Origin: Paludibacter sp. | GTDB taxonomy: Bacteria; Bacteroidota; Bacteroidia; Bacteroidales; Paludibacteraceae | Length of the DNA: 64,000 bases | NCBI GenBank assembly: GCA_024710005.1 | Contig: JANJVQ010000001.1 | Location: 1-64,000 of the forward strand | Direction of reading: 5' to 3' | Made by a program: the position numbers and the translations under genes | Part shown: one piece after another, positions 1-64,000 of the stretch | Layout of the letters: each line of letters opens with the position of its first letter | Position numbering within the stretch: the first letter of the stretch is position 1 | The notes under the pieces: model-generated | The model's input: the letters and a program-made list of their open reading frames with translations, nothing else | What the model was told of the DNA's origin: nothing | Databases searched by the model: none

Positions 1-135
1 TGCAAAGAAGCCGGGGTGAACCCACGGGAGTGGTTAATCGATGTGCTAAACAAAATGCCCTATTTGCAGCAATCCGGTTCCGAAACGGACTTAAAGGAAC
101 TGCTTCCCAATAACTGGAGTTTTGCCAAAGTCTAA
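1..135 (+). CDS. IS66 family transposase, C-terminal fragment (cut by window edge)
   Basis: The open frame entering from the left edge ends at a TAA at 133-135 after 44 codons. The visible tail, with a WLIDVLNKMPY stretch and a terminal LLPNNW motif, matches the C-terminal domain of IS66-type (TnpC) DDE transposases, where this short helix plus LLP.NW end is diagnostic. Only the tail is in view, so the catalytic residues and the integrity of the element cannot be judged. An istB remnant of a different IS family starts about 80 bases downstream, so this is probably the edge of a mobile-element graveyard. Confidence 0.8.
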   Translation, partial: CKEAGVNPREWLIDVLNKMPYLQQSGSETDLKELLPNNWSFAKV

Positions 136-177
136 CGATACTCTAATAATAAGCTAACAATTTATGGTGTTTTTGAA

Positions 178-198
178 CTGGAGTTTGTCAAACTCCAG
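178..198. repeat. 9-bp hairpin between two IS remnants
   Basis: CTGGAGTTT and AAACTCCAG form a perfect 9-bp stem with a 3-base loop just after the IS66 transposase stop. There is no T-tract after it, so it is not a good intrinsic terminator. It may belong to the end of the IS66 element. Confidence 0.6.
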
Positions 199-211
199 CA
201 GAAAAGTTTGA

Positions 212-469
212 ATGTTTAGTGTAGTTTATCGGGGGCTTACGAAAAAACACGAAGCAGTGGCTTTGTTTAACTTGGTAAACAGTCTGCACGAGCAGTGCTC
301 GCTAATCATCACCACTAATAAATCGCCTACCGAATGGGTAGAGGTGCTGGATGATGAAGTTTTGGCAACTGCACTACTTGACAGAATTTTATTCCATTGT
401 GAGGTGGTGAAACTGTAAGGTCCCAGCTACAGAATGGATAACCGGAAAACGATTTTTATGGCCAAATAG
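212..469 (+). pseudogene. istB: IS21-family istB helper ATPase, 3' remnant with in-frame stop
   Basis: Residues from about the 12th codon on ([17 protein letters not shown], then [12 protein letters not shown] and [17 protein letters not shown]) match the C-terminal third of IstB, the AAA+ partner of the IS21 transposase. The Walker A and B region is missing. A TAA at 416-418 interrupts the frame right after VVKL; the same frame then continues with GPSYRMDNRKTIF to a TAG at 467-469, which is the normal IstB ending. So the gene is 5'-truncated and also carries a nonsense mutation. No istA is present. The first 11 codons after the ATG at 212 do not look like IstB and are probably junction DNA. 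Confidence 0.85.
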
Positions 470-478
470 AGTTTTGGC

Positions 479-524
479 TTTTTGTTGATCTCACTTCGCT
501 TACGCTTCGTTCGATCAACAAAAA
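479..524. repeat. 12-bp inverted repeat, possible terminator of the istB remnant
   Basis: TTTTTGTTGATC (479-490) pairs perfectly with GATCAACAAAAA (513-524) around a 22-base loop. It lies just downstream of the istB remnant and could be an IS-associated terminator, although the T-run is on the wrong side for plus-strand transcripts. Confidence 0.5.
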
Positions 525-550
525 CAAAGAAGATATATTGAATTATTAAC

Positions 551-615
551 CAGTTACAAACTGGTGATTTACACTTGCGAAAAACTGGTGAAAATCATTT
601 GCGAAAAACTGGTGA
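551..615. repeat. Three-copy 24-bp tandem repeat
   Basis: The word AAACTGGTGA recurs at 24-base intervals (units starting about 551, 575 and 599). The last two units share TTGCGAAAAACTGGTGA exactly. It is too short and irregular to be a CRISPR array. Confidence 0.6.
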
Positions 616-716
616 TTTTTAATTTGCTAATTACAAATGTTTATTTCGGTGTTATTTACATTAATTTTTGCCATACTATTATTTATCTTATTCTATACCA
701 GTCGAATTCGACAAGT

Positions 717-805
717 TTAAATATGCCTAATAGAATTATCTTCATTCCAAAGTGCACGAACTTCGCGGTCATCAAAAAAAGGATAGATATTTTGGCATAA
801 CTCAT
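717..805 (-). pseudogene. Frameshifted N-terminal fragment, Bro-N-like
   Basis: Read on the minus strand from 805, an ATG opens MSYAKISI, and after a run of seven T the neighbouring frame reads FFDDREVRALWNEDNS before a TAA at 717-719. This wording resembles the start of Bro-N / phage-antirepressor-like proteins of Bacteroidota (a D-K/R-x-V-R-x-x-W-x-E start). The two pieces lie in different frames and the rest of the domain is missing, so this is at most a decayed remnant. The family assignment is from memory and tentative; it fits the mobile-DNA context on its left. Confidence 0.35.
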
Positions 806-1072
806 TTTAATAATTACTAATTTGCTTTGAGATGTTGTAATATTAGTATGATCGGGTAGCAAATTTACAATAATAATTGATAATCTTGTTGAGATATTTT
901 CAAATTATTACTAATTCAACTTTTGCAAGTCAAAGCCAGCCATATAGAATTTTTCGCTATTCTCATGTCACAATATTTTTTCAGTCCAACTTTGTTAACA
1001 TATAGGTTGAAGCCTAATTCTTTCCTGACAGTTATGTCTGGTGATGCAGTATAAACAATTGGGTGCTTGGTT

Positions 1073-3697
1073 TTATGGTTGATTTAATAGGCTACCACAG
1101 TCTAAGGGTAAAACATTTGCAGGATGTGCCCTAATCTCAGACTTGTATTTATTAATATTGGGCAATAGTTTTTGAGCATCTTCTCTAGCTCCAATTCTCA
1201 TCAATGCATTATATTGACAAATCAATGACTCCAACATAGCACAAGGTGCACAAAGTTGTGAAGTTACTCCATTGATTGCCCCTTCATTATTAGCTTGTAG
1301 GCTTGAAGATTGGCCAGTTGCGAATTTTTCTAATGCATCGGTACTTTTGTTCATTAAGTCAGAATACTTTCTACCAGCCATATTACAAGCTGATAGTGCT
1401 GCTTTTTTATCGGCTTCACTGATGCTCGAATTATTCCCTGTATTAATTGTACCAGAAGCTGAACCTCCCATTGATTGAATGGTTGAAGCCGTTCCGCTCA
1501 ATGTATAATCACCTTTTAGATAGACATCGGTAAATGAAGATGCTGCAACATTAACTAAAGATTTTGTATCAACACCTAATGCAGCACCCATTGCCAATGG
1601 CATTGTAAACATAAAAGCTTTAAATAAGCCTGAAGGGCCTTTTTGCTGGCTTTCATAGCGTGCCATATCTTCTGCAATTTTTCTTTGTCTTTCTTGTTCT
1701 TGTAATAATTCGTATTGTCTTTGTAATTCAGCTCTTTTGTTCTCTTTAGCAATTAAATAGACTTGGTCAATTCTTTGGCCTTCATAAAACTCGCATCTTT
1801 CAGGTTGTCCATTATTCCAATAAATACCACTGCCATGCATCTGACCGTTTTTAAATTCGCCCTCGTAGCGTTCGCCAGTGGAAGGATTGTTTAATTTGCC
1901 TTGACCGTGAAACTGATTATTATTGAATTCTCCTTCATAATAGCCGCCGTCATCAAAAACGAGTTTCCCTTTTCCATGAAAGTTATTATTTAAGAAATCA
2001 CCATTGTATTCGGCTCCACTCTGAAAACTAAAAACTCCTTTTCCATTAAGTTGATTGTTGACGAAAACACCAGTTGCCTTATCCCCATTAAAATACTTGA
2101 TATTTCCTTTAAGTAAATTTCCATTTTTAAAAGTCCCATGTAAACTGTATAGATCTTTAAAAATGTCTCCTTCACCTTCGAGCTTATCATTGATAAAAGT
2201 ACCACGATATGTAAATCCATCAGGTTTCTTTATAATTCCCTCAAATTTGGTTTTTGAGAGAAATGTACCTCTATATATATTACCATTTTCAATGGCATAG
2301 AAATCGATAAATCTTAGTTCAATTAAATTATTCTTCAGACGAAGTTGTAAATTATCATTTCCGTACCATTTTTCATTATTAATAATTATTTCTTTACACT
2401 TGCTCTTAATGATATTATTGAATTCTTCATTAGTCAAAAATTTTGTTTTATATTCTTCAGGATTTGCAATGTTTAATTTTAAAAAATTATCAATATTAAG
2501 CAATAGCACATTTTTGTTTTTATTATATAAAGCCAGTTCAATGAATTGTAGAACCCGTAAAGGATCAAGTGTATTTTTATCTTCATTTAGTAAAAGTTTA
2601 CTATTATAATTACTGCTTAATATATGATATTTTAGGTCTGATTTGTTTACAATATTTTTACTTGCATAAAATGATAATTTAGTGCCATCATCTTTATGCA
2701 GAAACCACTCTCCATTAGAGTTCTGTTGCAACATTAAGTAATACTTTCTTTCAAGATTTTTTACAATAGCCGTTTCACCAGCAGAGTAGACAATATATGA
2801 AGGGTTTATTATTTTGTCAAATGATAAATGAAATGCTCCAGTTTCTTTATTTACATAGTAAAATAAATTATTTCTTTGTTCACCTACTAATATATATTTT
2901 TGTAAATCATTGACATTATCTAATTCTGGAATCGTTTTGAATTCATGCCAATCGGCCAATAATACTGGTTTTTTATCTGATACTTTTTTAACATATGTGC
3001 TGTACAGTCCTTTGTTTTCAGCTACAATGTAGAATTTCCAATCACTCATCCCAATCTTATATACAGGTAAAAAGTTTTTTATCCCTCCAGTAAGAAATTT
3101 AGTGTTTTTCGTTTGATCTGTTACATTAATAGAATTCTTGTAAAAACTAAAGATCCATGGTAATTTAACAAACGCATTCAGATATCTACCAAATTTCAAG
3201 TCTATCGCTATTTTAATATCCTTTTTTGCATCTTTACTTAAATAAGTCAGATAAAAGACATCACTCTCATAAGCACAGATAACGTGATAGGATAGAAATT
3301 CATTAGTAGAAAACATTAATCCTTTTAAACTTTCATTTTCAGGGGCTCTGTATTTTTTAAAAATTTCTCCATTTTTTGTTTCAATAACGATAAATTCTTT
3401 ATTGTCCTTACTCATATACGCAATGAAATTTCCATCGTTAGTTACATCTACAATACAATAATTATTGGGTATTGAAGGAGTTATAATAACCTGAGTAAAA
3501 TCTTCTGTTTCTAATGACCATTTATTAATAAAACTGGAATTAGCACTTATTAGGAATTTTCCGTCACTTGTAACGAAAGTTGTAACACCTTCTGCTCTTT
3601 CATTTTCAGGAATTACATTATCCAAATTAATAGTAAGTTGCGCATTTGCAAATATCACAAACTGTAATAATACGGTTAGCAAAAAGATTTTTTTCAT
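1073..3697 (-). CDS. Exported MORN-repeat protein with N-terminal propeller-like region
   Basis: 874 residues beginning with a clear Sec signal peptide (residues 1-19, cleavage after ANA). Residues about 30-350 look like a beta-rich WD40-like region (repeated 'dGkfli', 'nGnfIay' turns). Residues about 474-640 hold seven or so MORN repeats (YRGTF, YNGDF, YYEGEF, YEGEF, each with a following HG.G). A charged coiled coil follows at about 650-690, then a hydrophobic stretch (about 692-708) and a Ser/Gly/Thr-rich tail with four cysteines. MORN repeats usually bind lipids or act as scaffolds; no enzymatic motif is visible, so the function is unknown. It is monocistronic, flanked by long AT-rich gaps on both sides. 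The start is fixed by the signal peptide. Confidence 0.85.
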   Translation of the reverse strand: MKKIFLLTVLLQFVIFANAQLTINLDNVIPENERAEGVTTFVTSDGKFLISANSSFINKWSLETEDFTQVIITPSIPNNYCIVDVTNDGNFIAYMSKDNKEFIVIETKNGEIFKKYRAPENESLKGLMFSTNEFLSYHVICAYESDVFYLTYLSKDAKKDIKIAIDLKFGRYLNAFVKLPWIFSFYKNSINVTDQTKNTKFLTGGIKNFLPVYKIGMSDWKFYIVAENKGLYSTYVKKVSDKKPVLLADWHEFKTIPELDNVNDLQKYILVGEQRNNLFYYVNKETGAFHLSFDKIINPSYIVYSAGETAIVKNLERKYYLMLQQNSNGEWFLHKDDGTKLSFYASKNIVNKSDLKYHILSSNYNSKLLLNEDKNTLDPLRVLQFIELALYNKNKNVLLLNIDNFLKLNIANPEEYKTKFLTNEEFNNIIKSKCKEIIINNEKWYGNDNLQLRLKNNLIELRFIDFYAIENGNIYRGTFLSKTKFEGIIKKPDGFTYRGTFINDKLEGEGDIFKDLYSLHGTFKNGNLLKGNIKYFNGDKATGVFVNNQLNGKGVFSFQSGAEYNGDFLNNNFHGKGKLVFDDGGYYEGEFNNNQFHGQGKLNNPSTGERYEGEFKNGQMHGSGIYWNNGQPERCEFYEGQRIDQVYLIAKENKRAELQRQYELLQEQERQRKIAEDMARYESQQKGPSGLFKAFMFTMPLAMGAALGVDTKSLVNVAASSFTDVYLKGDYTLSGTASTIQSMGGSASGTINTGNNSSISEADKKAALSACNMAGRKYSDLMNKSTDALEKFATGQSSSLQANNEGAINGVTSQLCAPCAMLESLICQYNALMRIGAREDAQKLLPNINKYKSEIRAHPANVLPLDCGSLLNQP

Positions 3698-4100
3698 ATT
3701 GATTTATTTTTCATTAATAATTTATTATTTTCCTTACTTCCAACCACCAACTCATACCCCTCCCCCCTAACTTCAGATAAAAAACCCATCAAAACATTCT
3801 AAGCAAACGAATTATAAAAACACAAGAAAACAGAGTCATTTCGCATACAATATTTCAATTAAAGGACTTATACAGTCGCAGTGTGATAAAAATTCCCCAA
3901 ATATAATAACAAATTTTAGAAAAACAATACAACAATTTAACAATATCTCAAACTATACCAATGCACTATATTTTACTACATCCCATCAAACCCGGTTATT
4001 TTAATTCCTACAAATCAATAGATAATAAGCTACGCCTCTCCCCTGTTTCCTACCCCAAAAAGCTCAATTTTTTTGTCAAATTTTGTGGCAAAAAGCACGA
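3698..4100. other. Intergenic AT-rich DNA, nothing recognised
   Basis: About 400 bases upstream of the MORN-repeat gene. I see no convincing open frame, RNA gene or strong hairpin. It should hold the promoter of the minus-strand MORN gene, but I could not pick out a TTTG / TAnnTTTG pair with confidence. Confidence 0.5.
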
Positions 4101-4232
4101 ATTGAATTTACGTAAGGCATAAATTGAATTTACGTAGGGTGTAAAATCATTTTATGTAGGGCATAAAATTGTTTTACGTAGGGCATAAAATGAATTTATG
4201 TAGGGCGTAAAATGAATTTATTTTGCATAAAA
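4101..4232. repeat. Six-unit 22-bp tandem repeat
   Basis: Units start at 4101, 4123, 4145, 4167, 4189 and 4211, exactly 22 bases apart, with a consensus close to AATTGAATTTACGTAGGGC followed by ATA. Units differ by one to four bases and the last is partial. There are no separating spacers, so it is a minisatellite and not a CRISPR array. It ends one base before a hairpin. Confidence 0.9.
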
Positions 4233-4264
4233 ATAATGCGCGTTAATTACTTAACACGCATTAT
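4233..4264. repeat. 14-bp hairpin abutting the 22-bp repeat array
   Basis: ATAATGCGCGTTAA (4233-4246) pairs with TTAACACGCATTAT (4251-4264) with one C-A mismatch and a 4-base loop. It directly follows the tandem array. It could be a terminator for a transcript across the array, or a protein-binding dyad. Confidence 0.7.
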
Positions 4265-4568
4265 CTACAAGCCGGCTATACGGCTATTTAGCCGACCATT
4301 TCAGGTAATATTCAAAGAGAAATAATTCCTGATTGTATGTTTTGAAAGATTTAGTAGCTAATATGCTACTATGTGGGTGAATCGAAGTTGAATGGGTTCA
4401 CAGGATGAGGATTGATTGAGCGTTTCATATTGGTTCTCGTTTATGTTAATTTGATCTGGAATTGCGATGCAAACCTAAACATAAGTTTTGACATAAAGTT
4501 GACCTATATTGACGAAAATAGGACATATAATGACCAAAACAGGACATTTGATGTCTGGTTCGGGATTT
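4265..4568. other. Intergenic, downstream of the ferredoxin gene
   Basis: This region of about 300 bases has a GC-richer patch (4268-4296, GCCGGCTATACGGC-like imperfect repeats) and otherwise nothing recognisable. An open frame at 4412-4624 on the plus strand overlaps the 3' end of the ferredoxin gene and looks spurious. Confidence 0.4.
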
Positions 4569-5438
4569 TTATACCCATTCTTCCTGCAAAACCTCTCCTT
4601 TTATACCTACAACCGACAGCTTAACCGGGATTTTCTTTCCTGCTTCTTTTACGGCCTGCATGGCTAAACTAAGCAGTCCTCCACAACAGGGGACTTCCAT
4701 AATCACCACTTGCAGCGTATTGATTTGTGAATCCACAATCATGGATTTTATCTTTTGCAGGTACGATTCCTTGTTGCTGTCGAGTTTGGGACAGGCGATG
4801 GCCAATGTCTTGCCTTTTAAAAACCGGTTGTGAAAGTCGGGGAAACTAAAGGGCACGCAATCGGCCGCTAAAACTACATCAGCTCCTTTGAAATAACCGG
4901 CCTGTGGATTCAGCAGGTGTAATTGTACCGGCCACTGGCGCAACTGAGAAGCGGGTTCGTCGGTATGTACCGGATGCACCATTTTAAAGCCGGCACCCAC
5001 CGGTTTGGGTGCTGTAAAGCTAATTTCCTTGCTTCCGGGACATCCACCGCCCTGATGTTGTGGAACGGGCATGTTGTGTACAATTGAGAAATCAACCGGA
5101 ATTTCGTTTGCTTTTAAATAGCTTACCGCCTCTTTTAAGTATCCGAACTCACCATGTTCTTTCAGGTGCTTGAGATGCGCGAGGATGGTCTTCTCCCCTT
5201 TCGGGATCATCCTTTTGATGGTTGCAATTTCATCATAGGGCACTGCTTCACGCTCTTCTAAGGTAATGGCGCCAACCGGACAATCACCCACGCAAGCTCC
5301 CAATCCGTCGCAATACAACTCGCTGACCAACCGGGCTTTGCCGTCAATCATTTGTAGCGCTCCTTCATGACAACCCTGCACGCACAGCTCACAACCGTTG
5401 CACAACTCTTCATCGATTTTTATGATGGTTCTTTTCAT
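4569..5438 (-). CDS. 4Fe-4S ferredoxin-domain protein with C-terminal Cys motifs
   Basis: 289 residues, no signal peptide, so cytoplasmic. The N-terminus has a classic cluster motif with Cys13, 16, 19 and 23 (CNGCELCVQGC), then a second variant set Cys43, Cys49 and Cys53-Pro, one cysteine short of a standard bacterial 2[4Fe-4S] ferredoxin. Further on there is a Gly-Gly-Cys-Pro-Gly stretch at about residue 132 and a Cys-Cys-Gly-Gly motif at about residue 251, both plausible extra metal or redox sites. Proteins of this type are common in anaerobic Bacteroidota, often beside Crp/Fnr regulators, but the reaction is unknown. It lies 24 bases downstream of the cupin gene on the same strand, so the two are probably one operon driven by the promoter at 5856-5900. 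Confidence 0.85.
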   Translation of the reverse strand: MKRTIIKIDEELCNGCELCVQGCHEGALQMIDGKARLVSELYCDGLGACVGDCPVGAITLEEREAVPYDEIATIKRMIPKGEKTILAHLKHLKEHGEFGYLKEAVSYLKANEIPVDFSIVHNMPVPQHQGGGCPGSKEISFTAPKPVGAGFKMVHPVHTDEPASQLRQWPVQLHLLNPQAGYFKGADVVLAADCVPFSFPDFHNRFLKGKTLAIACPKLDSNKESYLQKIKSMIVDSQINTLQVVIMEVPCCGGLLSLAMQAVKEAGKKIPVKLSVVGIKGEVLQEEWV

Positions 5439-5462
5439 TTTTTTTGATGCGGTGCTGAATGA

Positions 5463-5819
5463 TTACCCTTTAATCATGATTAATATCATTTTGAACTTCT
5501 CTACTGCGGTCAACGCATGCGGTATATTAGCCGGCATGATGATGCTTTCGCCTGCCACTAATTCGTGCGGTTTACCATCGATAATTACTTCTGATTTGCC
5601 GTCAAGCACCTGTACAATAGCATCATAAGGAGCAGTGTGTTCACTCAGCACTTCTCCTTTATCGAAGGCAAAAAGTGTTACATTTCCTTTTTCATTTCTA
5701 AGTAAGATTTTACTTACGATTGAACCATCTGCATACGATACACTTTCAGCAAAACTGAATTTCTCAGCTTTTGGAAAACCTTTACTTTGTACTCCCGGAG
5801 CAAATTTATAATCAGCCAT
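5463..5819 (-). CDS. Small single-domain cupin protein
   Basis: 118 residues forming one cupin barrel. The two conserved motifs are visible: a first strand pair with a His and Glu (EVLSEHTAPYDAI, about residues 56-68) and a second with IMPANIPHAL (about residues 93-102), whose histidines and glutamate would form the metal site. The product may sense or detoxify a small molecule, but the substrate cannot be read from the sequence. It is the first gene of a two-gene operon with the ferredoxin protein and is divergent from a Crp/Fnr regulator, which suggests joint redox or stress control. The start is supported by a good promoter 37 bases upstream. Confidence 0.9.
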   Translation of the reverse strand: MADYKFAPGVQSKGFPKAEKFSFAESVSYADGSIVSKILLRNEKGNVTLFAFDKGEVLSEHTAPYDAIVQVLDGKSEVIIDGKPHELVAGESIIMPANIPHALTAVEKFKMILIMIKG

Positions 5820-5855
5820 CTTGAATGAATTTTAATTGTTGTTTAAATTTGAACA

Positions 5856-5863
5856 CAAATATA
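5856..5863 (-). promoter_or_regulatory. Bacteroidetes -7 box of the cupin-ferredoxin operon
   Basis: On the minus strand the sequence is TATATTTG, a perfect TAnnTTTG. A TTTG lies upstream but at short spacing, which fits an activator-dependent promoter because the dyad at 5885-5900 takes the -33 region. Transcription would begin near 5850. Confidence 0.7.
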
Positions 5864-5884
5864 GTGATGCTAAAACAAACAATC

Positions 5885-5900
5885 TGTAACAGTTGTTACA
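5885..5900. promoter_or_regulatory. Crp/Fnr-type operator dyad
   Basis: TGTAACA GT TGTTACA is a perfect 7+7 dyad with a 2-base centre. Its centre is about 42 bases upstream of the start site inferred from the TATATTTG box, the spacing typical of class II activation by Crp/Fnr proteins. A Crp/Fnr gene is divergently encoded 320 bases away. Binding by that protein is inference. Confidence 0.65.
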
Positions 5901-6222
5901 AGTACGTGGTATTTTTGGTGAAATAATAATTTTAAAGTATTTTTACATCCATAATGTGAATCAGAAATAGATAATTAGTTCCCTCGCTTTGCTCGGGATG
6001 ACAACTTTTCAGCGAGTATTATAACCGTCGCACTATCTTTTGCTGACTGAATAGATTCGTAGCGACGACGGTTCAGGAATTCCCGAACCCGTCGCTAAAA
6101 TTAACATAATCAATATGCTGTCAGTAGCCGACGGGGTATCATAACAATGAATACCTGTCATCCTGAACGTAGTGAAGGATCTCATATTTTGAATTTCTGA
6201 ATCGAATTAATAATAATTTGAT
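5901..6222. other. Intergenic with a strong hairpin and an inverted pair of dispersed repeats
   Basis: This holds a hairpin at 6060-6097 (TAGCGACG / CGTCGCTA outer stem, GGTTCaGG / CCGAACC inner stem, 5-base loop). It also holds two copies in opposite orientation of a dispersed repeat of the type 'GTCATCCTGAACG..GTGAAGGATCT' (about 5992-6015 and 6152-6181). A similar inverted pair lies at 31797-31875. There is no gene. Confidence 0.6.
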
Positions 6223-6891
6223 ATGAAACACAGTGATTTTCAGAGTTGTCCCGTTTGTGGCAATTTAAATATATTAGACGAAGAGGCTTTTCTCGATGAT
6301 TTAAAGTGTACCATCAGGGCGTACCCGAAAAATCAACTGATTATCAGACAGGGAGAAGTATGTGATGCCTTGTACATCCTGACAGTGGGTTCCGTTAAAA
6401 CTGAAATCATCACCGAAAACGGCAATTTAGTCAGCATAGAAACAATTGAGGCACCCAGACCTTTGGTTTCAGAATTCTTGTTTTCGGATAATAACCAGTC
6501 ACCGGTAAACGTAACAGCACTCGAAGAAGTCGAAATCATCAAAATACCCAAGTCGGAAATCGTGCGGCTGATGATGAGCAATCCTCATTTCATGCAGAAT
6601 TACCTGACACACAATGCCAACAGGACGCAGTTTTTAACGAACCGGTTGCAATTATTGTCCATCAAGACCATCAAAGGGAAATTAGCTCATTACCTGTTGG
6701 AACAGGCACAAGGGTCTTTGAAGCCCTTTGTAATCAATAAAAGTCAGGGCGAACTGGCCGAATTTTTTGCCGTTGCCCGGCCTTCGTTTGCCCGGAGTTT
6801 ATCGGAAATGATACACGATGGCATCATCCGGGTAACACGCCGTGAATACCAAATCCTGGACTTTGATAAATTAAAAGAATTGCTGGTTTAA
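6223..6891 (+). CDS. Crp/Fnr family transcriptional regulator with four N-terminal cysteines
   Basis: 222 residues: a cyclic-nucleotide-binding-type sensor barrel (about 25-135), a long dimerisation helix, and a C-terminal winged helix with a good recognition region (SQGELAEFFAVARPSFARSLSEM cut as SQGELAEFF... and PSFARSL, about 175-200). Cys9, Cys12, Cys29 and Cys47 lie in the N-terminal part; the CPVC pair is reminiscent of redox or Fe-S sensing, but the spacing differs from E. coli FNR (20, 23, 29, 122), so iron-sulfur sensing is only a possibility. It is divergent from the cupin-ferredoxin operon, whose promoter carries a matching dyad, and is followed 9 bases later by an antiporter gene, probably cotranscribed. 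Confidence 0.9.
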   Translation: MKHSDFQSCPVCGNLNILDEEAFLDDLKCTIRAYPKNQLIIRQGEVCDALYILTVGSVKTEIITENGNLVSIETIEAPRPLVSEFLFSDNNQSPVNVTALEEVEIIKIPKSEIVRLMMSNPHFMQNYLTHNANRTQFLTNRLQLLSIKTIKGKLAHYLLEQAQGSLKPFVINKSQGELAEFFAVARPSFARSLSEMIHDGIIRVTRREYQILDFDKLKELLV

Positions 6892-6900
6892 TCCAAATAA

Positions 6901-9054
6901 ATGCTTATGATACCACTGATCATCAATGATTTTACATTACCCTTGCAACATCCGGTACTGAAGTTCCTGGTGATACTTATCATCATACTTTTTGCACCTA
7001 TTTTGTTGAATAAGGTAAAGATTCCCCATATCTTAGGATTGATTATAGCCGGTGTCATTATAGGACCGCATGGAATCAATTTGCTGGAACGGGATAGCGG
7101 TATCATTCTTTCCGGTACGGCGGGATTGCTGTATATTATGTTCTTAGCCGGGATGGAAATTGATTTGGGCGATTTAAAAAAGAACAGTTTCAGAAGTATC
7201 TTTTTCGGACTGTTGACCTTTATTATCCCCATGGCATTGGGAATTATTAGCGGTTATTATTTATTGCATTTCTCCATGCCGACTTCCATCATCATCGGAA
7301 CCATGTTTGCTTCTCATACCCTGATTTCGTATCCTATTGTAAACAAGCTGGATGTTGTCAGAAACAGAGCGGTGGTTATTACCGTAGGAGGAACCATTGT
7401 CACCGTTACGCTGGCATTACTTGTTTTCGCGGTTATCATAGGCATGTCCACCGGTGGTGTTGACAATGTTTTCTGGACCAGATTATCAATTTCCCTGATT
7501 ATTTTTTCGGCTATCGTGTTGATTCTGTTTCCCATCATCGGTCGTTGGTTCTTCAAACAGTATTCCGATAGTGTATCACAGTATATTTTTGTGCTTGTAC
7601 TGGTCTTTTTGGGAGCTGTACTGGCTGAAGCTGCCGGAATAGAAGGCATCATCGGGGCTTTCCTCGCAGGCTTGTCATTAAACAGATTGGTGCCGGTGAC
7701 TTCTCCCCTGATGAACCGGATTGCTTTCGTTGGAAACGCGATTTTTATCCCGTTTTTCCTGATTGGTGTCGGTATGTTGGTGGATTATAAGGCTTTTTTC
7801 AGCGATTGGAACTCCTTGTATGTAGCGGGAATTCTGACGGTTGTAGCTACGGCTTCAAAGTTTATTCCGGCATGGATTACCCAAAAATCATTCCGCTTTA
7901 CCGCTGATGAGCGGAACATGATATTTGGGTTGAGTAATGCACAAGCTGCTGCTACCCTGGCAGTCGTATTAGTGGGATACAACGTGATTCTGGGTTACAC
8001 ACCTGACGGAGAGCCTGTTCGCCTGCTGAATGACAGCATTTTAAACGGAACCATCATCATGATTCTGGTTACCTGTACCATTGCTTCATTGGTAACACAA
8101 AAAGCTGCTGTGAATATTTCACTGGCTGAAAATACCCACGTTGAAGCGGAGGATACAGATAATACGGAGAAAATACTGATTCCCCTGCGTTATCCGGAGA
8201 CTGTTGACGAACTCATAAACCTGAGTTCTTTGTTGAAATCGAAGAAAAATCGTGAGGGGGTATATGGACTGAATATCATCAACAACGCATCCAAAGAAGA
8301 AAACAACCTGAAATTCGCGCACAAACTATTAGATAAAGCCCTGATATCAGCGTCGTCTGTTGATGTAAACATGCACAAGTTACTTCGCTATGACGTGAAT
8401 ATCGTGAATGGCATTACCAGTGTAATCAAGGAACATAATATTTCTGATTTAATCTTGAGCATTACCGAGAAGAAAGGTATGTCGGATTCATTTATTGGCA
8501 ACCTGACCGAAGGAATTCTGACTAAAAGTAACATTACCACTTTTGTTTACAGAGCTACACAGCCAATATCTACCATCAAACGACACATCGTAATCATTCC
8601 CAAAAATGCTGAATATGAAGTCGGTTTTCCCTTTTGGTTGATTAAAGTATGGAATATCGCGAAGAATTCGGGTGCTATCATGGAATTCTACGGACACGAG
8701 AAAACCCTGAACCTGATTAAGGAGGTTCATCAGAAACACCCTATTGAAGCTGATTTTAAGATATTTGAAGACTGGGATGATTTCCTGATTTTATCGAGGG
8801 AAATTAAATCGGATGATAACCTGATTGTTGTTTTAAGCAGAGACAAATCCTTGTCTTATCACAGCAATATGGAGAAAATACCGGCATACCTGAAGAAATA
8901 CTTCAATCCCAATAGTTTCATTCTTATCTATCCGATGCAGGCCGGTGTAATTGACTTTGACAATGAGAATTACATCAACCCGTCCTTACTGGAACCCATT
9001 GAGAAATTAGATGAAATTGGAAAAACGGTGGCCCGGCTGTTCCGTAAGAAATAG
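6901..9054 (+). CDS. CPA2-type cation/proton antiporter with C-terminal USP-like region
   Basis: 717 residues. The first 390 or so form about 12 membrane helices of the Na+/H+ exchanger (Kef/NapA-like) fold: an early LGLIIAGVIIGPHG helix, an FLAGMEIDL helix, a GIIGAFLAGLSL helix. The rest (about 400-717) is soluble and looks like tandem universal-stress-protein-like domains (ILIPLRYPE, then a second HIVIIPKNAE start). It would exchange Na+ or K+ for protons at the inner membrane. No TrkA-N domain is present, unlike KefB/C. The gene begins 9 bases after the Crp/Fnr stop; an alternative ATG is two codons downstream. Coupling to a redox regulator suggests stress-linked ion homeostasis. Confidence 0.9.
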   Translation: MLMIPLIINDFTLPLQHPVLKFLVILIIILFAPILLNKVKIPHILGLIIAGVIIGPHGINLLERDSGIILSGTAGLLYIMFLAGMEIDLGDLKKNSFRSIFFGLLTFIIPMALGIISGYYLLHFSMPTSIIIGTMFASHTLISYPIVNKLDVVRNRAVVITVGGTIVTVTLALLVFAVIIGMSTGGVDNVFWTRLSISLIIFSAIVLILFPIIGRWFFKQYSDSVSQYIFVLVLVFLGAVLAEAAGIEGIIGAFLAGLSLNRLVPVTSPLMNRIAFVGNAIFIPFFLIGVGMLVDYKAFFSDWNSLYVAGILTVVATASKFIPAWITQKSFRFTADERNMIFGLSNAQAAATLAVVLVGYNVILGYTPDGEPVRLLNDSILNGTIIMILVTCTIASLVTQKAAVNISLAENTHVEAEDTDNTEKILIPLRYPETVDELINLSSLLKSKKNREGVYGLNIINNASKEENNLKFAHKLLDKALISASSVDVNMHKLLRYDVNIVNGITSVIKEHNISDLILSITEKKGMSDSFIGNLTEGILTKSNITTFVYRATQPISTIKRHIVIIPKNAEYEVGFPFWLIKVWNIAKNSGAIMEFYGHEKTLNLIKEVHQKHPIEADFKIFEDWDDFLILSREIKSDDNLIVVLSRDKSLSYHSNMEKIPAYLKKYFNPNSFILIYPMQAGVIDFDNENYINPSLLEPIEKLDEIGKTVARLFRKK

Positions 9055-9107
9055 ATTATAGGTATGATTCTTCGTTTTAAATGCAAATAAAACCTACAGA
9101 TAAAGGC

Positions 9108-9290
9108 AACCTTATTTCCAACCTTATTTTCTTACCAAACAACCTTAGTAGCAAATGAACAAACACCTCATCAAACAAAACCTTATTACCTTATTTTAAT
9201 TTGAAATAAGGTAATAAGGTCAGAAGATATATGTGAATAAATCCTGCTACTAAGGTTGTTTGGTAAGAAAATAAGGTTAGAAATAAGGTG
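9108..9290. repeat. Nested inverted-repeat element, copy 1
   Basis: An outer pair of arms of 45 bases (9109-9153 with 9245-9289, one C-A mismatch at 9119/9279) encloses an inner perfect hairpin of 17 bp (9180-9196 with 9204-9220, ACCTTATTACCTTATTT, 7-base loop). The word ACCTTATT is used in both levels. It lies between two convergent genes (antiporter and hisA), so it could terminate both, but copy 2 lies between divergent promoters, so termination is not its defining role. It encodes no protein. The pattern resembles a MITE or a structured intergenic repeat. Confidence 0.9.
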
Positions 9291-9300
9291 TTGAGAAATT

Positions 9301-10023
9301 TTAGATTAAAAACTTTGCCAATTCCTGAAGTTTGATTCTACCCTCATAGATGGCTTTGCCGGTGATAACAGCCGGCACCTTGTTCTCTATCAGCATTTCG
9401 ATATCGCGGATAGAACTGACTCCCCCACTGGCGATGAGGTACATAGTTGGTTCCTGCGCCAACATCTTTTTATATAAATCGGTTGCCGGTCCCGACAACA
9501 TACCATCTTTGCTGATATCTGTACAAATCACTTTGGAAATGCCTTTGGCCATGTAGTTTTGAATGAAAGGCATCAATTCCAGGTCGGTTGTTTCAATCCA
9601 GCCGCCAACGGCGATTTTCTCGTCTTTCACATCGGCGCCCAGGATAATTTTCTCTCCTCCGAATTTTTCAATCCAGGATGCGAAAACCTCCGGATTCTTC
9701 ACGGCGATGCTTCCACCGGTCACCATTGAAGCACCACATTCGAAGGCAATCCGCAAATCATCGTCCGATTTTAATCCACCACCAAAGTCGATGATGAGAT
9801 TGGTCTTAGAAGCGATGGTTTCCAGCACTTTGTGGTTCACGATGTGATGTGCTTTTGCACCATCGAGATCAACTAAGTGTAACCGGCGAATGCCTGCATC
9901 TGCAAACATCTTAGCCACTTCCAGTGGATTTTCGTTGTAGATGGTCTTTTGCTGATAATCACCTTGTGATAAACGCACGCACTTACCATCGATTAAATCG
10001 ATAGCGGGAATTATTTCTATCAT
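9301..10023 (-). CDS. hisA: 1-(5-phosphoribosyl)-5-[(5-phosphoribosylamino)methylideneamino]imidazole-4-carboxamide isomerase HisA
   Basis: 240 residues, the usual length. It is a (beta/alpha)8 barrel that performs the fourth step of histidine synthesis (ProFAR to PRFAR). The catalytic aspartates are present: the [10 protein letters not shown] start (Asp8) and GADVKD (about residue 130), with paired phosphate-binding loops DFGGG (about 79-83) and SGGVSS (about 200). It stands apart from the other his genes; its minus-strand neighbour mgsA begins 36 bases upstream, so it may be read from the mgsA promoter. Its 3' end abuts the nested inverted-repeat element. Confidence 0.95.
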
Positions 10024-10059
10024 TCACTAAAATTTTCTAATAGGATTCAATAAATACGA

Positions 10060-10503
10060 TTACCTGTTGAATTTTACATACCTGGGAGGAGTCGGCACAT
10101 AAGAATCATCATCCCACAACTGACTGGTAATCATTAAATCGGCACTGAACCGGTTACAGGCAATAGGTATATTATGCACGCGACACTGGCGCAATAACAT
10201 CTGGATATCGGCTTCGTGTGGCTGCGCATTCAGGTCGTCGATCAGAAACACGCACAGATTTACTTTTTTCTGTACAACCAGGGCCGCAATTTCGGCGTCG
10301 CCACCCATGGGACCTGAATTAACACAACTGATATCCGCTTCAATTCCCTTTTCTTCAAACGCTTTCAGAATCAGGCTTCCGGTTGTCCCGGTACAAATCA
10401 GTTTATGCTTTGATAACATGGAGGCATTGTAAACCGCCCATTCAACCATATCTGCTTTGCGCTGATCATGTGCTACTAACGCGATGGTAAGTTGTTTATT
10501 CAT
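10060..10503 (-). CDS. mgsA: Methylglyoxal synthase
   Basis: 147 residues with the MgsA signature: a GTTG phosphate-binding loop near residue 40, SGPMGGDAEIA (catalytic Asp) and DDLNAQPHEADI (catalytic His) in the second half. It converts dihydroxyacetone phosphate to methylglyoxal, a bypass that releases phosphate. The open frame can be extended upstream to 10596, but the ATG at 10503 gives the standard MgsA N-terminus and a near-perfect promoter (10524-10554) lies inside that extension, so the shorter start is right. It is divergent from ndh. Confidence 0.95.
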   Translation of the reverse strand: MNKQLTIALVAHDQRKADMVEWAVYNASMLSKHKLICTGTTGSLILKAFEEKGIEADISCVNSGPMGGDAEIAALVVQKKVNLCVFLIDDLNAQPHEADIQMLLRQCRVHNIPIACNRFSADLMITSQLWDDDSYVPTPPRYVKFNR

Positions 10504-10523
10504 ATTTTTATTTTTATACGGTA

Positions 10524-10554
10524 CAAATTTACGGAAAAACGGAGAACTTTCAAA
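10524..10554 (-). promoter_or_regulatory. Consensus promoter of mgsA (-hisA)
   Basis: On the minus strand TTTG (10551-10554), 19 bases, then TAAATTTG (10524-10531): the full Bacteroidetes consensus with ideal spacing. It sets the mgsA start at 10503. Confidence 0.8.
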
Positions 10555-10604
10555 CATTAGCTCCATAATCTTGTTTATTAAGATAACATACGACACATGT
10601 GATT

Positions 10605-11894
10605 ATGAAGAAAATTAAGAAAGGCGACAAGGTTGTAATCATGGGAGGCGGTTTTGCCGGGTTACAGCTGGCAAAGACCCTGCGCAAGGCAGATTTAAAG
10701 GTATTGCTTGTGGACAAACAAAATCACCATCAGTTTCAACCCTTGTTTTACCAGGTCGCCAGTGGCCGGTTAGAGCCCTCCAGCATCTCCTTTCCTTTCC
10801 GGAAAATCTTTCAAAAGAATAAGAATATTGATTTCAGAATGACCGATATTCGGCGGATTATTCCCGAAGAAAACAAGCTGGTTACCAGTTACGACCGTAC
10901 CATAACCTACGATCACTTAGTGATTGCAACCGGCTGTAAAACAAACTTTTTCGGCAACGAAGAGATTAAGAATAACTCTTTTTCGATGAAGACAACACAG
11001 GATTCGATTGATATCCGTAATAAAATTCTTTTCAGTTTTGAGAAAGAAATTTTTGCCCGTCCGGAAGAAAAACAGGCCTGGATGAACATCATTATCGTGG
11101 GAGCGGGACCAACAGGCGTTGAACTCTCAGGGGCTTTTGCCGAATTGAAAAACGATGTCTTTCCCAAGGACTATCACAATGTGGATTTTTCGAAATTCAA
11201 CATCATTCTGGTTGAAGGGAGTAAAAACACGCTGAACAGCATGGGAGAATCATCCAAAACTGCATCCCGTGCGTATTTAGAAAAACTGGGCGTGATCGTG
11301 AAGACAGAAACCATACTCAATAGTTACGATGGCAAGGTAGCTATATTGAGTAATGGAGAAGAAATCCCATCCAGAAATGTAATCTGGGCTGCCGGTGTTA
11401 CGGGAAATGTGATTGAGGGACTGGATAAAGCACAGTTGGTACACAACCGCTATGTGGTCGACCGCCAGAATAGACTTGAGAACTACGACAATATTTACGC
11501 GCTCGGGGACGTTGCTTATATGGAAACCCCGCTGTATCCGAAAGCACATCCTCAGGTGGCCAATGTGGCTATCAATCAGGCAAAAAACCTCGGTAAAAAC
11601 ATACTTGCCATGCTGAAGGATGAGCATGCAACGATGAATCCGTATGAATACAAGGATTTGGGGATGATGGCCACCATCGGCAAACACAAGGCGGTGGTAG
11701 AATTGCCGTTTCTCCGGTTTAAAGGTCCATTGGCCTGGTATGTCTGGATGTTCTTACACCTTATGCTGATATTGAGTGTCAGAAACAAATTGGTGATATT
11801 CTTCAACTGGGCCTGGAGTTATTTTACCAAGGATACCTCGTTGAGATTAATCACTTATATTGATTACGAAAAAGACAAAGTAGTGGATAAATAA
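10605..11894 (+). CDS. ndh: Type II NADH dehydrogenase (NDH-2)
   Basis: 429 residues. Two Rossmann motifs are visible: an N-terminal FAD site (MGGGFAGLQLA, about residue 12) and a central NADH site (VGAGPTGVELSGAFAEL, about residue 165), plus the flavin-binding YALGDVA motif (about residue 300). The C-terminal part (WYVWMFLHLM... WAWSYF) is an amphipathic/hydrophobic membrane anchor. It passes electrons from NADH to menaquinone without pumping protons. The frame can start at a GTG at 10599, but ATG 10605 is preferred. It is divergent from mgsA with about 100 bases between the two starts. Confidence 0.9.
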   Translation: MKKIKKGDKVVIMGGGFAGLQLAKTLRKADLKVLLVDKQNHHQFQPLFYQVASGRLEPSSISFPFRKIFQKNKNIDFRMTDIRRIIPEENKLVTSYDRTITYDHLVIATGCKTNFFGNEEIKNNSFSMKTTQDSIDIRNKILFSFEKEIFARPEEKQAWMNIIIVGAGPTGVELSGAFAELKNDVFPKDYHNVDFSKFNIILVEGSKNTLNSMGESSKTASRAYLEKLGVIVKTETILNSYDGKVAILSNGEEIPSRNVIWAAGVTGNVIEGLDKAQLVHNRYVVDRQNRLENYDNIYALGDVAYMETPLYPKAHPQVANVAINQAKNLGKNILAMLKDEHATMNPYEYKDLGMMATIGKHKAVVELPFLRFKGPLAWYVWMFLHLMLILSVRNKLVIFFNWAWSYFTKDTSLRLITYIDYEKDKVVDK

Positions 11895-11928
11895 CTGCCG
11901 TGAAAGCGTGGAATATGAGATAATTTTT

Positions 11929-11936
11929 TATCTTTG
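11929..11936 (+). promoter_or_regulatory. -7 box of the glycoside-hydrolase-like gene
   Basis: TATCTTTG, a perfect TAnnTTTG, 28 bases before the ATG at 11965. It lies downstream of the alternative upstream start (11908), so it supports the shorter protein. No clear -33 TTTG. Confidence 0.55.
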
Positions 11937-11964
11937 TAAACAAAATTTCAAGCAACTGTTTCAC

Positions 11965-13485
11965 ATGAGAACACCGGTTTATATTTACGTACTACTTTTC
12001 AGTCTTTTACTCAACCTGCAAGGTTTCTCCCAACACAAAAAACGCGAAATGCGTGCAGTATGGATTGCAACTGTCGAAAACATCGACTGGCCATCGAAAC
12101 GAACCAATACAAAAGAACAAAAAGCGGAGTTAATCAGGATGCTCGACGGGCTCGCGCAAAACAACATCAATACCCTTGTCTTTCAGGCGCGCCCTACCGC
12201 GGATGCACTTTACCTCTCCCTGCTCGAACCCTGGTCGAAATACCTGACCGGTCAACAGGGTAAAAGGCCGGAGCCTTATTTTGATCCCATGCAATTCATT
12301 ACAGAAGAAGCACATAAAAGATGTATGGAAGTTCATATCTGGCTGAATCCCTACCGCGTATTGAACGGAGATAAACTGACATCACTAAGTAAAGACCACA
12401 TCTATCAGCAAAACAAACAGATGGTTGTGGAATATGGCGGCAAATACTATTTCGATCCGGGATTGGATGAAACACGGGAGTTTCTCAATAAAGTGGTGAA
12501 AGATATCGTGGAGCGTTATGATATCGATGCCATTCACATGGATGATTATTTCTACCCCTATCCCCTTGCAGGCAAAGAATTTCCCGATGAAGCTTCTTTC
12601 CGTAAGTATCCCAGGTCGTTTACAAACAAAGCCGACTGGAGACGTAACAATGTTGATATGGTGATTGCTGAATTACAGCATACTATTAAAAGCACGAAAC
12701 CCTGGGTTGATTTTGGAATCTCTCCCTTCGGTGTATGGAGAAACGACAACGTGGATCCAAGAGGTTCAGCCACCCGTGCCGGTGTACAGAATTACGATGA
12801 TTTATATGCCGACATCCTGAAATGGCTACAGGAAGGAACCATCGATTATGTTGTGCCTCAATTGTACTGGGAAATCGGTAAGAAGGTAGCAGATTATCAG
12901 GTATTAATTGATTGGTGGGTAAAGAACTCCTACAACAAAAACCTGTATATCGGTCTGTATGCTTCCGCTTTGGGCGGACTGAAAAAAGAGGCAGAATGGA
13001 ATACCCCGAACGAAATTGCCCGTCAGTTGCGACTGAATTTAAAATACCCGGAAGTTGGCGGCGCCATGTTTTTCAGCGCCAAACCATTTCTGAGGAATTT
13101 GCAGGGACTGAATGACAGTCTGCAAACCAATTTCTACAAATACAAGGCTATTTGTCCCGAAAACAAAAATGTGATGGGGATGTTGGCGCAGCAACCTCAA
13201 AACCTGAGGATACTCAAAGACCACAAAGAAGCCATCCTGATGTGGGATCCCGTACATGAAACCGAAGGATCGAAAATTGCCTACTACGTGGTGTACGCGT
13301 TTAAAGGAAAGAAAGTCGGCGACATGGAAGATCCGGCCAACATCCTTACCTTCACCACGGATGCATATCTTGATTTAATGAAATTGAATCCCGATCTGAA
13401 AGGCTACTACACCTTTGTTGTGACCGCCATCAACCGGTACAAAAAAGAAAGCGTTCCGGTTTATGGAGTGACACGGAAGATTTAA
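11965..13485 (+). CDS. Exported GHL10/DigH-like glycoside hydrolase
   Basis: 506 residues with a Sec signal peptide (residues 1 to about 23, ending GFSQ). The body matches the GHL10 family (DUF187), which includes E. coli DigH, an enzyme that cuts denuded peptidoglycan glycan strands: REMRAVWIATVENIDWPS at the start, then a barrel with HIWLNPYR and HMDDYFYPYP, and later GISPFGVWRN. The acidic pair in HMDDYF and further Asp/Glu would be catalytic. A C-terminal fibronectin-type-III-like part (about 400-506) is likely. Start chosen at the signal peptide, also downstream of a -7 box. The stop overlaps by four bases the stop of the convergent EF-hand gene. Confidence 0.85.
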   Translation: MRTPVYIYVLLFSLLLNLQGFSQHKKREMRAVWIATVENIDWPSKRTNTKEQKAELIRMLDGLAQNNINTLVFQARPTADALYLSLLEPWSKYLTGQQGKRPEPYFDPMQFITEEAHKRCMEVHIWLNPYRVLNGDKLTSLSKDHIYQQNKQMVVEYGGKYYFDPGLDETREFLNKVVKDIVERYDIDAIHMDDYFYPYPLAGKEFPDEASFRKYPRSFTNKADWRRNNVDMVIAELQHTIKSTKPWVDFGISPFGVWRNDNVDPRGSATRAGVQNYDDLYADILKWLQEGTIDYVVPQLYWEIGKKVADYQVLIDWWVKNSYNKNLYIGLYASALGGLKKEAEWNTPNEIARQLRLNLKYPEVGGAMFFSAKPFLRNLQGLNDSLQTNFYKYKAICPENKNVMGMLAQQPQNLRILKDHKEAILMWDPVHETEGSKIAYYVVYAFKGKKVGDMEDPANILTFTTDAYLDLMKLNPDLKGYYTFVVTAINRYKKESVPVYGVTRKI

Positions 13486-15653
13486 ACAACCCCATATCTC
13501 CACAAGTAATAAGCTACAATTGCCAGCACTGCAAGAATAATCAATATGGGCAGAATCGGATTTTTCTTTTTAGAGAAAGGATCTACCATATTGACTTTGG
13601 CATTTTTAGGCAATTCAGCTAAATGCGTCAAAGTCCGGCCAAACTGAATATTAATTGTTGCTTTGGCATTAATTGCCCAACCATTGGCATCGAGCACCGG
13701 GGCCAGGTTGCGTTTACGCAGCTTTAGCCAGGCCAGCAACATGCTCGGACCTGAAATGGCTAATATCAACCCCAGAAAAGCCAAAGGCATTTTCCACCAG
13801 GTAAGCGCCAGAAATCCCCCTACCACCGAAGCCAATACCGAACCTATGGCTCCGAATGCCAGTCCGATCGCAGCAAATATACCGGCAAACTTCGCAATAT
13901 CAAATGGTTGTGGCGCCGGAGCAGGCGTTGGTGTTGTATTCGCCTTTGCCTTTGCAGATTCTGCTAAACCCGCATCAACTTTAGCGGTTGTCTTTTCGAT
14001 ATCCGATGTAGCAGAACTGGTGACTTCCTGTTCCTTGGATGCTGCAAATTTTTCCACCTGAGTAGAAATGAATTTGGCAACTTTACGATAAGGCGACCAG
14101 AATGCTTGCCGGATACTGATGGGGTTATCAATAATTTTGGTGATGGAAGCATCCCACACCTGTCCTTTTTTATCGTAGAACAAGGCATTACGTCCAACCG
14201 TTAAGTTATCTACATCGCCATCCGTCAGACCGACAACGATCGTCATCTTTTCATTTGTTCCCCTGGAGATACAGTCGCAATACAGCAAACAGATACCGCT
14301 ATAGGAAGCCATCGTATTGTGTTTGCCCATATCCGTCACTTTGATACACAAGTTGCAGCTCCGTTGGTCGATATACAGAGTCCCGGCCTGAAAAACCGCT
14401 TCAGCATCCGGAGCATAAAAATCAGCAAAAGTTACAAAGTTGTTGAGAATTTGGTATAAGTCCCTGTAATAGCGAACCAATTGATTCACCAATATGATGT
14501 TATTGGCTTCTTTCTCCAGTTCTTTGTCCTTTTCTACCAACGCAATCAATTTGTTTTTATAGTCATCCGACAATATTGCACGTACCCCATCCAGGGTAAG
14601 CGCTTCCACAGCTGTACCTGCTTTCTCAGCCTGCCAGCTTACAAAGGCATCAAAACCGGCGATAATCTGCTGCCAGTCATCCTCTGTGAGTTCTTTTTTA
14701 ATTTTTGCAGGTTCGGTTATCAGCGATTTGAACGAAGTCAACGCTCCTGCCCATGCCGGGTTGATACCTTTATTTAAATTTAAAGGCTTATTCGCTTCAA
14801 TCTTAGCCAGCGGGAATTCGGCGATTTCATCCATACAACCCGATAAATCTTTCGCGCTGATTGCCTCAAAACGGGCTGTCAGGGTATTCAATACATCAGC
14901 AGATGCAGGATCGAATTCAGCCAACCGGCAGCGCACGAAATAATCATCAATTTTAGCACGTACTGCTTTAAAAGCATCAAATGCCTTTTGGGTATCAGCC
15001 CCATACGGCAATATGACCGGACTGTTATTTTCCGCTTTAGCATGCCATGCGGCATAATCCCCGCAATTTTGAAAGAATAAATCGATTTGTTCAGTCGAAA
15101 CACCCGGTTTTCCACTCCGGTCGGTTAAACTGCCGATATGCGTGATGATATGTTGAATGTATTTCTTAAGATCTTCATCCTTAGTAGTATCTTCTGTTAT
15201 GATTCCATCCCCGTTAAACTGTGTTTTGGCAAAAATAGCTTCCGTATCAGAAGTTTCCTCTACTGTTATCACTTCGCTGTCCGCTTTACCCAGATTTTTC
15301 AGGATTTGTTTCGACGAAGCAAGCAAATCTTTACCCAGCGGATTTTCATCATTAATGGCAGCTAAAGGCAGACATTTATTATGTCGGATCAGGTCATCCG
15401 GATTTTTAACTACCGAAAGTATCCAGTTCACAGCAGCCAGTATTTCAGGCACCTTAATCTTGCCATCGTTATCCGTATCGATTAATTCCAGCGTTTTAGA
15501 ATCAATCTCCAGTCCATGTACAGGGCAGCTGAGTGCTGTCCACAGTTTCTGATCCAGTTCATCGAGATGTTGCAGGTCGGCACCCGATTCGAGATTCACC
15601 CTGTTCACGCCACCAATGCGCGAAAATTGCCAAATGTGTTTTTGCTCTTCCAT
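13482..15653 (-). CDS. EF-hand-containing membrane protein of unknown function
   Basis: 723 residues from the ATG at 15653 (the longer frame to 15722 has no reason to be used). One canonical EF-hand loop, DTDNDGKIKVPE, lies at about residues 59-70; a second acidic loop around NGDGIITEDT (about 150) is EF-hand-like. The central part is helical with no recognised fold. Near the C-terminus two or three membrane helices (about 590-660) are followed by a charged segment and a last helix (PILPILIILAVLAIVAYYLW) ending the protein, so a calcium-responsive tail-anchored inner-membrane protein is plausible. No signal peptide. I do not recognise a named family. It is monocistronic. Confidence 0.8.
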   Translation of the reverse strand: MEEQKHIWQFSRIGGVNRVNLESGADLQHLDELDQKLWTALSCPVHGLEIDSKTLELIDTDNDGKIKVPEILAAVNWILSVVKNPDDLIRHNKCLPLAAINDENPLGKDLLASSKQILKNLGKADSEVITVEETSDTEAIFAKTQFNGDGIITEDTTKDEDLKKYIQHIITHIGSLTDRSGKPGVSTEQIDLFFQNCGDYAAWHAKAENNSPVILPYGADTQKAFDAFKAVRAKIDDYFVRCRLAEFDPASADVLNTLTARFEAISAKDLSGCMDEIAEFPLAKIEANKPLNLNKGINPAWAGALTSFKSLITEPAKIKKELTEDDWQQIIAGFDAFVSWQAEKAGTAVEALTLDGVRAILSDDYKNKLIALVEKDKELEKEANNIILVNQLVRYYRDLYQILNNFVTFADFYAPDAEAVFQAGTLYIDQRSCNLCIKVTDMGKHNTMASYSGICLLYCDCISRGTNEKMTIVVGLTDGDVDNLTVGRNALFYDKKGQVWDASITKIIDNPISIRQAFWSPYRKVAKFISTQVEKFAASKEQEVTSSATSDIEKTTAKVDAGLAESAKAKANTTPTPAPAPQPFDIAKFAGIFAAIGLAFGAIGSVLASVVGGFLALTWWKMPLAFLGLILAISGPSMLLAWLKLRKRNLAPVLDANGWAINAKATINIQFGRTLTHLAELPKNAKVNMVDPFSKKKNPILPILIILAVLAIVAYYLWRYGVV

Positions 15654-15700
15654 AAGGTTGTGTTTCGAATTGTATATGCGTATAAATATGTTAATTATTG

Positions 15701-15708
15701 CAAATGTA
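15701..15708 (-). promoter_or_regulatory. -7 box of the EF-hand gene
   Basis: TACATTTG on the minus strand, 47 bases upstream of the start at 15653; it lies inside the longer frame and supports the shorter start. A TTGC about 23 bases further upstream is a weak -33. Confidence 0.5.
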
Positions 15709-15752
15709 GTAATATATTTCAATCAGGAAAGCAATCAGGTAGAATTAATGAA

Positions 15753-15779
15753 TAAAAAAAAGAGCAGGAGTACACTCCC
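15753..15779 (-). terminator. Weak terminator after trpB
   Basis: On the minus strand a short GGAGT-GT-ACTCC hairpin is followed within five bases by a run of eight to nine T. The stem is only five or six pairs long, so the call is modest. Confidence 0.4.
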
Positions 15780-15812
15780 ACCCTTTTCTACTATAGTATT
15801 TTTAGAAACTTA

Positions 15813-17174
15813 TTACACAAGCTGCTCCAGTTTGGCAACATTGGCGGCAATGTCTTCATCCGAAAGCGAATAATTTACCAAATCACCTGCTAAGTATTGA
15901 TCGTAAGCAGCCATATCGACCAAACCATGACCCGATAGATTGAAGAGGATTACTTTTGGTGTTCCGGCTTCCTTCGCTGCTAAAGCTTCGTTAACAGCAG
16001 CAGCAATAGCGTGTGCCGACTCAGGAGCAGGAATAATGCCTTCAGTCTGCGCGAATAACACGCCGGCTTTGAAAGAATCAAGCTGTTTGATGTCGCAGGC
16101 TTCGATGAAGTTATCTTTCAGCAACTGACTAACCAGCGTACCGGCTCCATGGTAGCGTAAGCCTCCGGCATGGATGTGTGCAGGAGCAAAATCGTGTCCC
16201 AGCGTGTACATCGGGATCAGCGGAGTATAACCGGCCTCGTCGCCGAAGTCGTATTGGAAGATACCCCGGGTCAGTTTGGGACAAGAAGACGGCTCTGCCG
16301 ACAAGAAACGGGTTTTCTTCTCACCACTGAAGTTATGACGCAGGAAAGGGAAAGAGATACCCGAGAAATTAGAACCACCACCAAAACAACCAATGACCAC
16401 GTCGGGATATTCTCCGGCCATTTCCATTTGTTTTTCAGCTTCCAAACCAATAATAGTCTGGTGCAGAGAAACGTGATTCAACACGCTACCCAAGGTATAT
16501 TTACAATTGGGTGTACCCATGGCCAACTCGATAGCTTCTGAAATGGCTGTACCCAAACTACCCTGATAATTAGGATGCTCTGTAATGATTTTTCGTCCCG
16601 CTTTGGTCGACATGGAAGGCGATGGAATTACCTGCGCTCCCCAGGTTTGCATGAGCGAACGACGATAAGGCTTTTGTTCGTAACTGATTTTCACCATGTA
16701 AACCGCCAGTTCGAGTCCAAACATTTTACAGGCAAGCGACATGGCTGTTCCCCACTGACCGGCGCCTGTTTCGGTGGTTATATTGGTAACTCCCTCAATT
16801 TTATTGTAATAAGCCTGTGCCAGTGCTGAGTTTAGCTTATGAGAACCAACCGGACTCACACTTTCGTTTTTAAAATAAATGTGGGCAGGTGTGTCCAACG
16901 CTTTTTCAAGATTAGTGGCGCGAACTAATGGCGTAGGTCTGTATATTTTATACTTTTCCAACACTTCCTCCGGGATGTCAATCCAGGTATCTTTCATATT
17001 GGTTTCCTGATCAACCAGCCCTTTGGCAAACAAGGGATATAATTCCTCTGGTTTCATAGGTTGTTTAGTCCCCGGATGCAGAATAGGCATCGGTTTATTA
17101 GGCATCTCAGCGAGAATGTTATACCATTGTGTCGGCATCTCTTTTTCAGAGAGCAAAAACTTTTTGTTTCCCAT
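15813..17174 (-). CDS. trpB2: Tryptophan synthase beta-like (TrpB2 type)
   Basis: 453 residues, longer than classic TrpB (about 400) and with the TrpB2-type N-terminus (PTQWYNILAEMP...). The pyridoxal-phosphate lysine is in NESVSPVGSHKLNSA (about residue 110), and a GCFGGGSNF phosphate-cup loop lies at about residue 240. It would condense indole with serine to make tryptophan. There is no trpA or other trp gene here, which is usual for TrpB2 and suggests use of free indole (salvage). Monocistronic; -7 box at 17213. Confidence 0.9.
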   Translation of the reverse strand: MGNKKFLLSEKEMPTQWYNILAEMPNKPMPILHPGTKQPMKPEELYPLFAKGLVDQETNMKDTWIDIPEEVLEKYKIYRPTPLVRATNLEKALDTPAHIYFKNESVSPVGSHKLNSALAQAYYNKIEGVTNITTETGAGQWGTAMSLACKMFGLELAVYMVKISYEQKPYRRSLMQTWGAQVIPSPSMSTKAGRKIITEHPNYQGSLGTAISEAIELAMGTPNCKYTLGSVLNHVSLHQTIIGLEAEKQMEMAGEYPDVVIGCFGGGSNFSGISFPFLRHNFSGEKKTRFLSAEPSSCPKLTRGIFQYDFGDEAGYTPLIPMYTLGHDFAPAHIHAGGLRYHGAGTLVSQLLKDNFIEACDIKQLDSFKAGVLFAQTEGIIPAPESAHAIAAAVNEALAAKEAGTPKVILFNLSGHGLVDMAAYDQYLAGDLVNYSLSDEDIAANVAKLEQLV

Positions 17175-17212
17175 TATTAGTCTGTTTTTATATGGTTTTT
17201 GTATAATAACCG

Positions 17213-17220
17213 CAAAGTTA
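17213..17220 (-). promoter_or_regulatory. -7 box of trpB2
   Basis: TAACTTTG on the minus strand, 39 bases upstream of the trpB2 start. The -33 element is not obvious. Confidence 0.5.
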
Positions 17221-17362
17221 ACAAATAGAAATGAAAGATTAAAATTATTTTTGGCATTTTTCTACTATTATGAAATATTTTTTTATTGTTTGGTGTCAAT
17301 TATATAGGATTTAATGTGATATTCATGTTGATTGTTTTTATTGCATTCAATTTCCGAATCAT

Positions 17363-17566
17363 AACCTTATTTTCAACCTTATTTCTCTTACAAAACAACC
17401 TTAGTAGAATCAAGTTGCATGATTAATTTACCTTATTACCTTATTTGTGATTGATTTTAAAAATTTTGATAAATAAGGTAATAAGGTTGGTTTTTGCTCA
17501 TACATATTTTCTACTAAGGTTGTTTTGTAAGAGAAATAAGGTAGAAATAAGATAGAAATAAGGTTT
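17363..17566. repeat. Nested inverted-repeat element, copy 2
   Basis: Same architecture as 9108-9290: perfect 34-base outer arms (17376-17409 with 17509-17542) and an inner perfect 17-bp hairpin (17430-17446 with 17471-17487) identical in sequence to that of copy 1, here with a 24-base loop. The right flank has an extra duplicated GATAGAAATAAGG-like segment. It sits between the divergent trpB2 and yicC promoters without overlapping either box. Confidence 0.9.
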
Positions 17567-17581
17567 TCTTAACCGTAAATG

Positions 17582-17611
17582 TTGTTATGTTTTAAAAAAG
17601 TCCTAATTTTG
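17582..17611 (+). promoter_or_regulatory. Promoter of yicC
   Basis: TTG (17582-17584), 19 bases, then TAATTTTG (17604-17611), 25 bases before the yicC ATG. A good match to the Bacteroidetes consensus. Confidence 0.7.
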
Positions 17612-17636
17612 TGTGAATTAAAAAACCAACATTATT

Positions 17637-18512
17637 ATGATACAATCTATGACCGGCTTTGGTAAGGCAACGGGTGAATACAATGGAAAAAAGATCGTTG
17701 TTGAAGTAAAATCACTGAACAGCAAACAATTAGACATTTCCACCCGCCTCGCGGGACTCTACCGGGATAAAGACATCGAGATTCGAAATGAGGTATCACA
17801 AGGACTGGAGAGGGGTAAAATTGATTTATCGTTGTATATCGAAAACTCCGGAAAGGAAACCAATACGCAGATCAATCAGTCGGTCGTAGAAGCTTACTAC
17901 AATCAGATACAGGCCATTGCAGCCAATACCGGCATCGAGATGCCTGCCAATTGGTTCGAAATCCTATTGCGTCTGCCTGAAGTTATGAAAACAGAAACTA
18001 CAGAACTGGATGAAAACGAATGGATTGAAGTCAGGAAAATCATGGCAGAGGCGATTGAGCAACTAAAAAACTTCAGAATACAGGAAGGCAAATCATTGGA
18101 ACAGGTTTTCAGAAGCAAAATAGCCCATATCGGTCATTTATTAGACGAAATAGCGCCTTATGAAGCCGAAAGGGTTGAAAAAATCAAGGCCAAATTGGAA
18201 GAAAATCTTCAGAATATCTCCGATAAATTTGATTATGATAAGAACCGGTTAGAGCAGGAATTGATTTTCTACATCGAGAAATTAGATGTCAACGAGGAAA
18301 AAATCAGATTGAAAACACACCTGGATTATTTCATCGAAACGATGGAGAAAGAGCATGCTCCCGGTAAAAAACTTGGTTTTATCACCCAGGAGATTGGCAG
18401 GGAAATCAACACGCTTGGCTCCAAGTCCAATCACAGCGAGATGCAGAAAATCGTCGTTCTGATGAAAGATGACCTGGAACAAATTAAGGAACAGGTGTTG
18501 AATGTGTTGTAA
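17637..18512 (+). CDS. yicC: YicC family endoribonuclease
   Basis: 291 residues, full length. It opens with the family signature MIQSMTGFGKA and EVKSLNSKQLD and ends with the conserved C-terminal (DUF1732) stretch GKKLGFITQEIGREINTLGSKSNH. YicC proteins are cytoplasmic endoribonucleases that act on RNA, including small-RNA turnover in E. coli. In many Bacteroidota gmk follows; here a YihY-family gene follows after 54 bases and then coaE, so the local order is different. Confidence 0.92.
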   Translation: MIQSMTGFGKATGEYNGKKIVVEVKSLNSKQLDISTRLAGLYRDKDIEIRNEVSQGLERGKIDLSLYIENSGKETNTQINQSVVEAYYNQIQAIAANTGIEMPANWFEILLRLPEVMKTETTELDENEWIEVRKIMAEAIEQLKNFRIQEGKSLEQVFRSKIAHIGHLLDEIAPYEAERVEKIKAKLEENLQNISDKFDYDKNRLEQELIFYIEKLDVNEEKIRLKTHLDYFIETMEKEHAPGKKLGFITQEIGREINTLGSKSNHSEMQKIVVLMKDDLEQIKEQVLNVL

Positions 18513-18566
18513 TTTAAATACTTACATTACTTGTTTTTACATAAGACCGACAAAAATTAGAAAACC

Positions 18567-19895
18567 ATGACAAAATTAGCTGATTTATTCAAACAGGTCT
18601 ATCATTTCATCGCGCATGATGTATGGCGGATAACCGAAAACGAATTATCGCGAAGCAAACGGATACCCTATAAACTGGTAAAAGTGATTGTCATCGCTTT
18701 CCGGGGACTTTCACGTGATAAATTAGTAGTCAGGGCTTCGGCACTCACCTACTCGATTATGTTTGCCATCGTGCCGCTGATTGCCCTGTTTATTGCAGTC
18801 GGCAAAGGATTTGGTGTCGATTATGTGATCCGGCAATGGCTGGAAGAAGCGTTGATTGCACAAAAGGAGCTGATTCCTTTCATCATGGATTTTGTCGAAC
18901 GGTATCTCGAAACGGCTCAGGGAGGTGTATTTATCGGTATCGGTATTGTTATTTTGCTCACTTCAGTCATGAATTTCTTCAAACAGGCTGAAGAGTCTTT
19001 CAACAGCATCTGGGAAGTAAAAAAATCACGTTCTATTCTCCGACAGTTTACTTCTTATTTTTCTGCTTTGTTCCTGATTCCGATTCTGGTAGTTTTAACA
19101 AGTGGTCTAAGTATCTATTTCAATAACCTGATTGCACATTTGCAATTTCTAAATATTCTTTCTCCTCTGCTGAAGTTGGGGATGAGATTCGCCCCCTACC
19201 TGATGAGCTGGATATTATTTACGGTCATTTATATTGTCATTCCCAATACACGCGTTAAATTCAGCAATGGCTTGATTGCCGGTATCATTGCCGGTACGGC
19301 ATTTCAGTTTTTTCAGGCGCTGTATATATCCGGACAGGTTTACCTGGCACGTTATGACGTGGTCTATGGTAGTTTTGCTGCAATTCCCTTGTTGTTGCTG
19401 TGGTTGCAGATATCCTGCCTGATTGTATTACTGGGCGCTGAAATCTCTTATGCCGCGCAAAACCTGCAGAATTACGAATATGAAGGAGATAGCAATAACA
19501 TCAGCATACGATACAAAAAGTTTCTTTCTTTATTTTTAAGCTATGTTATTGTAAAGCGGTTTGAGCATAATAAGCCACCCTTGAAGAATGATGAAATTGC
19601 ATCTGTATATAAATTGCCCATCCGTTTGGTTAATCAACTTTTGACTGAATTATCGGAAACCGGTATCATCATAGAAATACTCGATGACGATTTGCGAACA
19701 AAAGCATATCAACCTGCATTAGACATCAATCAGCTAACTGTAAGCATGTTGACAGATAAACTTGAAACTAAAGGTTCAGAGCTATTCCTGTCAAATAAAA
19801 ACCCGGAACTGGATGAGTTCTGGCAGAAACACCTTGATTTAACGAAATCTTCATCTGATGAAAACCTGCAAAAATTACTTGTAAAAGACATTTGA
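18567..19895 (+). CDS. YihY/BrkB family inner-membrane protein
   Basis: 442 residues. The first 310 or so form the six-helix YihY/BrkB domain (RASALTYSIMFAIVPLIALF early, LILFTVIY and VYGSFAAIPLLLLWLQISCLIVLLGAEISYA later). A soluble tail of about 120 residues with a winged-helix-like segment (DEIASVYKLPIRLVNQLLTELSETG cut to short motifs IASVYKLP and LLTELSETGII) follows; such tails are usual in Bacteroidota members. Once mis-called RNase BN; the true function (possibly lipid transport) is not settled. Probably cotranscribed with coaE 60 bases later. Confidence 0.88.
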   Translation: MTKLADLFKQVYHFIAHDVWRITENELSRSKRIPYKLVKVIVIAFRGLSRDKLVVRASALTYSIMFAIVPLIALFIAVGKGFGVDYVIRQWLEEALIAQKELIPFIMDFVERYLETAQGGVFIGIGIVILLTSVMNFFKQAEESFNSIWEVKKSRSILRQFTSYFSALFLIPILVVLTSGLSIYFNNLIAHLQFLNILSPLLKLGMRFAPYLMSWILFTVIYIVIPNTRVKFSNGLIAGIIAGTAFQFFQALYISGQVYLARYDVVYGSFAAIPLLLLWLQISCLIVLLGAEISYAAQNLQNYEYEGDSNNISIRYKKFLSLFLSYVIVKRFEHNKPPLKNDEIASVYKLPIRLVNQLLTELSETGIIIEILDDDLRTKAYQPALDINQLTVSMLTDKLETKGSELFLSNKNPELDEFWQKHLDLTKSSSDENLQKLLVKDI

Positions 19896-19955
19896 TAAGG
19901 TGCTAAATCTTATGTTTTCTTATGTGACTTATATGGTTATAAAATTTATTTTGAG

Positions 19956-20528
19956 ATGGTAATCGGTATAACAGGCGGCATCGGTAGTGGCAAATCGACG
20001 CTTTCGGAACTCATACGAAAGCATGGCTACCCTGTTTATGATACCGATAAAGAAGCACGAAGGTTACAGGATGAAGATGCAGCGCTCGTGCAACAAATCA
20101 AATCATTGTTTGGTGAAAATAGCTATGTTGATGGAAAACTGAACCGACCGGCTGTGGCTGCATTAGTTTTCAATAATCCGGAATTACTGCAAAAACTGAC
20201 AGCCATAGTCCATCCTGCTGTTAAAGAGGATTTTATCGACTGGAAAGGTAATTTTAAAAGCGAAGACCTTATTTTCATGGAAAGTGCCGTGCTCTTCGAA
20301 GGAGGTTTTAACCAACTTACCGACAAAGTCATACTCGTTACAGCTTCGGAAGATATTCGCATTCAGCGTGTTATAAAAAGAGACGGTGTCAGTCGGGAAC
20401 AGGTGTTATCGCGCATAAAAAATCAGATTCCGGATACCGAAAAAGCACCGAAATCTGATTTAATTATCAATACCGATCAAGGCTTACCTGCCGATATTAT
20501 GGAATTAATTGTAGTTTGGCAGCACTGA
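19956..20528 (+). CDS. coaE: Dephospho-CoA kinase
   Basis: 190 residues with the P-loop GGIGSGKS at residues 7-14, an YDTDKEARRL segment and the HPAV motif that ends the CoA-binding helix. It phosphorylates the ribose of dephospho-CoA in the last step of CoA synthesis. The 3' end overlaps by 24 bases the 3' end of the convergent M49 peptidase gene. Confidence 0.95.
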   Translation: MVIGITGGIGSGKSTLSELIRKHGYPVYDTDKEARRLQDEDAALVQQIKSLFGENSYVDGKLNRPAVAALVFNNPELLQKLTAIVHPAVKEDFIDWKGNFKSEDLIFMESAVLFEGGFNQLTDKVILVTASEDIRIQRVIKRDGVSREQVLSRIKNQIPDTEKAPKSDLIINTDQGLPADIMELIVVWQH

Positions 20529-22532
20529 GTAATCCCTTGAATACCTCAAATGTTGTTGCACATAGTTTTCATCGTAGCTTACTTTCACGTCGCTGATATT
20601 ACCGGCATTATCTTTCACCAATGAATAGACCGGATTGACAAATCCACGGTAAGGCGCGATATTCAACGCTTTGTATCGTGCCAGCACTTCCGTATGGATT
20701 TCCTGATTTACATTTACTGCATAAGTTTCGATAAGCTGTTTGGCAGCTTCAAAATCTCCGGTTGACTTGATACGTTGAATTTCAGCAAGTAATTCAGCAA
20801 ATAAATCACGCAATTTTGCATAATCATTGACTACGATAAAGGTTTTTCCATCCCGTTTCTTCAGTTCAATTACCTTGTCGGCTTTTCCTTTTTCGTATGC
20901 CCAGGCTGCAATTAACTGACGATTGCGCATGTGCGCCTGTTCAATGTTTTTGCCCGGTTGAATACGGGTAAGCTGGGTCATCAGTCCATTCATAATGTAC
21001 TGATAATAGGCAGTTTTATACGCATCTTTATCCGGCAACAACCCTAATTCAACCATTTTATCATCGGCCATGTAATACAGTCCAAACAAATCGGCACGCG
21101 ACTCTTCAACGGGTGAACCGTAAGCTTTCAGGGCATCGGGACTCACACCCGGTAATAATTTGCCGGAACCATGACCCAGACATTCGTGTAAATCGGTATG
21201 CAGGTTATTGGTGAGCGAACCATATTTTTTCGCACGTTCAATTTCTTCGGCGCTCCACATAAATTCTTCCATGAAACCACTCCCCTGCGATGCTTTGTCA
21301 TAAGCCTCGGTAATATTTTCGATGGTAACCGATTTAGAACCATAATCCCGGCGAATCCAGTTTGAGTTAGGCAAATTAATGCCTATCGGCGTTGCAGGAT
21401 AACAATCACCACCCAATATGGCAGCTGTAATTACCTTGGCGCTTACTCCTTTTACTTCTTCTTTCTTGAATTGTTTGTCAACCGGCGAATGATCTTCAAA
21501 CCACTGGGCGTTGTTACTGATAATCTCAGTACGTTTGGTTGCCTCCATATCCTTGAAGTTCACCAAAGCTTCCCAGGTGGCTTTCATTCCAAGCGGATCG
21601 GTATAAGTTTCCGTAAACCCATTCACAAAATCAACCTGAGAGTTCACGTCCTGCAACCACAAGATAGAATACTCGTCGTATTTTTCCAGATTTCCGGTCT
21701 GATAATATTCAATCAAGGATTTAATTACCGCACCCTGTTGCTCATTTTCGACCACTCCTGCAGCTTTTTCCAGCCAACCTACAATGCGACGGATGGCAGC
21801 ATCATACATACCATCTATTTTATAGGTCTTTTCAACTACCTTACCGTTTTCTTTTACAATTTTACTGTTAAGTCCGTAAGGAACAGGTGTATTGTCCGAA
21901 GGATCAACCATTCCGGCATAAAATGCCTCCACTTCCTTTTGAGTTACCCCTTCATAAAAGTTATTGGCTGATGTGGCTATCAAATCCACTCCGGCTTCCT
22001 GGTTGCTGCGTTTTTTATATATCTCCGGATTGAAAATAACCGGGAAGATACGGGCTTTAAAATCTTCCAACGATTCTCCGGGAATCAGGGGCAGCAAGGT
22101 AGAATCTATGCTGCTTACAGCTTCAGACAAGAAAGCCTCCGGAAATTCAGGAGCAAATTTATCTTCGGAATAATGGTGATGAATTCCATTGCCCATCCAT
22201 ACCTGTTTCAGGTAGATTTCCAAATTCTTAAAATCTGCTGCCTCTTTATCTCCTGCATAATTTTGATAAACAGCTTCCAGCAACCTTCTGATTGTCAGGT
22301 TGTGCTTGTGGTTCTGATCGTATAAAATATCGCGACCTTCCAACGCGGCTTCCGACAAGTAATAAACCAGCAACTTCTGATTCAGCGTAAGTTCATCGAA
22401 GTTATTTACTTTATAACGCAGAATTTCAACATCAGCAAACTTATCGACTGAATATACGAATTCCTGCTCTTTATTTTGGCTACACGATGCCAAAAGGATG
22501 ATACTCATCATAAATGGGATTAGTTGTTTCAT
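20505..22532 (-). CDS. DPP III-like (M49) zinc metallopeptidase lipoprotein
   Basis: 675 residues. The N-terminus is a lipoprotein signal (MKQLIPFMMSIILLASC, lipobox LASC, Cys17), so it is membrane-anchored, probably in the periplasm or on the outer membrane. The M49 zinc motif HECLGH lies at about residue 447, followed by the second ligand motif EESRAD about 50 residues later. M49 enzymes remove dipeptides from peptide N-termini; bacterial DPP III of Bacteroides is the nearest known case. The gene is downstream of mazG by about 45 bases, with a heptamer array in between, so it may be read from the thrS-mazG promoter. Confidence 0.9.
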   Translation of the reverse strand: MKQLIPFMMSIILLASCSQNKEQEFVYSVDKFADVEILRYKVNNFDELTLNQKLLVYYLSEAALEGRDILYDQNHKHNLTIRRLLEAVYQNYAGDKEAADFKNLEIYLKQVWMGNGIHHHYSEDKFAPEFPEAFLSEAVSSIDSTLLPLIPGESLEDFKARIFPVIFNPEIYKKRSNQEAGVDLIATSANNFYEGVTQKEVEAFYAGMVDPSDNTPVPYGLNSKIVKENGKVVEKTYKIDGMYDAAIRRIVGWLEKAAGVVENEQQGAVIKSLIEYYQTGNLEKYDEYSILWLQDVNSQVDFVNGFTETYTDPLGMKATWEALVNFKDMEATKRTEIISNNAQWFEDHSPVDKQFKKEEVKGVSAKVITAAILGGDCYPATPIGINLPNSNWIRRDYGSKSVTIENITEAYDKASQGSGFMEEFMWSAEEIERAKKYGSLTNNLHTDLHECLGHGSGKLLPGVSPDALKAYGSPVEESRADLFGLYYMADDKMVELGLLPDKDAYKTAYYQYIMNGLMTQLTRIQPGKNIEQAHMRNRQLIAAWAYEKGKADKVIELKKRDGKTFIVVNDYAKLRDLFAELLAEIQRIKSTGDFEAAKQLIETYAVNVNQEIHTEVLARYKALNIAPYRGFVNPVYSLVKDNAGNISDVKVSYDENYVQQHLRYSRDYSVLPNYN

Positions 22533-22546
22533 ATCTTATAATTTTT

Positions 22547-22609
22547 GTCACCAGACTCCGGTCTCCAGACTCCAGACTAGTGTCCGGTGTCCGGCGTCTG
22601 GTGACTGGT
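22547..22609. repeat. Heptamer array spanning the mazG 3' end
   Basis: Nine consecutive 7-base units in phase, each starting GAC or GTC (GTCACCA, GACTCCG, GTCTCCA, GACTCCA, GACTAGT, GTCCGGT, GTCCGGC, GTCTGGT, GACTGGT). The left half is approximately the reverse complement of the right half. The array contains the mazG stop codon and the last ten or so mazG codons. Confidence 0.85.
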
Positions 22610-23389
22610 GTCATTTTTTTTTGCTTCCTGCCAGATGGCCTCCATTTCCTCCAGCGACATCTTTTTCAGGTCATTCCCCATCGATATCGTTTTGGATTCG
22701 AGATAATTAAATCTTTCGATAAATTTCCGGTTGGTTCTTTCGAGGGCATTCTCGGGATTGATGTTATACAAACGGGCGGCATTAATCAGGCTAAAGAATA
22801 AATCGCCGAATTCTGCCTCCATTTTATCCCGGTTCATATCCGAAATTTCAGCCTGTAATTCATCAAATTCCTCCTTGATTTTATCCCAAACCTGCTCTTT
22901 CTCGTCCCAATCAAATCCGACACTCCTTGCTTTGTCCTGAATCCGGTGCGCTTTTATCAAAGCAGGCAACGAAACAGGAACACCTGAAAGCACGGTTTTG
23001 TTTCCGCCTTTTTCCTTCAGCTTCAAATCCTCCCAGTTTTGCATCACCTTTTCGGAATTATCAACCTGTACTTCACCATAAATATGCGGGTGACGATAAA
23101 TCAACTTGTCACATAACTTACTGATGACATCATGGATGTCAAAATCGAGGGTTTCATTGCCCATTTCAGCATAAAAAACCACATGCAAGAGCAAGTCACC
23201 CAGCTCTTTACTGATTTCTTTCTTGTTATCCTTCAGGATGGCATCAGCCAGTTCGTAGGTTTCCTCAATGGTGAGGGTACGTAAACTTTCAAAAGTCTGT
23301 TCTTTGTCCCACGGGCATTTGGTGCGCAGTTCGGACATGATATTGAGTAACCGTCCGAACTGCTCCTTTTTTTCTTCCAGGGTATGCAT
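22577..23389 (-). CDS. mazG: Nucleoside triphosphate pyrophosphohydrolase MazG
   Basis: 270 residues with two MazG domains, the E. coli-type arrangement. The first has CPWDKEQTF, the metal-binding EETYELADAI and ELGDLLLHVVFYAE (residues about 30-90); the second has ARSVGFDWDE and EFGDLFFSLINAAR (about 150-210). It hydrolyses NTPs to NMP and pyrophosphate, a cell-cleaning role. The start is the ATG at 23389, not the TTG two codons before; it is seven bases after the thrS stop. The last ten residues (TSHQTPDTGH) are encoded by a heptamer repeat and are likely a non-functional extension. Confidence 0.92.
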   Translation of the reverse strand: MHTLEEKKEQFGRLLNIMSELRTKCPWDKEQTFESLRTLTIEETYELADAILKDNKKEISKELGDLLLHVVFYAEMGNETLDFDIHDVISKLCDKLIYRHPHIYGEVQVDNSEKVMQNWEDLKLKEKGGNKTVLSGVPVSLPALIKAHRIQDKARSVGFDWDEKEQVWDKIKEEFDELQAEISDMNRDKMEAEFGDLFFSLINAARLYNINPENALERTNRKFIERFNYLESKTISMGNDLKKMSLEEMEAIWQEAKKNDTSHQTPDTGH

Positions 23390-23395
23390 GATCAA

Positions 23396-25339
23396 TTAAT
23401 TATACTGATTCATCATGTTTTCCACTTCCGTGTTAATCATCTTGGCAAAATCAGCAACCGGCATACTACCTTTGTCACCTTCACCCTGACGGCGAACGGC
23501 AACTTCTTTGTTTTCAGCCTCTTTTTCACCAACAATCAACATATATGGAATGCGTTTCAATTCATTGTCACGGATTTTACGTCCGATTTTTTCATTCCTG
23601 TCATCCACCTGCACACGAATTTCCTGGTTATTCAGTTCTTTGGCAATTTCATAAGCATAATCATTAAACTTCTCACTGATAGGAAGAATAACCACTTGGT
23701 CGGGCGTCAACCACAAGGGGAACTTACCAGCTGTATGCTCAATGAGCACGGCCACGAAACGTTCCATAGAGCCAAATGGTGCACGGTGAATCATGACCGG
23801 ACGGTGCTTCTGGTTATCTTCCCCTGTATATTCCAGTTCGAAGCGCTCCGGCAGGTTATAGTCAACCTGAATAGTCCCCAACTGCCACCTGCGACCGATA
23901 GCATCTTTTACCATGAAGTCTAATTTAGGACCATAGAAGGCAGCTTCACCCAGTTCCACTCGTGCTTTCAATCCTTTTTCCTGACAAGCTTCAATGATAG
24001 CCTGTTCCGCTTTTACCCAATTCTCTTCTGTGCCGATGTATTTCTCCTTGTTCTCAGGATCACGCAACGAAATCTGTACTTCAAAGTTTTTGAAATCAAG
24101 CGCATTGAAGATGATGAAGATGATATCCACCACCTTTAAAAACTCATTCTTCAACTGATCGGGGCGACAGAAAATATGTGCATCGTCCTGCGTGAAAGAG
24201 CGAACACGGGTCAGGCCATGCAACTCACCACTTTGTTCGTAGCGATACACGGTACCGAATTCCGCCATACGCAAAGGCAGGTCCTTATACGAACGAGGCT
24301 TCACCTTATATATTTCGCAGTGGTGCGGACAGTTCATCGGTTTCAGTAAGTATTCCTCCCCTTCTTCGGGTGTATGAATCGGCTGGAAAGAATCCTTACC
24401 ATATTTAGCATAGTGACCGGATGTTACATACAACTGTTTATTCCCGATATGCGGTGTCATTACCTGCTGATATTCGAATCTGCGTTGAATTTTCTTCAGG
24501 AAATCCTCGAGACGAAGACGCAAGGCCGTACCACGGGGTAACCACAACGGCAATCCCTTACCCACGGTTTCTGAAAAAGCAAACAATTCCAGCTCTTTAC
24601 CAATCTTGCGGTGATCCCGTTTTTTCGCTTCTTCAAGCAAAACAAGGTATTCATCCAGCATCTTGCGTTTTGGGAATGTAATACCATATATACGAGTCAG
24701 CATCTTGCGTTTCTCATCACCGCGCCAGTAAGCGCCGGCAACACTGAGTAATTTGATGGCTTTGATTGCACCCGTATCCGGCAAGTGCGGTCCGCGACAA
24801 AGATCCGTAAAATTACCCTGCGAATACAGCGTAATCGTTCCATCTTCAAGATCGCTTATCAGTTCTACCTTATATTCATCGCCTTTTTCCTGAAATTTCT
24901 TCAGCGCATCGGCTTTGGTGATATCCGAACGCAGGATGGCTTCCTTGCGGGCAGCCAGCTCTATCATTTTCGCTTCAATAGCGGGTAAATCACCTTCTTT
25001 AATCACAGCAGTACCCGGATCTACATCATAATAGAAACCATTCTCAATCGCCGGACCAATACCGAATTTGATACCCGGATACAACTCCTGCAAGGCTTCG
25101 GCCATGAGGTGAGCCGAAGAATGCCAGAAAGCATGTTTACCCTCTTCATCATCCCATTTATGCAGTTTAATGGAAGCATCGGTGTTAATAGAACGGGATA
25201 AATCCCAAATCTGATCGTTTACTGAAATAGCCAGCACTTCTTGCGCCAACCTCGGGCTGATGCTTTCAGCCAGCTGTAGTCCGGTAATACCCGCGTTGAA
25301 TTCACGCACCGAACTGTCGGGGAAAGTTATTTTTATCAT
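23396..25339 (-). CDS. thrS: Threonyl-tRNA synthetase
   Basis: 647 residues, full length. Domains in order: TGS (1-62), the editing/SAD domain with [11 protein letters not shown] and the second zinc half-motif, the class II core with the [10 protein letters not shown] motif and [26 protein letters not shown], motif 3 GSMERF, and the anticodon-binding domain (about 545-647). It charges tRNA-Thr. infC-rpmI-rplT, which often follows thrS in Bacteroidota, is not here; mazG follows instead. A perfect promoter lies 39 bases upstream. Confidence 0.97.
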
Positions 25340-25377
25340 AGATGAACCTTACAAATGGTTTTTAAAAATTTGAATCG

Positions 25378-25408
25378 CAAAGTTAAAGAAAATGTACCAA
25401 AGTGCAAA
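25378..25408 (-). promoter_or_regulatory. Consensus promoter of thrS
   Basis: On the minus strand TTTG (25405-25408), 19 bases, TAACTTTG (25378-25385). It is back to back with the tRNA-Leu promoter. Confidence 0.8.
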
Positions 25409-25416
25409 TTAAAAGA

Positions 25417-25446
25417 TTTGTAAATTGAAAATTTTGATTATCTTTG
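25417..25446 (+). promoter_or_regulatory. Promoter of tRNA-Leu(UAG)
   Basis: TTTG (25417-25420), 18 bases, TATCTTTG (25439-25446), with the tRNA beginning 18 bases later. Confidence 0.75.
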
Positions 25447-25463
25447 CACCCGCTTCACACAAT

Positions 25464-25545
25464 GCGGCTGTGGCGTAATTGGTAGCCGCGCCAGACTTAG
25501 GATCTGGTGCCGAGAGGCGTGGGGGTTCGAGTCCCTTCAGCCGCA
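25464..25545 (+). tRNA. tRNA-Leu (anticodon UAG)
   Basis: 82 nt. The acceptor stem GCGGCTG pairs with CAGCCGC, and the anticodon arm CCAGA-CTTAGGA-TCTGG places TAG at 34-36. It has the long variable arm of a class II tRNA and a standard T-arm (GGGGG... GGTTCGAGTCC). The CCA is not encoded. Its 3' end is shared with the stem of the terminator that follows. Confidence 0.97.
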
Positions 25546-25585
25546 CAAAAAATCCTGATTCAGATTGAGTCAGGATTTTTTGTGC
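25543..25585 (+). terminator. Intrinsic terminator of tRNA-Leu(UAG)
   Basis: A perfect 16-bp stem (25543-25558 with 25570-25585) around an 11-base loop, with a TTTTTT run in the descending arm. It begins inside the tRNA 3' end (GCA), so processing and termination use overlapping sequence. Confidence 0.8.
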
Positions 25586-25595
25586 AGTATTGGGG

Positions 25596-25752
25596 GGCAA
25601 TCACTGAAGTTGATTGTAGTAATCAAGTTATGAATCAAGTTGGGATATTGGGCAATCACTAAAGTTGATTGTAGTAATCAAGTTATGAATCAAGTTGGGC
25701 TATTGGGCAATCACTGAAGTTGATTGTAGCAATCAAGTTATGAATCAAGTTA
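25596..25752. repeat. 55-bp tandem repeat, nearly three copies
   Basis: Units start at 25596, 25651 and 25706 (the third is about 47 bases long) and differ by only a few bases. Each holds TTGATTGTAG.AATCAA, a small 6-bp dyad, and a repeated AATCAAGTT word. It lies between the tRNA-Leu terminator and the glsB stop. There are no unique spacers, so it is not CRISPR. Confidence 0.9.
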
Positions 25753-25758
25753 AGCTAA

Positions 25759-26877
25759 TTAGTTTTTTGGGGTTTTAGCTTCCTTAACTTTAGCTTCCTT
25801 GATCTTGTTGGCATCCTTGGCTTCCTTAGCTTTTGCTTTCTTAGCCTTTTTAGCGGCTTTTTCTTTTTCCTTTTTCAGTTTCAGCTTCAGTTTTTCTTCT
25901 TTGGCAAGTTTGCGGGCAGCCTTTCTTTCATCCATCAGTTTACGCAGGTATTCAACATAAGGCTGAATGTAGCGTTGCTTCTTGGTTTCCAGCAAATCAT
26001 CCATGATTACAAGCAATCCGGATTCATAAACAGAGCCAAAATCATGATCCTGAATGGAACCAAAGAAACGCATGGTGTCGGTCAGACCGATATAAGCATT
26101 AAACATCGCAGGAACGTTTTCACCCTCATTACGGACAGCTTTAATCAATAATTTGTAGTCATCAGCCGGTTTTTCTTCCGTGAAAATGGTTTTGGCCAGC
26201 TTTTTGGTTTTGGCACTGACAGCAACCGGATTCTTGGGCTTGATTAACTCATCGGTATCCTGAAAATGTTTTGACAGATATTCGTAAATCAATTCCCGGC
26301 TTCTCACAGGATAATCTTTGTAAATTGTAACTTTACCAATGAAGTATTTTGCACCTTTAACAGAATGAATCAGCGCGCCTAATCCATCCCAGAGATTATC
26401 CAACGCGAATAAGCTTTTCATCCCCATCTTGGTAGTCTGATAATCCGGCTGGACAAAAGCGCGGCCCAGTTCGATGGTGTGCGGCATAAATTCTTTAATG
26501 AACTTATCATTAAAGTTGAACAAGTGAGACATAACGAAGGCCGGCTGACCGTCTTCCTTCAATTTTACATCAGTACCCGACAAAAAACGATATCCACCAA
26601 TAATCTGCTCAGCATCAGGATCCCAAACAATCAATTGCTTATATGGCTTTTCCATATAATCAAATTTATCAGTATCAATTTCTTCTCCGGTTCCACCGCC
26701 TCCGGCACGAAAAGACAATTCACGTAAACGTCCGATTTCGCGCATCACATGAGGAGAGTCATGCGCCGTTACAATATAAATCTGATTGCCGGATTTGTTG
26801 GTTGGTCTTAAAAATTTATCCGGGCTAAGTTCGCTCTTAAGGACATCCCTATCTACGGGCTCAATAATTTCTTTCAT
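25759..26877 (-). CDS. glsB: GlsB-type N-acyltransferase (glycine/ornithine lipid synthesis) with Lys/Ala-rich tail
   Basis: 372 residues. The GNAT-like body (about 1-325) has the wording known from Bacteroides GlsB: a VDRDVLKSEL start, NQIYIVTAHDSPHVMREIGRLRELSFRAGGGGTG cut as YIVTAHDSP and ELSFRAGGGGTG, KPYKQLIVWDP, IELGRAFVQPDYQ and ALDNLWDGLGA. GlsB N-acylates glycine (or ornithine) with a 3-hydroxy fatty acid to make glycine or ornithine lipids of the envelope. The usual partner glsA is not in this window. Residues about 325-372 form a tail of mostly Lys, Ala and Glu, perhaps for membrane contact. A -7 box (TACATTTG, 26927-26934) lies upstream. Confidence 0.85.
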   Translation of the reverse strand: MKEIIEPVDRDVLKSELSPDKFLRPTNKSGNQIYIVTAHDSPHVMREIGRLRELSFRAGGGGTGEEIDTDKFDYMEKPYKQLIVWDPDAEQIIGGYRFLSGTDVKLKEDGQPAFVMSHLFNFNDKFIKEFMPHTIELGRAFVQPDYQTTKMGMKSLFALDNLWDGLGALIHSVKGAKYFIGKVTIYKDYPVRSRELIYEYLSKHFQDTDELIKPKNPVAVSAKTKKLAKTIFTEEKPADDYKLLIKAVRNEGENVPAMFNAYIGLTDTMRFFGSIQDHDFGSVYESGLLVIMDDLLETKKQRYIQPYVEYLRKLMDERKAARKLAKEEKLKLKLKKEKEKAAKKAKKAKAKEAKDANKIKEAKVKEAKTPKN

Positions 26878-27208
26878 CTTCTATACTATTGTATATATAA
26901 ATATACCAAATACCATTTTTTCGCTGCAAATGTACGGCTTTTTTATTAAAATTGATAAAAGGGGATATAATTTATCCATTTTTTTTCATATCATCATCAG
27001 AGACTTAAATATCCATCCTATATAATATATGTAAAAAGGAACCCTGTCTTCGATAATTCATTTTAAATTGGTATAAAACAGTCTTTTTTTGAAAATATTT
27101 GAGCCAAATGTTTTTCAATCAGAATAAAAGCAATATATTTGCAGTTCGAAAATCGAAAAAGAATAACATACAATAAATATAATATTAACTAATAAAAAAC
27201 TTATTAAA
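26878..27208. other. Divergent intergenic between glsB and HU
   Basis: This holds a minus-strand -7 box for glsB (26927-26934, TACATTTG) and a plus-strand -7 box for the HU gene (27134-27141, TATATTTG, about 67 bases before its ATG, with no clear -33). The rest is AT-rich with nothing recognisable. Confidence 0.5.
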
Positions 27209-27481
27209 ATGACAAAAGCAGATATCGTAAACGAAATTGCTAAAAACACAGGAATTGACAAAGCATCTGTGCTGGCAACTGTAGAAGCTTTTATGGAAAC
27301 AATCAAGGATTCTCTTGCAAAAAACGAGAATGTGTATTTAAGAGGTTTCGGTAGCTTTGTAATCAAACAAAGAGCACAAAAAACTGCCCGTAACATTTCA
27401 AAAAATACTACTATCATCATACCTGCACACAACATTCCATCATTTAAGCCTGCGAAGACTTTTGTTAGTGTAGTAAAATAA
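27209..27481 (+). CDS. HU-family DNA-binding protein
   Basis: 90 residues, the standard HU length. The MTKADIVNEIAKNTG start, the central LRGFGSFVIKQRAQKTARN and the beta-arm IPAHNIPSFKPAK, which ends in the DNA-intercalating proline, are typical. It forms dimers that bend and compact DNA. A following 29-residue basic protein begins 19 bases later and rng after that, a conserved order in Bacteroidales. A strong -7 box is upstream. Confidence 0.95.
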   Translation: MTKADIVNEIAKNTGIDKASVLATVEAFMETIKDSLAKNENVYLRGFGSFVIKQRAQKTARNISKNTTIIIPAHNIPSFKPAKTFVSVVK

Positions 27482-27500
27482 TTTTTAAAACAGATAGAAA

Positions 27501-27590
27501 ATGCCAAGCGGAAAAAAGAGAAAAAGACACAAAATGGCTACGCATAAGCGTAAGAAAAGACTGAGAAAAAACAGGCATAAGAAGAAATAA
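27501..27590 (+). CDS. 29-residue basic AURKAIP1/COX24-domain protein
   Basis: A reading frame of 29 codons, mostly Lys, Arg and His (it starts MPSGKKRKRHKMATHKRKK). It matches the small AURKAIP1/COX24-type proteins of Bacteroidota, which resemble the C-terminus of the mitochondrial ribosomal protein mS38. A ribosomal role is the likely one. It sits 19 bases after the HU stop and is probably cotranscribed with it; a terminator (27626-27664) follows. Confidence 0.85.
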   Translation: MPSGKKRKRHKMATHKRKKRLRKNRHKKK

Positions 27591-27625
27591 TATTGTCTAA
27601 ATTGGTCTTTATTTTAAAGTCCGGG

Positions 27626-27664
27626 AAACAAACTTAAAGACTTTTACTTTAAGTTTGTTTTTTG
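27626..27664 (+). terminator. Intrinsic terminator after the HU/small-protein pair
   Basis: A perfect 14-bp stem (27626-27639 with 27647-27660; AAACAAACTTAAAG) with a 7-base loop runs into TTT. It lies 37 bases before the rng start, so rng needs its own promoter or readthrough. Confidence 0.75.
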
Positions 27665-27700
27665 TTTGAGCGAAAACAAAAACATTAAATCATAAATAAA

Positions 27701-29287
27701 GTGGATAGCGAATTTGTAGTAGATGTACAACCATCTGAAATTTCAATTGCGCTGCTGGAAAACAAAAGACTGGTTGAATTCAACCGCGAAAGCCGTGAAG
27801 CACGGTTTGCCGTAGGGAATATCTACCTGGGAAGGGTTAAGAAATTAATGCCCGGTTTAAATGCAGCATTTGTAGATGTTGGTTTCGAAAAAGACGCTTT
27901 TCTTCATTATCTTGATTTAGGATCCAATTTCAACACCCTTAACCAATTTACAACGCAGGTGCTGAGCGACCGTAAAAAAGCGCCTTCGATAAATAAGGTT
28001 AAACACCATCCGGAAATTGACAAAAACGGTTCAATCGGTGATGTTCTTAAAACAGGACAGGATATCTTGGTTCAGGTAGCCAAAGAACCTATCTCTACAA
28101 AAGGACCCCGACTGACAGCCGAAGTTTCGATTGCCGGAAGATTTTTAGTACTGATTCCATTTGCCGACAAGGTTTCCGTTTCTCAGAAGATTACTTCTGA
28201 AGAAGAAAGAATACGGCTTAAACAACTGATTCAAAGCATTAAACCCAAAGGATTTGGGGTAATTGTAAGAACAGTTGCAGAAGATAAAAAAGTAGCGGAA
28301 TTAGTCAACGAACTCAATATCTTAGTGAAACGCTGGGAAGAAGCGATTGCAAAATTGCAACAAGCCAAAGGTATTTCACTGATTTTAGAAGAATTAGGTC
28401 GCACGGTGGGAATAATTAGAGATTTATTCAACACCAGTTACAACAATATCCACGTAAACGATCCGGATATTTTTACAGAAGTCAGAGATTATGTAGAACT
28501 GATTGCACCGGACCGAAAAGATATTGTGAAACTTTATAAAGATGACACACCGATTTTTGATCATTTCGGCATTACCAAGCAGATTAAATCCGGCTTTGGT
28601 AAAACGGTATCTTTCAAAAGCGGTGCTTATCTGATCATCGAACACACAGAAGCGTTGCATGTTATTGACGTTAACAGCGGAAACAGATCCAAGAATTCAG
28701 CCGGACAAGAAGGCAATGCATTGGATGTGAATCTGGCTGCTGCAGATGAAATCGCACGTCAGTTACGCTTGCGCGATATGGGTGGTATTATCGTTGTTGA
28801 CTTTATCGACATGCACGAAAATGAAAACAGGCAAAAACTGTATGACAGAATGCGTGATTCCATGTCGAACGACAGAGCAAAACACAACATATTACCACTC
28901 AGCAAGTTTGGTTTAATGCAAATGACCCGGCAACGGGTTCGCCCTGTCACCGATATCAACATTGAAGAAAAGTGCCCGACCTGCTTGGGAACCGGGAAAA
29001 TGCAACCTTCAATATTATTTGTCGATCAGATAGAAGAAAAAATTGACCATTTGGTGAATGGTCTTAAAATTAAAAAATTTGCATTGCACATTCATCCGTA
29101 TGTTGAGGCTTTTATCTCTAAAGGCATCAGTTCATTGAAGTTGAAATGGAAACTCAAATATGGTGTAGGCTGTAAAATCATTGCCTCACAAGAAATGGGA
29201 TTCCTGCAATACAAATTTTACGATGGTAAGGGGAATGAAATTAACCTGAAACAGGAATTGGAAAAGCATGATGAAATCAAAGCTTGA
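27701..29287 (+). CDS. rng: Ribonuclease G/E family protein
   Basis: 528 residues, RNase G-like in length, without the long E. coli RNase E tail. It opens with an S1-type RNA-binding domain (EARFAVGNIYLGRVKKLMPGLNAAFVDVG, read as short motifs NIYLGRV and GLNAAFVDVG). The DNase I-like core holds the metal aspartates in HVIDVNSG and VVDFIDM, and the zinc link CPTCLGTG is at about residue 425. It cleaves AU-rich single-stranded RNA, including 5S/16S rRNA precursors and mRNA. The start is a GTG (VDSEFVVDVQP); no ATG is better placed. Confidence 0.94.
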   Translation: MDSEFVVDVQPSEISIALLENKRLVEFNRESREARFAVGNIYLGRVKKLMPGLNAAFVDVGFEKDAFLHYLDLGSNFNTLNQFTTQVLSDRKKAPSINKVKHHPEIDKNGSIGDVLKTGQDILVQVAKEPISTKGPRLTAEVSIAGRFLVLIPFADKVSVSQKITSEEERIRLKQLIQSIKPKGFGVIVRTVAEDKKVAELVNELNILVKRWEEAIAKLQQAKGISLILEELGRTVGIIRDLFNTSYNNIHVNDPDIFTEVRDYVELIAPDRKDIVKLYKDDTPIFDHFGITKQIKSGFGKTVSFKSGAYLIIEHTEALHVIDVNSGNRSKNSAGQEGNALDVNLAAADEIARQLRLRDMGGIIVVDFIDMHENENRQKLYDRMRDSMSNDRAKHNILPLSKFGLMQMTRQRVRPVTDINIEEKCPTCLGTGKMQPSILFVDQIEEKIDHLVNGLKIKKFALHIHPYVEAFISKGISSLKLKWKLKYGVGCKIIASQEMGFLQYKFYDGKGNEINLKQELEKHDEIKA

Positions 29288-29290
29288 ATT

Positions 29291-29324
29291 AAAGGCCGTA
29301 CTGCATTGTACGGCCTTTTTTTTT
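29291..29324 (+). terminator. Intrinsic terminator of rng
   Basis: AAAGGCCGTAC (29291-29301), a 6-base loop, then GTACGGCC and nine T. A strong classic terminator that begins four bases after the stop. Confidence 0.9.
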
Positions 29325-29344
29325 GAAAAAAAACTTCGAGAGTA

Positions 29345-29375
29345 TTTGCTATTTCTAAAAAAGAGCGTATATTTG
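29345..29375 (+). promoter_or_regulatory. Promoter of the tRNA-Gly cluster
   Basis: TTTG (29345-29348), 19 bases, TATATTTG (29368-29375): a perfect match with ideal spacing. A small 6-bp hairpin (29380-29394) starts at the predicted transcript start. The true tRNA begins 185 bases downstream, after the two decoy units. Confidence 0.8.
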
Positions 29376-29401
29376 CACTCCGATTGCGAATCGGGGTATT
29401 T

Positions 29402-29559
29402 GCGAAAATAGCTCAGTTGCCAGAGAATAGACAACAATATGCTCTACCAACTGAGATTAAGTAAGGAAAGTTTATATAATGCGAAAATAGCTCAGTTGCC
29501 AGAGAATAAATAACAATATGCTCTACCAACTGAGATTAAGTAAGGAAAGTTTGTACAAT
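29402..29559 (+). repeat. Two 79-bp tandem partial tRNA-Gly units with an antisense D-arm
   Basis: Units 29402-29480 and 29481-29559 differ by four substitutions. Each starts with the first 18 bases of the true tRNA-Gly (GCGAAAATAGCTCAGTTG) at the exact 79-base period that the true tRNA at 29560 continues. They then diverge. Each unit has a reverse copy of the tRNA D-arm (GCTCTACCAACTGAG at 29441-29455 and 29520-29534). Within a unit it can fold back on the local D-arm copy with 12 of 14 pairs (16-base loop), while with the true tRNA D-arm (29570-29584) it pairs perfectly over 15 bases. There is no anticodon or T-arm, so these are not functional tRNAs. Confidence 0.9.
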
Positions 29560-29632
29560 GCGAAAATAGCTCAGTTGGTAGAGCATAACCTTGCCAAGGT
29601 TAGGGTCGCGGGTTCGAGTCCCGTTTTTCGCT
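29560..29632 (+). tRNA. tRNA-Gly (anticodon GCC)
   Basis: 73 nt. The acceptor GCGAAAA pairs with TTTTCGC and there is a U discriminator base, as is usual for tRNA-Gly. The D-arm is GCTC-AGTTGGTA-GAGC, the anticodon arm TAACC-TTGCCAA-GGTTA gives GCC, and the T-arm is GCGGG-TTCGAGT-CCCGT. CCA is not encoded. It is preceded by two partial tandem copies of its own 5' half. Confidence 0.97.
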
Positions 29633-29640
29633 CAAAACAT

Positions 29641-29666
29641 AGTGAAACGGCGCGTTTCACTTTTTC
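29641..29666 (+). terminator. Terminator-like hairpin between tRNA-Gly and tRNA-Leu
   Basis: AGTGAAACG (29641-29649), a 3-base loop, then CGTTTCACT (29653-29661) followed by TTTTC. If it works, the two leucine tRNAs need another promoter; none with a good -7 box is evident in the 25 bases that follow, so it may be a partial terminator or a processing site. Confidence 0.6.
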
Positions 29667-29686
29667 ATGAAGTATTACTACCATCT

Positions 29687-29770
29687 GCCCAGATGGTGAA
29701 ATTGGTAGACACGCTAGTTTCAGGGACTAGTGGCCGCAAGGCTGTGCAGGTTCGAGTCCTGTTCTGGGCA
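29687..29770 (+). tRNA. tRNA-Leu (anticodon CAG)
   Basis: 84 nt class II tRNA. Acceptor GCCCAGA / TCTGGGC, anticodon arm CTAGT-TTCAGGG-ACTAG with CAG, variable arm TGGCCGCAAGGCTG, T-arm CAGG-TTCGAGT-CCTG. CCA is not encoded. Third base-pair details are normal. Confidence 0.96.
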
Positions 29771-29784
29771 CACTTTAACTTCAT

Positions 29785-29871
29785 GCGCAGGTGGTGAAAT
29801 TGGTATACACGCTACTTTGAGGGGGTAGTGCCGGTTACGGCGTGTGAGTTCGAGTCTCATCCTGCGCACCA
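29785..29871 (+). tRNA. tRNA-Leu (anticodon GAG), CCA encoded
   Basis: 84 nt plus an encoded CCA (29869-29871). Acceptor GCGCAGG / CCTGCGC, anticodon arm CTACT-TTGAGGG-GGTAG with GAG, class II variable arm, T-arm TGAG-TTCGAGT-CTCA. The other three tRNAs of the window lack CCA. It ends one base before the stop of the convergent CDF gene. Confidence 0.96.
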
Positions 29872-29872
29872 A

Positions 29873-30769
29873 TCATTTCTTTACATACGGTTCCGTATGA
29901 ATATTTGTTACTGTTTTTTCTCCGAATTTCTCTCTTAAACTGACTTCAATCTCAGTTGCTACATCATGTGATTTCACAAAGCTGATGTCTTTATCTAATT
30001 TAATGTGCACGTCAATCGCGAAGATATTACCTATTTTGCGTGTTTTCAGGTTATGTTGAAAGATAACATCCGGATGTGACTCAATTACATCGATAATCGA
30101 CTTCTCTGTTTCCTGAGGCAATGACCTTTCGAGTAATTCATGTATACTTGGCATCCCGAGTTCAAAAGCAACCTTGAGAATAAAGAAACTGACGATAACC
30201 CCGGCTATGGGGTCGAGTATCCGCCATGATTCGCCTAAGAATATAGCACCGGAAATACCGAGGGCAGTCCCGATGGAAGAAAAGGCATCGGAACGGTGAT
30301 GCCAGGCATTGGCTATTACAGCATTGCTGTTGATTTTATCACCTACAATCTTCGTGTACCAGAATAAAGCTTCTTTGGATATGATAGAAATAATTGCTGC
30401 GAACAATGCCAGATAAGTAGGTTGTTCCAGTACCCCACCATTAACAACCTGTATTATTTTGGATATACCACTCCAGAAAATACCAATTCCCACCAATATC
30501 AAAGCCAGACTAATCAACAATGTGGCAAAAGTTTCATACTTACCATGACCATACCGGTGATCTTCATCTTTTTCTTTTCCGGATATGCCAATGAAAATAA
30601 TCACAAACAGGTCGGTAATAAAATCAGACAACGAATGAATACCATCCGCAATCATGGCTGTACTTTTACCTAAAAAACCGGCGATAATTTTCAATATGGT
30701 TAAAACCATATTAACTGCAAATCCAACCCAGGTAACTTTCCTGGCTTCCTTTACTCTATTCATAATCAT
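29873..30769 (-). CDS. Cation diffusion facilitator (FieF-like)
   Basis: 298 residues. Six membrane helices in the first 205, with the two metal-site motifs HSLSD (about residue 45, helix 2) and HHRSD (about residue 157, helix 5), then a cytoplasmic CTD. It exports Zn2+ or Fe2+/Mn2+ in exchange for protons; the D/H pattern suggests the FieF-like branch. It begins three bases after the stop of another CDF gene, so the two form an operon. A second ATG two codons on is equally usable. It is convergent with the tRNA cluster. Confidence 0.92.
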   Translation of the reverse strand: MIMNRVKEARKVTWVGFAVNMVLTILKIIAGFLGKSTAMIADGIHSLSDFITDLFVIIFIGISGKEKDEDHRYGHGKYETFATLLISLALILVGIGIFWSGISKIIQVVNGGVLEQPTYLALFAAIISIISKEALFWYTKIVGDKINSNAVIANAWHHRSDAFSSIGTALGISGAIFLGESWRILDPIAGVIVSFFILKVAFELGMPSIHELLERSLPQETEKSIIDVIESHPDVIFQHNLKTRKIGNIFAIDVHIKLDKDISFVKSHDVATEIEVSLREKFGEKTVTNIHTEPYVKK

Positions 30770-30772
30770 AAT

Positions 30773-31672
30773 TTAATGTGAACAATTTTCGAAGCAACAA
30801 CTCTCATTTTTTGTTTCGAATTCTATGGTTGCATGTTGAATATTCAAGGTTTTCAGTTCGTCCCTGACTTTGTTCTTCAATACAGATATTTCATCCAGTG
30901 TCAGCGCTTTATTCAAAACAATGTGGGTAGTTACTACATTATATTCTCCATCTACCGACCAACTGTGAAAATCATGCATGGATTCAACATCTTCAAATGC
31001 AGTTATTCGTTCCTTTATTTCATCCATGTCAATTTCATCGGGAGTTCCCTGAAGAATGATGTGCATGCTGGATTTGATATTCCGGAATACATGTATCAGG
31101 ATGTAAATTGAAATCAATACCGACAAAATCGGGTCAATTACAGGCACATCAAAAAAATACATGATGACAGAGCCAATCAGGATAGCCCCCCACCCCAGCA
31201 CATCTTCCCACAGATGCAACGATACCACCTTTTCATTCAGAGAACTACCTTTTCTTAATCGCAATACAGCTACTCCGTTTATGATAATTCCCAGAATCGC
31301 CAATAGAAACATACCTTCCACATTTGTTTCCTGGGGATTGAATATACGGGGAACCGTTTCGAACAGAATAAGGATGCTACCTACCAGCAAAACGACCGAA
31401 TTGATGATTGCACCCAACAGAGAAAAACGCTTGTAACCATAAGAATACTTCTCATCACTTCCTTTTTTCGACAATCTTTGAAAGTACCAGGCCAATCCAA
31501 GCGAAATGCTATCGCCGAAATCATGTACGGCATCTGAAAGAATCGCAACGCTATTTGTCAGTAATCCGCCTATGATTTCTATGATGGTAAAACCAAAGTT
31601 CAGGAAAAAAGCGATACCTATATTTTTCTCACTGTTGTGGTGGTGATGATCTGAGCTTTTAATTTGATGCAT
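30773..31672 (-). CDS. Cation diffusion facilitator (CzcD/ZitB-like, His-rich N-terminus)
   Basis: 299 residues from the ATG at 31672 (the longer frame starts with TTG). A short His-rich segment (DHHHH) precedes helix 1, as in zinc CDF proteins. The metal motifs are HDFGD in helix 2 and HLWED in helix 5, a Zn-type pattern. The C-terminus ends with a Cys/His cluster (CCFENCSH), which could bind metal. With the next gene it makes a two-gene metal-efflux operon of two different CDF branches. Confidence 0.92.
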   Translation of the reverse strand: MHQIKSSDHHHHNSEKNIGIAFFLNFGFTIIEIIGGLLTNSVAILSDAVHDFGDSISLGLAWYFQRLSKKGSDEKYSYGYKRFSLLGAIINSVVLLVGSILILFETVPRIFNPQETNVEGMFLLAILGIIINGVAVLRLRKGSSLNEKVVSLHLWEDVLGWGAILIGSVIMYFFDVPVIDPILSVLISIYILIHVFRNIKSSMHIILQGTPDEIDMDEIKERITAFEDVESMHDFHSWSVDGEYNVVTTHIVLNKALTLDEISVLKNKVRDELKTLNIQHATIEFETKNESCCFENCSH

Positions 31673-32014
31673 GATGCGTGATATAATATGAAACAAAACA
31701 AATTAATTTGGTCCTTGTTCAGTGTGGAATTAATTTCAGACAAAAATAGAATTAAATAATTAATATTCATTGTTGTCAAGTGAAAAATATTGAGATTCTT
31801 CGCTACGCTCAGAATGACAGCGTGTTGTGATATGACTTTGATATTGTCATCTCGAACGAAGTAAGAGATCTTATTTATAGTTCTTAGTGCCCTATTCCGG
31901 AACTTCTGTACCGGGTTATTTGAATGATTAATATTTCAAAAAAGCCGGCAAATAAACAAGAGATTTGCAATAAAAAACGTACTTTTGTGGAAATGAGTTT
32001 AAATACTGTTTTCA
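31673..32014. other. Divergent intergenic with an inverted pair of dispersed repeats
   Basis: The repeat 'AGATTCTTCGCTACGCTCAG...' (31797-31826) and its reverse-oriented relative (31850-31877, TGTCATCTCGAACG..) form an imperfect inverted pair like that at 5992-6181. A -7 box, TACTTTTG (31980-31987), lies before the next plus-strand gene. There is no other feature. Confidence 0.6.
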
Positions 32015-33424
32015 ATGAGAATTCGCCTTTTATTAATTACACTACTCTTTATTACAAATACTTTTGCACAGTCACCAGCTGAAGCTGATGCATTATTTAA
32101 CGATAAAAAATACGAAGAATCGGGACGACTCTACGCTGCTTTGTTAGAAAAACGACCAACAGACGCGTTGTATAATTACCGCTATGCCCGGTGTCGCTAC
32201 GAATCGGGTGATAACGAATCAGCCATCAGGCATTTTCTGGCCGGCGGTAACCGTTATCCCTTACGCGATTATTATCTGGCCGACAGTTATTTTCAGGAGT
32301 ACCGGTTTTCAGAGGCAATTGAGTACTTCAACAATTACACCAACAGCACAACAGCTAATCAGTCATTTTTGCCTGATGTATATGATAAACTCAGAAGAGC
32401 CCGTATTGGAGCAAGGTTGATCAACCGGGTTGAAGATGTTGAGATTATAGACAGTACGGTAGTCGACAAAAAAGACTTTCTGAAATATTACCGGTTAAGC
32501 CGGGAAACCGGGAAATTTTCTGTACAGTCGGTTAATACCGCTGGAAAAGAAGCCATCGACCTGGTTACATTTATTACCCAGCGGGGAGATCGCAAAATTT
32601 TCTCAGACCTGTCAGGCAGCCGTACCGACCTCTACGCGGCAAATAAATTGCTGGATGGCTGGTCGAAACCCGAAAGGCTGTCCCAGAATGTAAATACTGT
32701 TGACGATGAAAACTATCCCTTCTTAATGCTTGATGGTATAACCCTGTATTTTGCATCGAACAATGAAAACTCTATAGGCGGCTATGATATTTTCATTACC
32801 CGTTTTAATGCTAACACAAATGATTATCTGAATCCTGACAACATAGGTATGCCTTTTAATTCCATATTCAATGATTACATGTATGTGATTGATGAAACAC
32901 TTGGTACGGGATGGTTCGTAACTGATCGCTATCAACCAGTCAACAAGGTAATTATATATCAGTTCATAAACAGGGAAGAAAAGCAATACGTTTCAGCAGA
33001 CGACATTTCGCATCTTACCAGAGTAGCCCGACTGAAAACTTACAGAAAAGGGACACATAAAGCAAAAAAACCGGTTGATGATCTGATTAGCATTCCAGAA
33101 ACAGTCACACCACAAGCAATATTATTTATGGTAAACGATTCGGTTTCATATACCAGCACAAGTCAGTTTAAAAGCGCCCAGGCACTTAAACTGTGGAACG
33201 AATGGTACAGAGTATCCGAAGATCTGACACAGAAAGAAACTCTACTCAGGTCATTGCGCGAAGCATTTCAAACATCAGAAGATGAAATTGATAAAAAAGA
33301 CCTGACTGCAGAAATCATGGAACTTGAAATACAGGTGTTGAAAAACAGGCAACTATTGAATGAAAAAATCATCAATGTTCGGAACGAAGAAATAAAATAT
33401 TTACAAAACCTGCATTTGAAATAA
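32015..33424 (+). CDS. Exported TPR / PD40-propeller protein
   Basis: 469 residues with a Sec signal peptide (1-19, ending TFA-Q). TPR-like helices follow (about 20-140: ADALFNDKKYEESGRLYAALLEK cut to ALFNDKKYEES, then DALYNYRYARCRYESGD and YFQEYRFSEAIEYF), then a propeller of PD40-type (about 180-320: RKIFSDLSGSRTDLY, YFASNNENSIGGYDIF). The combination is found in Bacteroidota peptidoglycan-associated/OmpA-like proteins and in T9SS PorE/PorW-type accessories, but the C-terminal OmpA domain is missing here. It ends with a coiled coil (about 410-469). Likely a periplasmic scaffold; function unknown. Confidence 0.8.
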   Translation: MRIRLLLITLLFITNTFAQSPAEADALFNDKKYEESGRLYAALLEKRPTDALYNYRYARCRYESGDNESAIRHFLAGGNRYPLRDYYLADSYFQEYRFSEAIEYFNNYTNSTTANQSFLPDVYDKLRRARIGARLINRVEDVEIIDSTVVDKKDFLKYYRLSRETGKFSVQSVNTAGKEAIDLVTFITQRGDRKIFSDLSGSRTDLYAANKLLDGWSKPERLSQNVNTVDDENYPFLMLDGITLYFASNNENSIGGYDIFITRFNANTNDYLNPDNIGMPFNSIFNDYMYVIDETLGTGWFVTDRYQPVNKVIIYQFINREEKQYVSADDISHLTRVARLKTYRKGTHKAKKPVDDLISIPETVTPQAILFMVNDSVSYTSTSQFKSAQALKLWNEWYRVSEDLTQKETLLRSLREAFQTSEDEIDKKDLTAEIMELEIQVLKNRQLLNEKIINVRNEEIKYLQNLHLK

Positions 33425-33457
33425 ATTTTCGATATATTTACACAATTTTTTAATCCT

Positions 33458-33934
33458 ATGGAAATTGTAGTTGTCTTAATTCTCCTGTTGGTGGCAGTCG
33501 GACTGTTATTGGTGGAAATGTTTCTGATCCCCGGTATATCTATCGCGGGTATAGGCGGACTTCTGTTTTTGGGAGGCGCTGTCTATTATGCTTACGCTTT
33601 TATTAGTCCTGAAGCCGGTCATCTCACTTTAGTTGCCGCCTTTGTCATGATGACTGTCGCAATTGTGATCTTTGTTCGTTCCAAAGCATTGGAGAAGATG
33701 TCTCTCAAAACCGAGATTGACGGAAAAAATGATCCTTTACAAGGAATTGAACTGAAAGTAGGCGACAAAGGAACTACCATCTCACGTTTGGCTCCCATGG
33801 GCAAAATCAGGGTAAACGGTCATATCGTGGAAGCTAAAGCAATGGATGACTTTATTGATCAGGAAGAAAATGTGGTTATTATTAAAGTGCAATCGACCAA
33901 TGTATTAGTAGAAAGAAGTCCCGAAAACAAATAA
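33458..33934 (+). CDS. NfeD-like membrane protein
   Basis: 158 residues with two or three N-terminal membrane helices (VVVLILLLVAVGLLLVEMFLIPG and a second helix about 52-75), and a C-terminal OB-fold (about 90-158: VGDKGTTISRLAPMGKIRVNG). This is the short NfeD1b type that always pairs with a flotillin; floA starts 24 bases downstream. It probably regulates or anchors the flotillin complex in the inner membrane. Confidence 0.9.
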   Translation: MEIVVVLILLLVAVGLLLVEMFLIPGISIAGIGGLLFLGGAVYYAYAFISPEAGHLTLVAAFVMMTVAIVIFVRSKALEKMSLKTEIDGKNDPLQGIELKVGDKGTTISRLAPMGKIRVNGHIVEAKAMDDFIDQEENVVIIKVQSTNVLVERSPENK

Positions 33935-33958
33935 ATGTTTAATTAAAAATAGAAAATT

Positions 33959-34945
33959 ATGGCGATTATTGAAATTATCGGATTTGGTATATTAGGTATC
34001 CTCATCCTGCTTTTCTTTTATTACGTTCCATTCCTGCTTTGGCTTTCCGCTAAAGTCTCAGGAGTAAGTATTTCATTGATACAATTATTTCTGATGCGCA
34101 TCAGAAAAGTTCCTCCACATACCATTGTAGCTTGTATGATTGAGGCTCACAAAGCGGATTTGCATGAGATTACACGCGACGGGCTGGAAGCGCATTACCT
34201 GGCAGGCGGTCATATCGAAAGAGTGGTTCACGCGCTGGTATCAGCATCCAAAGCAAACATCGATCTATCCTTTAAAATGGCTACTGCCATCGACTTAGCT
34301 GGTCGTGATGTATTTCAGGCTGTTCAGATGTCGGTAAATCCGAAGGTAATCGACACTCCTCCTGTTGCCGCTGTGGCCAAAGATGGTATTCAGCTGATTG
34401 CAAAAGCACGTGTAACGGTAAGAGCCAACATCAAACAATTGGTTGGAGGTGCCGGAGAAGAAACCATTCTGGCGCGTGTTGGAGAAGGAATCGTATCTTC
34501 CATCGGTTCTTCAGAATCGCATAAAACAGTACTTGAAAATCCGGATTCAATCTCCAAATTGGTATTGAAAAAAGGACTGGATGCCGGAACTGCTTTTGAA
34601 ATTCTATCCATTGACATCGCGGATATCGACATCGGTAAGAATATCGGTGCACAACTGCAAATGGATCAGGCAGAAGCCGATAAAAACATTGCACAGGCCA
34701 AAGCCGAAGAGCGTCGCGCCATGGCTGTTGCACTGGAACAGGAAATGAAAGCCAAAACACAGGAACAAAGAGCCAAAGTTATCGAAGCCGAAGCCGAAGT
34801 TCCAAAGGCCATGGCAGAAGCTTTCCGCAGCGGCAACCTGGGTATCATGGATTATTACAAGATGAAAAACATCGAAGCGGATACATCCATGCGTGAGAAC
34901 ATTGGCAAACCGTCATCCGACAAAGGAAGTAAGGGACAAAAATAA
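33959..34945 (+). CDS. floA: Flotillin-like protein FloA
   Basis: 328 residues, the usual length of the UPF0365 (FloA) family. A membrane hairpin (about 3-35) is followed by the PHB/SPFH domain and a helical tail with repeated Glu-Ala ([14 protein letters not shown]). FloA assembles into membrane-associated rings that order lipid domains. It forms an operon with nfeD. A cluster of three hairpins lies right after the stop. Confidence 0.94.
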
Positions 34946-34954
34946 AACGCTGAA

Positions 34955-35035
34955 AATACACCACCTATAACACACCATAGGTGGTGTATTATTAACACCA
35001 CTACTGGTGTGTCACATACACCACCATTGGTGTAT
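34955..35035. terminator. Triple hairpin with a shared ACACC core
   Basis: Three adjacent dyads: 34955-34968 with 34977-34990 (14 bp, AATACACCACCTAT arms), 34995-35000 with 35005-35010 (6 bp), and 35016-35023 with 35028-35035 (8 bp). All are built from ACACCA / TGGTGT. They fill the gap between convergent floA and the deacetylase gene, and the last overlaps the stop codon of the latter. The first could terminate floA; three in a row from one core is unusual. Confidence 0.75.
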
Positions 35036-35838
35036 CACCCACACCAAAACCGGATTTTAACCAGTAACCATTTGATGAGATTCTTGCTCCCCTGCATAAG
35101 AAACTCATACAGCCACTCCACATAATGAGCAGACCAGCGTTGAGGATGAGTGGTAATCATTATCTTATTTGGCAACAAACCTTTCCCGACAGCATCAATC
35201 AGTTCATAAGTTGACTTGTAATCCAGCAATTGATTTACAGCTACCTTATCCCGGATGCTGAAACGGTCACCATTCCACATTCTGCCCGTATCCGTCAAAT
35301 AATAAATGTCTTTCACCGCTTTCTTATGACCGGCGCCAAAGATATCGAAATAAGGTTCGCCGATGATGCCGAAGGATTGATAGTCATACTGCAACCACAT
35401 ATCGAGATTGTTAAATTTACTCCAGGGACAACCATCCATGGCCATGGTTTTAATAGGTGTCAGTGCCTGCATCTTAGCCATATTAAGCTGAAACAGTCCG
35501 AGTGCTTTTTCTGCATCTCCCTGCGCATCAACCCAATCTCGGTAATGATAACCGATTTCGTGACCCATAGCCGCAATTCTCCTGATTATACCCGGATGAA
35601 AAACCGATTTTCGGGTCAGCCAGTAATAAGTAGCCTTAATTTTCATTGCCGATTCGACTCGGGCAATTTGTAATGCATGACCGGGCAATTTATCAATATC
35701 ATGCCTTAAAATGATATACTTCTCTATCCCTGCTGCTTTTCCTTCACACCAGTCAGCAAAAGTAAAGAATTCATATCCGGCAGATTGTAAATTCAGTAAC
35801 AACTCCCGGTAAACTTTGATTGTAAAATCAGCTTTCAA
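35035..35838 (-). CDS. Polysaccharide deacetylase-like protein
   Basis: 267 residues, no signal peptide. The RHDIDKLPGHAL stretch (about residue 44) and GHEIGYHYR (about residue 92) fit the Asp-His and His positions of CE4 (NodB-fold) metal enzymes of the WbmS-like branch; later WSKFNN and DTGRMWNGDRF are conserved in this branch. It would remove an acyl group from a sugar. It is the last gene in the glycan operon, three bases after the DUF354 gene. Confidence 0.8.
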   Translation of the reverse strand: MKADFTIKVYRELLLNLQSAGYEFFTFADWCEGKAAGIEKYIILRHDIDKLPGHALQIARVESAMKIKATYYWLTRKSVFHPGIIRRIAAMGHEIGYHYRDWVDAQGDAEKALGLFQLNMAKMQALTPIKTMAMDGCPWSKFNNLDMWLQYDYQSFGIIGEPYFDIFGAGHKKAVKDIYYLTDTGRMWNGDRFSIRDKVAVNQLLDYKSTYELIDAVGKGLLPNKIMITTHPQRWSAHYVEWLYEFLMQGSKNLIKWLLVKIRFWCG

Positions 35839-35840
35839 TA

Positions 35841-36935
35841 TTAGTTGAATTGATGTTGATATTCAGGATTTTGCTTCATAATATTTACACTCTCAGGATA
35901 ATGTTCTATAAACCAAACCATAAATGCAGTAACATCTATTTTATCGGACAACATTTGTGTACGGTATTGTTGAAACTGGGAACGTATATCCCCGTTTTCA
36001 AGCAGCTCCGACGTTAAACCAATTAATTTATCCGGATCATTGGTTTTAACTCCATAAGTCAACCTGTAACGTTGCTCCAGTTCCTCCAACACGCTGATTC
36101 GTCCGCTGAAATCACTGAAACGCAATGACGGTACACCCAACATGGCTGCCTCAACCGACATACTTTGACTGTCGGAAATTAGCAAGGAAGCAAATGCTAA
36201 TATATGATGTATGTCGTTTTGGTTGATTTTCAGTTGATAGGCTGATAACTCAGGAGCAATTTCTCCTTCAACACTAATAAAAACCTGATAGCCTTTATTT
36301 TCAATAACATGGATCAGATTTTTCACCAATTGATTATTCAGTCCCCTGATTCCCGCATCATGATGTGCAGTAAGCTGTGCAAGTCTGATCAGACAATAAC
36401 GATCAGATTGAATATAGGTGTTTTTAACAGCAGCATCGGGAGTAAAACGATTGGGATGCAAATAAGCAAGTTTCATATACCCATCATATCCTACCTTTTT
36501 ACGGTTCCATTTACCAACCTTGCAAACCTCCGGCACCAAAATGGTTTTAGTATACGGATAGGTAAGGTCGGCCAGTTTCCTGATCACATCATAATCATCC
36601 TCCAGGGTTGTGATGGCCTGTTTGCGGGTCAGATAACCTGCTTGTGCTATCGACGAGTCCGTACCAATGAGCATATCAATCTGATGGTTCTTCACAATGT
36701 TCACGACTTTCCATGTTCTGATGAATGAAGCCAATAAAATAGCAACCGGATTGTTCTTCCTGGTCTTTGGCTGAATATTGACGAATGAAAAACCATCTTG
36801 TTGAATAAGCTTCTCCAGCACATCTTTGGTTTTTATCAACAACAAGACTTCATTTCCATGATCTTTCAATATCTTAATCATGTGTTTGAAGAAATGGTAT
36901 TGTGCCGGATGTGCTGTATAAATCAGAATCTTCAT
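35841..36935 (-). CDS. DUF354 GT-B-like protein
   Basis: 364 residues, soluble. It starts with a Rossmann-like MKILIYTAHPAQYHFF and carries the DUF354 patterns (DMLIGTDSSIAQAGYLT, LEDDYDVI, LISDSQSMSVEAAMLGVPSLRFSDF read as SDSQSMSVEAAMLG, the phosphate-binding loop of UDP-GlcNAc-epimerase and GT-B enzymes). Its substrate is unknown; it is typical of capsule and O-antigen loci. It shares a base with the FemAB-like gene upstream. Confidence 0.82.
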   Translation of the reverse strand: MKILIYTAHPAQYHFFKHMIKILKDHGNEVLLLIKTKDVLEKLIQQDGFSFVNIQPKTRKNNPVAILLASFIRTWKVVNIVKNHQIDMLIGTDSSIAQAGYLTRKQAITTLEDDYDVIRKLADLTYPYTKTILVPEVCKVGKWNRKKVGYDGYMKLAYLHPNRFTPDAAVKNTYIQSDRYCLIRLAQLTAHHDAGIRGLNNQLVKNLIHVIENKGYQVFISVEGEIAPELSAYQLKINQNDIHHILAFASLLISDSQSMSVEAAMLGVPSLRFSDFSGRISVLEELEQRYRLTYGVKTNDPDKLIGLTSELLENGDIRSQFQQYRTQMLSDKIDVTAFMVWFIEHYPESVNIMKQNPEYQHQFN

Positions 36936-37936
36936 CAGTATTTTATTTTTTGAATGATGCGTAAAATATTTTTTGAAAAACGATACAACCGTGGTTTACA
37001 AAGATAAAGAAACCTTCCCTGTTCCAGCACCCTACCACCAAATTGTGCTTTAAAATCTCTTACACCATAATGTTCGTCCGGTTTTCCGGCACCCATAAAA
37101 TCAAAGTAAGCAAAACCATGGTTAGCTGCATATTCGATGGCTTTCCAGGTAGCAAAAACCGAAGGATAAATACCCTTTCCCGAATTTTCATCTCCGCAAA
37201 TAAACCATTCATAAAGCACCTGACCATTGGTTACACATAAGATTCCGCCGATTACCCGTTTATCTTTCTTTATAACAAAGAAACGTGTAAAATCCTGCTT
37301 AACAATTTTCAGAAAGAATTCAGCCGGAAACAAGGGCTTTTTTACTTTTTGCTTATATGTTCTTTTCAGAATTTGATAAAAACCCAATATATCTTCCTGT
37401 TCAACTGACAAGGTACAAATTACACCTGATTTTTCAGTCTGACGAACTTGTCTTTGCTTCGAGTTGCTCAATTGATCAAATGCACTGTTTACACTGGTGA
37501 GCGGAACCTGAATATTCAAATGAGGCAAATAATCAAAACCTTGTTGCTGGAGAACACCCCTAAATGGAGCATAATCACCATAATTTCTGATTTCAAGGTA
37601 AATAGCTTTTGCAGACAAATTCATTTTTAATGCATCCAATAAGGAAATCAAAGCATCCTTACCGATATCATCGGCGAGCAACAATCCTCCGGGGATAATA
37701 GCCCTGCGACTGAAATAACGCTTCACAACTCCACCATCAGCAATCAGGTAACCACAGGCTAATCCGACCAGTTTATCATCTTCAGTAACCCCGTATAAAA
37801 ATGGTGTCAGAAAATTGAGTTTTGAGTAAAAATCATAACATGCTTTCGTTTGAAAAAACGAAGATACTGACGAACGGCTGCATAATGCGAGCCAGGCATT
37901 CCGATTTATATCAGCAGCATGTTGAATTTGTATCAT
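36935..37936 (-). CDS. FemAB-like GNAT transferase
   Basis: 333 residues made of two GNAT folds, as in FemAB/FemX and the FemAB-like proteins of exopolysaccharide loci. The second domain has KRVIGGILCV, YEWFICGDE and FDFMGAGKPDEHYGVRDFKAQFGG (short motifs GAGKPDEHYGVRDFK). FemX-type enzymes transfer amino acids from tRNA; here, in a glycan locus, it may acylate an amino sugar. The donor is unknown. Its start overlaps the asnB stop by four bases (37933-37936). Confidence 0.82.
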   Translation of the reverse strand: MIQIQHAADINRNAWLALCSRSSVSSFFQTKACYDFYSKLNFLTPFLYGVTEDDKLVGLACGYLIADGGVVKRYFSRRAIIPGGLLLADDIGKDALISLLDALKMNLSAKAIYLEIRNYGDYAPFRGVLQQQGFDYLPHLNIQVPLTSVNSAFDQLSNSKQRQVRQTEKSGVICTLSVEQEDILGFYQILKRTYKQKVKKPLFPAEFFLKIVKQDFTRFFVIKKDKRVIGGILCVTNGQVLYEWFICGDENSGKGIYPSVFATWKAIEYAANHGFAYFDFMGAGKPDEHYGVRDFKAQFGGRVLEQGRFLYLCKPRLYRFSKNILRIIQKIKY

Positions 37937-39771
37937 TTTTTATCTATAAACGTTCTGAACCAAAGCTCTAAGTGAATCCATTTCCAGATATCTTTCGCGA
38001 TATTGATGTCGCCTTTCAGATGCTTTTCATACAACAAACGGACTTTATCAGCATCCATAATCTGTCTATCTCTGAAAGATTCAGACTTGATAATATCACC
38101 TATAAAACTTCGAAATGCCGGTTCCCGGAACCATTCATCCTGGGGTGTTGCAAATCCGACTTTATCCTGTCTGTTTCTGATGGCTTCAGGCAAAACGCCT
38201 TTCAAAGATTCACGCAGGATACTTTTCGTGATGCCGTTTTTTATGATAAACTCAGGCTCAATGGATAAGGTATATTCAACAAGCCGGTAATCCAGGAAAG
38301 GCGTACGTGATTCGACGGAGAAAGCCATCGAATTCCGGTCGTTCCACTTGAGCAAATGCTCCAGTTTAAACTCGAAATGGTTAAGTAAAGCTGATTTCAA
38401 ATTTTCAGAAGCATACAAATCATGCACAATGACAGAACGATTGGTTTCCAGCACCTTTTTCACAAAACTTTTATCCAAAAAACCGCGGTTATCGACACCG
38501 GCTTTGGTTTTCAGGGCATTGGGCAGCAAGAAATAAAACATGGTTTTAATGCCGTACAAGGATTTATGGATTTTGAAATAGCCTTTAATCTCCCTAAACA
38601 AGGTTTTCCATTTGAAGCCTGTTAGCAAATCCTTGAAATAGAAGCCAAAAAAGTAATGATACCCTCCCAGCTGTTCGTCAGCACCCTGTCCATCGAGTGT
38701 AACGGTAACATGCTTTTGCGCCAGTTCCATCACACAATATTGCGCAAAAGGCGATGTTGAAGGAATAGGTTCAGCATGTATCCGGATAAAATAGTCGAGT
38801 TGTTCTAATAATTTATCAGCATCTGGGACAACCGCATGCATGTTGGTCAACAAAGGTTTATACAAATTGATGAATTTTGACTCATCAGCTTGTTTATCGG
38901 GCGTATAAACGGCAGAAAAAGTATTCACTGCCGGATTATTCAATTCTGAAGCGATAATAGACGTAATAGCTGAGGAATCGAGACCACCACTCAGGCAAAC
39001 ACCTACCGGCACATCACTCCTGAGCCTGATGCGAACGGCATCGGTCAGCAATGATTTATAATAGTCGACATTACCCTTTTGGTTTGATATTTTAGATTTC
39101 AAATCGTACCATTTCTGTATATTGACTTTTCCATCCTGAATTTCGACACAATGTCCATGTTGAAGTTTTTTAATGCCTTCAAAAAAAGTATTTTCCGTGT
39201 GATCAGTCCGGTTAAATGCCAGATAATCAAATATCACCGAATGATTTGCTTTGTTTTCTTTTCCGTAAACTTCCAATATCGCCGGAATTTCAGAAGCAAA
39301 GACAAAGCCCGTATCTGTCAGCGCGTAATAAAAAGGTTTCACGCCGAAACGATCCCGGGCAGCAAAAATCCGGTTTGTTTCCTTGTCGTGTATGGCAAAA
39401 GCAAACATACCATTCAGTTTATTCAGACAGGCAGCGCCATAGGTGATATACATTTTCAGTAAAACTTCCGTGTCGGTCTGTGAATGAAACTTTAATCCCT
39501 TTTTAAGGAGTTCTTCACGCAATTCAATATAATTAAAGATCTCACCATTGAAAATGATGGTATATCTTCCCGACTCATCCTGCATGGGTTGGTGACCAGC
39601 AGATGATAAGTCGATGATGCTCAATCTTACAAATCCGAATCCCATGTTCTCATGCTGAAAAACACCTTCATCATTCGGCCCCCGGTGTTTGATTTTCAAC
39701 ATCATGGATTTCAGATCAGTTTCTTTTACAGGCTGATGCCTGAAATTTACGATACCACAGATTCCACACAT
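37933..39771 (-). CDS. asnB: AsnB-type glutamine-dependent amidotransferase
   Basis: 612 residues. Cys2 after the Met is the glutaminase nucleophile (MCGICGIVN), followed by HRGPNDEG and an intact class II amidotransferase domain (1 to about 200). The second domain has the ATP pyrophosphatase loop SGGLDSSAI (about residue 262). In a glycan locus such enzymes amidate uronic acids or similar sugars and are not for asparagine supply. Four-base overlaps tie it to the next gene. Confidence 0.88.
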   Translation of the reverse strand: MCGICGIVNFRHQPVKETDLKSMMLKIKHRGPNDEGVFQHENMGFGFVRLSIIDLSSAGHQPMQDESGRYTIIFNGEIFNYIELREELLKKGLKFHSQTDTEVLLKMYITYGAACLNKLNGMFAFAIHDKETNRIFAARDRFGVKPFYYALTDTGFVFASEIPAILEVYGKENKANHSVIFDYLAFNRTDHTENTFFEGIKKLQHGHCVEIQDGKVNIQKWYDLKSKISNQKGNVDYYKSLLTDAVRIRLRSDVPVGVCLSGGLDSSAITSIIASELNNPAVNTFSAVYTPDKQADESKFINLYKPLLTNMHAVVPDADKLLEQLDYFIRIHAEPIPSTSPFAQYCVMELAQKHVTVTLDGQGADEQLGGYHYFFGFYFKDLLTGFKWKTLFREIKGYFKIHKSLYGIKTMFYFLLPNALKTKAGVDNRGFLDKSFVKKVLETNRSVIVHDLYASENLKSALLNHFEFKLEHLLKWNDRNSMAFSVESRTPFLDYRLVEYTLSIEPEFIIKNGITKSILRESLKGVLPEAIRNRQDKVGFATPQDEWFREPAFRSFIGDIIKSESFRDRQIMDADKVRLLYEKHLKGDINIAKDIWKWIHLELWFRTFIDKK

Positions 39772-39774
39772 GGG

Positions 39775-40692
39775 TCAATACTTAATTATTTCTGAATAAA
39801 TTCTAACTAACTCCTTTGCTACAAATTGATTGTCAATTTGCTGATATTTTGCGACATCCACTTCTACCGAATCAAAGGCAATTGCCTCTTTTAATGCCTG
39901 GACAACCGCGTATTTATCAAAAGGAACGATAAAACATCCTTTTAAACCGCTTAATTGCTCCTCCACATCCCCCACATTAGTAGAAACAACCGGACGTTTA
40001 CACGCCATCATTTCTTTTATAAACATGGGTGAACCTTCTCTGAATGAAGTGAGTAACCCTGCATCAGCAGCATTCATGGCTAAAACAACTTCAGCACGAG
40101 AAAATCCTTTCAATTCTACCAACTCCATATCCGGCATCAACGAAATTGCATCTTTGGCAAGTTGGGCATTTTTCTCCGGACGATCAAAACTACTCGAAAA
40201 CAGTACATACTTTTTATCCGCATTCCAGTCGAGTTGCATGCGGGCATCAGCTTTATCAACTGGTTTGAACACACTGAAATCAACACCACATGGAATTACC
40301 TCATGTTTTCGTGCAACAGACTTTACTTTCTTCGCCTGGGCTGCTGAGACAAAAATATTAAAAGCAGAAAACAGCAAGGGCATATATGAAACCAACCTCA
40401 GTGAGAAACGATTGATATCGCAGCCGTGAAAAGTAGTGACAACAGGTACTTTTCGTTGCAGATTTGCCAACAAACCGGTTAATCCGTAATGTGCATGAAC
40501 AACATCGGGTTGAAAATCACGAATCGTCTTTTTAAGTTTTTTGAAATTGCGGAGATATCCAGGCAGACCTTTACCAATAATGGTAAATATATCAACCTGA
40601 ATGCCTGCTTTGATAAGTGCATCGGCCTGTTCACTGACAAAAGGTGAAATTCCACCAGAATTTTTGCTGCATACGAACAATATCTTCATCAT
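39775..40692 (-). CDS. Glycosyltransferase family 4
   Basis: 305 residues from the ATG at 40692 (the frame extends to 40749 but into the upstream gene; MMKILFVCSKNSGG is the natural start). GT-B fold with a PDVVHAHYG segment, GCDINRFSL, then a nucleotide-sugar site with the E-x7-E motif in FREGSPMFIKEMM. A retaining transferase of the locus. It follows the membrane protein gene by 13 bases. Confidence 0.88.
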   Translation of the reverse strand: MMKILFVCSKNSGGISPFVSEQADALIKAGIQVDIFTIIGKGLPGYLRNFKKLKKTIRDFQPDVVHAHYGLTGLLANLQRKVPVVTTFHGCDINRFSLRLVSYMPLLFSAFNIFVSAAQAKKVKSVARKHEVIPCGVDFSVFKPVDKADARMQLDWNADKKYVLFSSSFDRPEKNAQLAKDAISLMPDMELVELKGFSRAEVVLAMNAADAGLLTSFREGSPMFIKEMMACKRPVVSTNVGDVEEQLSGLKGCFIVPFDKYAVVQALKEAIAFDSVEVDVAKYQQIDNQFVAKELVRIYSEIIKY

Positions 40693-40705
40693 ATTTACTT
40701 TTAAC

Positions 40706-42106
40706 TTAAACCATTCCTCTACCCGACAGTTTAAACCAACTCCAGGCAATCAAAACAACAAAAATAAATGCCATATACCATTTAAAGTATTTTTTCTCTT
40801 TGTTGCTGATGTTATTTACCCCATAAGCAGCCAATATCAGGATAAACGGCAATGCAGGTTGATGGAATCGCTCCGACTGAGCAAACGCACTCATTGCAAT
40901 CACCAACAAATATCCAAGTGTAAATGACAGAATCAACAGGTGATCACGCCATTTTTTTTCTTTAATCATGAAAAACAAACAAAACAGCGCAAAAAATGCC
41001 ATAATATTCTTCACATAATTTCCTCCGTGTATCAATTGCTGATTCTGTTGATTGGGGGTATTGATGATGGTTGGAAATGGAATTACAAAAATCAGGGGTG
41101 CAAACACCGATTTGGAGGCATATTTAGCCAATGTGTTACCTCCTTCTCTGGTGGCATAATATTCCAGGGCAACATCCTGATTCTCGACTCTTGACTGCCA
41201 TATTTCTTCCACTTCACTGGCAATATTACTTCCGACAAAATAGGCCAGTGCAACGATGACCCAACCGGTAATAACAAGGCGGTTGCTCATTGACATAATT
41301 CTTCTGGAAGAAAAAATCAGGGCTGTAAATAAAGAAAACATGGCAGTTACTCCTAATACTGTCCGGAAGAAAAACAGAGAAGCACCAATCATTAAAGTCG
41401 GGGTAACACTCAGAAAAGTATATTTATGTACACGTATCAGGGAGTCGGCGCGTTCAATAAACCAAACAGTCAAAAACACCATTTCAGCCTCCTTCATGTG
41501 TATTCCGGCATACAGGATGAGATTAGGCATCAGCATACAAAATATGGCAGCCATACGACCTACAGCTTCCCCAAAATTCCGGTTAGCCAGTTTGTAAATC
41601 AGCACGCAAGTCAGACTACCCAATACTGCTTTTAAAAGCCTGGGAATAATTACCCCATTGCCAAATACCATGTAAACTGTTCCTAAGTAAGTTCCATACC
41701 CCCTGTCGGACACCGGCATGCCGAAAAACACATTCTCATAATTTCCCCATCCTGTATTTGCAAGTGATTCTGCAATTCTATGATACAACATGGAGTCGGC
41801 AACACTGAATTCAAAAGGAAGTCCGGTCATGCCCAGGTAAAAGAAATAACTGAAAACAACCCATACAGAACGTATGATTAGAGAAATAAAAAATATCTTC
41901 TTTTCAAAGGTACGTGGACTCAGATTCACCCAACTTTTTGTCAATAAATTGGAAAAATAGAAGAATCCGACAATTTGAATAAATCCAAATAACCACCATA
42001 CAAAAGGAAGCATATTGGAGAAAAACAAGATGCTTACAAGCACCAAAGCGCCTGTGTACAATAAAATGGCTTTATTTGAGAAATATTTAGGAAAATAATC
42101 CAGCAC
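40706..42106 (-). CDS. GT-C-like multispanning membrane protein (possible GT39)
   Basis: 466 residues with about ten to twelve helices and a Asp-rich first periplasmic loop (SVADSMLYHRIAESLANTG, about residue 120), which resembles the acidic loop of GT-C (GT39) glycosyltransferases that use polyprenyl-phosphate sugars. A Wzy-type polymerase is the alternative, but the locus has an ABC exporter, so a side-branch transferase is more likely. No exact family was recognised. Confidence 0.7.
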   Translation of the reverse strand: MLDYFPKYFSNKAILLYTGALVLVSILFFSNMLPFVWWLFGFIQIVGFFYFSNLLTKSWVNLSPRTFEKKIFFISLIIRSVWVVFSYFFYLGMTGLPFEFSVADSMLYHRIAESLANTGWGNYENVFFGMPVSDRGYGTYLGTVYMVFGNGVIIPRLLKAVLGSLTCVLIYKLANRNFGEAVGRMAAIFCMLMPNLILYAGIHMKEAEMVFLTVWFIERADSLIRVHKYTFLSVTPTLMIGASLFFFRTVLGVTAMFSLFTALIFSSRRIMSMSNRLVITGWVIVALAYFVGSNIASEVEEIWQSRVENQDVALEYYATREGGNTLAKYASKSVFAPLIFVIPFPTIINTPNQQNQQLIHGGNYVKNIMAFFALFCLFFMIKEKKWRDHLLILSFTLGYLLVIAMSAFAQSERFHQPALPFILILAAYGVNNISNKEKKYFKWYMAFIFVVLIAWSWFKLSGRGMV

Positions 42107-42110
42107 TTGT

Positions 42111-42908
42111 TCAATTTTTATGTTTTACAGAAGATTTACTTTCTGCATGAATATTTTTACTGATTTTTCTGTACAAAAGTTTAATCTGAAAGCGTAACCA
42201 CTGTCTCAAATTGGGTAATGTATATACTTTGCCATACTCTTTAATTTCTTCCGGAACATATTGACCGGATTCAATCTTTATCAAGGCTTTATACAACATA
42301 ATCTCACTTTGCTGCATAGCCCTGGTTTCGAGTGTTTTGAGCGTATCATCCTGCTCAATTGGAACGGTTATCTCTTCAACGGGCATTCCTTTATCAAGTC
42401 CTGCTGATAACTGCTGAACGGTTACCCCCATTTCCTTTTCATTGTTATATAATTCCCAAAAAGCCGGCGGCATCCCCCTGTATTTACGCATGTTACCATG
42501 GTGATACGACAAAACCCCCATTGGAGCAATCTCCAGCAAAGGCTTTTTGATGATACCAAAGCCTCCTGTAAGCACGAGGATATCCAGCTCGTATGATTTT
42601 ATCTTATCAATGGTTTCATCAGCATAATGATTGCTCGTCTCGATAAATTCCAATCCATTTTCGACACAAAACAGTTTGGTATCTTTGGAAGGCAGTTGTT
42701 TATTGAAATAACTTTGCACAGCCATCACCAACATGTAACCTCCCCTGCCCCTTTTGAAGTTCTTTTTGATTTTTTGCTTCAAAGTTAACTTCGGTCTGGA
42801 ATCGATAATTACCAGTGCAACATCCAGGTGCTTGTCTTCCAATACCGGTTTCAGGGTATTCAAAACAAAATCACTCATTTGTGTACTGGCCAATAATCCG
42901 ATTCGCAT
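42111..42908 (-). CDS. Formyltransferase-family protein (sugar N-formylation)
   Basis: 265 residues with the formyltransferase fold. The key segment reads GVLSYHHGNMRKYRGMPPAFWELYN at about residues 133-157; the catalytic His of Fmt (His108 in E. coli) is kept, the preceding Asn is replaced by Ser, and the later Asp is in GLDKGMP. A typical tRNA-binding C-terminus of Fmt is missing. In this context it should transfer a formyl group from 10-formyl-THF to an amino sugar, as WbkC/QdtF-type enzymes do. Start at the ATG 42908. Confidence 0.8.
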   Translation of the reverse strand: MRIGLLASTQMSDFVLNTLKPVLEDKHLDVALVIIDSRPKLTLKQKIKKNFKRGRGGYMLVMAVQSYFNKQLPSKDTKLFCVENGLEFIETSNHYADETIDKIKSYELDILVLTGGFGIIKKPLLEIAPMGVLSYHHGNMRKYRGMPPAFWELYNNEKEMGVTVQQLSAGLDKGMPVEEITVPIEQDDTLKTLETRAMQQSEIMLYKALIKIESGQYVPEEIKEYGKVYTLPNLRQWLRFQIKLLYRKISKNIHAESKSSVKHKN

Positions 42909-43003
42909 AACATTTAGTTCAATAATAAAAAATCACATTAAACCATATAAGGCATGTAAGTTACATATAAGTTATATATAAACAATTTACTAACCACTAT
43001 CCA

Positions 43004-43891
43004 CTATCTACTAACTCTCGAAAACCCATAGGGTTGTTTTTTCCCATTCCTTGTTTTCAGAAAAGCCCATACCCCACTCGCTTTTACTGCCAGCTCATTG
43101 ATATCACCGGTATCATTCACTGACAGTCTTTTCAACCGGAATAAATCTGTATTCAGCGTATTATAACCATAATCAACCGTTATTCCACAAACATATCCTG
43201 CTGTTTTGGCTAATTCAATATCTCTTTCCGAATAATCTCCATTGGGGTATGATAATGTGTTGATATTTAGCTGAAAATCATTCTCAAGTATTTGTTTTGA
43301 ACCTATAATTTCAGCAGCAGCTTCAGCATTATTACATTGAGGCAGAACCGGATGAAAACTCGTGTGTGACTGAAAATCAACCCATTCTTTCATTTCATCA
43401 AGCTCTGTCTTATCTAACGCTTGCCGGATTTCATACTCTTTTTCCTGTTCGAAACCATATTCTTCCAGTTTTTTCAATCGGAGCTGATTCGGAATTTTCT
43501 TCCAGTCTTCAACCATGGATGAAATGGGCTCATGCAAAAACCAAAAACGACGCTTGGTGTTGATGATGGATGCACATAAGAAAATGGTAACCGGAATTTG
43601 GTATCTTTTAATCACCGAAAGCAAGTCATAATTAGAAACATGTCCATCATCAAAGGTGATGATCAGTGCTTTCTTTGGTAATTTTGTGTTGTTCTGTACA
43701 GCATCAATATATTGTTGCAGGGAGATAATCTTGTATTTTCTCTTAATATAAGCGAAAGCTTTTGCCGCATCTTCTTTATTGATATCATGAAACAGAAGTA
43801 TGGTGACCTTATTCTTCTGGATAAATTCTCTGAAGAAAAAAGGCAATCCGGAATATCTTAGTATATTAAATATCAGACTTTTCATTGGCAT
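43004..43891 (-). CDS. Polysaccharide deacetylase (NodB domain)
   Basis: 295 residues. NodB motifs in order: LIITFDDGH (about residue 78, catalytic Asp), the metal-binding HTSFHP (about residue 177) and LSYPNGDYSERD (about residue 214). A short hydrophobic start is not a clear signal peptide. It should remove acetyl groups from a sugar, leaving amino groups that the formyltransferase or FemAB-like enzyme could modify. It is six bases after the GT4 gene. Confidence 0.87.
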   Translation of the reverse strand: MPMKSLIFNILRYSGLPFFFREFIQKNKVTILLFHDINKEDAAKAFAYIKRKYKIISLQQYIDAVQNNTKLPKKALIITFDDGHVSNYDLLSVIKRYQIPVTIFLCASIINTKRRFWFLHEPISSMVEDWKKIPNQLRLKKLEEYGFEQEKEYEIRQALDKTELDEMKEWVDFQSHTSFHPVLPQCNNAEAAAEIIGSKQILENDFQLNINTLSYPNGDYSERDIELAKTAGYVCGITVDYGYNTLNTDLFRLKRLSVNDTGDINELAVKASGVWAFLKTRNGKKQPYGFSRVSR

Positions 43892-43896
43892 GCAGA

Positions 43897-45021
43897 CTAA
43901 AACTCATATTGTTGCATCAGGTTTGAAATGTGACTATCAATACTGTAAGTCTCTCTGACAAACTGCTGTGCAAGCTGAGCTTTGCTTATACAGTCATTTT
44001 TATGTTTCAAAAATAACATAAATTTCTCAACTAAATCTCTTTCATCTTTAGTTTTATACAAGGTTGCATATTTCCCCTGAACCGTAATTTCTGACATAAC
44101 CTCCCAGTCGTTGACAAAAACAGGGATTCCGGTGGCCATTGCTTCAGCTACTGCTATACCAAACGTATCATAATCAGTCGCATATACAAAGGCATCAGAT
44201 TGCGCCAGTATCTGAGGGACATCAGTACGCATGCCCAGAAAGCTGACATGATTTAACAAATCATTTTCCCGGCAATAGTTTACACAATCATCATATTGAG
44301 AGGCAACAAAATCCAAACGTTTTCCAATTAACAGCAACTGAAAATCAACCTCCTGTTTTTTTAATAAATTTGCAAACCTGCACAAAGTCATTTGATCGCG
44401 AACCGGTATGAAGTTACCTACACTGCTTAACAACAAGGTGTCAGGAGATAAATTAAGTTCCTTTTTTATATTCTGATCACGTTGCAATTGATCAATTGCC
44501 TTATTATCGAAAGCATCAATGATTTTTGAAAAAGAGATGCCGTTATATACAACATGTTGTTTTACAGGATCCAGACTAAATCGCTTAACATAAAAATCTG
44601 ATTGGGACTTGCTTACAAAAATATTTTTATCGGTACGGCTGATGATGAATTTCAAAACAGACTTCGAGGCTTTGCTGTCGTTAAAATCATAACCATGCAG
44701 CGTAAGCATAATCCTGATTTTGGTGCCTAAGCAGGCAAAATAGGCGTAAAAAGCATCAACAGGCTGTTGAGCATGTACAATATCCACCTGATTCGTCAAT
44801 AACAACTTACGTAATTTCAGTAAATAAGCTAATTTATTGGCTCCGGGAGCTAATTTGAACATGGGCACGCCGCTGTTCAGATAGTCCTGTTCATATTCCC
44901 CTGTTTTCCTGTATACGCCCATGGCATCCAGTCCATGCTCAGGCGCGTGACGAAAAACATCCAACATGAGCGTTTCTGTTCCCCCACGGGTCAACGAACC
45001 AAATAAATAGGCTATCTTCAT
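43897..45021 (-). CDS. Glycosyltransferase family 4
   Basis: 374 residues from the ATG at 45021 (a TTG two codons earlier is the alternative). It opens MKIAYLFGSLTRGGTETL, has the IVHAQQPVDA segment and the GT4 motif YDTFGIAVAEAMATG with the E-x7-E glutamates. It transfers a sugar onto the growing lipid-linked chain. Confidence 0.88.
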   Translation of the reverse strand: MKIAYLFGSLTRGGTETLMLDVFRHAPEHGLDAMGVYRKTGEYEQDYLNSGVPMFKLAPGANKLAYLLKLRKLLLTNQVDIVHAQQPVDAFYAYFACLGTKIRIMLTLHGYDFNDSKASKSVLKFIISRTDKNIFVSKSQSDFYVKRFSLDPVKQHVVYNGISFSKIIDAFDNKAIDQLQRDQNIKKELNLSPDTLLLSSVGNFIPVRDQMTLCRFANLLKKQEVDFQLLLIGKRLDFVASQYDDCVNYCRENDLLNHVSFLGMRTDVPQILAQSDAFVYATDYDTFGIAVAEAMATGIPVFVNDWEVMSEITVQGKYATLYKTKDERDLVEKFMLFLKHKNDCISKAQLAQQFVRETYSIDSHISNLMQQYEF

Positions 45022-45044
45022 AAACAATTGATTATAGGTGTTAT

Positions 45045-46004
45045 TCAGCGTATTCTTCTCAATATAGTTTTAACCTTCGACCCCAGTTTTAAGAATGAAA
45101 ACCAGCATTTCACCAACCATTTTGGTAAAATCTGATAATATAAGCGATATTTCTTTTCTTGTAGCGACCAGTTAACCGATGTCAGCATATTCTTTATTTC
45201 AGCTTTGTGTTTTCCGGCCAGATAATAAGGTAACAACCCATACAAAGCCAGTCTTTCGTACAAATATTTGAAATCTTTGTTTTGCATTAACTGACCATAA
45301 TCAACAAACAGCATGTGTTCCTGTGTTTCGTATAACCGGTCGCTGACGGCTCTACCTGCTAAAACCACATCCTGATTATAATATGCTAAAGGTTTGTTTA
45401 CAAAAGCCACCGGATATTTTGTTGCAATGCGCACCCACAAATCAAAATCCTCTCCCAGTTTCAGAGCTGGTTTAAATCCCTGTTCCGCTTCAAAAACAGA
45501 TTTCGGAATTACAATGGAGATTGACGTCAGCGGCATACACAAGGTTTTGGCATACACCTGCAAATAATTGATTAATCCTTTTTCAAATCCGGTATCCAAT
45601 CCCAATGGTGCAAGCCTTAAAGACTTGTTTTTCACGAAATAGTAGTTGCAACCATAAATTCCGGCTTCCGGATAATCCTCAATCAGCTTATTCATTTGCT
45701 CCAGAAAATCCGGTTCCCACCAATCATCAGCATCCAGGAATGCAATGTAGTTGTATTTTGCAGCTTTTACCCCGTTGTTACGGGCGGTAGAAACACCTGA
45801 ATTGGATTGGGTTTTGATGCTCCAGCCACCAGAAGGTGCTGCGAGTTCCTTAAATAAGTTCCCGACGATTTCCACTCCATTGTCCACTGAACCATCATTC
45901 ACCACGATCAGTTCAAACTCCTGCAATGTTTGAGCAGCGACCGACCGAATGGCTTTTTCGATGTATAAAGCCTTGTTGTATAATGGAATAATAACAGAGA
46001 ACAT
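45045..46004 (-). CDS. Glycosyltransferase family 2
   Basis: 319 residues. GT-A fold with SVIIPLYNKALYIEKAIRSV at the start, VVNDGSVDNG, and the metal-binding LDADDWW (about residue 91). The C-terminal part is helical. An inverting or transfer enzyme of the locus; specific sugar unknown. Confidence 0.88.
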   Translation of the reverse strand: MFSVIIPLYNKALYIEKAIRSVAAQTLQEFELIVVNDGSVDNGVEIVGNLFKELAAPSGGWSIKTQSNSGVSTARNNGVKAAKYNYIAFLDADDWWEPDFLEQMNKLIEDYPEAGIYGCNYYFVKNKSLRLAPLGLDTGFEKGLINYLQVYAKTLCMPLTSISIVIPKSVFEAEQGFKPALKLGEDFDLWVRIATKYPVAFVNKPLAYYNQDVVLAGRAVSDRLYETQEHMLFVDYGQLMQNKDFKYLYERLALYGLLPYYLAGKHKAEIKNMLTSVNWSLQEKKYRLYYQILPKWLVKCWFSFLKLGSKVKTILRRIR

Positions 46005-46052
46005 ATATTTATTTACGCCTTTAAGTAATTCGTTTTATCGTTATCACCCAAG

Positions 46053-47009
46053 CTATTTCAAACATTTTTCAATCCAAAGATAAAATCTGAACAGCACCGG
46101 ATGAATTTTCAGTAGTTGATAGATTCTTTTGTGACGCGGAAAGATACTGATTTTTTTATATAAATGCCAGTTTATTTTGCTGCGAAGTTTACTGTCGTTA
46201 TTTCCGAACACTTTAATATCTTCCGGCATAAAACCCCTGAAATAAGACCCTGCGATTTCACGATAAATGATTTTTTTATCAATATTATCTTTTGAAACAA
46301 AAAACTCAGCCAGGGTGTTGGCAATGAATATAATGTCAAAAAGTCGCGTGATATTTGCATGTTGCGTGATGCTACCTTTCCTGATGCGATAGATGTATAA
46401 GCATTCCGGAATGATTTTTACCTTTTGGGCATAATAGCAGGCAATGGGTGTAAACAGGTTATCTTCGTGGAAAATACCTTCCTGAAAATGCAATTGATGC
46501 TGTAACAAAAATTCACGTCGATACAGTCTTAACACAGTGCATACAAAATGGAATTTCCGGTTAACCAGCGCAAATTGATTATAATAATCCCATCCCGATT
46601 CAAATTCAGCTAAAATTCCTTCATCCGGGGTATCTTCTGCATTCGTTTCCTCAAAATAACGTTTGCCATTGAAACAAATAAAATCTTCGCCAGTGGATTT
46701 GGCAACCAGTGTTTCCAGAGCATGCTTCTCAATTTTATCATCACTATCAAGCAAAAACACATAGTCCCCTTTGGCAGCAGCAATTCCGGCATTACGGGCG
46801 GCACTTAACCCTTTGTTATCCTGATTGATTACCTGAATTTTATCATACTTTGCTGCGTAGTTTTCCAGTATCGCCTGACTACCATCTGTTGAACCATCGT
46901 TCACACAAATCACCTCATAATGCGGATATGTCTGTGTCAACACACTATCAAGACATTCAGCAAGATAAAGCTCTACATTGTAAACCGGTATGATAACTGA
47001 TATCAACAT
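46053..47009 (-). CDS. Glycosyltransferase family 2
   Basis: 318 residues. SVIIPVYNVELYLAECLDSV, VNDGSTDGS and LLDSDD (about residue 89) mark it as GT2. It is three bases after the next gene upstream and shows the same arrangement as its neighbours. Confidence 0.88.
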   Translation of the reverse strand: MLISVIIPVYNVELYLAECLDSVLTQTYPHYEVICVNDGSTDGSQAILENYAAKYDKIQVINQDNKGLSAARNAGIAAAKGDYVFLLDSDDKIEKHALETLVAKSTGEDFICFNGKRYFEETNAEDTPDEGILAEFESGWDYYNQFALVNRKFHFVCTVLRLYRREFLLQHQLHFQEGIFHEDNLFTPIACYYAQKVKIIPECLYIYRIRKGSITQHANITRLFDIIFIANTLAEFFVSKDNIDKKIIYREIAGSYFRGFMPEDIKVFGNNDSKLRSKINWHLYKKISIFPRHKRIYQLLKIHPVLFRFYLWIEKCLK

Positions 47010-47011
47010 CT

Positions 47012-47803
47012 TCAGTTTTTAGGGATTAATATCTTTTTAATTTTCACAAGTGTTTTGATGGTTTCAAGATAATTCAGCTTTACACATGAATTAAACTGCT
47101 CTTTAACAGATGGTTTATAAAACCTGTGACTAAGTTTACCACATTCCCTCACAACTGCATTGATTCTTTTCGTGTGAAAGCGGTCGGTATTGAAGAACCG
47201 CGAATACCAGGTATGAATCAGAAATGGCTCCTGATTGTGGTTATATAATATCGTTGATTCACCATCCGGGTGTGTATCAGCGTTCAGGTATAAAGTCCTG
47301 AACTCCTGACTCAGCCACACGAAGAAATGACAATAGGGTTCGTTGTTAATAAATTTATATTCACCCTTCAGTATATGCTTGGGATATTGATTCATATACG
47401 TGTCCTGATGCAATGGGTAGTTAGCAATCACATCTTCTGAGAATTTCTTTCTGATTTCCCTTACATTGAGAATATTGAAAAACGGGTTAGTAACCAGTGG
47501 ATTAAATTTCCGGATATCCACCATGCCACCATCAGGCATTCCGCAATTAACATAACCATTCTCAACAACATATTCCAATAAGGACTCCAAACGTTCCAGG
47601 TCATATACAAAAGCATCTTCATCAATATTGATGATGATATCAGCCTCTTCATCACGAATCATTTGATACAGGTAACCATCAGCAGTCGTATTCAGCAAAC
47701 GAACTTTCTCATAAGGCAAATCCATGAAAAACATGGATCGTTTATACAAGGCATCGTTCATCGAACGGGTGTAAATCTTTATTTTCAATTTGCTTGTATT
47801 CAT
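47012..47803 (-). CDS. Unclassified GT-A-like protein with DxD motif
   Basis: 263 residues, no signal peptide. The central NIDEDAFV (about residue 60) looks like a metal-binding DxD of GT-A glycosyltransferases, and GGMVDIRKFNP and HFFVWLSQEF are conserved-looking. I do not recognise a named GT family. Overlaps the GT14-like gene upstream by four bases, so it is translationally coupled; a glycosyltransferase role is inferred from context. Confidence 0.7.
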   Translation of the reverse strand: MNTSKLKIKIYTRSMNDALYKRSMFFMDLPYEKVRLLNTTADGYLYQMIRDEEADIIINIDEDAFVYDLERLESLLEYVVENGYVNCGMPDGGMVDIRKFNPLVTNPFFNILNVREIRKKFSEDVIANYPLHQDTYMNQYPKHILKGEYKFINNEPYCHFFVWLSQEFRTLYLNADTHPDGESTILYNHNQEPFLIHTWYSRFFNTDRFHTKRINAVVRECGKLSHRFYKPSVKEQFNSCVKLNYLETIKTLVKIKKILIPKN

Positions 47804-48657
47804 AAACCGGCTGATTTAATTTTTTCTATCAGTGTAGCAGAGTTGATTTTATCGAACTTGCGGGCAAAGAAACAATCAGACTCCAGGATACGGTCATAGT
47901 CTTTTTCAGTCAGCGTAACCGGATTTGCACCATCTTCTCCCCAATCAATATAACGCAGGTAATTATTAGTCACCGGTACATCCAGATTCAGTAACACCGT
48001 CTGCAGAAAAATCTCCTCCCCGATACTTGTACACCTGAATCGCCTGATATAGCCGGGATTTTCATCAACAAAACGGATGAAAGTCTCTACAGCTTTCCGT
48101 GATAAGCTCCAGTAAGTTCCACCTGCCCAAAGTTTTCCGTCAAAAAAAGGAAATTTTCGGTTTATTTTCAGCTTCTTCTGTATCCTGAGGCTCAGGCGTA
48201 TGAGTTCCCAAAAACGACCCCTGACATCCACGCGGTTCAGTCCAACCCAATAATACCGGATGCGTTTTAATCCTCCGTCCTCTCCCCAGCTTTCACGTGG
48301 AAGTGGAAAATACTCCATGAAATTCTCGTGTTGATGTTTCTCAAAGAAGTCCTTGAATTCAGCTAACGGCTTAACCGGAAAATCACTGCCCGTAATGAGG
48401 TGAAAATATGCGTATTCATTTCGCTTATATGCTTCCTTCATCAACAATAGAATAGCCATCAGGTGATTACTTCCGCCCCATTCAATATGGTAATTATTGA
48501 AAAGAAACACATTGTTTATTTGCGACAGAGCAGTTATATCTTCTTTACATTTCTTATCAATGTGGATGAAAAATGTAAAATCATCATCAAAAAAATCTAC
48601 GATTTCTTTCAGAAAATCAAGATCTTTATAAGCAGTGATGAGTATGGCTTGTTTCAT
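47800..48657 (-). CDS. GT14-type (core-2/I-branching) glycosyltransferase
   Basis: 285 residues. It opens AILITAYKDLDFLKE and has FIHIDKKC, HLITGSDFPVKPL, and the WAGGTYWSLSRKAVE and GEEIFLQT segments typical of bacterial beta-1,6-N-acetylglucosaminyltransferase-like GT14 proteins. It would add a branching GlcNAc or similar. Embedded in the GT cluster. Confidence 0.85.
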   Translation of the reverse strand: MKQAILITAYKDLDFLKEIVDFFDDDFTFFIHIDKKCKEDITALSQINNVFLFNNYHIEWGGSNHLMAILLLMKEAYKRNEYAYFHLITGSDFPVKPLAEFKDFFEKHQHENFMEYFPLPRESWGEDGGLKRIRYYWVGLNRVDVRGRFWELIRLSLRIQKKLKINRKFPFFDGKLWAGGTYWSLSRKAVETFIRFVDENPGYIRRFRCTSIGEEIFLQTVLLNLDVPVTNNYLRYIDWGEDGANPVTLTEKDYDRILESDCFFARKFDKINSATLIEKIKSAGL

Positions 48658-48671
48658 GGTCTGTTAAAGTT

Positions 48672-49655
48672 TTATCTGACAAACAACTTGACAATCAACT
48701 GAGGTCTTAATTCAATTAGAGCACCTAAATATTGCAACAGGTTGTTGATTTTTTTAATTCTAAAATGTTGTAAAAATGTAAAAACCTGTTGCTGAAAGTA
48801 CTTGTTAAGTCTGACATTCAATAGTTTCTGATCAAAGAATAAAACGGAAGCATTTGCTTTGACAATCTTCAGATAGTGATTTTTCACAACTTTTATCTCC
48901 GCTATCTCGCTGATTTTATAAGCAATAAATCCATCCACAAAATCAACAATTTCTTTCTCACTTAATACAGGCAACGCTTTACTCAGGTAACGGATTTGAA
49001 TTTCCCTGCACTTTTCAGCAGACCTCGGATCGGTTGAGGTAACCTGTGTCCGGTGCATTCTATACAAATACATCACATCCGGCAGATTCACCATTCTGCA
49101 AAAAAATGCCGCCCTTGCCCATAAGTCATAGTCTTCTGCCGGAAAAGTTTCCTGCTTGTAATATAAATTATTTTTTTCAAAGACATCTCTTCTGAAAACA
49201 GATGAAGCATGCAATACGGCAGAATAAAACATCATGGTTATTTTCACCTGTTCCGGGTCACGGTCTCTTATCCACAATTGATTATCAGCACCAAACATCT
49301 GCATGGCACAGGAACATAAATCAATATCCGGATGAGATTCCAAAAAATCGACCTGTGTTTGCAGGCGGTGTGGTAAGGAAATATCATCCCCATCCATGCG
49401 GGCGATGTATTTGCCAGTTGCGAGTTTTAGTCCGGTATTCAGGTTATTAGCTAAACCGCTGTTTACTTCATTCCGGTGATATACAATCCTTGCATCAGAG
49501 AAAGTCTGTACCACTTCAGCCGAACGATCTGTAGAACAATCATCCAGTATAATCAGCTCAAAATCAGCATAAGTCTGGTTAAGCATACTCTGTATGGCCT
49601 CAGACAAATACGGTTCCGCGTTATATACCGGCATCAGGATACTTACAGAAGGCAT
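48672..49655 (-). CDS. Glycosyltransferase family 2
   Basis: 327 residues. SILMPVYNAEPYLSEAI, LDDCSTDRSAE and RMDGDDISLPHR (about residue 89) are GT2 motifs of the TagF/WcaA-like kind. Shares one base with the next upstream gene's stop (49655). Confidence 0.88.
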   Translation of the reverse strand: MPSVSILMPVYNAEPYLSEAIQSMLNQTYADFELIILDDCSTDRSAEVVQTFSDARIVYHRNEVNSGLANNLNTGLKLATGKYIARMDGDDISLPHRLQTQVDFLESHPDIDLCSCAMQMFGADNQLWIRDRDPEQVKITMMFYSAVLHASSVFRRDVFEKNNLYYKQETFPAEDYDLWARAAFFCRMVNLPDVMYLYRMHRTQVTSTDPRSAEKCREIQIRYLSKALPVLSEKEIVDFVDGFIAYKISEIAEIKVVKNHYLKIVKANASVLFFDQKLLNVRLNKYFQQQVFTFLQHFRIKKINNLLQYLGALIELRPQLIVKLFVR

Positions 49656-50569
49656 TATGTTATTTTTATTTTAAAATAATAATAGATATTATACACATAG
49701 TACATCAGGATAATCAGTATGTGTCTGGGATACATTTTCTTAAAAATCTTCCGGTTTATTTCCCTGCTGATTTTAAATTTCGCACGATATTTAACCCACT
49801 GTTTAGCCCAAAAATAAGCATAATCCAGCCTTTTTATTTTTCGGTCATACTGAATGATATAATTCAGAATATCAACGCCTTCTAAAAAACTTTTTCCCAG
49901 TTTCTCCGCTTTCGAGGAAGTATTGCTGTCATGCATCCTGTAATTACTCAGGATTCTATCATAAGCCAGTACATCTGTTTTCTGACACAACAATACATAG
50001 AAGAACCAATCGCCGCACAAATGCATTTTCTCATACAAAGTATGCTGAATATTTAAAAACACATCCCGTCTGAAAACCGTCATACTCACGTTATATACAA
50101 CGTTCGTGAATAACAATTTCTCACGTATAAACTGATCTCCGGGAAAGACCTGCACCTTGTTTTCAGGTTTTAACCCCCAAGGTTCTGAATCGTTTAACTG
50201 ATAACGTGCCAGCGCATAAGCTAATCCTACATTAGGGTATTTTTCCATTTCTGAAATCATACATTCCAAAAACTCCGGCTCTGCCCAGTCATCACTCTCG
50301 GCTATCCACACATACTCCCCGCGTGCCATGGCAATCCCTTTGTTCCATTGTTTAAAGGGACTTCCACTGTTTTTAGTATTTATTACACAATGACTTACTT
50401 TCGGATTGTGCTGATAAGACATGAGCACCTCGCGGCTATTATCCGTTGAGCTATCATCCAGCAAGATCAATTCAAAATCCTGATAGGTTTGATTCAGAAT
50501 GCTATCAATGCGCTGTTTCAGATAGGGCGCATGATTATAATTGGGAACTATGACAGATACAGTAGGCAT
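49655..50569 (-). CDS. Glycosyltransferase family 2
   Basis: 304 residues. SVIVPNYNHAPYLKQRIDSI, LDDSSTDNS and AESDDWAEPEF (about residue 90; ESDD in place of DxDD) mark a GT2 of the WbbL/capsule type. The last part is basic. Third in order after the ABC transporter. Confidence 0.88.
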   Translation of the reverse strand: MPTVSVIVPNYNHAPYLKQRIDSILNQTYQDFELILLDDSSTDNSREVLMSYQHNPKVSHCVINTKNSGSPFKQWNKGIAMARGEYVWIAESDDWAEPEFLECMISEMEKYPNVGLAYALARYQLNDSEPWGLKPENKVQVFPGDQFIREKLLFTNVVYNVSMTVFRRDVFLNIQHTLYEKMHLCGDWFFYVLLCQKTDVLAYDRILSNYRMHDSNTSSKAEKLGKSFLEGVDILNYIIQYDRKIKRLDYAYFWAKQWVKYRAKFKISREINRKIFKKMYPRHILIILMYYVYNIYYYFKIKIT

Positions 50570-50572
50570 ATT

Positions 50573-51862
50573 TTATATTGATCGATAATCTACATCAAAA
50601 AGGACATTCCCCCAGCGACTGTTCCAAACCGAATAACCGATTAATTCTTTGGAATCAAACCCTACAATATTGAACTTGGCAACCTGATGCACCACATCGT
50701 AATCTAACATTCCTTCCGCAAAGTTACCTTTTCCGACAGATAAACTAACAAGGTAGCCCCCAATTGTCAGCTTGTGATTTTTCAGTCGAATTCGGATTGT
50801 TTTTTCTTCATTCTCATTGATATCAAACAAATCACTGCCAAACCAACCTCCAATGGCTTGTTCTTCGTTATTGAAAATTGTTCCGTTGATGCGTATATTT
50901 TCTGTTTTTCGGTTTCCTTTGAATTTACATACCAACACAATCTCATCATTAGTATAAAAACTATCACTATCCTGCTCAAATCCAACGCTTTGAAACGCGA
51001 CATCCATTCCATAACCTTTTACGCGCGATTTGGCAACCAATTCTGCTGCTGAAATTTGATTGTATGATTCCAGTTTGTTGTTCAGATAAAATGAAATGCC
51101 CTGTTCAGTTTCACCTTCAAACGCTACACTTCCATCGACCAGTACAACTGCTTTATTACATAAATTACGAACAGCTCCCATATTATGACTCACAAAAAGC
51201 ACTGTTCTGCCATCCCCTTTGCTAACATCCTGCATTTTGCCAATGGCTTTTTTCTGAAACTCGGCGTCTCCCACAGCTAATACCTCATCCACAACCAAAA
51301 TTTCCGGTTCGAGATGTGCTGCAATAGAAAAACCCAAACGCACGGTCATACCGCTCGAATAACGTTTGACAGGCGTATCAATATAACGTTCAACTCCCGC
51401 AAATTCAATGATCTCATCTAATTTGGCATTAATCTCAGCTTTAGTCATGCCCATGATAGCGCCGTTCATGAAAATATTTTCACGACCTGTCATTTCAGGA
51501 TGAAAACCGGTTCCGACTTCGAGCAGGGAAGCTATACGTCCTTTGGCGCGAATAGTACCGGTAGTTGGTGTTGTAACTTTCGAAAGAATCTTCAGCAGCG
51601 TAGATTTTCCAGCGCCATTTTTACCGATGATGCCAATAACATCGCCTTGTTCAACCTTAAAATTGATATCTTTGAGCGCCCATACATACTCGCTGGTTCC
51701 TTTGTGAGCCCGGTCGTTCACCTCCCCTATTTTCAAATAGGGATCTTCTTTTCCGAGGATGTTCATTTTCCACCACCGGTTTAAATCGTGACTCAGGGTA
51801 CGGGTTGATACAAGTCCTAATCTGTATTGTTTGGAAATATTTTCAAACTCAATTGCTGTCAT
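50573..51862 (-). CDS. wzt: O-antigen/polysaccharide ABC transporter ATP-binding protein (Wzt)
   Basis: 429 residues. Nucleotide-binding domain with Walker A GKNGAGKST (residues 80-88), signature YSSGMTVRLGFS and Walker B ILVVDEV. After about residue 265 a C-terminal Wzt-type beta-sandwich (with IRINGTIFNNEE, GGWFGSDLF) follows; such domains bind the chain terminus and set export specificity. With wzm it exports the finished lipid-linked chain. Confidence 0.93.
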   Translation of the reverse strand: MTAIEFENISKQYRLGLVSTRTLSHDLNRWWKMNILGKEDPYLKIGEVNDRAHKGTSEYVWALKDINFKVEQGDVIGIIGKNGAGKSTLLKILSKVTTPTTGTIRAKGRIASLLEVGTGFHPEMTGRENIFMNGAIMGMTKAEINAKLDEIIEFAGVERYIDTPVKRYSSGMTVRLGFSIAAHLEPEILVVDEVLAVGDAEFQKKAIGKMQDVSKGDGRTVLFVSHNMGAVRNLCNKAVVLVDGSVAFEGETEQGISFYLNNKLESYNQISAAELVAKSRVKGYGMDVAFQSVGFEQDSDSFYTNDEIVLVCKFKGNRKTENIRINGTIFNNEEQAIGGWFGSDLFDINENEEKTIRIRLKNHKLTIGGYLVSLSVGKGNFAEGMLDYDVVHQVAKFNIVGFDSKELIGYSVWNSRWGNVLFDVDYRSI

Positions 51863-51932
51863 GTATTCCTTTAAATGTGATTTTAATTATTTAAGTAACT
51901 TTCATCTGCATGTTGGATTATGCAAATCAGAA

Positions 51933-52769
51933 TTAGACCGTATCCATGAAACTACGTTGCACCTTATTGAAAACCACAATTCCTATCCCCATTAGTACCA
52001 CCATAAAAACGAAACTATAAGCCAGCATGCCCCAACTGAAAGTCCCCACTCCCATCATGCCATATTTGAATGTTTCGAGTATGGAAGTGACCGGATTAAT
52101 AGCCATAATCCACTGTTTATCCGGAGACATGGTACTCAACGGATAAATTACCGGAGTTGCGTACATCCAAAGTTGCACAATAAACGTAAATAGTATTGTT
52201 AAATCACGATATTTTGTCGTAAGTGAAGAAATGATAACACCAAATCCAAGTGATAAACCGGCAAGCATCAAAACCAACAAAGGTAATAATAGTATATAAG
52301 CATTCGGTGCAACATTTACCCCGGAAAGCAAATAATATACATATACACCAATGAATAATAAAAACTGAATGCCCATCCTGACTAAATTAGATGTTACAGT
52401 GGACAGCGGAACAATCATCCTGGGAAAATATACTTTTCCGAAGATATGCTGATTGGTGGTAAATGTAGAAGCAGTTTTATTGAGACAATCGGAAAAATAC
52501 TGCCAGCAAACAATTCCGGCTAAGTAAAACAGAGGCTGCGGTAACCCGTCTGTCGATATCTTGGCTATACCACCAAAAACCACCATGTACATGATGGTGG
52601 TTAAAGCTGGCTGAATGAAATACCATGCAGGTCCGAGAATTGTTTGTTTGTACTGTGTGATGATATCCTTTTTCACAAACATGCTAAACAAATCACGATA
52701 TTGCCAAATCTCTTTAAAGTCAACCTCAAATAAACGATTTTTGGGTTTAATGACCGTGGTGTACTCCAT
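51933..52769 (-). CDS. wzm: Polysaccharide ABC transporter permease (Wzm)
   Basis: 278 residues with six helices and the ABC-2 permease start YRDLFSMFVKKDIITQYKQTILGPAWYFIQP (short motif KKDIITQYKQ). PINVTS-like coupling segments and a WMYATPVIYP helix are typical. It is the first gene of the minus-strand glycan operon, with a 108-base gap of dispersed repeats between it and pulA. Confidence 0.93.
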   Translation of the reverse strand: MEYTTVIKPKNRLFEVDFKEIWQYRDLFSMFVKKDIITQYKQTILGPAWYFIQPALTTIMYMVVFGGIAKISTDGLPQPLFYLAGIVCWQYFSDCLNKTASTFTTNQHIFGKVYFPRMIVPLSTVTSNLVRMGIQFLLFIGVYVYYLLSGVNVAPNAYILLLPLLVLMLAGLSLGFGVIISSLTTKYRDLTILFTFIVQLWMYATPVIYPLSTMSPDKQWIMAINPVTSILETFKYGMMGVGTFSWGMLAYSFVFMVVLMGIGIVVFNKVQRSFMDTV

Positions 52770-52789
52770 ATAATTGTATCAAATTTAAA

Positions 52790-52880
52790 CGTCATTGCGA
52801 GCAAAGCAACCCCCCGTCATTGCGAGTAGGCGAAGCCTGCGAAGCAACCCCCATCATTGCGAGCAAAGCGAAGCAATCTA
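52790..52880. repeat. Dispersed 'CATTGCGAGC' repeat, three units
   Basis: Three tandem variants of CGTCATTGCGAGCAAAGC.AACCCCC (about 52790-52814, 52815-52851, 52852-52880) fill the space between wzm and pulA, and the pulA stop (52878-52880) is within the last. This repeat word is common in intergenic DNA of several bacterial phyla. Confidence 0.8.
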
Positions 52881-54929
52881 CTCCCTAAACAAAATACTTG
52901 CAGATGACGGTGCGACTACAAAGATACTATCTTTTACCGTTCCCATACCATTCAAATCAATTTTTCCATCATGCATAGCCACATTCCAGTTATTTTGAGG
53001 TATTGATATTGTTGCAGGAATTCTGTTTCCGTTATAAATTACCAATATATCTCGCCAACTGTCACCATTCACTTTGCCATTGAGGGTATATGCCACCACA
53101 TTGGGGAATTCGATATCCAGGAACTTAAGATATTGCTGCACCATGACTTCAGTAGGCATTCGGAAAGCAGGATGTTGTCTGCGTAATTTTATCAGACCCT
53201 GATAATAATCAAAAATATCCCGGTATGTAGTTTTGTTATCCCAATTGATTTTATTAATTGAATCCGGTGATTGATAGGTGTTATGTACGCCTTTTTTGTT
53301 TCTGTAAACTTCTTCACCAGCGTAAATAAATGGGACTCCCTGCGCTGTAAATACCACTGTCTGAGCCAATTTGTTAAACTTCATCAATTCCTCGTCGGTT
53401 GCACCCGGAGGACTCGCTTTTTTGAGTTTATCAACCAGGCACATATCATCGTGGCATGAAACATAATTAATCACCTGTGTAGGATTTTTCACATAGGCTT
53501 CTTTAGAATAAATGGGTTTACTGTAATCAATCTGTGGGTGGTAAGTTGCACCCACCACGCCGAATTTTACAGATTCTTCGAGTCCTTCCACTCCGGAAAC
53601 AAAGCCCGGCACATCGGGATTTGCCCAGCTACCTTTCAAAGCATCCCTGATGTCATCGCTGAAAACCGCGATACCATCAAATTGTTTTGCATGTTGTTTT
53701 AAAGCCCTGTTCTCATAAGCCAATGGCGAATCACCGGCTGTCCAACCTTCACCATAAACAAATATGGTAGGGTCGATGCGATCCAGCGTGGCACGTACTT
53801 CATTCATGGTTTCAATATCATGAATTCCCATCAGGTCGAATCGGAAACCATCAATATTATATTCTCTGGCCCAGTAACTGACGGATTCTACAATAAATTT
53901 TCGCATCATGGGTCGGTCGGATGCCGTTTCGTTTCCACAACCGGAAGCATTCGACCAGGTTGAATCGGCATTGAAACGATAAAAATATCCAGGGGCCAAT
54001 AAATTCAGGTGCGAATCTTCTCCGGTATAGGTATGATTATAAACCACATCCATGATGACCCGGATACCGGCTTTGTGTAAAGCCTGCACCATCTGTTTAA
54101 ATTCCCTGATTCGAACCGCAGGATTATAAGGATCGGTGGCATAACTACCTTCTGGCACGTTGTAATTCAGCGGATCATATCCCCAGTTATACTTGTTCTC
54201 TGCTAATTTTGTTTCGTCAATTGATGCAAAATCGTACGAAGGAAGTAAGTGTACATGCGTTACACCGAGTTCTTTCAGATGATCGATACCGGTTTTATCT
54301 CCAGCCGTATTCTTTGTTCCGTTCTCAGTAAAAGCCAAAAACTTTCCTTTATTTTTTATTCCAGAATTTTCTGCTATAGAAAAATCGCGCATGTGCACTT
54401 CATAAATCACAATATCGGTAAAGCTTTGCAATTCGGGACGTTTATCCAACTCCCATCCTTCCGGATTCGTTTCTTTCATATCGATGATAGCTGCCCGTTT
54501 CCCGTTTACCCCAACTGCCTTTGCCCACATACCGGGAGTTTCTTTCAACCAGACATCATCCACTTTAACCTGAAAGGTATAAAATTTACCTTTCAAATCT
54601 TCCTGAATCTTAATCCTCCAGGTACCTTTTTCTCCCCTTTTCATATCTTCAGATCGATAAGCCATACCTTCCTGTCCATTGTCATAAAGCAAGAGCTTTA
54701 CCTCCGATGCTGTCGGCGCCCATACCCTGAAACTGGATGCATGTGGTGAGTAGATTAGTTCCAGGTCTGTGCCATCATACACCGGATATTCGTCAAAGGA
54801 GGAGTACTTTGGAGGGGTGTAGGTGCAGGAGACGATGGAAAGCAGTATAATAGCGGAAAACGGAAAGCGGAAAGCGAAAAACTTTCTCAATAAACTTGAT
54901 TTATCTGATTTGTTAATAATTTTATTCAT
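52878..54929 (-). CDS. pulA: Type I pullulanase (GH13_14) lipoprotein
   Basis: 683 residues. An N-terminal lipoprotein signal with lipobox LSIVSC (Cys35) follows an unusually long charged leader. A CBM48-like domain is next (FRVWAPTASEVKLLLYD, about 68-85), then the type I marker YNWGYDPLNYNVPEGSYAT cut as YNWGYDPLNYNVPEGS (about 247). The GH13 regions are DVVYNHTY (about 293), GFRFDLMG (nucleophile Asp, about 363), the acid in VYGEGW (about 393) and NYVSCHDD (about 492). It cuts alpha-1,6 links in pullulan and branched starch. The leader (residues 17-26) is encoded by a heptamer array. It is the last gene of the operon, overlapping the four-helix-bundle gene by four bases. Confidence 0.92.
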   Translation of the reverse strand: MNKIINKSDKSSLLRKFFAFRFPFSAIILLSIVSCTYTPPKYSSFDEYPVYDGTDLELIYSPHASSFRVWAPTASEVKLLLYDNGQEGMAYRSEDMKRGEKGTWRIKIQEDLKGKFYTFQVKVDDVWLKETPGMWAKAVGVNGKRAAIIDMKETNPEGWELDKRPELQSFTDIVIYEVHMRDFSIAENSGIKNKGKFLAFTENGTKNTAGDKTGIDHLKELGVTHVHLLPSYDFASIDETKLAENKYNWGYDPLNYNVPEGSYATDPYNPAVRIREFKQMVQALHKAGIRVIMDVVYNHTYTGEDSHLNLLAPGYFYRFNADSTWSNASGCGNETASDRPMMRKFIVESVSYWAREYNIDGFRFDLMGIHDIETMNEVRATLDRIDPTIFVYGEGWTAGDSPLAYENRALKQHAKQFDGIAVFSDDIRDALKGSWANPDVPGFVSGVEGLEESVKFGVVGATYHPQIDYSKPIYSKEAYVKNPTQVINYVSCHDDMCLVDKLKKASPPGATDEELMKFNKLAQTVVFTAQGVPFIYAGEEVYRNKKGVHNTYQSPDSINKINWDNKTTYRDIFDYYQGLIKLRRQHPAFRMPTEVMVQQYLKFLDIEFPNVVAYTLNGKVNGDSWRDILVIYNGNRIPATISIPQNNWNVAMHDGKIDLNGMGTVKDSIFVVAPSSASILFRE
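54852..54879. repeat. Four-unit heptamer array inside the pulA signal peptide
   Basis: AGCGGAA, AACGGAA, AGCGGAA, AGCGAAA in phase, encoding residues 17-26 of pulA on the minus strand. Because seven is not a multiple of three, gain or loss of one unit would shift the frame. Confidence 0.75.
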
Positions 54930-55300
54930 TGTCTATTCGTTGTTAGTTTCATTGTTCTTTTAGCTGTAATAATGCTGGATGATAACATTTTATTCAATTG
55001 GTTTGCATCATTTAATATACTTTCATATTGTAACTCTGAAATATAATGTGAACGAAACAATAATTCAATCCAATATATAGTTTCATTACATTCTTTCAAT
55101 GCAATCGCATATTTATGAACAAAATCAGCTTTACTTTCAGCTTGTTTTCCTTCAATAATCAACGCTCCAACTGCTGTTCCACTTCTCAATATTTGTTTTG
55201 ATAGAACAAATTCTTTCTTTCTATCACACAAATACTTATATAGTTTAATACATCTTAATGCGAAATTAAAACTTTTTTCACGTAAAACAAACTTATTCAT
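54926..55300 (-). CDS. Four-helix-bundle protein (S23/IVS-type)
   Basis: 124 residues from the ATG at 55300 (a TTG nine codons earlier extends it). It fits the small four-helix-bundle family (TIGR02436), once named from 23S rRNA intervening sequences: LSKQILRSGTAVGALIIEG, ADFVHKYAIALKECNETIYWIELL. Members occur in rRNA insertions and as stand-alone accessory genes; function unknown. The stop overlaps the pulA start by four bases (ATGA), so it is translationally coupled to pulA. A heptamer array lies just upstream of its start. Confidence 0.88.
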   Translation of the reverse strand: MNKFVLREKSFNFALRCIKLYKYLCDRKKEFVLSKQILRSGTAVGALIIEGKQAESKADFVHKYAIALKECNETIYWIELLFRSHYISELQYESILNDANQLNKMLSSSIITAKRTMKLTTNRQ

Positions 55301-55331
55301 ACGTTCAGGTTTAAATAAAGGTAGCAAACGT

Positions 55332-55366
55332 TTTCAGCTTTCAGCTTTCAGCTTTCAGTTTTCCGC
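55332..55366. repeat. Five-unit heptamer array between dcp and the four-helix-bundle gene
   Basis: TTTCAGC three times, TTTCAGT, TTTCCGC in exact phase, immediately before the dcp stop (55367-55369). The unit is related to the reverse complement of the units inside pulA. Confidence 0.85.
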
Positions 55367-57448
55367 TTAATTTACTCCGCTTCTCTTCAAAAGCGCATCA
55401 ATTGTTGGTTCCTGTCCGCGGAATCGCTTGTATAATACCATCGGATGTTCGGTGCCGCCTCTTTTGAGGATGTTCTCATAGAAAGATGTAGCAGTTTCCT
55501 TGTTGAAAATTCCTTTTTCAGCAAAGACTGAAAACGCATCTGCATCCAGCACTTCCGCCCATTTATAGCTGTAATAACCAGCGGCATATCCTCCGGCAAA
55601 GATGTGACTAAAGGCGGGACTCATACCGGTATTGGCAACATAAGGAAGAATCTGGGTTTTAGACATCGCCGTTTTCTCCATGTCTAACACATCTCCTTCA
55701 AACGGAGTTGTCAGGGTATGCCAGGCCATATCGACGTAACCGAAGCTCAATTGACGCAAACAGAAATAGGCTGCATTGAAATTATCAGCTGCCTTGATTT
55801 TTTCTATTAATTCAGCCGGAATTTTTTCGCCGGTTTCATAATGTACTGCAAACTCATCCAGAAATTCTTTTTGAGAAGCCCAGTTTTCAAGCATTTGGGA
55901 AGGCAGTTCAACAAAATCACGATACACATTAGTTCCTGAAAGTGATTCGTAAGTACATTCAGACAACATACCATGTAATGCGTGACCAAATTCATGCAGG
56001 AAAGTGGTGACTTCATCATAAGTCAGCAAAGCCGGCTTGGTTTCGGTGGGACGTGTGAAATTCATTACGATGGTAATGTGGGGACGACTGTCCTTTCCTT
56101 TCTGCACCCACTGACCTTTGAATTCATTCATCCAGGCACCCGGGCGTTTCCCGTCGCGTGGGTGAAAATCTGTATATAAAACGGATAAAAACTTTCCGTT
56201 TTTATCTTTTACCTCATAGACATCCACTTCAGGATGATATTTTTGAATTTTGTCATTTTTAATAAACTGCAATCCAAATAACTTCGTTGCCAACCCGAAA
56301 ACCCCTTTTTTTACATGTTCCAACTCAAAATAGGGTTTTAATATCTCATCATTTAATGCATATTTTTCATCTTTGAGTTTATCAGAATAAAACGACCAAT
56401 CCCACGGTTGAATTTTGAAATATGCACCCTGACTATCCGCATACGTTTGAACAGACTCAACTTCTTTTTCAGCATAAGGACGGTAAGCGTTTAACAAATC
56501 ATCAAGTAATTTATAAACATTGTCTTTATTTTCAGCCATACGATGCACCAGAACCTGATCTGCATAAGATTGATGACCAAGCAAATTAGCAATTTTCAAA
56601 CGGGTATTGACGATATTACGAATGATTTCGCGGTTATCATATTCTCCGCCATTCATACAACGTGTATTGAATGCCAAATAAAGCTCACGACGTAAATCCC
56701 TGTTTTCAGCATATTTCATGAAAGGAATATAGGTTGTTGCTTTTAAATTGAGTAACCAACCTTCTTTTCCGGCATTTTTTGCATTCAACGCCAGCATATC
56801 AAGCACATCCTGAGGTAATCCGGCAAGCAATGCTTTATCGGTAATTAATAAGCTCCAGTTATTGGTTTCCTTCAGAACATTCTGTCCGAATTGCAGTGTA
56901 AGCATACTGAGTTCTCTGGATAACTCACGATAAACAGCTTTATCTGATTCAGACAGGTTGGCTCCATTATCAGCAAAGCCATCGTAGGTCTTTTGCAAAA
57001 GACGTGCATCTTCAACATTCAGCTTTAACTGTTCACGCATTTCATACACGGCTTTGACTCTTGCAAACAACTTCTCATTGAGGCTAATAGCATTATAATG
57101 TTCAGACATCAGCGGAGATACCTTTTCAGCAATTTCCTGTAAGGCATCATTAGTTTCTGCGCTCAATAAATTATAAAAAGGCGACGAAACCTGACTCAGC
57201 AAATTACCGGCCTGCTCCAGTGCTACAATGGTATTCTCAAAAGTCGGTTTTTGTTTGTTATTGGTTATTTTATCAACCTCTGTAAGGTGAATCTTCATAG
57301 ACTCCTCAAATGCAGGAAGATAATGTTTGGTTTCAATTGAATTAAAAGGAATTGTTCCGTAAGGAGTTTTATACTTACCCAATAATGGATTTGCCATTAT
57401 AGCTATTGTGGTTATTGACATGAATAAAAATAATATGTTTCGTTTCAT
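55367..57448 (-). CDS. dcp: M3 family dipeptidyl carboxypeptidase, exported
   Basis: 693 residues with a signal peptide (1 to about 19). The zinc motif HEFGHALHG is at about residue 485 with the third ligand Glu about 28 residues on, and the C-terminus has the MSPAFSHIFAGGYAAGYYSYKWAEVLDAD signature read as SHIFAGGYAAGYYSY. It removes C-terminal dipeptides in the periplasm. Its start overlaps the stop of the T9SS cargo gene by four bases. Confidence 0.94.
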   Translation of the reverse strand: MKRNILFLFMSITTIAIMANPLLGKYKTPYGTIPFNSIETKHYLPAFEESMKIHLTEVDKITNNKQKPTFENTIVALEQAGNLLSQVSSPFYNLLSAETNDALQEIAEKVSPLMSEHYNAISLNEKLFARVKAVYEMREQLKLNVEDARLLQKTYDGFADNGANLSESDKAVYRELSRELSMLTLQFGQNVLKETNNWSLLITDKALLAGLPQDVLDMLALNAKNAGKEGWLLNLKATTYIPFMKYAENRDLRRELYLAFNTRCMNGGEYDNREIIRNIVNTRLKIANLLGHQSYADQVLVHRMAENKDNVYKLLDDLLNAYRPYAEKEVESVQTYADSQGAYFKIQPWDWSFYSDKLKDEKYALNDEILKPYFELEHVKKGVFGLATKLFGLQFIKNDKIQKYHPEVDVYEVKDKNGKFLSVLYTDFHPRDGKRPGAWMNEFKGQWVQKGKDSRPHITIVMNFTRPTETKPALLTYDEVTTFLHEFGHALHGMLSECTYESLSGTNVYRDFVELPSQMLENWASQKEFLDEFAVHYETGEKIPAELIEKIKAADNFNAAYFCLRQLSFGYVDMAWHTLTTPFEGDVLDMEKTAMSKTQILPYVANTGMSPAFSHIFAGGYAAGYYSYKWAEVLDADAFSVFAEKGIFNKETATSFYENILKRGGTEHPMVLYKRFRGQEPTIDALLKRSGVN

Positions 57449-58812
57449 TTGGTTTTATTTATTACAATTTTTTGTTTTAATAGTTTGTTATCAACAGTTG
57501 TTGCCTTAATCATATATATACCATCAGGTAGACCTGTCAGATCAACGACACCTGTACGATATTCATTCCTGTTATTTTTTACGATTTGACCATTCAGGTT
57601 CACAATTTCCCAATTTTGAATAGAGTTGTCGTCTAAACTGATGTAGAATACGCCGTTAGAAGGATTAGGATAAATTTTCAGGCGATCTGATTCGTCCGTA
57701 ATATTCGTAGTAACCGTGGTTTCAAGGTTATATTTAACTTCCATGCGGTCAGCATTCATGATAGCAATCTCGTCATTAAAATAATATGGAATAAAGTTCT
57801 CGACATACTTCCCTGTTTCTCCTCCCCAAAAGTTATATTTTGATTCCATCAAACTTGGCTTCCCGTTTTCAGTACCACTGTATTCTATCGTGTAAATCTT
57901 TCTCCACTGACTGTAAATCAGCATATACATAATTTTCATAGTCAACACACCATTGGCATCATAAATATTCTCATATTTTGTATTTGAAGTCCAGAATAAT
58001 GTATTAAAATAGGCATAAACTTCTTCGGTTAATCTGTTTTCCGGATCATACTGATACTCAATCTTTGTATTGTTTTCCCATTTTGAGGCTTTTTCATTCC
58101 ATTTTTTCTGGATTTGTCCGGTTAAATTTCCGCTCACTTTATCATAAAAATAAAGTGTTAATGATTCGTTTAAGTTTATATTGTTAATATTGTTCATCAA
58201 AATAACTGAATCAGGTTTACCTGTTGAGTTATATGTATAACGTACAAGGATTGATGTATCAGTTTGTAATGCTTCGCTTCCCGTGGTAATAATTTGCTGT
58301 ATAACTTGTTTATTCTGATTATAACTGAAAGAAATCTGTTGCGTGACATTTTTATTCTCCTTATTTGCCCTGGAATTTTTAATTGATTTTAATTTTCCAT
58401 CATCATAATTGTAAATGATGTTTTTCTCTGTTTTTTCAGCACCATTCTCAACGCGGATGTATAATTCATTTTTTTTTTGTTCACCAACATACTCTGTATT
58501 AATCAGGTGATTTGTTTTCCATCCACCATTTTCCCATTTTTGTTCACGTTGGATAATACAATTATTGTTTTCGTAAACCCATTCGGTACGGGAAAGAGGA
58601 AATATCGAATAATTTTTCAAATAATATTTATTCGACATCACTTTATTTCGGTTTTCATCATAGTAAAAGGTATGTCTGAAAACGCTGTCGCTTTTATTAA
58701 CAACAATCTCTCTTACCAATGGCTTGTCGTCAGCATATATACTGCACATGAACTGCATTGACATAAGTATAATCAACAGCAGTATTCCGAAAGAATTGAA
58801 TGGTTGTTTCAC
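57445..58812 (-). CDS. Type IX secretion (T9SS) cargo of unknown function
   Basis: 455 residues. It starts from a GTG at 58812 with a signal peptide (1 to about 26, ending SIYA). The middle is made of repeated beta-rich segments (YNSTGKPDSVILMNN, YDPENRLTEEVYAY, YDANGVLTMKIMY) like RHS/YD-type turns. The last about 75 residues form a type A sorting domain: LKIYPNPSNGVFYI, VDLTGLPDGIYMIKATT, KQKIVINK. It would be carried over the outer membrane by the T9SS and left on the cell surface. It is the first gene of the dcp-pulA operon. Confidence 0.85.
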   Translation of the reverse strand: MKQPFNSFGILLLIILMSMQFMCSIYADDKPLVREIVVNKSDSVFRHTFYYDENRNKVMSNKYYLKNYSIFPLSRTEWVYENNNCIIQREQKWENGGWKTNHLINTEYVGEQKKNELYIRVENGAEKTEKNIIYNYDDGKLKSIKNSRANKENKNVTQQISFSYNQNKQVIQQIITTGSEALQTDTSILVRYTYNSTGKPDSVILMNNINNINLNESLTLYFYDKVSGNLTGQIQKKWNEKASKWENNTKIEYQYDPENRLTEEVYAYFNTLFWTSNTKYENIYDANGVLTMKIMYMLIYSQWRKIYTIEYSGTENGKPSLMESKYNFWGGETGKYVENFIPYYFNDEIAIMNADRMEVKYNLETTVTTNITDESDRLKIYPNPSNGVFYISLDDNSIQNWEIVNLNGQIVKNNRNEYRTGVVDLTGLPDGIYMIKATTVDNKLLKQKIVINKTK

Positions 58813-58988
58813 AAAAAAATATTATATAATTTTTATTGGTAAAAAATCTGCCAAATATAGGTATTTTTTTTTTATTTCAATAATTATATTGAAGCGTTTA
58901 ACAGCTTTAAACAAAACTACTTGCACAACAAATATGACTTAAAAAAGAAAAAGGTTAAATTTAGCATCAGGATAAACCAAAAATATAT

Positions 58989-58996
58989 TACTTTTG
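58989..58996 (+). promoter_or_regulatory. -7 box of the sugar transferase gene
   Basis: TACTTTTG, 58 bases before the ATG at 59055; no clear -33 TTTG. The rest of the 240-base gap (58813-59054) is AT-rich and has nothing recognisable. Confidence 0.45.
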
Positions 58997-59054
58997 TGTG
59001 ATTTAACCATTCTTAAACTGGAGTTTTACCTGTTTTAACCATCTATCTTTATAA

Positions 59055-60590
59055 ATGAAACCAAAATCTGATAAATTAATATATACACCTTCTATTACCG
59101 CGATTCTTGCTGATTTATTACTATTGGCAGTTGCAGTATTGATTGTTTTACTTGTTACACCCTTTTCTTCTGAGATACCATTCCAAAAATATTTTGATTT
59201 TACTTTTTTTTACTTTGCATGCTGGTTCATTACATCCTATTTTTTTAAGCGCTATACCTTAGAACGCACGAATAATTACATGACCAATATTTTCAAATTG
59301 ATTTGGACGATATTGACGGTTCAGGTTGTATTAAGTGCTTTATTTCTTACTCCTCTGAATACAAGTTACTCCATTTGGATCATTGTAGGCTATTCACTGC
59401 TGATATTCTCTTTGGGTTCTATTTTTTATATTATCCAATTTACCATCAGTAACGTAACAGAATATAAAGACATCATTCAAATTGAAAAGGATAAACCAGA
59501 TGACACTAAAATTGTAACGAAAAAACGGGATAAAAGAAGTTCTCAAATACTAATAGACTCAATCATTGAATTTTCAGGGGAGAAGGTATATGCTTTTTTA
59601 TCAAAATTTATTGATTTTAATCTGAAAAACAACCTCGTTTCTTTTTCTTCAAATTATTTCGATATCAAGTCAAAACCAGAAAAAAAATTTACCGGAATTG
59701 CTATTCTGAATAAACTGAACAATATAAGAGGAATTAACAAGTTATTCTCCATTGTAAATCATAAACTTCCAATGGAAGGTACATTTGTTTGTAGTTTTGA
59801 GCAAAGAAGCACAAGAAAGAAAAGAATCTATGATACCTATCCAAAAGGCTTGAATCATATCATTTACTTCATTGACTACCTCACAAAAAGAGTTATCCCG
59901 AAGTTTTTCGTGATGGATAAACTGTATTATAATATTACTCAGGGCAAGAACAGGATTTTATCAAAGACAGAAGTGTTAGGCCGGTTGGTATATTGTGGTT
60001 TCGATATTGTGGAAACAAAAAAACTAAATGGTATAACCTATGTCATTGCTAAAAAGATAAAAAATCTCGACGCGATTCTCGAAAGCAAACGTTATGGTCC
60101 GTTATTAACCTTGAGAAGACTAGGCAAAAACGGAAAGGTTTTCAATGTTTTCAAATTCAGAACCATGTATTCCTATGCAGAATATCTACAGGCTTATATC
60201 TACAGAACCAGCAAACTTCAAAAAGGCGGAAAGTTCAATAAGGACATACGTGTCAATACCATGGGAAAATTCATGCGTAAATACTGGATTGATGAGCTAC
60301 CTATGTTTATCAATGTTTTGCGTGGTGAAATGAAGCTTGTAGGAGTACGGCCGCTTAGCCAGCATTATTACAGCCTCTATGCCCCGGAATTACAAAAAAT
60401 GAGGATACGTTACAAACCGGGGTTGTTGCCTCCTTTTTATGCCGATTTACCTGAAACACTTGAGGAAATTCAGGAATCAGAGTTTCGTTACCTGCAAAGC
60501 TGTGAGAAAAATGGTGTATTGGTAACTGACATGAAGTATCTGGTCAAAATTCTAAACAATATATTGATTAAACGGGTTAAAAGCGCTTGA
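59055..60590 (+). CDS. Polyprenyl-phosphate sugar-1-phosphate transferase with a non-standard middle domain
   Basis: 511 residues. Four membrane helices (about 14-36, 45-63, 80-103, 107-130) and a soluble middle region (about 180-345) precede a bacterial sugar transferase domain (about 345-511). That domain has GKNGKVFNVFKFRTM, the catalytic Asp-Glu in WIDELPMF (about residue 411) and MKLVGVRPLS, so it should move a sugar-1-phosphate from UDP-sugar to undecaprenyl phosphate. What is missing is the re-entrant membrane helix that normally leads into the domain. The middle region, with KLPMEGTFVCSFEQ and LSKTEVLGRLVYCGFDIVETK, resembles the back half of a SAM methyltransferase but lacks the GxGxG motif. 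Confidence 0.82.
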   Translation: MKPKSDKLIYTPSITAILADLLLLAVAVLIVLLVTPFSSEIPFQKYFDFTFFYFACWFITSYFFKRYTLERTNNYMTNIFKLIWTILTVQVVLSALFLTPLNTSYSIWIIVGYSLLIFSLGSIFYIIQFTISNVTEYKDIIQIEKDKPDDTKIVTKKRDKRSSQILIDSIIEFSGEKVYAFLSKFIDFNLKNNLVSFSSNYFDIKSKPEKKFTGIAILNKLNNIRGINKLFSIVNHKLPMEGTFVCSFEQRSTRKKRIYDTYPKGLNHIIYFIDYLTKRVIPKFFVMDKLYYNITQGKNRILSKTEVLGRLVYCGFDIVETKKLNGITYVIAKKIKNLDAILESKRYGPLLTLRRLGKNGKVFNVFKFRTMYSYAEYLQAYIYRTSKLQKGGKFNKDIRVNTMGKFMRKYWIDELPMFINVLRGEMKLVGVRPLSQHYYSLYAPELQKMRIRYKPGLLPPFYADLPETLEEIQESEFRYLQSCEKNGVLVTDMKYLVKILNNILIKRVKSA

Positions 60591-60627
60591 GTCAGTGGCT
60601 AATTGGTTTAAGAATTTAAAAATTGTA

Positions 60628-60725
60628 GCGAATAGCGAATAACTATTAGCGAATAGCGTGGAGACTGGAGCGTGGAGACTGGAGCGTGGAGACTGGAGAC
60701 TGGAGACTGGAGACTGGAGACCGAA
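60628..60725. repeat. Fourteen-unit phase-locked heptamer array
   Basis: Consecutive 7-base units from GCGAATA (2), ACTATTA, GCGAATA, then alternating GCGTGGA and GACTGGA, and a run of GACTGGA ending GACCGAA. The GACTGGA unit is the reverse complement, up to rotation, of GTCTCCA units at the mazG 3' end. It lies 140-240 bases upstream of the wzi-like gene. Confidence 0.9.
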
Positions 60726-60864
60726 TAATATATAGCAAATCGCTCAATAGTAAATTGCTTACATGTAACTTATATGGCTTATATGGTTTAAAAAATTTCT
60801 TTTGTGTTTCCTTAGTTTTCTTTTGTGCCTTTTGTGGTTCAAATCACTGTATAAAAAACAGAAA

Positions 60865-62598
60865 ATGAAAAAAACTTATTTGATTTTAGTATTTCTTTTG
60901 ATTGGAATAATGGTAAATATAGCTCAGGATATTCCCAAGCATATTTCTTATTACCGCATCTATGATTTTTTAGATGAACTGGCAACAGACGGTTTAATTG
61001 AAATCAATTCTGCAGTTAAACCTTATTCTCAGCAATTCATTGCCGAAAAGCTTCAGAAAATTGCTATCCAGGCCAAAGAAACTGACACAAAGTTACTTTC
61101 AAAACGCCAGATGTTGGAGTTGGAGTACTTTTTAAATGAATTTGCGCTTGAACTCGATCGTTTACCAGAAAGTCCAAATTTCTTTTATAAAAATGATTTG
61201 TCAATTGCATCCATACTTCCTCCTGTCATCAGTTACAAAGATAGTCTATTTAAAGCCAGATTAATCCCTATATTAGGCATGCACATCACAGCGAATAAGA
61301 ATGGCCGTATCGAGAAAAAATGGTTCGGAGCAGAGTTTCAGGGAATGATTGGGAAAAACTTTTCAATATACGGAAGCCTGCGAGACATTTCTCATACCGG
61401 TGACGGATTACTGTCGAAACCTTCTTTTCTGAATGATGAGCCTGGATATGAATATACTATTGGCACTGACTTTAGTGATTCTCGTGGTGGCATCAAATTT
61501 TCCAATGATTATTTATCCATCGGTTTGATTAAGGATAATATCAGCTGGGGTGATAATTACCACGGTTCCAATATTTTATCCGGAAGAGTCCCTTCATTTC
61601 CCATGATATATATGCATGTTAAACCGGTCAAGTGGTTTGAACTGAATTATTTTCATGGATGGTTGGTCTCAAATGTAATCGATTCAACCAATTATTATGT
61701 TCAAAATGATAATCAGATTTTTTATCGTCCGGCTAATAAATTTATGGCAGCCAATTTATTGACCTTTACTCCGGTTAAGAATCTGAAATTATCTATTGGA
61801 AATTCAATAATTTATGGTGAAAGAAACGTGCATCCTGCATATTTTATTCCCATTGCTTTTTATAAGTCGCTGGATCATGTGATGACAAAAGGGTTAGTAA
61901 CTGAAAATCAAAACTCTCAGTTATTCATCAATATTAGCTCCCGAAATATCCGTCATTTGCATTTATTCACTTCAGTTTTTGCAGATGAAATTCAATTCCG
62001 GCGTTTTAAACCGACAAGTCCGGATAAGAATCCCATTTCTTATAAGATTGGAGCTAATATTTCAAATTTCCCGTTACAAAATCTTTCAGCGACAGTTGAA
62101 TATACCAAGACTAATATTCTCAATTACAAGCACTCAATACCTGCACTTACATGGGCTTCGAACAGTTATAACCTGGGACACTACATGGGTGATAATGCAC
62201 AGGAGTTTTATGCTTCTCTGCGGTTTAAACCGGCACGGGGACTTGATTTAAACTTATATTATGTGGATGCCAAACATGGAAATGAGTATGAATACATTCG
62301 AAAAGGTGTATTTAACGGGATTAGTTCGAGTGTAATTAATATTATCAGCAATCCTTCACCTGGAGATATCATTTGGAGAAACCAAACAGTTGGATTTAAT
62401 GCTACTTATGAAATTTTCAGAAATTCATATGCCATCATTAAAGTGGAAAAGTCAGACATACAGACTTTCGATGCTGCTTCTGCCCCTGTATTCGGTGAAG
62501 TCAGAATGACAGCACAGGAAGTAATGGATTTATACACACCAACAATGCTACAGGGCGACAACTTTACTTTTATCGTTGGTTTTAGTTTTGGGTTTTGA
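60865..62598 (+). CDS. wzi: Capsule assembly Wzi family outer-membrane protein
   Basis: 577 residues from the ATG at 60865, which gives a proper Sec signal peptide (MKKTYLILVFLLIGIMVNIAQ, cleavage after about 19-20). The rest matches the Wzi-type beta-barrel family (PF14052): an N-terminal helical part (about 25-110), then strands with WFGAEFQGMIGKNFSIYG, DNISWGDNYHGSN, and an end in ...FIVGFSFGF, a C-terminal Phe typical of outer-membrane barrels. It would help attach surface polysaccharide. It is on the same strand as the sugar transferase but separated by 274 bases with an array. Confidence 0.85.
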   Translation: MKKTYLILVFLLIGIMVNIAQDIPKHISYYRIYDFLDELATDGLIEINSAVKPYSQQFIAEKLQKIAIQAKETDTKLLSKRQMLELEYFLNEFALELDRLPESPNFFYKNDLSIASILPPVISYKDSLFKARLIPILGMHITANKNGRIEKKWFGAEFQGMIGKNFSIYGSLRDISHTGDGLLSKPSFLNDEPGYEYTIGTDFSDSRGGIKFSNDYLSIGLIKDNISWGDNYHGSNILSGRVPSFPMIYMHVKPVKWFELNYFHGWLVSNVIDSTNYYVQNDNQIFYRPANKFMAANLLTFTPVKNLKLSIGNSIIYGERNVHPAYFIPIAFYKSLDHVMTKGLVTENQNSQLFINISSRNIRHLHLFTSVFADEIQFRRFKPTSPDKNPISYKIGANISNFPLQNLSATVEYTKTNILNYKHSIPALTWASNSYNLGHYMGDNAQEFYASLRFKPARGLDLNLYYVDAKHGNEYEYIRKGVFNGISSSVINIISNPSPGDIIWRNQTVGFNATYEIFRNSYAIIKVEKSDIQTFDAASAPVFGEVRMTAQEVMDLYTPTMLQGDNFTFIVGFSFGF

Positions 62599-62602
62599 TT
62601 GG

Positions 62603-64000
62603 TCAACCTGCTTTACCATCGATTTCGGACAGAATATGGTATGCCTGGTTGACTGTTCGCACCATGCTGACTACCACTGAACGACGGTTCTGCTGATCTC
62701 GCAGTTGGCACTGACGGGGATGAGTAGCCACAAACTGAAGTATCTTGCCAAAGTTTTCCGACTGATAATAAGAGGATAATGGATTTGAGACTAAGAAAGC
62801 TGTCATCCGTTCATTTTTCAAGACCAGTCTTTCAATACCGTATTTAATTGCCAGCCACCGTAACCGGACAACCAGCAGTAAATTCTTACTTTGATCCGGT
62901 ATTTTACCAAAGCGGTCCTCTATTCGTTTTTCGAATTCAAGCAAATCTGCTTCATTATCGATACTATCAAGTTCACGATACAGGGTAATTCTTTCTGAAA
63001 CGTTTTCGATGTAATCGGACGAGAACATCAACTCCATATCTGTATCAATCTGACAATCGGTTACATAATTAAGTGAAGAGTTTTCCTTGGCAATTTCTTC
63101 CGCGTACAATTCGGAGAATTCTTCGTCCTTAAGTTCATGTACTGCTTCATTCAGGATTCTCTGGTATGTTTCATAACCCAGATCGGCAATAAATCCGCTT
63201 TGTTCGGCTCCCAGCATATTCCCGGCTCCACGGATATCTAAATCCTGCATGGCGATATTAAAACCACTTCCTAATTCAGAGAAGGTCTCTATGGCTGTTA
63301 GTCTGCGGCGGGCTTCGGGAGTTAACAAACTGGTTTCAGGAGCCAACAGATAGCAATATGCTTTCCGGTTACTGCGCCCTACCCTGCCCCTTAATTGGTG
63401 CAGGTCGCTCAGACCGAATTTATGTGCCGAGTTGATGATGATGGTGTTTACATTCGGAATGTCGATACCTGATTCAATAATGGTTGTGGCCACTAACACA
63501 TCGTATTCATATTCAATAAAATCAACGATGATTTCTTCCAGTTTATCCGGTGGCATCTGACCATGACCTACTGCCACGCGAACTCCCGGAACTAATTTTT
63601 TAATCAGCGCTTCTATCTGATAAATATTCTGAATACGGTTGTTAATAAAAAAGACCTGTCCGTTCCGGTTCATTTCCAACTGAATAGCTTCCCTGATTAC
63701 ATCTTCATCGAAAGTATGTACTTCCGTTTGCACCGGGAAACGATTTGGTGGTGGTGTGTTGATAATCGACAAATCACGGGCACCCATCAACGAGAATTGC
63801 AAGGTACGCGGAATCGGAGTAGCCGTCATGGTCATGGTATCCACATTTACTTTCAACTCCTTTAGTTTTTCTTTGACTGAAACACCAAAACGTTGTTCCT
63901 CGTCGATAATCAACAATCCAAGATCCTTGAACTTAACTGATTTTCCAACAAGTTTATGTGTGCCAATGATGATTTCAACTTCGCCTTTCGCTAACTTCTC
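62603..64000 (-). CDS. mfd: Transcription-repair coupling factor Mfd, C-terminal part (cut by window edge)
   Basis: The reading frame crosses the right edge of the window on the minus strand; 465 codons are visible. It covers the end of RecA-like domain 1 (GTHKLVGKSVKFKDLGLLIIDEEQRFG, read as short motifs LVGKSVKFKD and LLIIDEEQRFG, the DEEQ box), domain 2 with TIIESGIDIPNVNTIII and QLRGRVGRSNRKAYCYLL, and the C-terminal D7 domain. It removes stalled RNA polymerase and recruits UvrA. The ATG-like start at 63916 is internal, not a real start. It is convergent with the wzi-like gene with a four-base gap. Confidence 0.95.
   Translation of the reverse strand, partial: EKLAKGEVEIIIGTHKLVGKSVKFKDLGLLIIDEEQRFGVSVKEKLKELKVNVDTMTMTATPIPRTLQFSLMGARDLSIINTPPPNRFPVQTEVHTFDEDVIREAIQLEMNRNGQVFFINNRIQNIYQIEALIKKLVPGVRVAVGHGQMPPDKLEEIIVDFIEYEYDVLVATTIIESGIDIPNVNTIIINSAHKFGLSDLHQLRGRVGRSNRKAYCYLLAPETSLLTPEARRRLTAIETFSELGSGFNIAMQDLDIRGAGNMLGAEQSGFIADLGYETYQRILNEAVHELKDEEFSELYAEEIAKENSSLNYVTDCQIDTDMELMFSSDYIENVSERITLYRELDSIDNEADLLEFEKRIEDRFGKIPDQSKNLLLVVRLRWLAIKYGIERLVLKNERMTAFLVSNPLSSYYQSENFGKILQFVATHPRQCQLRDQQNRRSVVVSMVRTVNQAYHILSEIDGKAG

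Follow-up and report, generated by a model that had tools for sequence, protein, structure and literature searches.

The closest described system is the HcpR2 regulon, for which the binding motif GTAACnnnnGTTAC was derived and tied to a proline at CRP position 181, according to the accessible part of Rodionov et al. 2005 (PMC1274295). Work on C. difficile found that hcpR turns on frdX-hcp in response to NO and that frdX knockdown causes NO sensitivity; the available text of that report presents FrdX as needed for NO tolerance and calls its function unclear (PMC12915319). The P. gingivalis HcpR structure is PDB entry 9DAY (PMC12750200), and Met68 of this protein has been assigned as its heme ligand. 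HcpR of B. thetaiotaomicron was also reported to bind heme, in the accessible section of a preprint (PMC13370916).

The locus described here comes from a Paludibacter genome of 3.24 Mb (36 contigs, 99.85% complete). We refer to the whole stretch of DNA that was analysed, 64,000 nucleotides long, as the window. A leftward cupin-ferredoxin pair and a rightward Crp/Fnr gene flank a perfect dyad, and the features are as follows.

4569-5438, minus strand: FrdX-type ferredoxin, 289 aa, with an N-terminal double [4Fe-4S] domain (one Cys missing) and a C-terminal part with five further invariant Cys.
5463-5819, minus strand: cupin, 118 aa (Pfam Cupin_2, PF07883), first gene of the inferred operon.
5856-5863, minus strand: predicted -7 element TATATTTG for cupin-frdX, lying 21 bp from the dyad on the cupin side.
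5885-5900, no strand: HcpR2-type dyad TGTAACAGTTGTTACA, holding GTAAC-N4-GTTAC; exact and conserved.
5910-5917, plus strand: predicted -7 element TATTTTTG oriented towards the regulator gene, with 9 bp between it and the dyad.
5952-6205 (ends approximate), no strand: dispersed-repeat insertion of about 255 bp in the regulator leader, with partial copies in the genome at 70-83% identity.
6223-6891, plus strand: HcpR2-type Crp/Fnr regulator, 222 aa (Pfam cNMP_binding and HTH_Crp_2; nearest structures 9day and 1o5l; Arg186-Pro187).
6901-9054, plus strand: CPA2-type cation:proton antiporter, 717 aa (Pfam Na_H_Exchanger), 9 bases after the regulator gene.

With the HcpR2 regulon, as far as the available text of PMC1274295 describes it, the locus shares a Crp/Fnr protein with an Arg-Pro pair, a GTAACnnnnGTTAC site, a ferredoxin-like target and an anaerobic host; it differs in that its genome lacks hcp, the cupin leads the operon and a second exact site precedes a TonB-MFS-HemN cluster. 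The regulator is homologous to P. gingivalis HcpR (9DAY; PMC12750200) over about 200 aa, with the flap region aligned, but has Pro where that protein has Gln at 181, and Ile62 in place of Met68. The C. difficile frdX-hcp/hcpR locus resembles ours in having a regulator beside a NO-induced ferredoxin gene, the function of FrdX being unsettled in both; unlike ours it contains hcp, and our sequence comparison was with a Roseburia homologue only (PMC12915319, available text). Our literature search found no report on HcpR in Paludibacter and none joining hybrid cluster protein, cupin and Bacteroides-type bacteria. Judged by homology and gene context, the locus belongs to the HcpR-FrdX regulon as a member without hcp, and its promoter follows a conserved rule.

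The original prediction had named a perfect dyad, TGTAACA-GT-TGTTACA, which was found exactly at 5885-5900. It is the sole exact match to TGTAACAGTTGTTACA within the window. Scanning the genome gave two exact sites, one before the cupin-frdX and regulator genes and one before the TonB receptor-MFS-HemN cluster, against about 0.02 expected genome-wide under an order-1 Markov model. Perfect 7+7 symmetry alone is not rare in the window and proves little: with a 2-base spacer we counted 13 such dyads, where 12 Markov simulations gave 3-10, and with spacers of 0-8 there were 100, where the simulations gave 43-84. The dyad at 5885-5900 stands above chance because across Bacteroidales it is kept between the same pair of divergent genes.

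The usual genus form of the dyad is AGTGTAACAnnTGTTACACT, and TGTAACnnnnGTTACA was found beside the regulator gene in 19 of 21 genus loci (the window and 20 relatives). On the cupin side, TAnnTTTG, which we take to be the Bacteroidetes -7 element, lies exactly 21 bp beyond the dyad in 18 of these 19; the remaining locus (L108) has a -7 element in the same place with one mismatch. We also compared 79 named FrdX loci, mostly from Bacteroidales, which share genomes with the genus set and are not independent of it. They comprise 42 crp-type loci, 22 Rrf2-type loci, six edge loci and nine without a regulator; L200, which has no FrdX ORF, was excluded, and one locus listing omitted L001, L002, L011 and L012. 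GTAACnnnnGTTAC was present upstream in 36 of the 42 loci with a divergent crp gene, and the dyad in none of the 22 with an Rrf2-type gene upstream. Outside this comparison it was present in one edge locus and two regulator-less loci. In 34 of the 36 crp-type loci with the dyad, TAnnTTTG lay at 21 bp and nowhere else within 60 bases. In 22 of the 79 loci (L151, L157, L158 and others, all lacking the dyad) an Rrf2-family gene takes the place of crp, and the operon appears to have exchanged one type of regulator for another.

The 21-bp spacing to TAnnTTTG fits class II activator geometry, and it is from this fixed spacing that we infer a position near -41.5. With the start placed from the -7 element TATATTTG, the dyad centre falls about 41-42 bases before the predicted cupin start. 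The original prediction had put the dyad about 42 bases upstream, where class II activators bind; the spacing agrees with this placement, and the dyad proved to be conserved before orthologous cupin genes. On the opposite side, the offset between dyad and regulator-facing -7 element varies among relatives (9, 10, 17, 18 or none). The position of TATTTTTG in the window would suit autorepression of the predicted regulator gene promoter. The 21-bp spacing hardly varies and makes a promoter signature by which HcpR regulons in Bacteroidales can easily be searched for.

Both domains of the regulator, PF00027 (cNMP_binding) and PF13545 (HTH_Crp_2), scored above cut-off. A sequence search of solved structures returned 9day as the best match (E 4e-23), then 1o5l, while a profile search placed 1o5l first and 9day second. 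Arg186-Pro187 correspond to CRP positions 180/181, and both residues are found in all 21 genus rows; two other Crp/Fnr relatives found in the genome have, by eye, different residues at this recognition pair. The dyad is identical to GTAACnnnnGTTAC, the motif published for HcpR2. We therefore assign the regulator to the HcpR2 type because of its GTAACnnnnGTTAC site, its Arg-Pro recognition code and its kinship with 9day and 1o5l. The divergent Crp/Fnr protein had been proposed as the controller, and the motif match and recognition residues make it the likely binder of the dyad.

The repeat insertion between dyad and regulator start is absent from the sister locus L105. It probably lengthens the regulator leader, since the -7 element at 5910-5917 precedes it. 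At gathering thresholds, Rfam searches matched only four tRNAs, with no RNA family in the HemN leaders or the intergenic region of the window. The antiporter gene adjoins crp in the window, L107, L108, L274 and L275 (the window genome, G030, G034, G068 and G069); its co-control with the regulator, also part of the original prediction, is plausible within this small clade, but the linkage is not general. A long near-palindromic repeat (AAGGTTGTTTGGTAAGAAAATAAGGTT on both strands) follows the antiporter gene at 9100-9290.

In the ferredoxin, the first motif (C13-x2-C16-x2-C19-x3-C23) is complete and the second (C43-x5-C49-x3-C53) lacks one cysteine; with the five extra cysteines C133, C194, C216, C251 and C252 this is the arrangement originally described, and all twelve cysteines were invariant among 59 aligned homologues. 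Its nearest named relative, from Paludibacter sp., is 98% identical, and named relatives are mostly from Paludibacter or other Bacteroidales. We found an Hcp ORF in 46 of the 79 named FrdX loci, within the stretch examined; 47 of 49 such ORFs lie on the frdX strand, and three that were tested were recognised by HMM as hydroxylamine reductase/hybrid cluster protein. The ferredoxin shares 38% identity (over 98%) with the 4Fe-4S protein encoded in a Roseburia hcp-crp-4Fe-4S cluster. On this homology and gene context the ferredoxin is FrdX, the sequence comparison being with the Roseburia homologue.

Two models of the FrdX C-terminal domain had mean pLDDT of 72.4 and 76.8. Beta-carbonic anhydrases gave the best structural match at Z 7.7 (rmsd 3.0, 98 aligned, 1g5c), under the tool's cautionary limit, and dominated the Foldseek list with an E of 0.019 at best, below the trust limit; we assign the domain to no family. 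Short AT-rich repeated units (TAGGGCATAAAATG-like) follow frdX at 4040-4230, where relatives often have hcp. The frdX frame appears broken in the sister genome G029 (L105/L276), a single draft in which sequencing or assembly error is possible.

No PF03063 match was found in the window's own genome, against matches in 5 of 14 control genomes that served as positive control. Among 48 genomes of the genus, hcp was present in 24 and the regulator in 36: both in 20, the regulator alone in 16, hcp alone in four and neither in eight. Several of these genomes are incomplete drafts, and some hcp absences may be gaps; of the 16 with the regulator alone, seven are 96% complete or better. As hcp is missing from the genome, we file the regulator as an hcp-less HcpR2 variant and not as a regulator of hcp. 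The window's lineage appears to have lost hcp and kept the regulator, site, cupin and FrdX, the absence being that from the assembly. The sister G029 carries an Hcp on another contig, with no dyad in the stretch examined and closest (73%) to L135; we treat it as doubtful evidence here. Paludibacter-type genomes with regulator, site and FrdX but no Hcp are natural strains that separate FrdX from Hcp.

About 72 bp downstream of the second exact dyad begins a TonB receptor gene; next come an RhtX/FptX- or AmpG-like MFS protein (scoring below cut-off) and HemN (above cut-off), and protoporphyrinogen oxidase (HemG, above cut-off) is encoded about 200 bp beyond HemN. Of the 26 TonB matches that were compared, the exact dyad precedes five, those of highest similarity (57-100% identity), while the other 21 have 3-6 mismatches to it at best. 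All five genomes lack hcp (completeness 82-99.85%) and have the antiporter beside the regulator gene. Two of the five have a -7 element at 21 bp, and all five have another, TACTTTTG, that overlaps the dyad. Control of the HemN operon could be of either sign, because the overlapping TACTTTTG suits repression. DNR/NnrR sites have been reported before hemN in proteobacteria, these regulators being NO-responsive and their control of hemN predicted (PMC1274295, accessible text); in our literature search this was the only paper with HcpR and hemN together, and hemN is placed there under DNR/NnrR. It is probable, from the sites found, that the HcpR-FrdX regulon extends to porphyrin acquisition. If so, porphyrin uptake and HemN would be tied to an HcpR-type regulator much as hemN is to DNR/NnrR in proteobacteria. 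In L051, L052 and L053 the dyad is followed, before the TonB receptor gene, by a terminator-like hairpin (with a T-run in L051 and L052) that has no Rfam match.

We consider it likely that an HcpR2-type regulator receives an NO-type signal through heme, binds the dyad and activates cupin-frdX in class II fashion, in a lineage that has lost hcp. The signal would most probably be nitric oxide or a related nitrogen species acting at heme, as in HcpR. The regulator would bind as a dimer and, from a dyad centred about 41.5 bases before the start, could recruit RNA polymerase to transcribe cupin-frdX. It would probably damp its own promoter as well; self-limited expression is likely because the dyad abuts the regulator's own -7 element. 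In many Bacteroidales relatives the operon runs on into hcp, for the NO-removing hybrid cluster protein, and FrdX, as a putative electron carrier or redox enzyme, may pass electrons to Hcp; in the window's lineage they may go to another partner or to a site of its own. The target process, which the original prediction had left open, is very probably nitrosative-stress defence, because of the HcpR2 motif and residues, the kinship with HcpR and the presence of FrdX beside hcp in 46 of 79 loci. Context and homology thus place the locus in the HcpR-FrdX (hcp) nitrosative-stress regulon, although the genome has no hcp. The absence of this defining target counts against the explanation, as do Ile62 at the Met68 position and the disrupted frdX frame in G029, which could reflect decay of the module.

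The original prediction had instead pointed to four cysteines, C9, C12, C29 and C47, all of which are present in the translation of 6223-6891. FNR has the same Crp/Fnr fold and also carries N-terminal cysteines, but its cysteine spacing and binding site differ from those of the window regulator (C9-x2-C12-x16-C29 plus C47), and in this respect the earlier description of a pattern unlike FNR holds. A sensor of O2 or NO built like FNR on an Fe-S cluster at these residues would accord with the fact that the window protein and 11 of 21 genus rows have all four, and with an N-terminal C-x2-C followed by C-x3-H in many other Bacteroidales orthologues. The proposed sensing set is, however, not conserved: Cys9 and Cys12 are found in 13 of 21 genus rows (absent from eight), Cys29 in 11 (absent from ten) and Cys47 in all 21; in a wider set of 48 rows, which overlaps the genus set, the counts are 30, 29, 14 and 28 for C9, C12, C29 and C47. 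Orthologues without Cys9, Cys12 or Cys29 keep the same dyad at the same spacing. Since the first three cysteines are lost without change in either, the four-cysteine cluster is, on these alignments, not a conserved sensor, and on these counts we dropped an FNR-like cluster as the conserved mechanism. HcpR proteins also lack the FNR cysteine motif in the available text of Rodionov et al. (PMC1274295), and we regard an Fe-S sensor in the window as very improbable. The N-terminal C-x2-C/C-x3-H of Bacteroidales HcpR-type regulators (L153, L155, L156, L165, L167, L172) is a possible metal site, altered or lost in Paludibacter.

The heme ligand itself raises another reading. The Met68 position aligns with Ile62 in the window protein; Ile is also found in the sister, and Met in 19 of 21 genus rows. 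Heme sensing by the window regulator is thus a prediction to which Ile62 is an objection, other ligands being possible. The regulator of this lineage might then read heme or porphyrin supply in place of NO and mainly govern porphyrin uptake and HemN/HemG, in keeping with the Met-to-Ile replacement and with the only other exact dyad, which stands before TonB receptor-MFS-HemN with HemG next and is shared by the five closest orthologues, none of whose genomes has hcp. We think this unlikely: the cupin-frdX promoter has the same architecture as in hcp-bearing relatives, and NO-responsive DNR/NnrR are also predicted to act on hemN (PMC1274295, accessible text), so hemN does not speak against NO. 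We give a low but not negligible probability to another idea, that in the clade of the window, G030, G034, G068 and G069, which has no detectable hcp, the NO regulator HcpR was rewired from hcp to porphyrin uptake and late heme synthesis and FrdX became a stand-alone redox enzyme, with a metal site possible from the five extra Cys in a C-terminal domain that lacks a confident structural match. The missing hcp, the repeat insertion in the regulator leader and the broken frdX frame of the sister G029 would also fit a relic whose remaining parts decay and do little. There is little chance of this, as the three ORFs of the module in the window are intact, neither the dyad nor the -7 element departs from its exact form, and genomes with the regulator but no hcp recur (16 of 36 genus genomes with the regulator, drafts in which some absences may be gaps). 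It is harder still to believe that the dyad is a repressor site at cupin-frdX. It abuts the regulator-facing -7 element, and TACTTTTG overlaps it in the HemN operon, but the 21-bp spacing to the cupin/frdX -7 element is fixed over many genera, as activator geometry, and loss of hcpR lowers frdX-hcp in C. difficile (PMC12915319, available text).

Activation of cupin-frdX by an HcpR2-type regulator remains our preferred reading, and for its wider regulon only the two exact sites were trusted. At most two mismatches were found at 34 sites in the genome, against 17 for the reversed control, and a regulon built on near-matches was set aside. Six sites have at most one mismatch. One is inside a coding sequence (L004, which we take to be metK), and in the other five TAnnTTTG follows at 20-22 bp, a distance at which it is missing from all 28 two-mismatch sites. 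A one-mismatch dyad lies 20 bp before TAnnTTTG at an nfnA-like gene (G000:C25:233299-233314; L046 near 1501) and was matched, with two mismatches, in just one other locus among 30, the near-identical L214. Another near-match precedes a GH32/DUF4960 gene. A further one precedes a PhoB gene in a phosphate-type cluster with similar TGTAAT-type repeats and may be a Pho site. At G000:C10:14579-23228 (L252, L003, L253), TGTAAT/C-type inverted repeats stand before a porin-like gene, phoB and a permease-like gene; these are perhaps Bacteroidetes Pho sites.

Follow-up and report, generated by a model that had tools for sequence, protein, structure and literature searches.

Why is a tRNA-Gly gene of Paludibacter sp. 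preceded, within its own transcription unit, by two copies of its 5' end, each carrying an antisense of its D-arm? The arrangement lies in the 64,000-nucleotide stretch of DNA analysed here (the window), and the same design was found in other genomes: one to four repeats in a tRNA transcript, upstream of the tRNA, each with a copy of the tRNA 5' part and then an antisense D-arm. Judged from sequence and folding models, it could serve to switch tRNA production. In bacteria, the level of a tRNA is taken to depend mostly on its promoter and on decay. If these leaders misfold their own tRNA, they would add a control at the folding or processing step, isoacceptor by isoacceptor. If they are selfish, they would form a family of hairpins that is specific to partially duplicated tRNA genes and occurs in two phyla. 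In both cases the recurring layout makes a sharp prediction that is testable with one tRNA gene.

Layout of the Gly-GCC locus

The features of the locus are the following.

27701-29287: ORF, taken to be an RNase G/E-type gene, which ends 5' of the terminator
29291-29318, + strand: intrinsic terminator of the upstream RNase G/E-type gene (11-bp stem and T run)
29345-29375, + strand: promoter, read from the sequence (TTTG at 29345-29348, 19 nt, then TATATTTG at 29368-29375)
29402-29480, + strand: unit 1, 79 nt, from sequence and repeat search
29402-29419, + strand: unit 1, exact copy of tRNA-Gly nt 1-18
29420-29437, + strand: unit 1, insert beginning with CC (CCAGAGAATAGACAACAA), which halts local pairing past G18
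29438-29455, + strand: unit 1, 18-nt D-arm antisense (tRNA nt 11-28), inverted repeat of 100%
29456-29480, + strand: unit 1, spacer, with homology to the original leader of the tRNA
29481-29559, + strand: unit 2, 79 nt, 95% identical to unit 1, from repeat search
29481-29498, + strand: unit 2, exact copy of tRNA-Gly nt 1-18
29499-29516, + strand: unit 2, insert beginning with CC
29517-29534, + strand: unit 2, 18-nt D-arm antisense, inverted repeat of 100%
29535-29559, + strand: unit 2, spacer adjoining the tRNA
29560-29633, + strand: tRNA-Gly(GCC), intact
29570-29587, + strand: tRNA nt 11-28 (D-arm), complementary to the antisense of both units
29687-29771, + strand: tRNA-Leu(CAG), 3' of tRNA-Gly, without units
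29785-29871, + strand: tRNA-Leu(GAG), 3' of tRNA-Gly, without units

The RNase G/E-type gene was named from reading of its protein alone, and its terminator keeps it apart from the tRNA transcription unit. The promoter is of the Bacteroidetes type. The repeat search found 79-nt direct repeats at 29401-29479 and 29480-29558, and the tRNA register sets the units at 29402-29480 and 29481-29559; this agreed with the original prediction of two tandem 79-base units in tRNA register behind the promoter at 29345-29375, each starting with the first 18 bases of tRNA-Gly. The antisense had been described as a perfect 15-base match, and it is perfect, but its length was understated since it covers 18 nt (29438-29455 and 29517-29534 against 29570-29587). 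Local pairing within a unit has the two mismatches claimed for the 15-mer and three over 18 nt, and the spacer of each unit is about 25 nt.

Promoter, units and tRNA follow one another in the same direction, and no terminator interrupts them. The element TAnnTTTG also stood 5' of unit 1 in Gly-GCC arrays from related species, it was absent from the inside of 23/23 Bacteroidales arrays, and in two genomes that have no units at this locus (G437 and G034) it precedes the tRNA itself. The sigma-70-like TATAAT or TACAAT at unit ends reach right up to the first base of the unit or tRNA that follows, so there is no room for a transcription start there. The units are predicted to lie inside the transcript, as had been supposed. 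Directly after the tRNA cluster, on the minus strand, there are two adjoining genes (29873-31696), presumably cation diffusion facilitator transporters from our reading of the sequence.

The 300 nt upstream of every tRNA gene but one Ser gene of the same genome were scanned for antisense with no pattern. Matches of 16-18 nt were found at three tRNA genes only and the longest elsewhere was 9 nt, so the matches of the units at this locus are not chance. The three arrays belong to this Gly-GCC gene, a second Gly-GCC gene and one Gly-UCC gene, and each antisense fits its own tRNA. At the second Gly-GCC locus (L039, G000:C1), a truncated extra copy (TGCGAAAATAGCTCAGTTTCATTAA) stands right before the single unit.

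Predicted folding and a candidate mechanism

The last unit plus the tRNA of 60 arrays was folded with RNAfold. The antisense was predicted to sit on the true D-arm in 60/60 arrays, and the antisense:D-arm fold beat the leader plus cloverleaf in all 60 (median -10.7 kcal/mol), a figure that overstates the block, as RNAfold leaves out tRNA tertiary energy and favours large multiloops. With the unit's acceptor copy barred from pairing, the antisense:D-arm fold was favoured in 49 of the 60, with a median of -4.3 kcal/mol, and -2.5 for Gastranaerophilales alone. Tertiary energy, modifications, proteins and kinetics are outside the model, so the true balance could be near even. Precursor misfolding, which had been proposed for a check by folding software, was predicted here: among 44 tRNA precursors of this genome, the three arrays were the three strongest predicted misfolders (-16.0, -12.4 and -10.2), and the next two precursors stand behind a near-identical tandem tRNA. 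When the window transcript was folded as growing prefixes, local hairpins came first; the D-arm is captured by either antisense as soon as tRNA nt 21-28 have been made, and the native acceptor stem never dominates. A swapped cloverleaf, in which the acceptor copy of the unit pairs with the 3' strand of the tRNA, appeared in most minimum-energy folds, and it is partly favoured by the energy model and was not taken as main evidence.

The choice of folds that the original prediction saw in the primary transcript is supported by the collinear, terminator-free layout and the 60/60 predicted pairings; actual regulation is inferred, and a stable small RNA, which it had also raised, is no more than a candidate. 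We favour, at somewhat less than even confidence, the reading that the units are a cis-acting competitor ('anti-tRNA') leader, gating tRNA folding or RNase P processing. The units would be transcribed first, and each would fold into a weak local hairpin (nt 11-18 copy with antisense, 8 bp), which the CC insert would keep from pairing further. The emerging true D-arm would pair better with the antisense (15-18 bp) and be disrupted, and the acceptor stem could be pushed off its native partner, sometimes onto the copied acceptor strand of the unit. The RNase P cut would be blocked until the local hairpin recaptures the antisense or the leader is cut away, and the balance would set the share of each transcript maturing to tRNA. 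Several units would mean several antisense strands, and might give stronger or steeper control. Such competition in cells would lower or delay maturation, and the balance might be set by RNase P supply, growth rate, or a ligand or protein on the insert. Since units precede each of the two Gly-GCC genes of the genome, a block could only be a partial one. In a published study, binding of bacterial RNase P is inhibited when the leader pairs with the 3' end of the tRNA (PMC9433436).

Distribution, conservation and rival readings

A pattern scan of 85,000 species, one genome per species, matched 41 stretches, and the design was found only in Bacteroidales around Paludibacter and in Candidatus Gastranaerophilales (Melainabacteria), which are unrelated groups of bacteria. 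A match in Spirochaetota (L129) is two opposed tRNA genes with no unit, and a 'Clostridiaceae' match (L108), which the genome database places in one order with the Gastranaerophilales genome G440, is probably a mislabelled MAG. Units were carried by 9 of 48 genomes in the genus of the window; across its order, with 393 genomes sampled, its own genome was the sole carrier. In the Gastranaerophilales order 28/286 genomes carried units, and a reversed control pattern had zero matches in these 286 genomes. A pattern-free BLAST search of 60 relatives found more arrays in species of the genus, at Gly-GCC/Leu-Leu, Gly-GCC/Leu-UAA and Gly-UCC loci. Arrays are often at contig ends (e.g. L045/L121, L193, L197, L203, L226 and L238); they tend to interrupt assembly, so that both the number of copies and the number of carriers come out too low.

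The tRNAs preceded by units include Gly (GCC, UCC, CCC), Trp, Lys, Arg (ACG, CCU, CCG), Val, Ala and Asp. A pattern-free look at one genome added Thr, Phe, Met, and a Trp whose D-arm is another one, as well as Leu and Pro arrays bearing a second class of insert. Among 103 distinct units, all 84 with readable downstream sequence had a same-strand tRNA 3' of them (84/84, by a search pattern that itself contained tRNA sequence), and the other 19 run off contig ends. In L227, tRNA-Tyr and the Gly-UCC unit are separated by a terminator-like hairpin (CTCGGTTGA...TCAACTGAGTTTTTTT) with a stem that resembles the P1 of the unit.

The antisense follows its own tRNA. D-arm and antisense differ together from array to array: Gly-UCC has GTTGATAGAG and CTCTATCAAC, Arg has D-loop GGATAGAGC with antisense GCTCTATCC, Asp has D-loop GGTTAGAGC with antisense GCTCTAACC, Ala has CAGCTG for both, and a Trp array located without any pattern has D-arm GTTCAGTTGGTAGAAC with antisense GTTCTACCAACTGAAC. 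Further cognate antisense sequences are CTCTATCC, CTCTAACC and CCAGCTG. Behind the copied G18 (or G19) the next base is nearly always C, and the one after it is C or T in most cases, so that local pairing ends there. One Arg-CCG array has a mismatch in its local arm but an antisense that is fully complementary to the true D-arm, and its two units show compensatory changes in the insert hairpin. The antisense was Watson-Crick paired with the local nt 11-18 copy in 678/720 cells and with the true D-arm in 1318/1366 cells, both figures being inflated by pattern selection. Two mutually exclusive helices share the antisense strand and both are kept by evolution, as expected of a riboswitch-type element.

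This tuning of the antisense to the cis tRNA where D-loops differ argues against another reading, in which the units are released as small RNAs of 79-100 nt acting in trans, e.g. on unfolded pre-tRNAs or on tRNA 5' halves sharing the D-arm. It would agree with each unit being a closed hairpin and with the covarying insert stems, and tandem copies would raise the dosage. Release would come from RNase P at the tRNA-like 5' ends or from RNase E-type cuts in the AU-rich spacer, yet a unit has no acceptor 3' strand and so is no RNase P substrate by itself. We consider this reading unlikely, and return to the competitor leader.

Within locus groups, pairwise identity was 0.92-1.00 for the antisense, 0.89-1.00 for the tRNA, 0.57-0.95 for the insert and 0.52-0.75 for the spacer, with the apparent antisense conservation inflated because most loci outside the genus were picked by a pattern demanding part of the antisense. 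In the arrays of the genus itself the antisense is about as conserved as the tRNA, with spacers down to about 57% identity, and in the genus relatives from BLAST, chosen without pattern, it is intact or nearly so. The pattern had missed G436, whose array is therefore an unbiased example; here the antisense is changed to CTCTGCC and D-arm pairing is kept through G-U. Acceptor copies were 84% identical in first units and 99% in last units; those of first units decay, so the acceptor copy is probably not needed.

In a tree of the neighbouring RNase G/E protein, the eight included carriers of the genus formed one clade (100/100), and units were found in 0/22 other species of the tree. At the locus of the window, two units are present in G000, G029, G006 and G436, at least one before the contig end in G003 and G010, and zero in G034 and the nearest relative G437. 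The leader of G437 is the expected product of simple recombination between direct repeats. The G437 and G029 leaders show that a unit duplicates the tail of the leader together with the start of the tRNA, and has an inverted copy at the junction.

The latter structure would suit neutral debris, in which an inverted copy would have come from template switching during replication at the D-arm and then been multiplied by tandem duplication, and so would the decayed acceptor copies of first units. The original prediction had proposed that relatives be checked for such debris, and on the whole the outcome speaks against it: one clade keeps an intact antisense beside diverged spacers, although G437 is unit-free at this locus. 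Debris is hard to reconcile with antisense and nt 10-18 being kept over a divergence that left spacers at 52-75% identity. Moreover, tandem direct repeats should vanish quickly, yet 8/8 clade members in the tree retain at least one array, and the same design recurs in a second phylum. We regard this origin as very unlikely. As for the competitor leader, the loss of units (G437 and G034) and the decay of the first acceptor copy count against it, as do some related Thr arrays of Gastranaerophilales in which no antisense is evident.

The inserts bear on the main rival to the competitor leader. They are short and variable in Paludibacter and form a hairpin in Gastranaerophilales. A MAFFT/RNAalifold consensus of the first-class inserts recovered only P1, since stem lengths differ. 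The second class, found in Gastranaerophilales, has the form AAGGACTCC-stem-ATTRAGTAT-stem-GGAGGG and was present in 48/286 genomes with about 105 copies. It has a conserved core and a covarying stem, with 2-4 pair types at each of four apical positions and no break in 49 distinct sequences. Its usual place (L309-L338; L267-L269, L271) is among tandem, truncated copies of the 5' part of a Leu, Val, Pro, Thr or Met tRNA. It had no Rfam match in the 14 loci scanned, and seems to be a new RNA motif by itself.

The second-class insert is sometimes outside tRNA leaders; L327, L328 and L322 have it in intergenic repeats of the dispersed kind, and L329 has it in partial copies of the 3' part of tRNA-Ile. 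Near position 1501 of L327 and L328 it lies inside a 19-bp inverted repeat that is itself part of a dispersed intergenic repeat away from any tRNA, which suggests that this hairpin can move. In L329, around 1240-1830, an intact tRNA-Ile(GAU) is followed by two partial 3' copies including terminators; these partial copies have a third hairpin (ACTCTGCCGA...GAGAGG, loop GTGACTAAATGTCAC), and one has the second-class insert in its T-arm.

The main rival is a selfish or mechanistically driven hairpin repeat, a palindromic module spreading between tRNA genes on partial tandem duplications. It would stay because an intact tRNA is always left downstream, and antisense and 5' copy would be its target-derived ends. 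We hold it possible but rather doubtful. The presence of the second-class insert in dispersed repeats and tRNA-Ile copies speaks for it, scattered copies at unrelated sites being what a REP/MITE-like mobile hairpin should show, as do insert sequences that are alike between different tRNAs of one genome, the copy number varying from 1 to 4, and the Thr arrays just mentioned. Against it, all readable first-class units, picked with a pattern that contained tRNA sequence, are tRNA leaders and the Paludibacter carriers are one clade, not scattered. The antisense includes D-arm nt 19-25, often without a good local partner, and this part is kept as well as the tRNA. Phages, plasmids and viral contigs (IMG/VR) gave no match by blastn or by the specific unit pattern; two IMG/VR viral contigs (L247 and L248) match a looser pattern and are probably opposed tRNA genes. 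The selfish repeat and the competitor leader are not exclusive.

A wider form of the competitor leader can be put forward only tentatively. The arrays would be a new cis-regulatory RNA class controlling tRNA genes, in which a structured insert in tandem riboswitch-like leaders would decide whether the antisense is held locally or seizes the nascent cognate D-arm, thereby setting the supply of chosen isoacceptors at folding or processing in Bacteroidales and Melainabacteria.

Comparison with known systems

No description of such arrays was found in the open-access papers searched, and the arrays matched no known RNA family of Rfam release 15 in the window or in 22 related loci. The arrangement is conserved and apparently undescribed. 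A group I-type intron with the antisense as guide was considered since the antisense bridges nt 18/19, and was ruled out by units of 79-100 nt, a tRNA that is intact without splicing, and the decay of first-unit acceptor strands. An integron attC was rejected because the arm order (GTT...AAC) is opposite to that of attC.

Integrating elements or CRISPR spacers leave tRNA fragments, giving a partial tRNA gene beside an intact one (PMC9897764). Our units differ from these in the tandem 5' part, the antisense D-arm and the conserved upstream promoter. Duplication of an att site by an integrative element was rejected, as the 79-nt units are contiguous, no integrase-type ORF or mobile element adjoins them in the ORF list of the window, and phages and plasmids gave no match.

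Riboswitch-type leaders have in common with the units a local P1 whose 3' strand, here the antisense, may switch to an expression platform, a structured insert within P1, and tandem copies. Unlike them, the units would have the tRNA D-arm as platform, the Bacteroidales inserts are short, and no Rfam family matched.

The 178-bp repeats of E. coli tyrT, with the rtT RNA, are also tandem repeats with a piece of the neighbouring tRNA, and have an Rfam family. They lie downstream of the gene and repeat the tRNA 3' end, whereas our units stand before the gene and join a copy of its 5' end to an antisense D-arm, and the window had no rtT match in Rfam.

T-box leaders resemble the units in being a 5' leader RNA in which an alternative pairing involving a tRNA sets gene output. 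T-box covariance models were unmatched: cmscan of the window at the gathering threshold gave tRNAs only, and the 22 related loci had no T-box match at E<=5 or E<=1. The antisense is limited to tRNA nt 11-28, and T-box-type pairing with the 3' end or anticodon was not found. T-box leaders precede mRNAs and sense charged or uncharged tRNA in trans through the specifier and the 3' end, whereas the units precede the tRNA gene itself and pair with its D-arm in cis.
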